Made by a program: the position numbers and the translations under genes
Part shown: positions 1-35,136 of the stretch, piece after piece
Layout of the letters: each line of letters starts with the position of its first letter
Position numbering within the stretch: the first letter of the stretch is position 1
Source: Verrucomicrobiota bacterium
Lineage (GTDB): Bacteria; Verrucomicrobiota; Verrucomicrobiia; JADLBR01
Reading direction: 5' to 3'
DNA length: 35,136 bases
Assembly (NCBI GenBank): GCA_029560585.1
Contig: JAKQKQ010000119.1
Location: 1 to 35,136 of the forward strand
Notes under the pieces: model-generated
Seen by the model: the letters and a program-made list of their open reading frames with translations, nothing else
What the model was told of the DNA's origin: nothing
Database searches by the model: none

Positions 1-1
1 C

Positions 2-1693
2 AACGGTGTCTGGTCTGGCAGCCTCCGCGTCAACGCGCCCGACACCAACGTGCGCCTGACCGCCTCCGATGGCGCGGGCCACACGGGCCAGAGCAACCCG
101 TTCGACGTCCAAGTCGCGCCTCTCGACCACTTCGTTTGGAGTCCGATTGGCGCCACGCAGTTCGTTGGCGCGCCGTTCGCCGTGAACATCGCCGCGCAGG
201 ACGCCGCCAGTAATATCGTGACCTCTTTTACGGGTACTGTGGCACTCGCAGCACGTTCTGTGGCACAACGGGCAATCGGCACAGGGACTAACAAATGGAA
301 TTGTCCCTTGTCCACCTACTTCCACGACACCCGGACCCAGGTCATCTACCTCAGGGATGAACTCGGAGGCGCCATGTGCCTGACGAGCGTCGGACTCGAC
401 GTCGCAACCGTGCCCGGCCAGACCATGACGAACCTCACCATCCGGCTGAAACACACCGGATTGACCAATTACATATCGGGAGCGTGGGAAACCGACAACT
501 GGACGATGGTATATCGTGCGAACCGGGCCATCAGCACGACGGGATGGGTCGACATCCCGTTCAGCACCAATTTCGAATACAATGGCGTGAGCAACCTTCT
601 GGTGGACATCTCATTCAACAACAGCGGATACACGACGGATGGGTATTGCCGTTATACTCCGACCACAGCCAGCCGCTCCATCTACTATCGCACCGACAGC
701 GGATTTGGCGATCCCTTGAACTGGGTGGGCACCAGCAACCCCACGCCCTATCTGTTTGCCGGAATTCCAAACGTCAGGTTCACCACCGGGGGAGGGGGCG
801 GAGTGCCGATCATTCCCACCAACTCTGGCGGGTTTGTCAATGGAATTTGGACTGGCACAGTGACCGCGTTGGAGGGTGGCGCGGCTGTTGTCCTCGTTGC
901 CAACGACGGCACCGGCCACTCTGGCACTGGCAACGTGTTCACTGTCACGGCCGCCAGCGACCTTGGCGTCGCGGTCATGGCTGCGTCGGATCCGGTTTGG
1001 GTCGGCAGCAATCTGTTCTACTCGGTCTCCGTCACCAATCTCGGCCCCGGGGTCGCCACCGGCGTGGTCGTTAGCAACAGCCTGCCCGGGGATGTTGTTT
1101 TTGGGTCAGCTTTTGCCAGCCAGGGGAGTTGGGTGAACGTCACTGGCATCGTCGTTTGGTCGCTCGGCACGCTTTCGAACGACCAGTTCGCGACGTTGAA
1201 CATGAACGTCACGCCGGTCGCTGCTGGCCTTGTCACCAATCGCGCGACCCTCTCCGCACTGGAGCCCGATCCCCTCCCATCCAATAACATCGCCTTCACA
1301 TTCACCACAGTTCTGTGCGACACCGACGGCGACGGCATTGACGACGCATATGAGGATGCCAATGGATTGGATCGCAATGATCCAACCGACGGCCCGCTGG
1401 ATCCGGATGGCGACGGGCTCTCTAATCTCGAGGAATATTGGGCCGATACCGATCCGCGCGACAGGGCGAGCTGTTTTACGATTGCTGCGTTCAACTGGAT
1501 CAATGGCGAAGCGGTCATCCGATTCCACGTCTCGGCAAACCGGACTTATCGGGTCGAATACTCTTCGGATTTAGTAAATTGGATAGAGTTACCTGGTAGC
1601 ATTATTTCAGGGACGGAAGGCATAGCTGAGATAATAGATGGAAACGCTGCAATTCAACCTATGCGATTCTATCGGGCGAGGGTTCAACGTTGA
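2..1693 (+). CDS. Secreted multidomain surface protein (DUF11, thrombospondin-3 repeats), 5' truncated
   Basis: The reading frame is open from the first bases of the window, so this is the last 563 residues of a longer protein. Domains in order: the end of an Ig-like module (residues 1-35); a second Ig-like module interrupted after about residue 80 by a roughly 180-residue beta-rich domain beginning IGTGTNKWNCPLSTYFHD; the rest of that module (WTGTVTALEGG); a DUF11-type domain (about 315-435, SVTNLGPGVATGVVVSNSLP); an acidic calcium-binding thrombospondin type 3 stretch (441-491, DTDGDGIDD and DPDGDGLSN); and a C-terminal beta domain (492-563, YRVEYSSDLVNW to FYRARV) frequent at the ends of Verrucomicrobiota exported proteins. 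This architecture indicates an extracellular or surface-attached protein, role unknown. The last 130 bp fall to about 42-47% GC, below the rest of the gene. It converges on the PBP1C gene. Domain calls are from memory of family motifs. Confidence 0.9.
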   Translation, partial: NGVWSGSLRVNAPDTNVRLTASDGAGHTGQSNPFDVQVAPLDHFVWSPIGATQFVGAPFAVNIAAQDAASNIVTSFTGTVALAARSVAQRAIGTGTNKWNCPLSTYFHDTRTQVIYLRDELGGAMCLTSVGLDVATVPGQTMTNLTIRLKHTGLTNYISGAWETDNWTMVYRANRAISTTGWVDIPFSTNFEYNGVSNLLVDISFNNSGYTTDGYCRYTPTTASRSIYYRTDSGFGDPLNWVGTSNPTPYLFAGIPNVRFTTGGGGGVPIIPTNSGGFVNGIWTGTVTALEGGAAVVLVANDGTGHSGTGNVFTVTAASDLGVAVMAASDPVWVGSNLFYSVSVTNLGPGVATGVVVSNSLPGDVVFGSAFASQGSWVNVTGIVVWSLGTLSNDQFATLNMNVTPVAAGLVTNRATLSALEPDPLPSNNIAFTFTTVLCDTDGDGIDDAYEDANGLDRNDPTDGPLDPDGDGLSNLEEYWADTDPRDRASCFTIAAFNWINGEAVIRFHVSANRTYRVEYSSDLVNWIELPGSIISGTEGIAEIIDGNAAIQPMRFYRARVQR

Positions 1694-1791
1694 ACCCAGG
1701 AAAGCCAGCGCCGAGCATTGAGGAATTATGTTAATGGCGCGATCGGGTCTCTCTCCGCTGGTTTAACGAGATCGCATGTGGGCAGACCGCG

Positions 1792-4095
1792 TCACATGCC
1801 CCGGACCTCGATGGATAGGCGGGTTCTTTTCCCGGATGCAGAATCCTCGGCCATGATTTGATGGCGCCCAACCGACAGGCGCGCGAGCGAAACGCCGTCC
1901 TGGCTTTCGATCGGAAGGGTATCGCTGTGCCACGAGATGGTCCCCGAGCCGGCGGCTCGAAGCGGGAGCCTGTCAGATCCCGGCAGATCTGGATCCAGAT
2001 AGTAGACAGCGCCATCGTGGGGTGAATCTATGGACAGCCGATTGCGCGCATCGGATGACAGGGCAAATCCCTGAGGTCTCGCGTCGCGGAGCCACGCGGT
2101 ATATTCGTCGCCGAGGATTATCATGCCCCGGCTGTCGTAATCGGATGGGGATTCTGGGGGCGGAAGATGCCTGGCGATGAAATGTTCCGCGATGCCGCCA
2201 GCGGGTCGGGGCATCCGTTTTCCGGTGACGGGGTGGATGTTCATGGTCACGATGTGCGCGGGGGTCGCGTACCATGTGGTCCCACGCGATTGTCTGAGGT
2301 AGCGGAAAATGTCGCGCAGCAGCGGCGCTGCGCCCGTCGCGCCGGAGACCCCCTGCATGGGGGAACCATCGAAATTGCCGATCCAGATCCCGACGGTGAA
2401 CTCTGGCGTGAAACCGAAGGCCCAGTTATCGCGAAAATCGGAACTGGTGCCGGTCTTGCATGCAACGGGGAAACCGATGGAGAGGCTGGAGCGCGGGCCA
2501 AAAGACGGGGAGCGGGCGAAGTCGTCGTTGAGGATATTCGCGATGAGCCAGGCGGAATCCGCCTCGAAAACGCGGTGATCGACGGGTGCATGGGCCTTGG
2601 GGCTGTCCGCGTCGTCGCGGAAGATGCGACAGGGACGATAGATGCCGAGTCGCGCGAGGCACGCGTATGCGTTGGCGAGCTCGAGGAGACGGACTTCGGC
2701 ATTTCCGATGGTGAGGCCGAGACCGTAGTAGTCGGCGTCGTGCTCGAGTGTGGTGAGGCCGCAGGACTTGAGCGCATCGGCGAGGGCGGTGGGGCCGCCG
2801 ATCGCCGCGAGGAGGCGAACGGCGGGGACATTGAGGGAATTGGCCAGGGCGGCCCGCAATCGGACGGGTCCGCGGAATGACCGGTCAAAATTCACTGGGC
2901 GAAACATGCCGGTGGGAGTGGGAAATTCGGATGGGACATCGGCGAGGAGGGAGGCCGCTGTGTATCCGCGCTGGATGGCGAGGAGGTAGGTGAATGGCTT
3001 CAGCGCCGAACCCGGCGAACGCCGGGCGGTGGCGGCATTGACTTGGCCGGCACCGGGACGGAAGTAGTTCTCCGAGCCGACGAGCGACAACACCTCTCCG
3101 GTGCGGTTATCTATGATGACCGCGCCGCCGTTGGAGACGCGCTTGTGGCCGAGACCGGCCAATCGAGAGCGGAGTTTCTCCTCGACAAAACGATTCAAGG
3201 AAAGGTCGAGGGTCGTGGCGGTGCGCCCCGAGCGACCATTGGCGTTGGCGAGGGCGAGGTCGGCGAAATGCGGTGCCCGGAAGGCGATCCTGCGGGCACC
3301 GGGATCGATCGGTTCTCCGAGGGCATGGAGGTACTGGCGTTGCGAGAGCCAGCCATTGTGAAGCATGCGCTCGAGCACGATCTCCTGGGCCTCGCGGGCG
3401 GCGGACGGATCCCGGAGTGGATTCAGTCGGGAGGGGGAGCGCGGCAGAGCGGCGAGTTGCGCGGCCTCGGCGATGGACAGGTCGGCGATGGGCTTGTCGA
3501 AGTAGAACCGGGCGGCGGCGGCGCAGCCGATGCGGAGATTGCCGTAATCGAGTCGATTGAGGTAGGCCTCGAGGACGCGCTTTTTGGGCCAGAGGGCATC
3601 GGTCTTTATGGCCTTGATGGTCTCGACCAACTTGATCCACGGGGTCCTGCGGTCACCCGTGCCCGATGTGATTTTTACGAGCTGCTGGGTAATGGTGGAA
3701 CCACCCGAGACGATCCTGCCGCTGCGCGCGGCCCCGAATGCGGCACGGGCGATGGCAAAGGGATCGATGCCGGGATGGTGGAAGAAGCGTTTGTCTTCGG
3801 CGGCGAGCGTCGCCAGCACGAGGTGCTGGGGGATTTGCTCCAGGGTGATCGGCCTGGTATAGCGGTTGCCCTCGTCCAGCCTTTCACGCAGGAGGACGCC
3901 GTTCCGGTCGGTGAGCTCGAGGGATTCAGCCGGGGGTTGAAGCAGCGCCGGGGGCAATGGGATGAGCGCGATCACGGCCAGGATTCCGGTCGCGGCGACC
4001 ACCGTTCCGATTGCGATGACGCGCAAGGCCCGGACGAGATGGCCGCGCGGTCGACGAGGCGGACTTGCGATGTCTCGCTGGAGTTCGGGCGTCAT
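1792..4095 (-). CDS. pbpC: Penicillin-binding protein 1C (bifunctional transglycosylase/transpeptidase)
   Basis: A 767-residue class A PBP of the 1C subfamily, polymerising and cross-linking peptidoglycan at the periplasmic face of the inner membrane. A basic N-terminus and one TM helix (about 24-48) precede the GT51 domain: EDKRFFHHPGID with catalytic Glu about residue 100, then SGGSTITQQLVK (130-141). The transpeptidase domain shows SALK with nucleophile Ser about 363, the SLN motif in ANSLNVPAVRLL, and KTGTSSDFRDNWAFG. A C-terminal beta domain of about 90 residues fits the PBP1C-specific C-terminal domain. The ATG at 4095 was chosen because it overlaps the stop of the upstream A2M gene as ATGA, implying translational coupling; an in-frame extension to 4230 would run 139 bp into the A2M gene and adds no family-like sequence. 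The A2M-pbpC pair is a known conserved arrangement (E. coli yfhM-pbpC). Confidence 0.96.
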   Translation of the reverse strand: MTPELQRDIASPPRRPRGHLVRALRVIAIGTVVAATGILAVIALIPLPPALLQPPAESLELTDRNGVLLRERLDEGNRYTRPITLEQIPQHLVLATLAAEDKRFFHHPGIDPFAIARAAFGAARSGRIVSGGSTITQQLVKITSGTGDRRTPWIKLVETIKAIKTDALWPKKRVLEAYLNRLDYGNLRIGCAAAARFYFDKPIADLSIAEAAQLAALPRSPSRLNPLRDPSAAREAQEIVLERMLHNGWLSQRQYLHALGEPIDPGARRIAFRAPHFADLALANANGRSGRTATTLDLSLNRFVEEKLRSRLAGLGHKRVSNGGAVIIDNRTGEVLSLVGSENYFRPGAGQVNAATARRSPGSALKPFTYLLAIQRGYTAASLLADVPSEFPTPTGMFRPVNFDRSFRGPVRLRAALANSLNVPAVRLLAAIGGPTALADALKSCGLTTLEHDADYYGLGLTIGNAEVRLLELANAYACLARLGIYRPCRIFRDDADSPKAHAPVDHRVFEADSAWLIANILNDDFARSPSFGPRSSLSIGFPVACKTGTSSDFRDNWAFGFTPEFTVGIWIGNFDGSPMQGVSGATGAAPLLRDIFRYLRQSRGTTWYATPAHIVTMNIHPVTGKRMPRPAGGIAEHFIARHLPPPESPSDYDSRGMIILGDEYTAWLRDARPQGFALSSDARNRLSIDSPHDGAVYYLDPDLPGSDRLPLRAAGSGTISWHSDTLPIESQDGVSLARLSVGRHQIMAEDSASGKRTRLSIEVRGM

Positions 4096-7000
4096 GGGTT
4101 GCCGGATACGGAGATCCGCTGAACATCGGTTGTGCCAAGGCGCTCTGGCCGATACATTTCGGTGATGCGGGCTGAAGGGGCAACCGCCGTCCCGACCGAG
4201 CGAGTTCGTGCCAGATAGGAGATGCGCCAAGTGCCGGGGGCGAGCCGGTCGCGGAACCAGGCGATCTTGTCGCCGCGCAGTTCGCGGTAATCGGGCCAGA
4301 AGTTGCCCTGTGCCTGATCGGCGCCGGCCGCCTCGCGGGTCTTGAAGTCAGGATTCACGGCCTCGAGGACACAGGGGAGGGGATCCTCGATGGCGACGAA
4401 GGCGGCCGCGCGCGGGGACTGAATGGTGAGGGTGATGAGCACTCGATCGCCGAGTCGCAGGTCGGTGGCCGGGGCCAGCGTCCCATCGTCCAGGACCTTT
4501 CGATACTCGCGGGCGACAGAGAAGCCGCGGTCCTGGCGTGCGGGCGCGGGCTTGTCAGGGCGTGACTCGACGATGGTTCGGGCATAGACCGTGGCATGGT
4601 CCTTGGCGGCCAGCGTGAGTTCTGCGGGGCCGGACCACGGGAGGTCGAGGGATGACTCCGCGAATCCGCCGGAGGCGGGCAAGTGGAAGTTGAGGACGGG
4701 AGTTCCGGCGCGGGCGAGGCCGCCGGACGAGGCCGATGTGCCTTGGCCGGAAAGGCGGGTGAATTCGGCGAGCGCGTAGACTGCCCAGGCGTTTCCTTGC
4801 GTCGTGCGCCAGTCGCCATTGCGGCGGAGATCGAGGAGCCTGTCAACGAGTGGAGCCGTAGTGGTGGCGGATGCGTTTGCCATGGTGGATGCGAGCAATC
4901 TGAGGGCGACGTCGCGTGCCGGATCATCGAACCAGAGCGACGCTAAGCGTTCACCGGTGGTGGCGGACGCTGCCAGCTCGCGGGCCATATCTTCTGGGCC
5001 GTTGGCCTCGAGGATGGCCATGGCGAGCAGCGCGCGATTTTCAGGTGATAGATCGGCCCGTTTTTCGAAGAGGATCTGGTGGTAGGAAGCATCGCTGGCA
5101 CCTCCGATGGCGAGGGCCCATGCCGCGAGGGAACGCGGGCCCAGGGAGGCATCGCCGCGGAGGTTTGCGGTGTTGGCCATCTGGGAGCGGAGGTATTCGT
5201 GGAGTCTGCCCATGGCCTCGGAGGGGACCTGCTGGCCCGAGCGCTTGGCGATCGCGAGTATTGCGGCACCGTAGGCGCTGGCCCACGGGTTGGCGTCCCT
5301 GGTTCCGGGCCAGTACGAGAGGCCGCCGGAAGGGGTCTGCATGTTCAGGAGTCGGGTGATGCCGGCTCGGGCCATGCGGCCGAGTTCCGCCTGGCGGCCC
5401 TTGAGGCCTGGGACCATATCCGCGGAATCGAGCAGGACGACCAGCGGGAGGAGGGAGGAGGCGGTCTGTTCCACACAGCCGTAGGGATAGTGCAGGAGGC
5501 TGTCCGTCGCATCGGCGAGTTCGGCCAGCGGGGTATTGGCTATCGTGACCCGGATCGTTCCGTGGCCTTCGAGTGCCATGGGGTCTGTTCCTGCCAGGAC
5601 GTTGGCGGCCCCGCCGGTGAGGCGGAGGCTTTGGACGAGGCGGACGGGGTCTGCAGGTTGGCTGACCTGGATGCTGGACTCGACGGCATCCGTGGGGGGC
5701 TTGGGCTTGGGAGGCGGGGTTGGCGAGGTGTTGGCGCGTGCGCCCTTGGTGGATTGTTGGGGCATGGGAGCCTTGGGGGCCGGGGTGGTGCCTGCGACGT
5801 CGAGCGCCTTGGCTCGCCAGATCCAGCGGGAGGTGCCCTCGGCGGAGAAGCGGACGGGAAAATCGACGGCCGCTGTGCCGCCTGCGGCGATGGACACCAT
5901 GCGGCGCAGAGAATCGGGGGATCCGTCGGCCGAGGCCCTGGCATCGGTTTCCAGCGAAACGTCAAACCGCCCGGCGGTGCCGGTCTCGTTCTGGACGACG
6001 GCGCGGACGGTGAGGCGGTCGCCGATGCGAGCAAACGCGGGCGTGGACGGTAGGAGCATGAGCGGCTTGCGGATTCGGAATGCCGATTCGGCGGAACCGA
6101 ATCGGCCGGAATCAGCGGAGGCGACGGCTATCACGCGGTAGCGCGTGAGGCTATCCGGCGCCCGGAAGCGCGCGGTGACGCGGCCGTGCGCGTCGGTTTG
6201 CAAAGTGGCATTCCAGAAGGCGCAGGCGAGCATTTTGCGGCGCAGGGTTTCGTCGAAGTCGCCGCCATCGCCCACGATGAATCCCTTATTGGTGTAGGAG
6301 CGTTTCGCCGGATCCTCTGGCAGGAGGGAGGGGAGGGTGAGCCAGCTTTCGACACCCAGGGGGCGCGGGGCGTAGAAGAACGCATGGGGGTCTGGCGTCT
6401 GATAGCCCATGAGAGCGAGGACGCCCTCGTCGACGGCGTAGAGCGTGACTTCCGCGCCCTTTACCGCGGCGTCCGACGCGTCAGATACGGTGGTGGTGAG
6501 CGTAACCTCGTTGCCGGGGACATACGTCACGGCCCCGGGTTTGACCGCGACGCGAAGACGGGTTTTGGGATCGCCAACCTTGATCTGGCAGTAGCCGAAG
6601 CGATGCTCGGGAGCGGGGGCCTCGCGCGGGCTCTGGATGGCACCGCGGATCAGGATGACGCTGACAAAGACGTTTGGCGCGTCGCCCGGGAGCAGCGGGA
6701 TGCGCAGGGAACTCTGCGATCGGGAAATCTGTGCGACGAATGACCGCATCACTTTCTCTCGTTCGACGGAGACAAGGGCTGTGCCGGCGATGGGGGTTTT
6801 GACGAGGATCGTGGCGGTGTCGCCGGGCCGATACTCGTCGCGGTCGGGCTCGAGCTCGATGCGCGCGGTGTCCCGATAATCCCAGTCGGCCTCCCCCTCG
6901 CCGAAGACATTGAAGGTGCGGGCGGTGCGGACGGGGCGGCCGGCTGCATCGGAGGTCGTGACCTCCAGCAAGTAAGATCCGGGGGCGTCGGCTGTGAACG

Positions 7001-9980
7001 AGGTTTTGGAACCCGATCCCGGGACCCAGCGCCAAGAGTCGCCGCTGTGCCGGACTTTTCCGGAAGTGACTTCAGACTCGGCGAGTTTGACGATGCGGGC
7101 TTCTTTCTCGTAGACGCGTGCATGGCCCGCTCCCTCGACGTTGCGGGTCACCCAATCGATCCGGGAAAAGCGGGCGATGGCGGTGACGCGTTTCGGGGTC
7201 GGCGTGCCGTCGGCATTCACGGCGATCATGTCGACAGCGATGGGCGCACCGGCGCGGGCCGCCTGCTCAGGATCCCGGAGTCCGAGGTAGTACTCGGAGC
7301 TGTGGCGGGTGAATGCGACGGCGTCGGAAACCGTCTGCTGGTTGATGTCGGTGACTTCGACGAGCGCGCGAAAATCGCGTGGCACGGGCTGGGTGCCGTT
7401 GAGCGGAGCAGCGATGCCCAATTGTGCCGCGCCGTCTGGACCCAGGGTCAATTCGCCCTCTTCCGAGGCGCTTTGGCGTTCCGGCTGGAGGGAGTAGGTG
7501 CACGCGGAATCGAGGAAACTGAACTCTGCGAAGCCTTCCGGGCTGAAGGGGGCGTCGGAGCCGTTGACGTTCCACTTGATTTGTGCGCCGGAAAGGGGTT
7601 TGCCGAAATAGTACTGGCACGCGAGGGGTAGCGTGATGGTTTCGGTCGGGCCGAAGTCCTTGGCCCCGGAGATCTTCACATCGAACGCATCGGGCTCGTA
7701 GTGGGCGACGTGGAAGTAGAGCCACTCCGAGGATTCGCCGATCTCGATCTGCGCGTTGCACGCACCAAGGATGTCAGTCGGGATGGGCACGGACACCGAC
7801 GTGGATCCGGCGGGACCGAGTTGGGCATCCTCGTCAAAGAAGGCCCTTCCGTGGCCGTCGAGGATGCGGACGTGCGCCTTCCGCGCCGGGGGGGCGGACA
7901 GGCCTTTCGAGTCGAGGGCCCGGGCGATTACCTTGAGGTGGACGGTCTCGCCGGGCTGGTAGACGAGGCGGTCGCCGAAAACGAAAATGCGCAAGGGGGT
8001 TTCGGTGCGTTCGGAGGCGCCATAGTCCACCGGTATGTCAAAACCCCACGGGGGCAGGTCGCCCTGCCCGCGCCATGCCTCGAAGACCGTGGCGTCGGCA
8101 CCAGCGGAGATGCTGACGGTATCCTGGGGATTGGCCGAGGGGAGACGCGCCGTGCCGTCTTTGGCGGTTGTCGCGGTCTTGCCGTCGGCGGCCACGCGCG
8201 AGGCGGGAATCGGCTCGCCGGTCTGATTTGAGAATACCCACGCGTGCCAGTCCCCTCCGGCGCGCTTCAGGACGGCACCGATGTCAGAGATCTGGACGAG
8301 GGTCTGGGCACCTATTTTTTTGCCGGCGACGTCGGTTTCGAGTTCCAGAAGGACGACGCCCGGGTTGCCCTTGCCGAGGATCTCATCCCAGTTTAGGGCA
8401 ATTCGCTTCGCCTCATCCACTGGGGCGGTGGCGTCCAATGTCTTTTCCCAGACCGTTTTGATGGCGCCGGAGTTGCGCATGGCGGCAAACGGTCCCCCGG
8501 ATAGATCCGCCCTGCGATAGGGTTCGAGATCGTCTTCTCCGCGTTCCTCGGAGGGCCGAAGGTACGCCTTGGCGAAGAGCGCGAACGCGGCGGGCGCGGC
8601 GGAAGGCGAGACCAGGCTGGCGCGCGCGCGTACGCCGGAGACGTTGACCGCGAGAAAATCGAAACTGCGTTTGCCCCGTGCCTGTTGCCAAGAGTGGACG
8701 TCGGGGAAGTAGAGGCGTGGCGGGACGGGGCTGAAGCGGATGCGCGCGACGTGCCGAGATTCCAGGGGTGTGCCGTCGTCGGCATGGAGGCTGGTGTCGG
8801 TGGTGATCGCGTATTCGGTGTCCAGCGAGAAAGTGCCATTGATCCCGATGGTCCAATAGTCAGAGGACATCGACAGGTCCCCGGGGGGTGGTTGGATGGA
8901 GATAGCCTTGGCGAGGGCGTTGGTATCCGCGTAGCCGATGGCCTTGTTGAAGCGCAGGCGGATGCCGCGCCTGGCGCCCACGACATTGGAGGGTTCGGCC
9001 GAAACAACGCGCAGGGGCTGGACATCGCCGATGGGGAATGCGATGTCGCGCGCGAGCGTGGCCGCGACGCCATCGGCCGGCAGGCCTTTCGCCAGGATGA
9101 GGCGCCAGCCTTTGCCGGGAGGCAGCGGCGAAGGGCTCTTGGCCACGATGGCATTTGGGATGGAGATGCGGCCACCGGGTTCGCCGCCGGTCGCATTGGT
9201 GGCGGCGGCGGTCGCGCCGGGAAAGCGGAGGTGCCATGGGGCGATTTCGGGGGAATTGGCGAAGTAGCCGTCGAGGGAGTAGTAGGACGTCAGCCTTTCG
9301 ATCTTGGCGGGGATCGTATGGCCCCCGGCGTCCGAGAATGCGGCGAACGGGGCGACGGCCGACGGATCGACGTTCGCGTTAAAATGGACAACGAAGCTGG
9401 GCCGCGCCGTCGCGTTGGTTTCGGGCTGTGGCGGGCTTGTCAGGATCTCGAGGCCGGGGGTTTCGATCGAGCGGTTGAGTCGTGCGGCGACGGGTTTGCC
9501 CTCGTCGTTTGTCAGGGGCGCGAGCGAGAGGGCATAGCGTTGAGCCATCCGGAGGGGCTCGTCCGGTACGAAGACGCCGCTTCGCGTGCTGAGCCATGTC
9601 CATGAGCCCTTCAGGGGGGGATCGATTCGCAAAGGGGTAGCGGAAGATGCATCCCCCACGCGCTCTGGAGACACAACGGGGGCGTCGAAGCGCAACTCAA
9701 AGGTGGTCGTGGGTTCCGGTTTTTCGGTCGCTAGGATGAGGTGGACGCCGTCCTCAACGGCGTTGGCATCGAGGGGCGCGGTCGCTGGAGACGTGGGCGG
9801 GGAAGCGTCGGCAAGGGCGGCGGTGGCCATGGCACGCCGGGAGGCGGGGGATTCCTGCTGGCGCGAACAACCGGAGGCCAGGGCCAAGGCGAGCCCGAGG
9901 GCCATCAGGGGGAGGGGGGATAAGAGACGAGGTCGATTGGGCATCGACAGTTGGATGTGGCGAGCGGTGTTGCGGTTCAT
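4092..9980 (-). CDS. Bacterial alpha-2-macroglobulin-like lipoprotein
   Basis: About 1,962 residues, longer than E. coli YfhM (1,653). The N-terminus is a lipoprotein signal (LGLALALASGC), so the protein is probably lipid-anchored in the periplasm. Macroglobulin-like beta domains follow; the segment DRLVYQPGETVHLKVIARAL is typical of the A2M N-terminal MG family, and CAFWNATLQTDAHGRVTARF to YRVIAVASADSGRFG of the A2M core domain. A thioester motif CVEQ (in YPYGCVEQTAS) lies at Cys1502, encoded at 5466-5477, so the protein should covalently trap proteases. Just before it is a proline/lysine-rich linker (encoded near 5690-5780). Role by family: inhibiting proteases that enter the periplasm, paired with PBP1C for cell-wall repair. 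The start is uncertain: ATG at 9980 is used; ATG at 9944 gives a shorter, more typical signal peptide. Neither has a clear Shine-Dalgarno site. The frame extends upstream to 10076 without convincing sequence. Confidence 0.93.
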   Translation of the reverse strand: MNRNTARHIQLSMPNRPRLLSPLPLMALGLALALASGCSRQQESPASRRAMATAALADASPPTSPATAPLDANAVEDGVHLILATEKPEPTTTFELRFDAPVVSPERVGDASSATPLRIDPPLKGSWTWLSTRSGVFVPDEPLRMAQRYALSLAPLTNDEGKPVAARLNRSIETPGLEILTSPPQPETNATARPSFVVHFNANVDPSAVAPFAAFSDAGGHTIPAKIERLTSYYSLDGYFANSPEIAPWHLRFPGATAAATNATGGEPGGRISIPNAIVAKSPSPLPPGKGWRLILAKGLPADGVAATLARDIAFPIGDVQPLRVVSAEPSNVVGARRGIRLRFNKAIGYADTNALAKAISIQPPPGDLSMSSDYWTIGINGTFSLDTEYAITTDTSLHADDGTPLESRHVARIRFSPVPPRLYFPDVHSWQQARGKRSFDFLAVNVSGVRARASLVSPSAAPAAFALFAKAYLRPSEERGEDDLEPYRRADLSGGPFAAMRNSGAIKTVWEKTLDATAPVDEAKRIALNWDEILGKGNPGVVLLELETDVAGKKIGAQTLVQISDIGAVLKRAGGDWHAWVFSNQTGEPIPASRVAADGKTATTAKDGTARLPSANPQDTVSISAGADATVFEAWRGQGDLPPWGFDIPVDYGASERTETPLRIFVFGDRLVYQPGETVHLKVIARALDSKGLSAPPARKAHVRILDGHGRAFFDEDAQLGPAGSTSVSVPIPTDILGACNAQIEIGESSEWLYFHVAHYEPDAFDVKISGAKDFGPTETITLPLACQYYFGKPLSGAQIKWNVNGSDAPFSPEGFAEFSFLDSACTYSLQPERQSASEEGELTLGPDGAAQLGIAAPLNGTQPVPRDFRALVEVTDINQQTVSDAVAFTRHSSEYYLGLRDPEQAARAGAPIAVDMIAVNADGTPTPKRVTAIARFSRIDWVTRNVEGAGHARVYEKEARIVKLAESEVTSGKVRHSGDSWRWVPGSGSKTSFTADAPGSYLLEVTTSDAAGRPVRTARTFNVFGEGEADWDYRDTARIELEPDRDEYRPGDTATILVKTPIAGTALVSVEREKVMRSFVAQISRSQSSLRIPLLPGDAPNVFVSVILIRGAIQSPREAPAPEHRFGYCQIKVGDPKTRLRVAVKPGAVTYVPGNEVTLTTTVSDASDAAVKGAEVTLYAVDEGVLALMGYQTPDPHAFFYAPRPLGVESWLTLPSLLPEDPAKRSYTNKGFIVGDGGDFDETLRRKMLACAFWNATLQTDAHGRVTARFRAPDSLTRYRVIAVASADSGRFGSAESAFRIRKPLMLLPSTPAFARIGDRLTVRAVVQNETGTAGRFDVSLETDARASADGSPDSLRRMVSIAAGGTAAVDFPVRFSAEGTSRWIWRAKALDVAGTTPAPKAPMPQQSTKGARANTSPTPPPKPKPPTDAVESSIQVSQPADPVRLVQSLRLTGGAANVLAGTDPMALEGHGTIRVTIANTPLAELADATDSLLHYPYGCVEQTASSLLPLVVLLDSADMVPGLKGRQAELGRMARAGITRLLNMQTPSGGLSYWPGTRDANPWASAYGAAILAIAKRSGQQVPSEAMGRLHEYLRSQMANTANLRGDASLGPRSLAAWALAIGGASDASYHQILFEKRADLSPENRALLAMAILEANGPEDMARELAASATTGERLASLWFDDPARDVALRLLASTMANASATTTAPLVDRLLDLRRNGDWRTTQGNAWAVYALAEFTRLSGQGTSASSGGLARAGTPVLNFHLPASGGFAESSLDLPWSGPAELTLAAKDHATVYARTIVESRPDKPAPARQDRGFSVAREYRKVLDDGTLAPATDLRLGDRVLITLTIQSPRAAAFVAIEDPLPCVLEAVNPDFKTREAAGADQAQGNFWPDYRELRGDKIAWFRDRLAPGTWRISYLARTRSVGTAVAPSARITEMYRPERLGTTDVQRISVSGNP

Positions 9981-10106
9981 CTTTTTGTGGGGGGGTGGGA
10001 TGTCGAACCGAATATAGATCACGTCCCGATGATGTGCGACCGAAATAGCGGAAAGCGGTGAGCGGACGCACCGCACTCCGAAAGGCCTTCGGCCGAAATG
10101 GCGCGC

Positions 10107-11189
10107 CTACTTCAAGGAGTCGGGCAGGGTTGAGAGCAGTTTTTTCACGTCTTGATCGTGATCGCGGTGGCAGACGAGCAACGCGTCACCCGCATCGACC
10201 ACGACGAGGTCCTTGACGCCGCAGAGGGCGATCGGGCGTCCCGTGGAGAAGACGATGTTGTTTTTTGCATCGAGCGTGAAAGCGGTTCCCCGGATGCAGT
10301 TGCCGGCGGCATCGGCGGGGATGTGGCCCCGGACGGCCGTCCATGAGCCGACATCGTCCCAGGGAAACTCGGCGCGGGCGGAGATGACCTTGCGCGCTTT
10401 TTCCATGATGGCGTAATCCACGGAGATCTTGGGCAGGCTCGGAAAACGGTCGGCCAAGTACGGTCCGAAGTCGCCGGGGGGGAAATCTCGGATGAACGAG
10501 GCGAGTTCAGGCTGGGAGCGCTCCGCCTCGGCCAGGAAGACATCGGCGCGCCAGATGAACATCCCGGCATTCCAGGCGTAGTGGCCGGACGTGACGTAGG
10601 CCTTGGCGGTGGCCTCATCGGGTTTCTCAACAAATCGGCGAACGAGGCGAAGGGGGGTGCCCTCGACGCCCGGGGGCATTTCCTCGGCAAGTTCCAGGTA
10701 GCCGAAGGCCGTGCAGGGCCATGTCGGGCCGATGGCGAGGGTGACGATGGCATTGGTCACCGCGGCCGCACGGGCGCAATCGCGCAGATTGCGGCGAAAG
10801 GTCTCCGGTTCCCCGATGACATGATCGGCCGGCAGCAGTGCAACCACGGCGCCGGGATCGTGGCGATAAGCGAGGGCGATCGCGAGGGCGGCGGCGGGTG
10901 CGGTGTCCCGTTTGGCGGGCTCGGCCACGATCTGTTCGGGTGGCAGGAAGGGCAATGCGCGACGAGTCGATTCCTGCTGCGCAACGTTGGTCAAAACGAA
11001 GGTGCGATCGGCGGGCGCGAGCCCCTCAAGACGGCGCGCCGCCTCCTCAAGCAGCGTCCGGTCCGAAAAGAGCTTCAGCAGATGCTTGGGTGTCGTCTTG
11101 CGGCTCAGGGGCCAGAAACGTTCGCCAGACCCCCCCGCCATGATGCAGGGGAAAAGGGGGGGTGTTTTTTGGGGATCGGTTTTGGGCAT
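10107..11189 (-). CDS. manC: Mannose-1-phosphate guanylyltransferase (GDP-mannose pyrophosphorylase)
   Basis: A 360-residue cytoplasmic nucleotidyltransferase that makes GDP-mannose from mannose-1-phosphate and GTP, a precursor for mannosylated or fucosylated surface glycans. The nucleotide-binding signature is at the N-terminus (IMAGGSGERFWPLSR, residues 16-30, then PKHLLKL), with FVEKPDEATA and the YAWNAGMFIWRA motif in mid-protein. The length matches the short single-domain form without the phosphomannose isomerase/cupin C-terminus of ManC/AlgA-type bifunctional enzymes. ATG at 11189 begins 12 residues before the conserved strand. It lies upstream of the A2M gene on the same strand, with 126 bp between stop and the chosen A2M start, so co-transcription is possible but unproven. 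No other sugar-nucleotide genes are adjacent. The symbol is by function; orthology was not tested. Confidence 0.93.
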   Translation of the reverse strand: MPKTDPQKTPPLFPCIMAGGSGERFWPLSRKTTPKHLLKLFSDRTLLEEAARRLEGLAPADRTFVLTNVAQQESTRRALPFLPPEQIVAEPAKRDTAPAAALAIALAYRHDPGAVVALLPADHVIGEPETFRRNLRDCARAAAVTNAIVTLAIGPTWPCTAFGYLELAEEMPPGVEGTPLRLVRRFVEKPDEATAKAYVTSGHYAWNAGMFIWRADVFLAEAERSQPELASFIRDFPPGDFGPYLADRFPSLPKISVDYAIMEKARKVISARAEFPWDDVGSWTAVRGHIPADAAGNCIRGTAFTLDAKNNIVFSTGRPIALCGVKDLVVVDAGDALLVCHRDHDQDVKKLLSTLPDSLK

Positions 11190-11360
11190 GCCGGAGGATA
11201 TGGCTCAACCGTTCGCATCGGCAAGTGCGGCATGGGCAATTACGAGAGAGAGACGAAACATCGCAACTTTTTTGGCGCGATGGAACAGGGCTAAACGCAA
11301 ACACACAGCCCCGAGGAGGACCAGCGTATGTAAGCGTCCGACCCGTGATGTTTGTGTCCG

Positions 11361-12020
11361 CTATTTGCGTCGACGAGATCGCAGCGCAACCAAGAACGCC
11401 AGCCCCGTGATTACGAGGCCGTAAGTCGACGGCTCAGGCACCAGATCGAGATTGAACAGCGGTGCACCAGAGGCATCTGATATCCCAGTACCGAAGTGTC
11501 CCCACAAGATTCTGGCCAACGAATTCAGACTTGTACCTGCACCGTCTGTCAACTCGGTCAGATCGATGCTGGTTGAATTGTCGGGAGGGGTATCTCCTTT
11601 GAACAGCCAGCTGTTCGTCGAAGCGTAAAAAATGCCATGCTGGGTTGCGGTTTCCCAAGAAGGGGTGTCAAATGCCCATAGAAAGATTTGCGCGCCAACG
11701 AGGCCGAAGGCTGCCGCATTTGTGGTTGTTGAAGCAGCGAAATGCGCGGGAATAGCTGGATCAAAACCATCTCCTATTGCCGCGGTTCCGAATTCGACGA
11801 AGTGAGCGTCGAGGTAGCCCAAGTCCATCCCATTCAGCGTAATATTGGCATCGCTGATGTTGGTAAAGGTGCCAATTCGGAGCAAGGAGCCGATCGCCAG
11901 ATTTGTGCCGTCTACGGTACCGAGACCGTTGTCGATCTGGGCACTCCAGTTGACCTGCGATGCCGAAGCGAAAGCAGCGAGCAAAGTCAGCGAAAAAAAT
12001 CCTAGCAATTTCAGTTTCAT
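11361..12020 (-). CDS. PEP-CTERM sorting-domain secreted protein
   Basis: A 219-residue exported protein. The N-terminal signal peptide (MKLKLLGFFSLTLLAAFASAS) is followed by a beta-rich body of unknown function, and the C-terminus has the complete PEP-CTERM tripartite signal: VPEPSTYG, hydrophobic helix LVITGLAFLVAL, then basic tail RSRRRK. By family knowledge such proteins are processed by an exosortase (EpsH/XrtA type) and delivered to the outer surface, often with exopolysaccharide; no exosortase is in this window. An AGGA lies three bases before the ATG. The gene is 62 bp downstream of the TIGR02597-type gene on the same strand and may share its transcript. GC is lower than in the flanking genes (one 60-base line, 11821-11880, is 47%). 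The body did not match any domain I recognise. Confidence 0.88.
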   Translation of the reverse strand: MKLKLLGFFSLTLLAAFASASQVNWSAQIDNGLGTVDGTNLAIGSLLRIGTFTNISDANITLNGMDLGYLDAHFVEFGTAAIGDGFDPAIPAHFAASTTTNAAAFGLVGAQIFLWAFDTPSWETATQHGIFYASTNSWLFKGDTPPDNSTSIDLTELTDGAGTSLNSLARILWGHFGTGISDASGAPLFNLDLVPEPSTYGLVITGLAFLVALRSRRRK

Positions 12021-12082
12021 ATGTCCTTTTTAGACTACAAGAGTTTAGCTAATTGGATGCATCAAGGTCAAGGAAGAATTGG

Positions 12083-13114
12083 CTACTGCACAACGGGGTG
12101 CGTAGGCGCTGTCCAGAAGAAAGGCAGCGAAATCTGCCGTTTCACGATAAAACAGATTCCGCCCAGAATCTGATTCGTGGAAGCATTGACACTCGGGGCG
12201 CCCGCCTTTCGCCAGCCGACTCCCCCGAGACCGGAGGTTTGATAATAGTACGTCAAGAACGAGGAACCATTCCAGACCATGACTTGGTCGGCGGTAATGA
12301 CAGTTCCCCCGTTCACTCCGTTTGTCGGATTGCCGGTATAAAGCTGGCTCGATGCCAGCGTCATTTCCACGGGATAAGGATTAGCGACAAAATTGAATTG
12401 GCTGTCCACTGGGATGACGGTGGGAGTTGTCTTCACGGCACCGACTAGAACGAGGTTCGTGTTAGCGGCCGAGAGTCTGCGGACGAGGATGCCCTGTTCG
12501 GTAAAAAGTGGGGTGTTCTTGGCATCGGCAGTTGGCGCTCCCACTTTCCTCCATCCGATGCCGCCCAGACCGGAGGTCTGATAATAGTAGCTGTCGTAAC
12601 TTGAGCCGTTCCAAATCTGCAGTTGGTCGGCTGTCACAACGCTGCCTCCAGCCAATCCCGAGCTGTTGCTGATGCCGAAAACGCTTGCGAGCGTCCAGTC
12701 TTTGAAGATCCGATAAGACTGGCCGGCGGAGGCCACCTGACTGAGATCATCCATGATCTGTAGGGTATCAGTGGAAGCCAAAGTATTTGTGATGGTCGAA
12801 CGATATCCGCCGGTATTGGTCGAGCCGACTTCGACTGTGAATGTTCCGTTCGTGCCGTTGAACTGGCCATCCGTCCACGAGGCGTTCGTGTCGGTGAGGG
12901 AGGCGATGCCGACGGCGGTGAGGGCGCCCTGATAGGCGGCTTCGCGGACCATGCTGAGGCCGAGGAAGGTGTAGGCGGGGTTGTAGCCGCTGTCGGTCCC
13001 CGCGATGGGGACGGTGATGTATCCGACGGGGTCGGTGGCGACCGTGTTTGTTTGTGCGAATAAGGGGGGGGCGATGATCAGGGCCATCCCCATAGCAAGC
13101 CATTTTGTTTTCAT
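12083..13114 (-). CDS. TIGR02597-type secreted protein with two internal repeats
   Basis: A 343-residue protein with a signal peptide (MKTKWLAMGMALIIAPPLFA). After it comes the DPVGYITVPI segment typical of a Verrucomicrobiota-expanded exported family that I identify as TIGR02597. Two copies of a repeat of about 45 residues are visible: ADQLQIWNGSSYDSYYYQTS followed by GLGGIGWRKVGAP, and ADQVMVWNGSSFLTYYYQTS followed by GLGGVGWRKAGAP. The function of the family is unknown; multiple paralogues per genome are usual. The start at 13114 was chosen over an upstream in-frame start at 13279 because a clear GGGAGG ribosome binding site (complement of 13122-13127) sits 7 bases before it and the signal peptide begins there. 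It is followed after 62 bp by the PEP-CTERM gene on the same strand; a candidate promoter lies at 13179-13207. Confidence 0.88.
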   Translation of the reverse strand: MKTKWLAMGMALIIAPPLFAQTNTVATDPVGYITVPIAGTDSGYNPAYTFLGLSMVREAAYQGALTAVGIASLTDTNASWTDGQFNGTNGTFTVEVGSTNTGGYRSTITNTLASTDTLQIMDDLSQVASAGQSYRIFKDWTLASVFGISNSSGLAGGSVVTADQLQIWNGSSYDSYYYQTSGLGGIGWRKVGAPTADAKNTPLFTEQGILVRRLSAANTNLVLVGAVKTTPTVIPVDSQFNFVANPYPVEMTLASSQLYTGNPTNGVNGGTVITADQVMVWNGSSFLTYYYQTSGLGGVGWRKAGAPSVNASTNQILGGICFIVKRQISLPFFWTAPTHPVVQ

Positions 13115-13178
13115 ATGTTTGCCTCCCAATCTCTCATCCCGGCTGAACTCTGCCACCGAGCCACTGCTCATCAAGGAA

Positions 13179-13207
13179 AATAATCTCCAAAGGGGCGGAA
13201 AGGTCAA
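13179..13207 (-). promoter_or_regulatory. Candidate sigma70-like promoter for the TIGR02597/PEP-CTERM pair
   Basis: Read on the minus strand, TTGACC (complement of 13202-13207) is followed after 17 bases by ATTATT (complement of 13179-13184), in an AT-richer stretch 65-93 bases before the ATG at 13114. The -35 box is near-consensus and the -10 box weak. This is by eye only. Confidence 0.3.
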
Positions 13208-13517
13208 CGGAATTTTTGCGTTATTTTGATTCACTGACCAGCAAGGCAGTCTGAAACGACAATTTGGAAAAGCTTTCAAGAATAACGTTTTTGGTCGGAA
13301 TGGCGCGTTTGAACCTCATCCATGGTTCTGTGGGGGTCATTGGACGAGGTGTGGCAGGGGTTGGCTGGGGGAAGGGTTGTCTGCAGCGCAGCGGCGTCTT
13401 GGGGGGTGCTGCCAAACGGAGGACAGAACCTCCAGAGTTTTTTAAAATGTTTATAAAGAACATTTTATGAAAATTTCTTTGGATTGAATGATGTGGAAAC
13501 TTCTGAGGCGTGGTGCG

Positions 13518-13586
13518 GGCAATCTTGTCTGCAATCACAAGACGTTGCCACATCGTGGGTTGGCGGACAGGATTGTCCGCCCCACG
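13518..13586. repeat. Two adjacent hairpins downstream of cusA
   Basis: 13554-13586 is a strong inverted repeat with GGCGGACA and TGTCCGCC arms around a four-base loop, extended by CGTGGG and CCCACG flanks with a small bulge. Just before it, 13518-13550 forms a weaker hairpin (GGCAA..CTTGT / ACAAG..TTGCC). The two units resemble each other (GGACAGGATTGTCC against GGCAATCTTGTCTGC). They lie 28 bp beyond the cusA stop, so they could end the efflux-operon transcript, but no T run follows on the minus strand. A dispersed intergenic repeat is the alternative. Confidence 0.5.
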
Positions 13587-13613
13587 GTCTTGGGCGCGGC
13601 ATGAAGTTTCAGG

Positions 13614-16600
13614 TCAGCGTGGTGTGGTGCCGCCGATGGCCCGCTGATGTTGCTGTTTCTCAAGTTCGACGAAGATCTCGCTGAGCTGGTCCCATGATTT
13701 TCTGGGTGGACGGGGGCCCTTGACCCATTCGACGTGTCGTCCGCGCCAGATGGAGTAGATGGCGGGCACGATCTCCAGGGTGAGGATCGTGCTCGTGATC
13801 AGGCCGCCGACCATCGGGGCGGCGATGCGCTGGATGGCCTCGGCGCCGGCCCCATGCGCCCAGAGCGCGGGGACGAGGCCGAGCGTGATCATGGAGACGG
13901 TCATCAGCTTTGGGCGGACGCGCTGGACCGCGCCGTACGTAATCGATTCAAAAAGATCGTGCTGGGTCCTCATGCGCCCCGCCCGCTGATAGGCGTGAAA
14001 GGCCTCATCGAGGTAGATAATCATCACCGTGCCGGTCTGGGCGGCGAGCCCGGCGAGGGCGATGATGCCAACCCAGACGGCGATGCTCAGGTTGTAGCCC
14101 AGCAGCCAGAGCAGCCAGATGCTGCCGGTCATGGCGAAGGGAATCGACAAGAGGATGATGAAGGTCTCGGGGATGCTCTTGAAATTCATGTAGAGGAGTA
14201 CGAAAATCAGAGCGAGGGTGACCGGCACCACCAGCTTGAGGCGTTCGCGCACCCTGAGCATGTGCTCGTATTGGCCGGACCACTCCAGCCGGTAGCCGGC
14301 CGGCAGCAAACCCGCCTTTTCGATCTTCTCCGCCACCGCCCGCTTGGCCTCATCGACATAACCGCCGATATCGCGCCCGGCCATGTCCACGTACACCCAG
14401 CCGGTGAGCGAGCCGTTCTCGTTCCGGATGACCGGCGGGCCGGTGGTGGTACGGATGTCCACCAGTTGCCCGAGCGGAATCTGCTGGAGTCCCCCCGCGC
14501 CGGCGGGCGTGCCCGCCGCGACCATGCCGTCGGCGCCCGTCGCCGCGCCGCCCAGCGGGGCGGACAGGACTGGGACGAGCACGCGCTTGAGCTTGTCCGC
14601 GTCGTCCCGTAGCTCTCGGCTGTAGCGGACGTTGATCGTGTAACGCTCGCGTCCCTCGATGGTGCGCGCGATCGCCATGCCCCCGATGGACGTCTCCACC
14701 TGCATCAGGACGTCCTCGACGTTGAGTCCGTATCGGGCGATCTCCGAACGGATCGGAACGATGTCGATGTAGTAGCCGCCCGTGGTGCGCTCGGCGAACA
14801 CGCTGCGCGTGCCGGGGATCTCGCGCATGACGGACTCAATGTGTTCGCCCAATTTTCGAATCTGCTCGAGGTCGGGACCAAAGATCTTGATGCCGATCGG
14901 CGTCCGGATGCCCGTGGTCAACATGTCGATGCGACCTTTGATCGGCATGGTCCAGGCATTCACCTGGCCGGGGATTTGGAGCGCCTCGTCCATCTCCGTG
15001 ATCAGCTCGTCCCAGCTCATGCGGCGCATGTCGGGCCAGATCTTGCGAAAGCCCTTCTGGATCCATTCCGGCGCCCAGCCCGAGTACCAGCGTGGGCGGG
15101 GGATGCGGCGCCATTCCTTTTCGGGCTTCAGCTGCACGACGGTCTCGAACATTTCCATCGGCGCGGGATCCGTGGCGGTCTCCGAGCGGCCCGCCTTGCC
15201 GTGGACCGTGAGCACCTCGGGGAATTGTCTGAGGATGCGGTCCTGGATCTGCATCACCCGCGTGGCCTCGGTGATCGACATGGTGGGCATCGAGGTCGGC
15301 ATGTAGAGGATGGTCCCCTCGTTGAGCGGCGGCATGAACTCCGAGCCAAGTCGCTTGTAGATGGGATACGAGGAGGCGACCAGGAGCACCGCGATCGCGA
15401 TGGATAAGACGCGTCGCGTCATGAGCATGCTGACCCACGGGTAGTAGATCCTGTGGAGGAAGCGGCTGATGGGATGCCTGTGCTCGGGGATCACCCTGGC
15501 GCCGGTCATCAGGACGATCAGGGCCGGGCCGATGGTCAGGGAGAGGAACGCGGCCCAGGCCATCGTGAAGGTCTTGGTGAAGGCCAGAGGCTTGAAGAGC
15601 CGTCCCTCTTGCGACTCTAGGGTGAAGACCGGCATGAAGCTGACGGTGATCACCAGCAGGGCAAAGAACAGCGGTTTGCCCAGCTGCTTGCACGCCGCGA
15701 TGATGATCTCCTGCTTCTGTTTGCGGCCCAGGCCGGGCGGGGCGTGCTCGAGGTGCTTGTGGACATTTTCCACCATCACCACGGCCTCGTCGCAGAGCGC
15801 GCCGATGGCGATGGCGATGCCGGCCAGCGACATGATGTTTGCCGTCAGCCCCATGAAATACATGGGGATGAAAGCGAGCGCCACCGCGATGGGCAACGTG
15901 ACGATGGCCCGCGCGGCGCCACCGAAATCCAGCAGGAACACGATGACGATGATCGAGACGATGATGGATTCCTCGATGATGGTGCGCGTGAGGGTGTGAA
16001 TGGAGCGGTTGATGAGATCGGAGCGGTCGTAGGTGGTCACGATCTCCACGCCCTCCGGGAGCGATGGTTTGACTTCCTCCAGCTTGGCCTTGATGCGGTC
16101 GATGACCTGCAGGACGTTCTGCCCGAATCGCACCACGACGATGCCGCCGGTGGTTTCCCCCTCGCCGTTAAAGTCGGCCGCGCCGCGCCGCATCTCCGGG
16201 CCGAACGCGATGTTGCGGGCCACGTCCTTCAGCAAGACGGGCGTCCCCCGCGCGTCGGCACCGACCACGACGAGGCGCAGGTCCTCCAGCGACGTGATGT
16301 AGCCCTTGCCCCGGATGAGGTACGTCGTGCCGTTCCGCTCCATCTCGCGACCGCCGACGTCGTTGTTGGCGCTGCGGATGGCGGATACGACCCGGCTGAT
16401 GGGGACGCCATAGGCGAGCAGCCTGTCGGGATCGATCTCCACCTGGTACTGCTTTTCGAAGCCGCCGATCGTGGCCACTTCGGCGACGCCCTCGACGCTC
16501 TGTATCCAGTAGCGGAGGTGCCATTGTTGGAACGACCGCAGGTCCGCCAGATCACGTTTGCCGCTCCGGTCCACCAGCGCGTATTGGAAGCCCCATCCGA

Positions 16601-17054
16601 CGCCGGTGGCATCGGGCCCCAGCGTGGGGGTGACGCCCGGCGGCAGGTTTCCGGCCAGACCCTGCATGTACTCCAGCACGCGGGACCGCGCCCAGTAGAT
16701 GTCCGTGCCGTCCTTGAAGATCACGTACACGAACGAGTAGCCGAAGAAGGAATAGCCTCGCACCGTTCGGACGTTCGGGGCGCTGATGAGCTTGGTGACG
16801 ATGGGATAGGTGATCTGGTCCTCGACCAGATTGGGGCTGCGTCCCTCCCACTGCGTGAAAACGATCACCTGTACATCGGTCAGGTCCGGAATGGCATCCA
16901 AGGGCGTGTTGCGCAGGCAGAAGACGCCCCCGACGGTGAGCGCGCCCACCAGCAGGAAGACCATGAACTTGTTGCGCGCGCTCCATTCGATGATGCGCTC
17001 GACGAGGGCATCCCTTTGTGGCGGCGGCACCTGGGGTGTGGCGTTATCAGGCAT
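13614..17054 (-). CDS. cusA: CusA/CzcA-type heavy-metal efflux RND pump, probably copper/silver
   Basis: A 1,146-residue inner-membrane proton-driven transporter of the HME-RND family. It has the TM1 region near residues 30-50, the CzcA/CusA signature NTPLDAIPDLTDVQVIVFTQ, the first porter domain (GYSFFGYSFVYVIFKDGTDI), and the TM4 proton-relay segment IAIGALCDEAVVMVEN with Asp422. Methionine-rich positions typical of the Cus branch are present: EFMPPLNEGTILYMPTSMPT and RIDMLTTG (Met711), equivalent to the region of the E. coli CusA methionine cluster, so Cu(I)/Ag(I) is more likely than Co/Zn/Cd. An Ala/Gly-rich insert (GGAATGADGMVAAGTPAGAG) lies in the second periplasmic half. It starts 14 bp after the adaptor gene and is the last gene of the metal operon. 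Substrate specificity is inferred. Confidence 0.95.
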   Translation of the reverse strand: MPDNATPQVPPPQRDALVERIIEWSARNKFMVFLLVGALTVGGVFCLRNTPLDAIPDLTDVQVIVFTQWEGRSPNLVEDQITYPIVTKLISAPNVRTVRGYSFFGYSFVYVIFKDGTDIYWARSRVLEYMQGLAGNLPPGVTPTLGPDATGVGWGFQYALVDRSGKRDLADLRSFQQWHLRYWIQSVEGVAEVATIGGFEKQYQVEIDPDRLLAYGVPISRVVSAIRSANNDVGGREMERNGTTYLIRGKGYITSLEDLRLVVVGADARGTPVLLKDVARNIAFGPEMRRGAADFNGEGETTGGIVVVRFGQNVLQVIDRIKAKLEEVKPSLPEGVEIVTTYDRSDLINRSIHTLTRTIIEESIIVSIIVIVFLLDFGGAARAIVTLPIAVALAFIPMYFMGLTANIMSLAGIAIAIGALCDEAVVMVENVHKHLEHAPPGLGRKQKQEIIIAACKQLGKPLFFALLVITVSFMPVFTLESQEGRLFKPLAFTKTFTMAWAAFLSLTIGPALIVLMTGARVIPEHRHPISRFLHRIYYPWVSMLMTRRVLSIAIAVLLVASSYPIYKRLGSEFMPPLNEGTILYMPTSMPTMSITEATRVMQIQDRILRQFPEVLTVHGKAGRSETATDPAPMEMFETVVQLKPEKEWRRIPRPRWYSGWAPEWIQKGFRKIWPDMRRMSWDELITEMDEALQIPGQVNAWTMPIKGRIDMLTTGIRTPIGIKIFGPDLEQIRKLGEHIESVMREIPGTRSVFAERTTGGYYIDIVPIRSEIARYGLNVEDVLMQVETSIGGMAIARTIEGRERYTINVRYSRELRDDADKLKRVLVPVLSAPLGGAATGADGMVAAGTPAGAGGLQQIPLGQLVDIRTTTGPPVIRNENGSLTGWVYVDMAGRDIGGYVDEAKRAVAEKIEKAGLLPAGYRLEWSGQYEHMLRVRERLKLVVPVTLALIFVLLYMNFKSIPETFIILLSIPFAMTGSIWLLWLLGYNLSIAVWVGIIALAGLAAQTGTVMIIYLDEAFHAYQRAGRMRTQHDLFESITYGAVQRVRPKLMTVSMITLGLVPALWAHGAGAEAIQRIAAPMVGGLITSTILTLEIVPAIYSIWRGRHVEWVKGPRPPRKSWDQLSEIFVELEKQQHQRAIGGTTPR

Positions 17055-17068
17055 GGTGTCACGTGAAT

Positions 17069-18376
17069 CTAGTGCTTGTGTTCGCCGCCCTCGCCCATGC
17101 CGGCGATCGCGGCCTTGAGCTGGCTTTCCGAATCCACGAGGAACAGGGCACGGGTGACGACTTTCTCTCCCTCCTTCACGCCATCGAGCACCTCGTAATC
17201 GTCATCGGTCCTGGCCCCGACCTTCAGTTCGCGGGGTTCGAGGTGGCCGTCGGGGCCATCGACGAAGGCGATGAGGCGAAGGCCGGTGTCGATGACCGCG
17301 CTGGCCGGGATGAGGACCTTTTCCCCGAGGGGGATCTGGATCGCGACGCTGGCCCACATGTCCGGGCGCAGCAGGTGCCCGGGGTTGTCGAGCTCAAGCC
17401 GCACGCGACCGCGCCGTGTCTGGGGATCGATGTGCGGGTAGATGAAAGTGATGGGCGACGCGATGGTCTTGTTGCCGAGGTAGGGAAACGTGATGGTGGC
17501 TAGCAGGCCCGGCTTTATCAGTGGAAAATCAGATTCGAATACCCAGGCGTCAAGCCACAGGTGGGAGAGGTCGGCGACGTCGTAGAGCGCCTCGCCAGCC
17601 ATGAACGCCTTGCCCTCGACGGCCATCTTGGCGACGACGTGGCCCGCGATCGGCGACCGAAAGAGCATCTCATCGCTGGCCGTGCCGCGTTGCTCGAGGG
17701 AGCGGATCTCGTCGTCGCCGATCTCCCAGAGTTCGAGCCGGCGGCGCGCGGAGCCGAGGAGATTGGCGGCGGCGCGGCGCTGTTCGGCGGACGCGTCGGC
17801 CCTCAGTTGCTGGACGCCACGCCAGGCGATCAGGTACTCGTTCTCGGTGGAGAAGAGCTCCGGGCTATAGACCGTGAAGAGTGGCTGGCCCTTTTCGACC
17901 GGCGCGCCGGTGAAGTTGACGTGCAGCGTTCGCACCCAGCCGCCGAATCGTGGTGCGATTCGGGCGTAGCGGGTCTCGTCGTGCGTCACCACTGCGGTGG
18001 TCCGGACAATGGGCGTGAGCGCTCGCTTCTCGACCTTCGAGAGCGACAGGCCGATCAGTTGTCGCTTCTCGGGTGAAAGGCTGACGCTGATCCGGCCGGG
18101 GACGCCGGAGGCATCCTTCGCGACCGCGCCGTGGCCCTCGTGCCCGCTGCCCGGCGGCTTGTCCTCCTTGATGGGCACGAGCTTCATGCCGCAGATGGGG
18201 CAGTCACCCATCGTGTCACTCACGTAGGTGGGGTGCATCGGACAGTGGTATCGCTGTGCCTTGGCGCCGCCATCATGCCCCGCGTCCGCCGCGCCGTGGC
18301 GCCCGCAACCCGCGACCGGCAGGGCGAGCAGCACGGCGATGGCCATTTTGAAGAGGATGCTAGCGTTTCGTTCCAT
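17069..18376 (-). CDS. cusB: CusB-type periplasmic adaptor (membrane fusion protein) with N-terminal heavy-metal-binding domain
   Basis: A 435-residue membrane fusion protein linking the RND pump to the outer-membrane channel. The N-terminus is a lipoprotein signal with lipobox VAGC (Cys24). It is followed by a His/Asp-rich stretch and a compact metal-binding domain (residues 43-69; YHCPMHPTYVSDTMGDCP, then ICGMKLVPI), the CPMHP/CPICGM pattern of the heavy-metal-binding domain seen in CusB and P1B ATPases. The rest shows the hairpin and barrel regions of HlyD-like adaptors (TAVVTHDETRYARIAPRFGG, GHVVAKMAVEGKAFMAGEAL). The C-terminus ends GGEHKH, a possible extra metal ligand set. Its start lies inside the end of the cusC-like gene (17-bp overlap), and cusA follows after 14 bp, so the three are co-translated. 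Best read as the adaptor of a Cu/Ag efflux system. Confidence 0.94.
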   Translation of the reverse strand: MERNASILFKMAIAVLLALPVAGCGRHGAADAGHDGGAKAQRYHCPMHPTYVSDTMGDCPICGMKLVPIKEDKPPGSGHEGHGAVAKDASGVPGRISVSLSPEKRQLIGLSLSKVEKRALTPIVRTTAVVTHDETRYARIAPRFGGWVRTLHVNFTGAPVEKGQPLFTVYSPELFSTENEYLIAWRGVQQLRADASAEQRRAAANLLGSARRRLELWEIGDDEIRSLEQRGTASDEMLFRSPIAGHVVAKMAVEGKAFMAGEALYDVADLSHLWLDAWVFESDFPLIKPGLLATITFPYLGNKTIASPITFIYPHIDPQTRRGRVRLELDNPGHLLRPDMWASVAIQIPLGEKVLIPASAVIDTGLRLIAFVDGPDGHLEPRELKVGARTDDDYEVLDGVKEGEKVVTRALFLVDSESQLKAAIAGMGEGGEHKH

Positions 18377-19850
18377 GGGTCACCTTTGGGGCTTTGGGTT
18401 TCTTGGGCAAATCGGGTTTGGTGGGCGAGGTCGTGGGCAGCACGGGCGCGTCCCGGGGGGGTAAGCCGGCGACGAGCAGGGAGAGATCCGCGAGGGCGAG
18501 TTCGCGCTCGGTCTGCGCCTCCAGGGCCTCGATCTCGACATTGAGCACCGTGCGCCACGTGTCGATGAGGTTGAAAAATTCGGTCTTGCTGGCGAGGTAG
18601 CTGGAGCGCGCGACCTCGAGGGATTCCCGGGTCTTGGGTCCCACGACATCGCGGGCGAGGGTGAGATTGCGGCCAGCCTGGCGAACCATGAAGCTCTTCT
18701 CCGCCAGTTCGGCCGCGAGGCGGATCTCTTCGGCGGAGAGGCGCGCCTCGGCCGCGCCTTTAGTTGCCTGCGCGTCGGCGATCTGCGCGGCTATTTTATC
18801 GCGCCAGATGGGCAGCGTGAGACTGAATCCGGGGCGGTACATGGTCGGGGCCGCGAGGGCGTCCGCCTCGAGCCCGACGGAGACATCCGGCCATCTCTCC
18901 CTGCGCGCCGCCCGGATCAGCGCCTCGGCGCGGCGGACGTCGGCCTCCATGGCCCCGATCCTGGGGTTGCGCGAGAACGCTGTGGCGAGGATCTTGTCAA
19001 CGTCGATATCCGCGGGACTCATCTCGAAGTGGAGGGGTGGGGACGGATCGGGATCCGTCTTGCCGAGGCCGAGCGCGGCCTTGAAGGCGGCAAGGAGCGG
19101 TTTGCGCGAATCGTCGAGGTTTGCGATCTCGTTGCGGACGCGGTCCTCCTCGATCTGGGCACGCAGGACATCCTGGGCGGTCACCTTGCCGACCTCATTC
19201 TGCCGCCGGGCGATCTCTTCGAGATCGGCCGCGAGTTCGAGCGCCTTTCGCTCGACCCGGATTTTTTCTTCGAGGAACTGAAGCTGGTAATAGGCGCGTT
19301 TGAGGCCGTTGGCGGCCTTCAGCACCGCCAGTTCGAAGGCAAAGTATTTCGATTGGCTTTCGGCGGAAGACGCCTGGCCCCGTGCGCTGAGTTTCGCCAG
19401 GACGGGAAAATCCATCATCAGGCCCGGCATGATGGTTTGGACGATCCTGGTGATGTCGGTCTCGAACGTGAGGCGTGGATCGGGGAGAGATCGCGAGACG
19501 GTGATTCGCTCGACGGATGCGAGCCAATCGAAATAGGCGGCCTCCACGGCTGGCTGGTTGAGCATGGCGAAACGGAGCAATTCAGCGAGGCCCGACTTCG
19601 GTGAGGGCGGTGTCAGCTTTGGCTTTTGGCCGGGTGGGCGGTAGGCGCCAGCCAGCGCCGCCGCGGCCTGGCGGGCCTGTTGTTCGCCGGGTGCCGGTAC
19701 GCCGGTGCAACCGGTGACCAGGGCCAGCAGGGCGAGCGCCGTGAGCCACGTCAGGGTGGCTGGCCGGAATGGCCCGATGCCATTGGCCGGTCGCTCGAGC
19801 AACCATACCGCAGGGGGAGGGAACGTCTGATCGCATTGCTCGACAGTCAT
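18360..19850 (-). CDS. cusC: CusC/TolC-family outer-membrane efflux lipoprotein
   Basis: A 496-residue outer-membrane factor forming the exit duct of the tripartite pump. After a longish N-terminal region it has a signal sequence with lipobox LVTGC (Cys48), then two TolC-type coiled-coil repeats (around SRSLPDPRLTFETDI and RNPRIGAMEADVRRAEALIR) rich in Ala, Glu and Arg. ATG at 19850 was chosen because AGAGGA (complement of 19858-19863) lies 7 bases upstream; an in-frame extension to 19946 has no such support and would overlap the preceding gene. The C-terminus has a Pro/Lys-rich tail (TSPTKPDLPKKPKAPKVTHG). It starts 68 bp after the sensor-like gene and overlaps the adaptor gene by 17 bp. The symbol reflects position and role; close orthology to E. 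coli CusC was not tested. Confidence 0.92.
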   Translation of the reverse strand: MTVEQCDQTFPPPAVWLLERPANGIGPFRPATLTWLTALALLALVTGCTGVPAPGEQQARQAAAALAGAYRPPGQKPKLTPPSPKSGLAELLRFAMLNQPAVEAAYFDWLASVERITVSRSLPDPRLTFETDITRIVQTIMPGLMMDFPVLAKLSARGQASSAESQSKYFAFELAVLKAANGLKRAYYQLQFLEEKIRVERKALELAADLEEIARRQNEVGKVTAQDVLRAQIEEDRVRNEIANLDDSRKPLLAAFKAALGLGKTDPDPSPPLHFEMSPADIDVDKILATAFSRNPRIGAMEADVRRAEALIRAARRERWPDVSVGLEADALAAPTMYRPGFSLTLPIWRDKIAAQIADAQATKGAAEARLSAEEIRLAAELAEKSFMVRQAGRNLTLARDVVGPKTRESLEVARSSYLASKTEFFNLIDTWRTVLNVEIEALEAQTERELALADLSLLVAGLPPRDAPVLPTTSPTKPDLPKKPKAPKVTHGTKR

Positions 19851-19918
19851 TGCTGTTTCCTCTGGCGTTTGATTTGGAGAAGTGTTTCTCGGCGGGCGGT
19901 GGCCCCTTTGTCGATCAT

Positions 19919-20383
19919 TCAATGAACACACATGCCGCCCTTGCACTCGCAGGGGCTGAACACCCGCGCTCTCATCATCGCGGCGTATCGTCGGCCCTGC
20001 TCGGGGGGCATGGCTGCGGCGACGGCTTGCGCGTGCCGCAGATAAAGCCGCTGTGATTCAAAGCGGAGGTCGGCTGCCTCGCGCAAGGCCGCATCGAGCC
20101 CGGACGAGTAGCCCGTTTCCTCTTTCGCAAATTCGCCGATGCGGCGGCGATTTGCGGCGACCCGACGGCACAGGTCTTCGCAGGCGGGCTTATAGGAGTC
20201 GTGCAGGGTCCGGACGCGGGCGAACGTCTGATCGTCGAGGGCGAATTCCCGTTTGAGCCAGTCCATGGTGCTCTCGCACGGCGGCCGCGCGCCACAGTCG
20301 GGCCGCTGGATGCGCGAGCCGGCCACGAAGGCCGCGGATCCCAGCATAATCGCCAAGGCCAGCAGCAAGAGAGTCCGTCTCAT
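19919..20383 (-). CDS. Periplasmic heavy-metal sensor (CnrX/Spy-like)
   Basis: A 154-residue protein with an N-terminal membrane anchor or signal (MRRTLLLLALAIMLGSAAFVAG) and a helical periplasmic part resembling the CnrX/Spy 'metal_resist' fold: long Arg/Glu/Ala-rich helices, LHDSYKPACEDLCRRVAANR in the middle and YLRHAQAVAAAMPPEQGRRY near the end. Several Cys, His and Met residues could bind metal, including DCGARPPC near the start and the C-terminal CECKGGMCVH. In Cupriavidus metallidurans, CnrX senses metal and, with the anti-sigma factor CnrY, controls the ECF sigma factor CnrH. The same three-part set is adjacent here. ATG at 20383 overlaps the stop of the upstream gene as ATGA and is preceded by GGAGGA. 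An extension to 20590 is possible in frame but would run through the previous gene. Confidence 0.83.
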   Translation of the reverse strand: MRRTLLLLALAIMLGSAAFVAGSRIQRPDCGARPPCESTMDWLKREFALDDQTFARVRTLHDSYKPACEDLCRRVAANRRRIGEFAKEETGYSSGLDAALREAADLRFESQRLYLRHAQAVAAAMPPEQGRRYAAMMRARVFSPCECKGGMCVH

Positions 20384-20727
20384 GGGTCCTCCACGTGTTG
20401 CGCCGCCAACGTGTACGGGTCCAGGGAATCGACGTAGGCGATCTGAAATTGCGTCCTCGGATCGGTCCCGGCGGCTTTGTCGTGCCACATGCCCAGCACG
20501 AAACCGGCAATCAGCGCGAGCGCTGGCAGGGCCGCGGCAAAGCGGATATCGGCGGCGAGCCATTCGCAGGCCTGCCTGAGCCACAGCCACCGGCCCTTGC
20601 GGCGCTCTTCATTCAAACGGATGCGGCGCCAGACGTTCGCCTGGAATCCGGGCGGCACTTCAACATCCACCCTCCAGGCATTCATGGCCCGCCCCAGCTC
20701 TGGGTCGTTTGTCCTTTGCGCTTTCAT
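20380..20727 (-). CDS. One-TM protein, putative anti-sigma factor (CnrY-like position)
   Basis: A 115-residue protein. The first 60 residues are cytoplasmic-type, with the segment MNAWRVDVEVPPGFQANVWR followed by RIRLNEERRKGRWLW; one TM helix follows (about 66-84, FAAALPALALIAGFVLGMW), then a short periplasmic tail. No classical zinc-binding anti-sigma domain (HxxxCxxC) is visible. The anti-sigma assignment rests on topology and position: it is encoded between an ECF sigma gene and a CnrX-like sensor gene, and CnrY is likewise a small one-TM anti-sigma protein. Its stop overlaps the start of the sensor gene by four bases, so the two should be made in fixed ratio and may form a complex. It begins 84 bp after the cysteine-rich gene. 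The sequence itself is not one I can place in a named family. Confidence 0.72.
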   Translation of the reverse strand: MKAQRTNDPELGRAMNAWRVDVEVPPGFQANVWRRIRLNEERRKGRWLWLRQACEWLAADIRFAAALPALALIAGFVLGMWHDKAAGTDPRTQFQIAYVDSLDPYTLAAQHVEDP

Positions 20728-20811
20728 TGCCTTGCTATCCGATCCTCTGGTCCCGATGTCTTCAAGGGGGGCGAACGGCGCGCTGTCCCCGGGATATGGC
20801 GGTCGCCCCTA

Positions 20812-21150
20812 TCAATGGGCGCAGGCGGGGGAGCACAGCATCACCGTGCGCGTCTCCTTGCTGCCGGCTTTCGTGACCCGGACGCGGAATTTGCAGCCGG
20901 GGCAGCGGTGTTCCTGGACGTATCGTGTGCCGAAGGAGCGCTCCTTGCTATCCAGAGGGACGCGAACTGCCGTCAACTCGCGCCTGCAATGCTGGCACTT
21001 CATGTGCTCGCCCCCCGTGGCCTGATGGGTGGCATAGATCGGTCCGACCCCGAACCTCTCACCCTTGGACGTGTTCTCTGCACGCGCCTGAATGGCCACG
21101 AGGCCCAGGGCCGCCGCCCCGAGCAGGCTGATCCAACGAGTCGTTATCAT
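20812..21150 (-). CDS. Secreted cysteine-rich small protein of unknown function
   Basis: A 112-residue protein with a signal peptide (MITTRWISLLGAAALGLVAI, cleavage probably after QARA). The mature part of about 88 residues has two CxxC pairs, CQHC and CPGC, about 38 residues apart, a histidine near each (GGEHMKCQHC, VQEHRCPGC), and a C-terminal CSPACAH. Such clusters suggest bound zinc or copper, or a redox role; this is inference. It is the second gene of the metal operon, 111 bp after the sigma factor stop and 84 bp before the anti-sigma candidate, so a job in metal sensing, periplasmic metal binding or pump delivery is plausible. ATG at 21150 is preferred to an in-frame start at 21195 because the signal peptide starts there; AGGA lies 12 bases upstream. 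I do not recognise the family. Confidence 0.75.
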   Translation of the reverse strand: MITTRWISLLGAAALGLVAIQARAENTSKGERFGVGPIYATHQATGGEHMKCQHCRRELTAVRVPLDSKERSFGTRYVQEHRCPGCKFRVRVTKAGSKETRTVMLCSPACAH

Positions 21151-21261
21151 ATGTGTCTGTGATCCTTTCTGATTGAGTCTGATCGGCGGCCACATCGACC
21201 GCCTCTAATCCCTACTACACCGCGGGCAGCCCGATCCCTCGCGGCAATTTTTGGAACAAGG

Positions 21262-21831
21262 TCACATGAATGGGCCAATTCGTTTTCTCACCTCTGCCCG
21301 CGCGCGGTACAGGCGCATTTCCACCGCCTTTCTCGAGCAGCCGGCGACGCGCGCAATTTCCTCGTGCGACAGGCACTCGTATTCGGACAGGATCAGGGCA
21401 ACCCTCATGTCTTCGGGCAACCGCGCAACGGCCTTCCGGACCACGTCCGATAGCTCTCGGCTCGTGACCTCCGAATCGGGGCGTGGGCTGGTGTCGGGCG
21501 GGTCCGGGATGCCCTCGTCCTCGCCCCGGCCGAGCCGCTCGGTGGGGTGCCGGGCCCGCCAGCGGTTGTGGTTGCGGGCGAGGTTGGCCGCGATCGTGAA
21601 AAGCCATGCCCGGAAGCTCGATCCCGGCCGATAGCGGGCACGGTGTTCGTAGATGCGCACGAAGGCCTCCTGCGCGAGGTCAACGGCGTCGTCAGGGTCG
21701 CCCACGAGTCGGGCCAGGAAACGCACGGTGGCCTTCTGCCACCGGTCCATGATCTCGCCGAGCGCGTCGTCGTCGCCCGAGCGCAGGCGCCGCATGGCCT
21801 CGTCATCCGCGCTGATTTGCTCCGGGATCAT
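21262..21831 (-). CDS. ECF-family RNA polymerase sigma factor
   Basis: A 189-residue sigma70-family factor of the extracytoplasmic-function type. Region 2 is visible as DAVDLAQEAFVRIYEHRARY followed by FRAWLFTIAANLARNHNRW. An acidic/proline linker (GRGEDEGIPDPPDTSPRPDS) follows, then region 4: LPEDMRVALILSEYECLSHE, EIARVAGCSRKAVEMRLYRA. No extra C-terminal domain is present. It is the first gene of the metal operon and most likely directs its transcription in response to metal, being held by the one-TM protein encoded two genes downstream (CnrYXH-like logic). The start at 21831 lacks a clear Shine-Dalgarno site but leaves only a short tail before region 2. The 134 bp between opgH and this gene should hold the promoter; I could not fix -35/-10 boxes by eye. 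Confidence 0.93.
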   Translation of the reverse strand: MIPEQISADDEAMRRLRSGDDDALGEIMDRWQKATVRFLARLVGDPDDAVDLAQEAFVRIYEHRARYRPGSSFRAWLFTIAANLARNHNRWRARHPTERLGRGEDEGIPDPPDTSPRPDSEVTSRELSDVVRKAVARLPEDMRVALILSEYECLSHEEIARVAGCSRKAVEMRLYRARAEVRKRIGPFM

Positions 21832-21965
21832 GGGCGATTTCGCGCCAGTGCCAGTGGCCTTTGCCGCACCGTCGACGATCCATCATCAGGGACGCTGGCA
21901 GAGTTCTCAAAGTGCGCAAGCGTGGCAGCTCGCTGACGGACAGACGGTCGGTCACCCCTGACGAG

Positions 21966-24155
21966 TCATGCGGCGATGGGCCGCCGGTACGCGTCGACCG
22001 CCCGCCGCCAGTGCGGGGCAACGTCGCGGAAGGCGGATGCCCAGATCTTGCGATGCATCGTGATCATGACCTGGGGGTCGCTGAGCAGCGTGCGCACCTC
22101 TTCGTCGGTCAGGCCCGTCGCGCCCTGCTGGACGAGGCGATCGGCGAGCGCCTGAAGGTTCTCGTCGTGGTCTGCGCCGCTGGCCTCTTGGAGCGAGACG
22201 TGCACGCCGTTGACATAGGGGTCGATGACCGCGGCGGTGAGGCCAGCGAAGGCGGGATCGGCTGGGCTCGGCAGGGCGGGTGGCACATTGGCGAGCGCGT
22301 GGTCGAGTTCGACGAGTTCCGGTGCGGGCGAGGATTGAGCGGGGGTGAGAAGCACGCCCATGCGCCGGAGCCACTGGCCGGGGGCGGGCAAGCTGGTGAT
22401 CACTGAAAACGGTATCGAGACGAGCAGGCCGAGCAGGACGGGGCTGAGCCACCAGAAGAGCATCCGGCTTGTTTCCCACGCCAGGGCGGCCCATGCGACG
22501 GCGAGGAGCGTCTGTCCGCCATGAGCGGCGATCGCCTCGACCCATCCGGTGCCTTCGCCGGCACCGCGCTTCTGGGCCTTCCATTCGACGGATCGGCCGA
22601 GGAACATGAAGAGGATGAATCGGCTGTGGAACAACATCAGCACGGGCGCGACGAGGGTCGAGAAGACGAATTCGATCGCGATGCCGACGGCCGTCTTGAA
22701 GAGGCCACCGAAGAGGCGCGCGCGTGCGGGGTTTGCGGCGAGCAGCAACCAGGCCAAGAGCTTGGGGCCCAGGAGCAGCACGAGGGTGATGAAGAAAACG
22801 AGGAGGCCATGCTGGAGGAGCGAGAGGTGGACAAATTCGCCGACGAACCCCTGGGCCGGCAGTATCGTGGTGAGGCCGCTCCAATTGTGGTCGATGGCCA
22901 CCCATGTGCTGAGGGCGAGGAACATCAGCCAGAGTGGCGAGGCGAGATATCCCAGGATGCCCATGAGCAGGTGGACTTTGTTGGCGGGGTGGAGGCCTTT
23001 GGAAAAAAGCAACCAGGTGTGCTGGAGGTTGCCCTGGCACCAGCGGCGGTCGCGCTTGGCGCTCTCGATGAGCGATTGGGGGCCTTCCTCCCAGCTCCCC
23101 TCCAGTTCGTAAAGCAGCCAGACCTCCCAGCCCGCCTTGCGCATCAGCGCGGCCTCCACGAAATCGTGGCTGAGGATCTTGCCGCCGAAAGGCTCGATCC
23201 CCGGCAGGTCCGGCAGGTCACAATACTCGATGAATGGCTCGAGGCGAATGACGGCGTTGTGGCCCCAGTAATTGCCGACGCCGCATTGCCAGAAGTCGAG
23301 GCCGGCGCAGAACATGCGCCCGTAGAGACCATTGGAAAACTGTTGGATGCGGCCCCAAAGGGATTCTCCTCCGAAGATGCGGGGCGCGGTCTGGAGGATG
23401 CCGATGCGGGGGTTGGCCTCCATCAGGCGGGTCATGCGCACGATGTCGGCGCCGGCCATGACGCTGTCGGCGTCGCAGACGATCATGTACGTGTAGCGCC
23501 CGCCCCAGGTGCGGCAGAAGTCGGCGATGTTGCCGCTTTTCTTGTTCACGTTGTCGCGCCGATGCCGGTAGAAGATCCGGCCGAAGCCGCCGACCTCCCG
23601 GCATAGGTGGACCCAGGCCATCTCCTCTTCGACCCAGCGGTCGGGGCTGCGGGTGTCGCTGAGAACGAAGAACTCAAAGCTGCCAAGTTGTCCCTCGCGC
23701 TCGATCGACCGGTAGATGGCGCGGAGGCCGGCGAAGACGCGCGCGACATTCTCGTTGTACACGACGAAGACCAGGGCGGTGGTCGGGATCGACTTTTTGG
23801 AGGGCGGTGCCTCGGGCGGAGGGTAGCCGCCGCGCCGCTCGCGCGGGAACATCAGCAGGAAACCGACGAGTGCGTGGATGAAACCCAGGCAGAGCATGGT
23901 GAACAAGATGCAGAAGAGGCCGAACAGCAGGAGGCGTGCGCCGTTGAACCCGAGGCGCCAGAGGAAATCGGCCATCAGCACGCATCCGGCCAATGAGAGG
24001 ACGCCCGCGGAGCCGAACACCAGGATCAGGCGCCATGCGGGGTGGCGGTCGAATCGGGGGTGCGGGGCGGGGGGAGTCTCTGGAGGACGGCTGGTGGCCG
24101 CGCCTGCGAGTGGGCCGGCATCGGCTGGCGGTGCGCTGTCGTCCACCGGTTTCAC
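21966..24155 (-). CDS. opgH: Glucans biosynthesis glucosyltransferase OpgH (MdoH), short form
   Basis: A 729-residue inner-membrane GT2 enzyme that polymerises UDP-glucose into the backbone of osmoregulated periplasmic glucans. Two TM helices (about 42-62 and 74-102) precede the catalytic loop: VVYNENVARVFAGLRAIYRS (131-150), the DAD motif at 228-230, LSHDFVEAALMRKAGWEVWL, and RDRRWCQGNLQHTW. Several more TM helices follow, then a cytoplasmic C-terminus with a LLSDPQVMITMHRKIW segment resembling E. coli OpgH. The start is GTG at 24155, overlapping the preceding stop as GTGA; the frame stays open to 24497 but that part is compositionally an out-of-frame shadow of the 195-residue gene. Compared with E. 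coli OpgH (847 residues), the long N-terminal cytoplasmic domain is missing. Sugar specificity is assumed from the family and the opgG neighbour. Confidence 0.93.
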   Translation of the reverse strand: MKPVDDSAPPADAGPLAGAATSRPPETPPAPHPRFDRHPAWRLILVFGSAGVLSLAGCVLMADFLWRLGFNGARLLLFGLFCILFTMLCLGFIHALVGFLLMFPRERRGGYPPPEAPPSKKSIPTTALVFVVYNENVARVFAGLRAIYRSIEREGQLGSFEFFVLSDTRSPDRWVEEEMAWVHLCREVGGFGRIFYRHRRDNVNKKSGNIADFCRTWGGRYTYMIVCDADSVMAGADIVRMTRLMEANPRIGILQTAPRIFGGESLWGRIQQFSNGLYGRMFCAGLDFWQCGVGNYWGHNAVIRLEPFIEYCDLPDLPGIEPFGGKILSHDFVEAALMRKAGWEVWLLYELEGSWEEGPQSLIESAKRDRRWCQGNLQHTWLLFSKGLHPANKVHLLMGILGYLASPLWLMFLALSTWVAIDHNWSGLTTILPAQGFVGEFVHLSLLQHGLLVFFITLVLLLGPKLLAWLLLAANPARARLFGGLFKTAVGIAIEFVFSTLVAPVLMLFHSRFILFMFLGRSVEWKAQKRGAGEGTGWVEAIAAHGGQTLLAVAWAALAWETSRMLFWWLSPVLLGLLVSIPFSVITSLPAPGQWLRRMGVLLTPAQSSPAPELVELDHALANVPPALPSPADPAFAGLTAAVIDPYVNGVHVSLQEASGADHDENLQALADRLVQQGATGLTDEEVRTLLSDPQVMITMHRKIWASAFRDVAPHWRRAVDAYRRPIAA

Positions 24156-24739
24156 CAGAGGAAGAAGACGAGTCCCGTGACGATGGAGGCGACGAGGGTC
24201 CAGGAGATCATGGCGCGGATGATGGGCGTTCTGTTGAGTGACTCCCAGGTCTGCGACGCGCCGGTGACGATGGCTGAGAGTTCGATGGGGCGCGGTGTCA
24301 TGGTGCGCTTCTGGAACTTGGGGCCGGCGTTGAGGTAGCTGCGCCGCATGCGCTCGACGAATTCCTCGGGCCATGGTGGGTCGGCCAGAAAATATCGCTC
24401 CCAGCGGCCCGGCATGTCGGCGAGGAAGAGCGCGAGGCGCCCGCGGCCCGCGATGCGCTCTTTGGGCAGCTTGACGTCGAGGACGCGCTCGAACCATTCG
24501 GCGACGAGTTTTGCGGTCGACTGCATGGCGAGGACCTGCGGCTCGCCGCCGGATTGCTTCTGCATGTCGGCGGCGCGCTTGAGAACGCGGTACACGAGGC
24601 GGCTGAGCAGCAGCTTATTACGGATCCTGAGCGCCGAGAAATAGGCCTCGACGCGGGCGTAGGCCTCGTCCCATCCATCCAGGCCGGCCTCCCACGCCGC
24701 ATCGGCGGGCGCGGTTACAGCTGGGTCCGGTACGTCCAT
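24152..24739 (-). CDS. Membrane-anchored protein encoded between opgG and opgH, unknown function
   Basis: A 195-residue protein: about 170 hydrophilic, probably cytoplasmic residues rich in Arg, Glu and Trp (LLLSRLVYRVLKRAADMQKQ, WFERVLDVKLPKERIAGRGR) and a single C-terminal TM helix (about 175-194, MISWTLVASIVTGLVFFLW) ending at the stop. Its start overlaps the end of opgG by 25 bp and its stop overlaps the opgH GTG by 4 bp, so the three are translationally linked. The downstream OpgH lacks the long N-terminal cytoplasmic domain of E. coli OpgH (the region reported to bind FtsZ); this protein may supply it in trans or be an unrelated accessory. I see no clear sequence match to the E. coli N-terminus. 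The start at 24739 has no strong Shine-Dalgarno site. Confidence 0.8.
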   Translation of the reverse strand: MDVPDPAVTAPADAAWEAGLDGWDEAYARVEAYFSALRIRNKLLLSRLVYRVLKRAADMQKQSGGEPQVLAMQSTAKLVAEWFERVLDVKLPKERIAGRGRLALFLADMPGRWERYFLADPPWPEEFVERMRRSYLNAGPKFQKRTMTPRPIELSAIVTGASQTWESLNRTPIIRAMISWTLVASIVTGLVFFLW

Positions 24740-26304
24740 GTCTCGGAAAGATAATCCTCGCCGGACTTGAGGCAGCAGCGCAGTTCGATGGGGCCGATTT
24801 GGGCGGGGGGCGTGTTGGTGCTGGCGGGCCGGACCTCAAAACTCGCCCGCCAGATCCCGTTGAAGGGATTTCGCAGGGTGCGCACGTTTTCGACCGAGAC
24901 GGGCGCACCGTTGGCCACCGTCACGACGGCATCGGGCGGCTTCTCGGATGGCAATTCGCGCAGGCGCGGGCCGTCGAACTCGACGATCATGAAGCGCACG
25001 CCGGGGGCCCAGGGGTGCGTGCCGCTGCGCGTGGCGACGGTCCAGCAGGCGGCGCCGGCGGGATTCTCCATCATGCCCCAGGTCTGCCGATAGGAATACC
25101 GGAACGGTTTGAGCGGTTGGGGCGTCGCGTCGGGAATCCAATACACGACGACGTTGTCTGCGAGTTCCTCTTGTGTTGGCAGTTCGACGAGCCGGACCTC
25201 ACCGGGGCCCCAGTCGCTGGTGGGTTCCACCCAGATGCTGGGCCTCTGGTGGTAGAGTGCCTCGAGGTCCTGATAGTTGGCGAAGCTGCGATCGCGCTGG
25301 AGGAGGCCGAAGCCCTTGACGCCATGGAGCTTGAAGGAGTGCGTCTCGATGCGCGGGGGATTGTTGGAGGTGGGGCGCCACATGCACTCGCCGCTGGCGG
25401 TTCGAATCGCAAGCCCGTCGGAATCGTGGACCTCCGGGCGATAGTCGTCGAAGCGCTGGCGGGAGTTCTCGCCGAACCAGAACATGCTGCTGAAGGGGGA
25501 GACGCCGACGACCGCGGATACTTTTCGGAAGAAGAGGGAAGCATGGACAGCGACGGTCGTGGGATCGCCGGGGGCGATGTCGAACTGGTACGCGCCGGCG
25601 ACGCTATCGGAATCCAGCAGGGCGAAGATCGTGATGGTGCGCTGCGTCCCCTCGGGTTTACCGACCCAGAATTCCCTGAAGATGGGGAATTCTTCGGTGA
25701 TGCCGGGAAGGGCGCAGTTGAGTGCGAGGCCGCGGGAGGAGAGGCCGTAAACGTTGCCTTTGCCCAGCGCGCGAAAATAGCTGGCCCCCTGGAAAACGAT
25801 GGCCTCGTCGAAGACGTCTGGCTTGTTCAGTGGGAAGTGCAGGCGCAGGCCGGCGTAGCCCAGGGTGGGTGGCAGGCTCGAGGTCATGCCGCTGCGGCTG
25901 TAGTCGAAGAAGTCCTGGACGAACCGGAGACGCTGGCAGTGGGTGTGCGTGAATTCGTTGATGTGAACCGGCTGGGTGAACAGGTATCCGAGATGGAAGA
26001 GGTGCATCTGGAAGTTGAGGTTCTCGGACTTCCAGATGGCGCGTTCGGGCAGGAATCGGATGGCCCGGTACTGGTCGTACTTGAGGGCCGAGAGGATCTT
26101 CATGGCGGAGGCATCTTCGCCGCGCGGCGCGTCTGGCCGATAAGGCCCTTGGGCCAGTCGCTGGGCGATCTCCTCGACGTAGGCCAGGTCGATCTTGACG
26201 CGTTTGATGGCGTCCTGGGCCGAGGAGGTGTCCGGGGCGGCCGCGGCCAGTAAAAAGACCGCCGTCAGCCCCAAGCGAAGGCCTTGATCAGGAATGGACG
26301 GCAT
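24715..26304 (-). CDS. opgG: Periplasmic glucans biosynthesis protein OpgG (MdoG)
   Basis: A 529-residue periplasmic protein needed for osmoregulated periplasmic glucan synthesis, thought to act on the nascent chain exported by OpgH. The signal peptide is MPSIPDQGLRLGLTAVFLLA with cleavage near SSAQ. Family-like stretches run throughout: LKYDQYRAIRFLPERAIWKS, LFHLGYLFTQPVHINEF, FQGASYFRALGKGNVYGLSS, FPIFREFWVGKP, SPFSSMFWFGENSRQRFDDY, RPEVHDSDGLAIRTASGE, RDRSFANYQDLEALYHQRPS and VVYWIP. Length is close to E. coli OpgG (511). OpgG and the related OpgD are hard to separate by eye; the opgH partner supports OpgG. ATG at 26304 gives a normal signal peptide. It is the first gene of the opgG-orf195-opgH unit and is divergent from the PH-like gene across 106 bp. 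Confidence 0.94.
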   Translation of the reverse strand: MPSIPDQGLRLGLTAVFLLAAAAPDTSSAQDAIKRVKIDLAYVEEIAQRLAQGPYRPDAPRGEDASAMKILSALKYDQYRAIRFLPERAIWKSENLNFQMHLFHLGYLFTQPVHINEFTHTHCQRLRFVQDFFDYSRSGMTSSLPPTLGYAGLRLHFPLNKPDVFDEAIVFQGASYFRALGKGNVYGLSSRGLALNCALPGITEEFPIFREFWVGKPEGTQRTITIFALLDSDSVAGAYQFDIAPGDPTTVAVHASLFFRKVSAVVGVSPFSSMFWFGENSRQRFDDYRPEVHDSDGLAIRTASGECMWRPTSNNPPRIETHSFKLHGVKGFGLLQRDRSFANYQDLEALYHQRPSIWVEPTSDWGPGEVRLVELPTQEELADNVVVYWIPDATPQPLKPFRYSYRQTWGMMENPAGAACWTVATRSGTHPWAPGVRFMIVEFDGPRLRELPSEKPPDAVVTVANGAPVSVENVRTLRNPFNGIWRASFEVRPASTNTPPAQIGPIELRCCLKSGEDYLSETWTYRTQL

Positions 26305-26410
26305 ACTGGTGGAAAGATGGTAGGGTGCGCCGCCGGGAAGTCAATGGGGTGCCGCGCCATGGACATGCGGATGATTGCGCCCTGGGGTGCTGGCGTGTAG
26401 TCCTGCCCTC

Positions 26411-26914
26411 ATGGCGCACATCTATGGGGCCCCCTGGGGCGTGAAGCTGAAGGTGGCGACGGTCGCCGGTTCGGTGATCGTGATGGCGGTGACGTTTTTC
26501 ACCTGTTGGCAGGCGGGCCGGTCGGGGGCGCCGGCGCCGGTTGTTTGGCTGTGCGCCCTGCTGCCGCTGATCGTCGTGGGTTCTGCGCTCTTCGCGATAA
26601 GGGGCTACACGGTGGATTCCAACGGCGTCTTCGTGCACCGGTTGCTGTGGACGAATCAGTTGCCATGGGCGGGGCTGCGAGAGGTCGGGGCGGATCCCGG
26701 GGCCATGTGCGGTGGGATAAGGACCTGTGGCAACGGTGGCCTGTTCTCGTTCTCGGGTCGCTATTGGAACCGCAGGCTGGGCCACTATCGAGCGCTCGTG
26801 ACGGATCCCTCGCGCGCCGTCGTGCTGAAATACGACACCAGGACGGTCGTTCTGTCCCCCGATGATCCCGCGGCGTTTGTGGAGGACGTGCGGCATCGGA
26901 TCCGGAAGGGATGA
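26411..26914 (+). CDS. Small membrane protein with bacterial PH-like region
   Basis: A 167-residue protein with two N-terminal TM helices (about 14-34, VATVAGSVIVMAVTFFTCW; and 40-62, PVVWLCALLPLIVVGSALFA) and a C-terminal region of about 100 residues with the pattern of bacterial PH domains: ...GYTVDSNGVFVHRLLWTNQL followed by PWAGLREV, and a final VVLSPDDPAAFVEDVRHRI. Such proteins are membrane-associated and mostly uncharacterised. ATG at 26411 was chosen; an upstream in-frame TTG at 26375 adds 12 unlikely residues. It stands alone on the plus strand between opgG (divergent) and the rhamnosidase (convergent). The family call is from pattern recognition only. Confidence 0.75.
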   Translation: MAHIYGAPWGVKLKVATVAGSVIVMAVTFFTCWQAGRSGAPAPVVWLCALLPLIVVGSALFAIRGYTVDSNGVFVHRLLWTNQLPWAGLREVGADPGAMCGGIRTCGNGGLFSFSGRYWNRRLGHYRALVTDPSRAVVLKYDTRTVVLSPDDPAAFVEDVRHRIRKG

Positions 26915-26935
26915 GGGGCGCACCCAGCCGAGCGC

Positions 26936-26983
26936 CTAACCCGGATATTTCACAGGCTTCCAGCTGTGAAATTCCAGGCTAAG
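26936..26983. repeat. Imperfect palindrome, copy 1 of 2, followed by a T run
   Basis: The sequence CCCGGATATTTCACAGGCTT and its complementary half (CAGCTGTGAAATTCCAGGCT) form a stem of about 18 bp with a few mismatches. A near-identical palindrome is at 34994-35036. It sits between the convergent PH-like and rhamnosidase genes, and TTTTT follows at 26986-26990 on the plus strand, so it can also serve as terminator of the PH-like gene. Confidence 0.75.
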
Positions 26984-27033
26984 CGTTTTTGGGGATTCGG
27001 TCAGGCCGTTACCGTATCGGCCACAGACTGTGG

Positions 27034-30000
27034 TCAGGGCGCATCAAATTGATACGTTCCTGCGGCGGCCTCGAACACTGCGCATCCGTCTTTTTCGCCC
27101 AGGGGTTTGAGCGCATGGCTTTCGGCGGTTGGTTTGCCGTTCTCGCTGACGCGGGATGGGTCCTTGGTGGGGACATGGATTGTCGCGGTGGTGTTGGCGG
27201 GGACCTCGATCTCGATGTGGATCGGGCCATCTTTCTGTTTGCGCCATGAGGAACGGATGGTGCCGTATGGGGTTTCGGTGTGCGCGCGGACCCATTGGAG
27301 GTCACCGGCGGGCATGGGTCGGATGATGGCGTGTTTGAAGGCGGGTTTCTCGGGGTCGGGGCGGATGCCGGCGAGGTACTGGTAGAACCAGGCGCTGATG
27401 TCGCCGAACATGATGTGCATGCGGGAGGCTTTTCCGGGCCAATCCTCCCAGAGCGTTGTGGCGCCTTGGGGGAGCCACGCCCCGAAGCCCGGAAAGTCCT
27501 TTTGGGTGGCGGCGTGCCAGGCCAGTTCGTGGTGGCCGTTGTCGCTTAGGGCGCGGAAGAGGTATTTGACGCCGAGGATGCCGCAGTCGATGTGGTCGTT
27601 GGCGGTGCGGACAGCCGCGGCGAGGCGTTCAACGGTGCGGGCGCGGGTCTCCGCGGGCGCGAGGCCGTGGTGCAAGGCGCAGCTCAGGGCCGTCTGACTG
27701 CCGTTGGCGTAGTCGCCATCGGGTTTTCCGAATTCGCGGTTGAAGGCGGTTCGGATGCCGTCGGCGAGCCGATCATATTTCGCGGCATCGGGGCCGGAGC
27801 CGGTGAGGCGCGCGGCGGCGGCCACGATGCGCGCGTCGTTGAAGTAATAGCCGGTGGAAGTCAGGGGCGCGGGCGTGACAGTTTTTGCCGGGCACCAATC
27901 GCCGAGGCCGCAGGGGACGACGCCGTCGTGGGAGCGGGCGGTGAGGTAATCGACGTAGCGTTTCATGCGGTCGAGGTGCCGCTCGAGGATGCGGTCGTCG
28001 CCACGGTAGAGGTGCATGTACCAGGGGATGAGGAGGAAGGCGCTGTCCCAGGCTGGGCCGTTGCCCCAGTGGTAGCCCCAGCCGGATGTGGGGACGATGG
28101 CGCAGATATCCCCGAATTCGCGCTGCTCGTCGTGAATGTCCTGGATCCACTTGGCGTAGGCGGGGCCATTGTCCCAGTTATACATGGCCTGTTCTGCGGC
28201 GAGATGGGCATCGCCAGTCCAGCCATTCTTCTCTCGGTGAGGGCAGTCTGTCGGGTAGCCGTGAAAATTGGCGCGGTACGAGGCGAGCGTCATCGACTGG
28301 ATGGCGTTGGCGGTCGCGTCAGAGCACTCGAACGATCCGGCCTTCGGAAAATCGGTGTGGGCGAATCGGCCGCGGAGGTTGCCCGTCGCCAACTTGCCGG
28401 GGAAGCCGTCGACCTGGACATAGCGGAATCCGTGATAGACGAAGCGGGGTTCCCACGTTTCCTCGCCGCCGCCGCGGAAGATGTAGGTATCGGTCTGGAA
28501 GGGTCCGGCGAAGGTGAACTTGGAGATCTCGTTTCGGTCGACGAGCCCTCGCGGGTCGATGCGCTCGCCATAGCGGAGGGTGACTTCTGTTCCCGCGGGG
28601 GCCGATGCGCGGATCTGGGCCCATCCGGCGAATGCGCGGCCCATGTCCACGACGAAGGTGCCGGGGCGGGGTTCGGTGACGGATGTTGGCTCGATCGTCT
28701 CGGTGACGCGGATCGGGGGCATGGCCTGCGCGGCGATGGTGCCGCCGGGACCCTCGGCGACGCGCGGGGTGACCCAGCCGGCGTCGTCAAAACCAGGGGC
28801 GTCCCATCCGGACAGGGCGACCTCGCGCCGGGCGTCATAGACCTCCCCCTGAAAGATGCTGTCGTTGAGCACCGGGCCGGTGGAGGCCCGCCACGACTCA
28901 TCGGTGACCACGGTCTGGGTTGAGCCGTCGGCGAACTCGACGCGAAGGTGCGCGAGCAGCATGGGTTCCTTGCGCCAGGGGGACTGGTCGAAGTTCCATG
29001 TGGTGCGGGTGTGCATGTTGAGCCAGCCGTTGCCAAGCATGACCCCGATGGCGTTGTCGCCCTCTCTGAGGAGTCGTGTCACGTCGTGGGTGGCGTAGAG
29101 GGCGCGGCGGTCGTAGCGGGTGAATGCGGGGTCGAGGCAGCAGTCACCGACCTTCTGTCCATTGATGTGCGCCTCATGGTAGCCGAGGCCACAGAGGTAC
29201 AGCGTGGCGGAACGGATGGGCTTTCCGAGTCGGAAGGCCTTTCGGAAGATCGGGCTGGGCGATTTCTGTCGCCATCCGGGGCGATAGCCGATCGACGGTT
29301 TGCCCCAGGGGGCCATGCCCACGGGGCCGATCACCTGCGCGGCGGGCCACGAGGCGTCATCGTGGTCGGGCCGATTCCACGCCGGTTTTCCCGCGGGTTG
29401 CCCGGATGCCTTCCACGAGCCGTCTGTCGCCGATGTGATGCGGTGTCCGTCGGCCAATTCGACGACGACCTTCGCGGCGAGGCCGGCGGGGCCCGAGGCA
29501 TAGTTTTCGACGGCCAGCGCGAGGACGTTGCGCCCCGGGTGGAGGCGCTCGGTCAACTCCACCTCCAGCGCCTCGCGCGCGGCACAGCGCTCGGGTTCAC
29601 TCTCGCTGATTTTATCGCCATCCAGGAAGAGCCCGAAATGGTCGTCGGCGGCCACCGCGATGTAGGCCCAGGAGACGCGGGCATCCGCGGGCAGTTCGAT
29701 GGTTTTGCGAAAGTACGCGGTGCCCTTGGGGCGGAGTTCCCGGGTGCCGTGGTTTGCCGCCCATATCCACTGCGCGTCGTCCAGCGAGAGGTCGGCCGAA
29801 GGGTGACCCTTGGGGATCGACCGCGCCGTCGTGGCGCCGTGAGCGAGCCAGTTGGCGCCCCATTCCTCAGCCCGGAGGATGCCCATGCCCCACATCGCGG
29901 GCACGCTCCAGGCCGTGGTTTTTCCATCGGCGTCCCAGATCTGGACTTTCCAGTGGCAGCGCTGGTGTGACGCGAGTGGCTTGCCGATGTACGGGATCTG

Positions 30001-30309
30001 GATCGATCGGTCGGAGTCGACCCGGCCGGTGTCCCACAGGTCGCCCTCGTCGCGGGCGAGCCCGTCGGGGGAGGATGCGACGAGGACGCGATAGGCGGTC
30101 TGGCGGGCCCCGCGGCGGTTGTCGCGCATGGCCCACGACAGGCGCGGAACGCCCTCGTCGAGGCCGATGGGGTTCTCCATGGCCTCGCAGCGGAGCGCCG
30201 TGACCCTGGCGGGACTCTCGGCCGTCGGGGGCAACGCATCGGCAGTGGGGGTGAAGAGGGTGGTCAGGGCGACCACGGCACAGGCTATCGTGGCATGAGA
30301 TGGATTCAC
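27034..30309 (-). CDS. Exported alpha-L-rhamnosidase, GH78
   Basis: About 1,091 residues. By family it hydrolyses terminal alpha-L-rhamnose from polysaccharides or glycosides. A signal peptide (about VNPSHATIACAVVALTTLFT, cleavage near ADA) targets it to the periplasm or beyond. Domains in order: an Ig-like N-terminal domain (NPIGLDEGVPRLSWAMRDN), a jelly-roll domain inserted early (about 160-340), the Bac_rhamnosid region (LYLCGLGYHEAHINGQKVGD), the (alpha/alpha)6 catalytic barrel and a C-terminal beta domain. In the barrel, DCPHREKNGWTGDAH begins at Asp688, with the acidic residues that hold substrate and general acid, and WEDWPG carries the likely general base Glu955. The GTG at 30309 is used; the frame opens at a TTG at 30372. 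Neither has a clear Shine-Dalgarno site, so the start is uncertain by about 20 residues. Confidence 0.93.
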   Translation of the reverse strand: MNPSHATIACAVVALTTLFTPTADALPPTAESPARVTALRCEAMENPIGLDEGVPRLSWAMRDNRRGARQTAYRVLVASSPDGLARDEGDLWDTGRVDSDRSIQIPYIGKPLASHQRCHWKVQIWDADGKTTAWSVPAMWGMGILRAEEWGANWLAHGATTARSIPKGHPSADLSLDDAQWIWAANHGTRELRPKGTAYFRKTIELPADARVSWAYIAVAADDHFGLFLDGDKISESEPERCAAREALEVELTERLHPGRNVLALAVENYASGPAGLAAKVVVELADGHRITSATDGSWKASGQPAGKPAWNRPDHDDASWPAAQVIGPVGMAPWGKPSIGYRPGWRQKSPSPIFRKAFRLGKPIRSATLYLCGLGYHEAHINGQKVGDCCLDPAFTRYDRRALYATHDVTRLLREGDNAIGVMLGNGWLNMHTRTTWNFDQSPWRKEPMLLAHLRVEFADGSTQTVVTDESWRASTGPVLNDSIFQGEVYDARREVALSGWDAPGFDDAGWVTPRVAEGPGGTIAAQAMPPIRVTETIEPTSVTEPRPGTFVVDMGRAFAGWAQIRASAPAGTEVTLRYGERIDPRGLVDRNEISKFTFAGPFQTDTYIFRGGGEETWEPRFVYHGFRYVQVDGFPGKLATGNLRGRFAHTDFPKAGSFECSDATANAIQSMTLASYRANFHGYPTDCPHREKNGWTGDAHLAAEQAMYNWDNGPAYAKWIQDIHDEQREFGDICAIVPTSGWGYHWGNGPAWDSAFLLIPWYMHLYRGDDRILERHLDRMKRYVDYLTARSHDGVVPCGLGDWCPAKTVTPAPLTSTGYYFNDARIVAAAARLTGSGPDAAKYDRLADGIRTAFNREFGKPDGDYANGSQTALSCALHHGLAPAETRARTVERLAAAVRTANDHIDCGILGVKYLFRALSDNGHHELAWHAATQKDFPGFGAWLPQGATTLWEDWPGKASRMHIMFGDISAWFYQYLAGIRPDPEKPAFKHAIIRPMPAGDLQWVRAHTETPYGTIRSSWRKQKDGPIHIEIEVPANTTATIHVPTKDPSRVSENGKPTAESHALKPLGEKDGCAVFEAAAGTYQFDAP

Positions 30310-30472
30310 GGGCCGACGTTGGCGGGGCAGCCGGGTAGCGTCAAGGAAGGGGCGGCCGCCGCAGCAGTCCAAGACGCGGGGCGTGGCGCGGGATGCCGTG
30401 AAGGGGCGCCAGCTTATGGAGGGCGGCGCGCTACCGCACCGCTTTTTAGGGCAAACGGATTCTTCGAGCTAG

Positions 30473-30828
30473 TGCGGTGTCTCGTTTGGTCCTGACACAC
30501 GCTTCGGGAGGGCCCGCGGCCTGAGGCTGTCTCAAAACTCAAACGCCCAACACGGAACATCCAACAATCAATGCCGATCTGATGATAGAGGGGACCTCCA
30601 ATGGTGTGCGGCGCGCGACAATGCACGGCATCTCACAGAGATGCCCTACAAAATTTGTAGGCCGCCTGTGCCAGGCGGCGCGGTTCAGAGGTTTTGAGAC
30701 ACGCTCGCCTCGCAGGCCGCGCCGGCCAAGGAACCGCGCACCCGGTGAGACGCGGACGCCGGGGCCGGCGTCCCTCCCCGTTTTCAAGTCGGATCAGATG
30801 GATGTTCAGATTCATCTGAGACACCGCA
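30473..30828. repeat. Nested inverted-repeat (foldback, MITE-like) element
   Basis: The outermost arms are TGCGGTGTCTC (30473-30483) and its exact complement GAGACACCGCA (30818-30828). Inside, TGTCTCAAAACTC (30528-30540) faces GAGGTTTTGAGACA (30688-30701), and the pairing continues outward imperfectly (GCGGCCTGAGGC against the complement of GCCTCGCAGGCCGC). Further hairpins lie at 30627-30679, 30754-30773 (a perfect 9-bp stem GGACGCCGG/CCGGCGTCC) and 30794-30819 (TCAGATG/CATCTGA). No transposase gene and no clear target-site duplication was seen. Confidence 0.6.
30627..30679. repeat. Three hairpins in direct contact
   Basis: With no spacer between them: GGCATCTC-ACA-GAGATGCC (30627-30645), CTACAAA-A-TTTGTAG (30646-30660) and GCCGCCTG-TGC-CAGGCGGC (30661-30679). 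All three stems are perfect. They sit at the centre of the nested inverted-repeat element. Confidence 0.85.
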
Positions 30829-30901
30829 ATAGACCCCATGCCCCGGCCGCCCGCCCGACGGCGAGTCTTCGGGGCACCACCGGGGGTGAAAATCGGCCGT
30901 C

Positions 30902-30991
30902 GGAGCGCGCTTGCGCGCGATTCGCGCATGGGATCGGCTCGTAGGAGCGCGCTTGCGCGCGATTCGAATCGCCTGCAAGCAGGCTCCTGCG
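30902..30991. repeat. REP-like palindromic repeats, three units in BIME-like arrangement
   Basis: Unit 1 (30902-30924) and unit 2 (30941-30966) share the core GGAGCGCGCTTGCGCGCGAT, followed by TCG. Unit 3 (30967-30991) is the same motif inverted (complement: GCAGGAGCCTGCTTGCAGGC, then GATT). Units 2 and 3 are head-to-head around GATTCGAATC. Each unit is itself a small hairpin with a CTTG loop. The pattern matches the GTAGGAGCxxGCTTGCxxGC family of REP elements known from Pseudomonas. Confidence 0.8.
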
Positions 30992-31057
30992 ATTCGGTGT
31001 CTGAATTTTCGAGTCAGCGCCGTTGATTTTGTCCGGTGCGGGGAGTAAAGGTTCGGC

Positions 31058-31540
31058 ATGGCGGAGACGGGACAGGTGGACGCACAACTGGCGATGGGGC
31101 CCCTGGCGCTGGATCAGACAGAACTCTTTGCGGGGATGAGGCCGGAGGTTCTCCAGAAGATCGCCGAGCGGATGGCGGGCGGCGCCTATGTTGAGGGGAT
31201 CCTCGTGGCCAAGGAGGGCACGCCGGGCGATTGTCTTTTCGTGGTCGGGCAGGGGTCGGTCGAAATCATAAAGGGCCTGGGCACTCCGGAGGAGAAACGG
31301 CTGAGCACGGTGGGTGCCGGTGGCTTCTTCGGTGAGATGAGCCTCATCGAGAACAGGGAGCGCAGCGCGAGCGTGCGGACCCTCGAGCCGTCAATCATTT
31401 ACGCGCTCAAGCCAGAGGATCTCCAGGGGGTGGCGCGCGAGGAGCCGCATCAGTGTCGCATGATTTTGGTCAACATCGCGCGCGCGTTATCGCGGCGGCT
31501 GCGCGAGATGGACGAAGTATTCGCCGCCCGATCTTACTGA
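31058..31540 (+). CDS. Cyclic-nucleotide-binding-domain protein, stand-alone (first of a tandem pair)
   Basis: A 160-residue soluble protein made almost entirely of one CAP/CNB-type domain: ELFAGMRPEVLQKIAERMAG at the start, beta-roll segments (VGQGSVEIIKG) and the phosphate-binding-cassette-like GFFGEMSLIENRERSASVRT (about residues 88-107), with helices to the end (NIARALSRRLREMDEVF). There is no DNA-binding helix-turn-helix, kinase or channel domain, so it is not a Crp-type regulator by itself. It may be a cNMP-responsive partner protein. ATG at 31058 has AAAGG six bases upstream. A paralogue follows after 22 bp, so the pair is probably co-transcribed. Whether the cassette really binds cAMP or cGMP is not certain. 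Confidence 0.88.
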   Translation: MAETGQVDAQLAMGPLALDQTELFAGMRPEVLQKIAERMAGGAYVEGILVAKEGTPGDCLFVVGQGSVEIIKGLGTPEEKRLSTVGAGGFFGEMSLIENRERSASVRTLEPSIIYALKPEDLQGVAREEPHQCRMILVNIARALSRRLREMDEVFAARSY

Positions 31541-31562
31541 GAGCGAACCGGAGGAAGGTGCC

Positions 31563-32036
31563 GTGGCCGAGCAAGGGCAGCAGTGGTTGACGCCGGAGGT
31601 GGCGGTATTCATGGGGGTGCCGCTGTTCGAGGGTATCAGCGAGGACGCGATACGGGCTTTGGCACTGGCGGCCGAGGAGGACGTGTATCCGGCGGGGCAG
31701 GTGATATTTCGCGAGGGTGAGCACGGGGACCGCCTGTGCGTGATCGGCGACGGTGAGGTCGAGGTTGTAAAAGGACTGGGCACGGAGCGCGAGGTGGTGC
31801 TCGCGAAGCTCGGGTCGAGGGATTTCTTTGGGGAGATGAGCCTTGTGGAGGGGCGGCCGAGGTCGGCGAGCATCCGGGCGTCCCGCGCTTCGGTCGTGTA
31901 CACGCTGACCAATCACGCCATCGGCCGCTTTTCGCGATTCTGGCCAGAGTTCCACTCGACGATAATCTTCAATATCGCGGCCGGGCTCTCGCGGCGGCTC
32001 CGGGAAATTGATCGGGCCGTGGTGCAGAAGGGCTAG
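31563..32036 (+). CDS. Cyclic-nucleotide-binding-domain protein, stand-alone (second of a tandem pair)
   Basis: A 157-residue paralogue of the preceding protein, again a single CNB domain with no effector domain. Shared signatures are PLFEGISEDAIRALALAAEE, VIGDGEVEVVKGLGTEREV, the cassette FFGEMSLVEGRPRSASIRAS and the ending IAAGLSRRLREIDRAV. The start is GTG at 31563 with GGAGG eight bases upstream (ccggaggaaggtgccGTG), a strong ribosome site. Both copies keep FGEMSL..R.RSAS, suggesting the duplication kept ligand binding. The galactokinase gene begins 46 bp downstream; a functional link is not evident. Confidence 0.88.
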   Translation: MAEQGQQWLTPEVAVFMGVPLFEGISEDAIRALALAAEEDVYPAGQVIFREGEHGDRLCVIGDGEVEVVKGLGTEREVVLAKLGSRDFFGEMSLVEGRPRSASIRASRASVVYTLTNHAIGRFSRFWPEFHSTIIFNIAAGLSRRLREIDRAVVQKG

Positions 32037-32082
32037 CGCCGCCGGGCTTTCCAAAGTTTGGTGGGCCGTATAAATTGGAACG

Positions 32083-33159
32083 ATGGTCGAGGCTTTTGCA
32101 CCCGGGCGCGTCGAGTTGCTCGGCAACCACACCGACTACAATGGCGGGCTGGTTTTGGCGTTCGCGGTCGAGCGAGGGGTGACCATCCGGGGCACGGCCC
32201 GGGGCGACAGGCGGGTGATCCTGCGGAGCGAGGCGTTTCCCGGGATTCATGAGGCGACCCTTGACGCGCTGGAGCCGAGCGGCGAGCGGCCGTGGGCGAA
32301 CTATCTGATCGGGGTGGTGGCGCAGTTCCGCGCGCGGGGATTTGACGGGCCGGGATTTGAGGCGACCGACAGCAGCGACCTGCCATCTGGGGCGGGCCTG
32401 AGCAGCAGCGCGGCGCTCGAGTGCGCGATGGCGAGGTTCATCCAGAGGCTCTGGGGCACGAATCTTCCGGACATCGAACTCGCGAGGATCGGGCAGGCGG
32501 CCGAGCATGAATTTGCCGGCGTGCGCTGTGGTTTGCTGGATCAGATCACCTCCCTGTTTGGGCGGAGGGGCAAGATCGTCGCGATCGACTGTCGGAGCCT
32601 GAAGGTGGACTTGCAGTCGGCGCCCGAAGGCTGCGTGTTCGTGGTGGCCGACAGCGGGGTGAAGCACGCGCTGGTGGCCGGGGAGTACAACGAGCGGCGT
32701 GCCTCGTGCGAGGCGGCGGCGCGCGGCCTGGGGGTGGCGCTGCTGCGCGACGCGACGATGGCCCAGCTGGAGGCCGCGGACGGACGCCTGGGGACAAAGC
32801 CGTTGATGCGCGCGAGGCACGTGGTGGGTGAAAACGCCCGAGTGGTGGAAGCGCGGGCGGCGCTGGAGCGCGGCGATGTCGGTGGCCTCGGGCGGCTGAT
32901 GTTCGAGTCGCACGAGAGCTCCAGGGCGAACTTCGAGAACTCTTGCGAGGAGCTGGATTTCCTGGTGGGGGCGGCGAGGGCGACGGGCCTGTGCCGTGGG
33001 GCGCGGTTGAGCGGGGGCGGATTTGGCGGGGCGACGGTGAATCTTGTCCGCGAGGCCGACGCTGCGGAGTTCTGCGACGCGCTGGTGGCGGCGTACCGCG
33101 GGCGCTACGGGCGGGAACCCGCGCTGCTGGTGACACACGCCGGCGGCGCGGAGGGGTGA
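32083..33159 (+). CDS. galK: Galactokinase (GHMP kinase family)
   Basis: A 358-residue cytoplasmic sugar kinase that phosphorylates galactose at C1 with ATP (Leloir pathway). Motif 1 is GRVELLGNHTDYNGG (8-22), close to the galactokinase signature but with Asn15 where E. coli and human enzymes have the sugar-contacting Glu (GEH). Motif 2, the ATP loop, is LPSGAGLSSSAALE (100-113). The catalytic base is expected at Asp153 in CGLLDQ, and motif 3 is SGGGFGGATVNL (310-321). ATG at 32083 leaves the first motif at the very N-terminus, shorter than E. coli GalK (382). No galT or galE is nearby. Because of the Asn substitution and short N-terminus, another GHMP sugar-1-kinase specificity cannot be excluded. 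Confidence 0.87.
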   Translation: MVEAFAPGRVELLGNHTDYNGGLVLAFAVERGVTIRGTARGDRRVILRSEAFPGIHEATLDALEPSGERPWANYLIGVVAQFRARGFDGPGFEATDSSDLPSGAGLSSSAALECAMARFIQRLWGTNLPDIELARIGQAAEHEFAGVRCGLLDQITSLFGRRGKIVAIDCRSLKVDLQSAPEGCVFVVADSGVKHALVAGEYNERRASCEAAARGLGVALLRDATMAQLEAADGRLGTKPLMRARHVVGENARVVEARAALERGDVGGLGRLMFESHESSRANFENSCEELDFLVGAARATGLCRGARLSGGGFGGATVNLVREADAAEFCDALVAAYRGRYGREPALLVTHAGGAEG

Positions 33160-33198
33160 GCCAGGCGGATTCCAATTCCTATGGAAGAGGCCCTCAGG

Positions 33199-33999
33199 AT
33201 GTATGTTTTCAAGCTGGTGCCGCAGATGGTGTTGCCGCTGGGCTTCGGGCTCACCCTGCTGCTGGTGTCGGTCCTGCTGCGCAGTCGCGTCTGGGGGCTG
33301 GCGGCATTCGCGTGGCTGTTCATTTCAAGCACGGGTTTCGTTGGCGAGAGCCTGTTGAAGCCCCTGGAGGATGCGTTCCCTCGGATGCGGGTTGACGATT
33401 GCCCCTCGGCCGACGCCGTGGTGGTGCTCGGCGGCATCCTGTCGGGCGGGCGGAACACCGCGGAGCGCTTCGAGTGGGGCGGGGCTGTGGATCGATTCGA
33501 GGAGGGCGTGGCCCTGTGGAGCGCCAGAAAGGCGCCGTTCCTGGTGTTCACCGGCGGCAGGCTTCCGTGGTCCGAGCAGCAGTATTCGGAATCCTCGTTG
33601 CTCAAGGTGGCCGCCGCGCGCCGGGGGGTGCGGCCCGACGCGATCATCGAGCTGATCGGGGCACCCAATACCGAGGGGGAGGTCTCCAGGTTGCTCGAGC
33701 TGAACGAGCGGGTGAAGGTGGCGCGCATCGTCCTCGTAACGACCGCATGGCACATGCCGCGCGCGGAGTTGCTGTTCCGGCAGGGCGGCTTCGACGTCAT
33801 TCCGTTTCCCGTGGACTACACGACGCATGAGAGCGTGGATCCCGGGCTGTTCGGTCTGCTGCCGGGACCCGATGGGCTCATGATGACCCACATGGCGATC
33901 CGCGAGTATCTCGGTCTGGTCTATTACAAGCTCGCTGGCGTGGACGTTTCGCGCGAGGACGTGACGCGGCGGGCGAGGGGGCTGTTCCTCGGGGAGTGA
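33199..33999 (+). CDS. ElyC/YdcF-like DUF218 membrane protein
   Basis: A 266-residue inner-membrane protein. Two N-terminal TM helices (about 8-28, MVLPLGFGLTLLLVSVLL; and 34-50, WGLAAFAWLFISSTGFVG) are followed by a DUF218 domain: ADAVVVLGGILSGG, PFLVFTGGRLPWSEQQYSES, GAPNTEGEV, ARIVLVTTAWHMPRAELLF and FPVDYTT. E. coli ElyC, of the same layout and length (259), affects envelope integrity and peptidoglycan/lipid-carrier metabolism. ATG at 33199 was chosen because GGAAGAGG lies eight bases upstream and the N-terminus MYVFKLVPQMVLPL lines up with that of ElyC; an ATG at 33181, six codons earlier, is the alternative. It follows galK by about 40 bp. The biochemical activity of the family is unsettled. 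Confidence 0.86.
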   Translation: MYVFKLVPQMVLPLGFGLTLLLVSVLLRSRVWGLAAFAWLFISSTGFVGESLLKPLEDAFPRMRVDDCPSADAVVVLGGILSGGRNTAERFEWGGAVDRFEEGVALWSARKAPFLVFTGGRLPWSEQQYSESSLLKVAAARRGVRPDAIIELIGAPNTEGEVSRLLELNERVKVARIVLVTTAWHMPRAELLFRQGGFDVIPFPVDYTTHESVDPGLFGLLPGPDGLMMTHMAIREYLGLVYYKLAGVDVSREDVTRRARGLFLGE

Positions 34000-34090
34000 G
34001 GCCGACGCCGGCCCCGCCGAATTCGCGCGCCGCGCGAGTGGATCTTCATCCTTGCGTTATATTCCCGATGGCGAAACCTCGGAGTTTCTT

Positions 34091-34936
34091 ATGCTTTGGC
34101 CGTTGGACAGGTTGAGGGCGATCGTGAGGACGCTGCGCTCGGAAGGGGGTTGCCCCTGGGACCGCGCGCAGACGCACAGGACGCTCCGGGAGGGACTCGT
34201 CGAAGAATGCTACGAGTTGATCGAGGCCATCGATGCGGATGATCCCCATGCGATCCGGGAGGAATTGGGCGATGTGCTCCTGCAGGTCTTCATGCACGCG
34301 AGGATCGCGGAGGAGGCCCGGCAATTCGATATCGTGGGCGTGGCAAATTCCATCGCCCACAAGCTCATCGCGCGCCACCCGCACGTGTTCGTGCCCTACC
34401 CGAGCCGCGATGCCGCCGGGGGGCAGGTGCGCCTCGAGACGGTCGACGAGGTGCTCGACCACTGGCAGCGCGCCAAGGTGAGCGAGAAGCCCGAGCGAGA
34501 GAGTGCGCTCGATGGCATCCCGGGGGGACTTCCCGCGCTGATGCGCGCCGAAGAGGTCCAGAAGAAGGCGGCGCGGGTGGGATTCGACTGGCCGCATGCG
34601 GCCGGGGTCATCGAGAAGGTGCGGGAGGAACTTGGCGAGATCTCGCGGGAACTGGATTCGGGCGACCGGGGGCGGATCGAAGACGAGGTTGGAGACCTCC
34701 TATTCGCGGCGGTCAATCTGGCGAGGGCCGCGGGCGTGGAATCGGAATCGGCCCTGCGGCACGCGTCGGCCAAGTTCGAGGGGCGATTTCGCGCCATGGA
34801 GCGGGCGCTCAAGGCCAAGGGGCGGCGCCCCGAAGACTGCGGTCTCGAGGAACTGGAGGCGGAATGGCAGGCCGCCAAACGCGAACAGGCGAAGGGCGAT
34901 CCGGAAGCCGACGCCGCGGCGCGGCCGAACCCGTGA
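34091..34936 (+). CDS. mazG: Nucleoside triphosphate pyrophosphohydrolase MazG
   Basis: A 281-residue cytoplasmic enzyme hydrolysing NTPs to NMP and pyrophosphate (house-cleaning; in E. coli it also lowers ppGpp under starvation). It has two MazG domains as in E. coli MazG (263 residues). The first contains GGCPWDRAQTHRTLREGLVE, then EECYELIEAID and REELGDVLLQVFMHARIAEE, providing the EExxE and ExxD metal ligands. The second contains REELGEISREL and EDEVGDLLFAAVNLARAAGV. Between them are RHPHVF and a linker with DHWQRAKVSEKPERESALDG. ATG at 34091 has GGAG six bases upstream; the frame opens at a TTG at 34052 that adds 13 unsupported residues. The C-terminal 30 residues are Lys/Glu/Ala-rich. 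Confidence 0.95.
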   Translation: MLWPLDRLRAIVRTLRSEGGCPWDRAQTHRTLREGLVEECYELIEAIDADDPHAIREELGDVLLQVFMHARIAEEARQFDIVGVANSIAHKLIARHPHVFVPYPSRDAAGGQVRLETVDEVLDHWQRAKVSEKPERESALDGIPGGLPALMRAEEVQKKAARVGFDWPHAAGVIEKVREELGEISRELDSGDRGRIEDEVGDLLFAAVNLARAAGVESESALRHASAKFEGRFRAMERALKAKGRRPEDCGLEELEAEWQAAKREQAKGDPEADAAARPNP

Positions 34937-34993
34937 GCGATGGCTACGGGGATCTTCAGGTCAGCGCCGCCCCCGGCGCGCCGAGGCGGCTCT

Positions 34994-35036
34994 AGCCCGG
35001 ATATTTCACAGCCTGCCGGCTGTGAAGTTCCGGGCT
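34994..35036. repeat. Imperfect palindrome, copy 2 of 2
   Basis: AGCCCGGATATTTCACAGCC pairs with GGCTGTGAAGTTCCGGGCT around CTGCC: a stem of about 18 bp with a single T-G position and one base unpaired. It matches the palindrome at 26936-26983 at most positions, several differences falling at paired sites so that pairing is kept. It lies 57 bp after the mazG stop and could end that transcript, though no T run follows. Confidence 0.78.
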
Positions 35037-35052
35037 CTGGGAAAACCGCGCC

Positions 35053-35136
35053 ATGAAAGCCATTTATTGGGAAAGGTCAGGCAAAGGCTGGGTTCTTTCG
35101 CGGCTGCAGAGCGTGTATCGCGGATCGATGGCCCCA
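35053..35136 (+). CDS. Possible start of a gene running off the window
   Basis: An ATG opens a frame of 28 codons (MKAIYWERSGKGWVLSRLQS...) that is still open at the end of the window. No clear Shine-Dalgarno site is present and the opposite strand is also open here, so this is a weak call. Confidence 0.22.
   Translation, partial: MKAIYWERSGKGWVLSRLQSVYRGSMAP

Follow-up and report, generated by a model that had tools for sequence, protein, structure and literature searches.

A small secreted cysteine protein encoded in a putative ECF sigma factor-controlled copper/silver-defence operon of a Verrucomicrobiota bacterium

The window analysed here, a stretch of 35,136 nucleotides on contig JAKQKQ010000119.1 of a Verrucomicrobiota bacterium, carries on its minus strand, in this order, genes for an ECF sigma factor, a small secreted cysteine-bearing protein (the Cys protein), an anti-sigma candidate, a CnrX-like sensor, an outer-membrane factor, a periplasmic adaptor, and an RND pump (Table 1). 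There are overlaps between the anti-sigma and sensor genes and between those of the outer-membrane factor and the adaptor, and a gap of 84 nt separates the Cys gene from the anti-sigma gene. No terminator-like site was found in this gap, where the hairpin was no better than those of shuffled sequences (z 0.97), and the operon is presumably read as a single transcript. The anti-sigma candidate had no match in Pfam and only a match at E 0.022, to an antisigma model, in NCBIfam, and the adaptor has an N-terminal CPMHP...CPICGM segment. Upstream of the sigma gene, at 21966-26304 on the minus strand, are genes that, from their sequences, we take to be MdoG/MdoH-type glucan biosynthesis genes; a genome of the same genus has 80-85% identical counterparts, also upstream of its sigma gene.

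Table 1. Coordinates of the operon genes, of the sites in the Cys protein, and of the promoter-like motif in the window
Feature	Position	Strand	Description
ECF sigma factor	21262..21831	-	189 aa; Sigma70_r2 2.7e-15 and Sigma70_r4_2 1.2e-14, over cut-off
ECF-promoter-like motif	21215..21240	-	GAGGGATCGGGCTGCCCGCGGTGTAG; first gene downstream is the Cys gene
Secreted Cys protein gene	20812..21150	-	112 aa; ATG at 21150; stop included, ends 20812
Signal-peptide-like N-terminus	21079..21150	-	Residues 1-24 of the Cys protein; by inspection
CQHC	20986..20997	-	Residues 52-55 of the Cys protein
CPGC	20893..20904	-	Residues 83-86 of the Cys protein
CSPAC	20821..20835	-	Residues 106-110 of the Cys protein, within C-terminal CSPACAH (106-112)
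CnrY-like anti-sigma candidate	20380..20727	-	115 aa; one TM segment (by inspection); position
CnrX-like periplasmic sensor	19919..20383	-	154 aa; PF13801 1.2e-10; C-x3-C site; CECKGGMCVH tail
Outer-membrane factor, TolC/CusC-like	18360..19850	-	TIGR01845 1.8e-9, under its cut-off
Periplasmic adaptor, CusB/CzcB-like	17069..18376	-	TIGR01730 over cut-off; CusB model 1.8e-33, under cut-off
CusA-like RND pump	13614..17054	-	TIGR00914 over cut-off; M585, M635, M711

The first-pass annotation of this DNA had described an open reading frame with a mature part of about 88 residues, carrying CQHC, CPGC and a C-terminal CSPACAH and placed between an ECF sigma gene and an anti-sigma candidate, and these features and the placement were all confirmed. 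The putative cleavage site, found by inspection, falls between ARA and ENT and leaves a mature part of 88 aa. A genome of the same genus (L004/L005, JADLBR010000575.1) has, in the same gene order and position, a gene for a protein of 68% identity, and L004 was the single locus given by a scan of the species-genome collection for close relatives. Compared with this homologue, the Cys gene has a dN/dS of about 0.24, with dS close to 1; this dN/dS falls within the range of the neighbouring genes (0.19-0.39). Because of the 68% identical homologue in the same slot and this dN/dS, the Cys gene is, as judged by sequence comparison, a real gene constrained by purifying selection and not a chance reading frame.

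The description of the family as unrecognised was also supported, since the Cys protein matched no model of Pfam or NCBIfam over cut-off; a match to a rubredoxin-like or other known domain, which had been named as counter-evidence, was absent at that level. The best matches below cut-off were DUF4796_N in Pfam (0.0097) and DVU_1557 in NCBIfam (0.0051). Relatives were surveyed within Verrucomicrobiota, and restriction of the family to the phylum is therefore not claimed. A search with the query only gave 8 places in 6 of 286 genomes of the class, the match of one genome (G266, L009/L032) being spurious and discarded as an antisense frame inside a long gene; a seven-row profile gave 13 places in 11 of 387 genomes of the phylum, and a twelve-row profile gave 26 places in 20 of 384 genomes of the class. 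The query-only and seven-row searches were blind to neighbourhood; the twelve-row profile contains rows from a search for the anti-sigma protein. With tblastn, no match to the Cys protein was found in 72,556 plasmid records. The window's own genome (G000) also encodes a paralogue with 14 cysteines (L079, G000:C205:9337-9714), around which the stretch examined holds no sigma, anti-sigma and CnrX-like module. At G000:C170:31704-31919 (L002/L023) lies a fragment of a further copy, in which the C-terminal pair of cysteines is missing.

Seven of the 8 places found by the query-only search, the window included, adjoin sigma, anti-sigma or CnrX-like genes, and the other is the spurious match. Two of these seven lie in the same-genus genome, namely G001:C589 (L004) and G001:C225 (L029), and may be variants of one region; on the contig of L029, where the sigma gene is the only module gene, a second relative lies between MdoH and the sigma gene, and the very similar sigma regions of the two loci may represent strain variants or a single region. 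Of 35 places tabulated besides the window, 18 lie within about 1.5 kb of a module gene. The anti-sigma search was the source of six of the 35 places (G083, G088, G106, G568, G268 and G243), and once these are left out, the count becomes 12 of 29 places, where chance adjacency would, by a rough estimate, give well under 1 of 29. Another 7 of the 29 places lack a module gene over that distance and adjoin a metal RND or P-type ATPase gene, and at 3 the sole such neighbour is a P-type ATPase whose role as a metal pump is unproved. The remaining 7 of 29 have no module, RND or P-ATPase gene in the stretch examined, which for one was a contig of 3.2 kb only and for another 0.7 kb on one side, and one of the seven is a fragment. 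Homologues lying mostly away from metal operons, which the first-pass annotation had said would speak against its proposal, were not the outcome, as a module or a metal RND/P-type ATPase gene neighbours 19 of the 29 places. Its question of whether homologues always sit beside ECF/CnrX-like genes received a mixed answer, in that such modules recur beside relatives in several families of the class, but "always" is false at 12 of 29.

A profile of the anti-sigma candidate (A5) had matches in 133 of 384 genomes of the class. A CnrX-like gene was present at all of the best 30 anti-sigma loci, and a relative of the Cys protein at 12 of the 30, one of them weak (L070, E 0.0019); six of these 12 loci supplied rows to the anti-sigma alignment, so that the independent count is 6 of 24. 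One reading of this pairing is that the Cys protein is a co-sensor, which would present metal to the CnrX-like protein or touch the periplasmic end of the anti-sigma factor, thereby setting the threshold. In most modules examined, the Cys relative indeed lies on the 5' side of the anti-sigma gene, either co-oriented with it or divergent, and in G021 two relatives flank one anti-sigma/CnrX/sigma module (L085/L095, G021:C6:309671-311505). However, 18 of the best 30 anti-sigma loci keep the anti-sigma and CnrX-like genes with no detectable relative, which argues that sensing as such does not need the Cys protein. A YHS-like gene separates the Cys gene from the anti-sigma gene in G041 and G106, and the 7 of 29 places beside a pump or ATPase, with the module gene absent within about 1.5 kb, also argue against a co-sensor, which we regard as unlikely.

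At 15 of these other 18 loci, the slot was occupied by a different small secreted protein, as recognised by a hydrophobicity rule, and a slot protein was not found in L051, L063 and L067. Eight of the 15 are of the "SPRAxxNQ/SPKLRQ ... APLK" kind (L049, L050, L053, L057, L059, L061, L064 and L068), with SPRAxxNQ/TASPKLRQ repeats and an APLK C-terminus, and cysteine is absent from 6 of these 8 proteins. Three are metallothionein-like Cys-rich secreted proteins (L054:1887-2165, L060:1210-1443 and L069:1172-1423), for which a Pfam scan gave no match over cut-off; three are YHS-like (L055, L065 and L071), and one is of another kind (L066). Secreted YHS-like proteins (YPLDTCxVSGxKL) with a promoter-like motif of their own were also seen at L044:1926-2321, L047:1909-2304 and L052:2487-2870, the last of which matches the YHS model under its cut-off. 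Because 15 of the 18 loci hold different proteins, some of them cysteine-free, residence in the slot does not by itself imply that a protein binds metal.

About 65 nt before the Cys gene is a motif of the pattern [AG]AGGG[AT]T-N12-GG[TC]GT[AT], which we infer to be the promoter of the ECF sigma factor. In a dyad enumeration over 26 upstream regions, 3 of which have mis-set start codons (L004 sigma, L040 small and L112) and several of which are related or overlapping (window and L004; both directions of L025), AGGG-N15-GTGT occurred in 7 regions, and in 20 shuffled sets no dyad occurred in more than 4. Known ECF promoter guesses such as GAAC/CGT and TGAAC/GTC, among others, were not enriched in the 26 regions. 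On leaving out each region in turn together with its close relatives, the motif scored at 0 of 500 shuffles in 9 of 17 regions and at 4-6 of 500 in 2 of 17, and it did not stand out in 6 of 17. The site at 21215-21240 is the only one in the window of at least 14 bits. At 21 loci outside the training set, a significant site, defined as one equalled by at most 5 of 100 shuffles, was found upstream of the anti-sigma gene in 18 and in control stretches in 2 of 21, leaving 3 of the 21 loci without such a site; in 16 of the 18, the slot gene is unrelated or missing. The motif is also present at 8 of the 9 loci counted as training. The tie that the first-pass annotation had drawn between the Cys gene and ECF/CnrX-like modules thus gained support, the motif ahead of the gene being a recurrent feature of those modules.

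The strict pattern gave 30 matches in 8 genomes selected as carriers of the Cys family, versus 14 for the reversed control, and in the window's own genome it was no commoner than the control (2 matches versus 2). Thirteen of the 30 strict matches lie within modules and 17 outside, many of the latter apparently unrelated; among those outside, one precedes a gene that by inspection is copper P-ATPase-like (G088, L142), and one precedes a YHS-like gene (L141). The G106 genome has three matches, one each upstream of its Cys, YHS-like and anti-sigma genes.

Two spaced CxxC pairs occur in 23 of the 36 relatives compared, the window included (two or three pairs in each), a single CxxC in 1, and none in 12; of these 12, which mostly have four cysteines, 9 contain CxxM. 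The pairs are lost only in most of a subgroup marked by TTKGxR. In the 12-row subfamily alignment, both CxxC pairs are present in only 2 rows, and the residues invariant in all 12 are T27, K29, G30, R32, C52, K69, C86 and C106. C110 is kept in 11 of 12 rows and C83 in 2 of 12; at position 55, where CQHC has its second Cys, 7 rows have Met, 2 have Cys and 3 have A/T/S; and M-x-C stands ahead of C106 in 8 of 12. Relatives outside the TTKGxR subgroup mostly share "CP-x-C-K ... C-P-x-C" and a C-terminal Cys cluster, and the window protein combines the TTKGxR-like start of one subgroup with the CxxC pairs of the other. The matches of the twelve-row profile that link the subgroups are of modest strength (1.6e-9 to 6.7e-5), and the homology of the two subgroups rests on them; the most distant relatives, those of G033, G051, G164 and G311, could be convergent.

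A second alternative is that the Cys protein is secreted and stabilised by disulfides but serves some purpose unrelated to metal binding, such as envelope protection under copper/thiol stress. Two disulfides would be possible with the four cysteines found in most members without CxxC, and some of the unrelated slot proteins that share this motif have no cysteine. The two or three CxxC pairs of 23 of 36 relatives, however, suit soft-metal ligands better, as do Met55 and the M-x-C sequence in their respective 7 and 8 of 12 rows, and we consider this alternative unlikely. The fold model, built from two sequences, is of low confidence (pLDDT 61.5); with it, Foldseek gave no significant match (best E 0.66), and the best Z in a VIA structure comparison was 4.6, with none at or above 5. 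Zinc-ribbon-like domains (NrdR N-terminus, PNGase and eL42) have two spaced CxxC pairs as in the Cys protein, and resemble the model weakly over the CxxC...CxxC part (Z 3-4). The match to these domains was not significant, however, and the pairs that they share with the Cys protein are those missing from 12 of the 36 relatives.

Evidence on the metal came from the pump and the sensor. The RND pump scored 1036 bits with CusA versus 463 bits with ZneA, and its M585, M635 and M711 align with M573, M623 and M672 of Escherichia coli CusA, which we take to be the methionine triad for Cu(I)/Ag(I); on these results, a Cnr-type identity for the pump was rejected. Among 15 RND pumps near the loci, picked by sequence pattern, 12 have the Met triad and 3 are CzcA-like without it, namely that of G135, which is the only RND pump examined in that stretch, and the second pumps of G088 and G106. 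At about residues 418-430, the window's pump has GALCDEAVVMVEN, a segment with a Cys and a Glu, where CusA has GAMVDAAIVMIEN.

The profile of the sensor family (A4) matched NccX (4clv) at 2.3e-13 and CnrX (3zg1) at 7.4e-13. We take the Ni/Co ligand set of CnrX to be H42, H46, E63, H119 and M123, with positions mapped by alignment. None of 35 CnrX-like sensors has H42, H46 or M123, whereas 33 have Cys at CnrX positions 70 and 74 (Cys-x3-Cys), both exceptions being from G148; 31 of the 35 have His at position 63, and 29 keep H119. The sensor also has a Cys-rich tail, CECKGGMCVH, at 19919-19951 on the minus strand, with CECGSGMCLH at L004:2503-2532; this tail is missing from 6 other sensors aligned, one of which ends in CCH. 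The CusA-like pump with its Met triad and the changed sensor ligands argue that the metal is probably Cu(I)/Ag(I), not nickel/cobalt, and the nickel/cobalt frame of the Cnr and Nre systems, with which the first-pass annotation had compared the operon, was not supported.

These features may be read together as an ECF-run copper/silver-defence operon with the Cys protein as its first product, a secreted periplasmic Cu(I)/Ag(I) ligand serving as a buffer or chaperone, and we give this reading an even chance of being correct. It draws on the conserved gene, the export signal seen by inspection, the pairing with the module, the shared motif, the CusA-type pump and the changed sensor site, all of which were read from the DNA and its translations. 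In the proposed mechanism, the membrane anti-sigma factor would hold the ECF sigma factor and would have as its partner the CnrX-like periplasmic sensor with its cysteine-type site. Loading of the sensor with Cu(I)/Ag(I) would free the sigma factor, which would lead to transcription from the motif at 21215-21240. The first product of the operon would be the small exported Cys protein, whose two CxxC pairs and C-terminal pair would bind soft metal in the periplasm and buffer Cu(I)/Ag(I), and which would perhaps hand metal to the CusBA-like pump encoded downstream. From gene order and the shared promoter-like motif, the Cys protein probably binds metal outside the cytoplasm, and we infer a role as buffer or chaperone in preference to sensing. 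Metal binding or hand-over by the Cys protein is the least supported step of the mechanism, because the cysteines of a secreted protein could form disulfides, the slot often holds unrelated proteins, and the fold model is weak. A periplasmic metal ligand, as the first-pass annotation had suggested, appears to be the best reading, shifted to copper/silver and widened to take in a whole module with its shared promoter-like motif in place of one gene.

Several known systems resemble parts of this operon. Like CnrYXH and NccYXH of Cupriavidus, it combines an ECF sigma factor, a small membrane anti-sigma candidate and a CnrX/NccX homologue with a heavy-metal RND pump; unlike them, it has a CusA-type pump, sensors with C70/C74, an extra secreted Cys protein, and the shared promoter-like motif. 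CusCFBA and SilCFBA are similar in having CusCBA-like pump genes with a small exported protein that could feed the pump, whereas they have a two-component system where the window's operon has an ECF sigma factor. The site of CusF is made up of Met, His and Trp, and the Cys protein differs from CusF/SilF in having cysteines; CusF was not among its matches in Pfam up to E 10 or in NCBIfam up to 0.1. CopM of Synechocystis (copMRS/copBAC) is an exported protein that is induced by copper, is encoded together with the regulator of an HME-RND pump, and gives resistance by copper binding (PMC4335983). CopM has DUF305 domains and a two-component regulator (PMC4335983), whereas DUF305 was not among the Pfam matches of the Cys protein. 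Bufferins (Buf1/DUF2282 and Buf2) are small exported precursors that sequester copper, and Buf1 clusters with sigma-factor genes (PMC12452194). That the Cys protein is itself such a precursor, a secreted and post-translationally modified cysteine peptide sequestering copper under ECF control, is highly improbable. It is likewise small, exported, cysteine-bearing, ECF-linked and copper-related, but DUF2282 is not among its Pfam matches up to E 10, and the gene for the MNIO enzyme (PF05114) was not found in the window's genome (G000, 95.7% complete) and was present in only 3 of 8 genomes searched.

A literature search returned no mention of the Cys family or of a CnrX module in Verrucomicrobiota, and an earlier mention is possible. 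More broadly, and with somewhat less than even confidence, we tentatively propose a widespread copper/silver ECF system of Verrucomicrobiota, in which a CnrX with a thiol site, a CnrY-like anti-sigma factor and an ECF sigma factor reading one conserved promoter would drive a fast-changing slot of small secreted proteins, comprising the Cys family, metallothionein-like Cys-rich proteins, YHS-like proteins and the "SPRAxxNQ...VAPLK" family. Such interchangeable exported proteins would form a layer for metal handling, equivalent to the bufferins but without a modifying enzyme. The analysis turns an odd single reading frame, of a family without a Pfam or NCBIfam model, into a testable regulon, and the promoter-like motif points to partners of the Cys family in other genomes. 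The ligand swap in the CnrX variant suggests re-use of a nickel/cobalt sensor fold for soft metals. If the proposal is true, a set of unannotated small secreted proteins of Verrucomicrobiota would become assignable to copper/silver defence.
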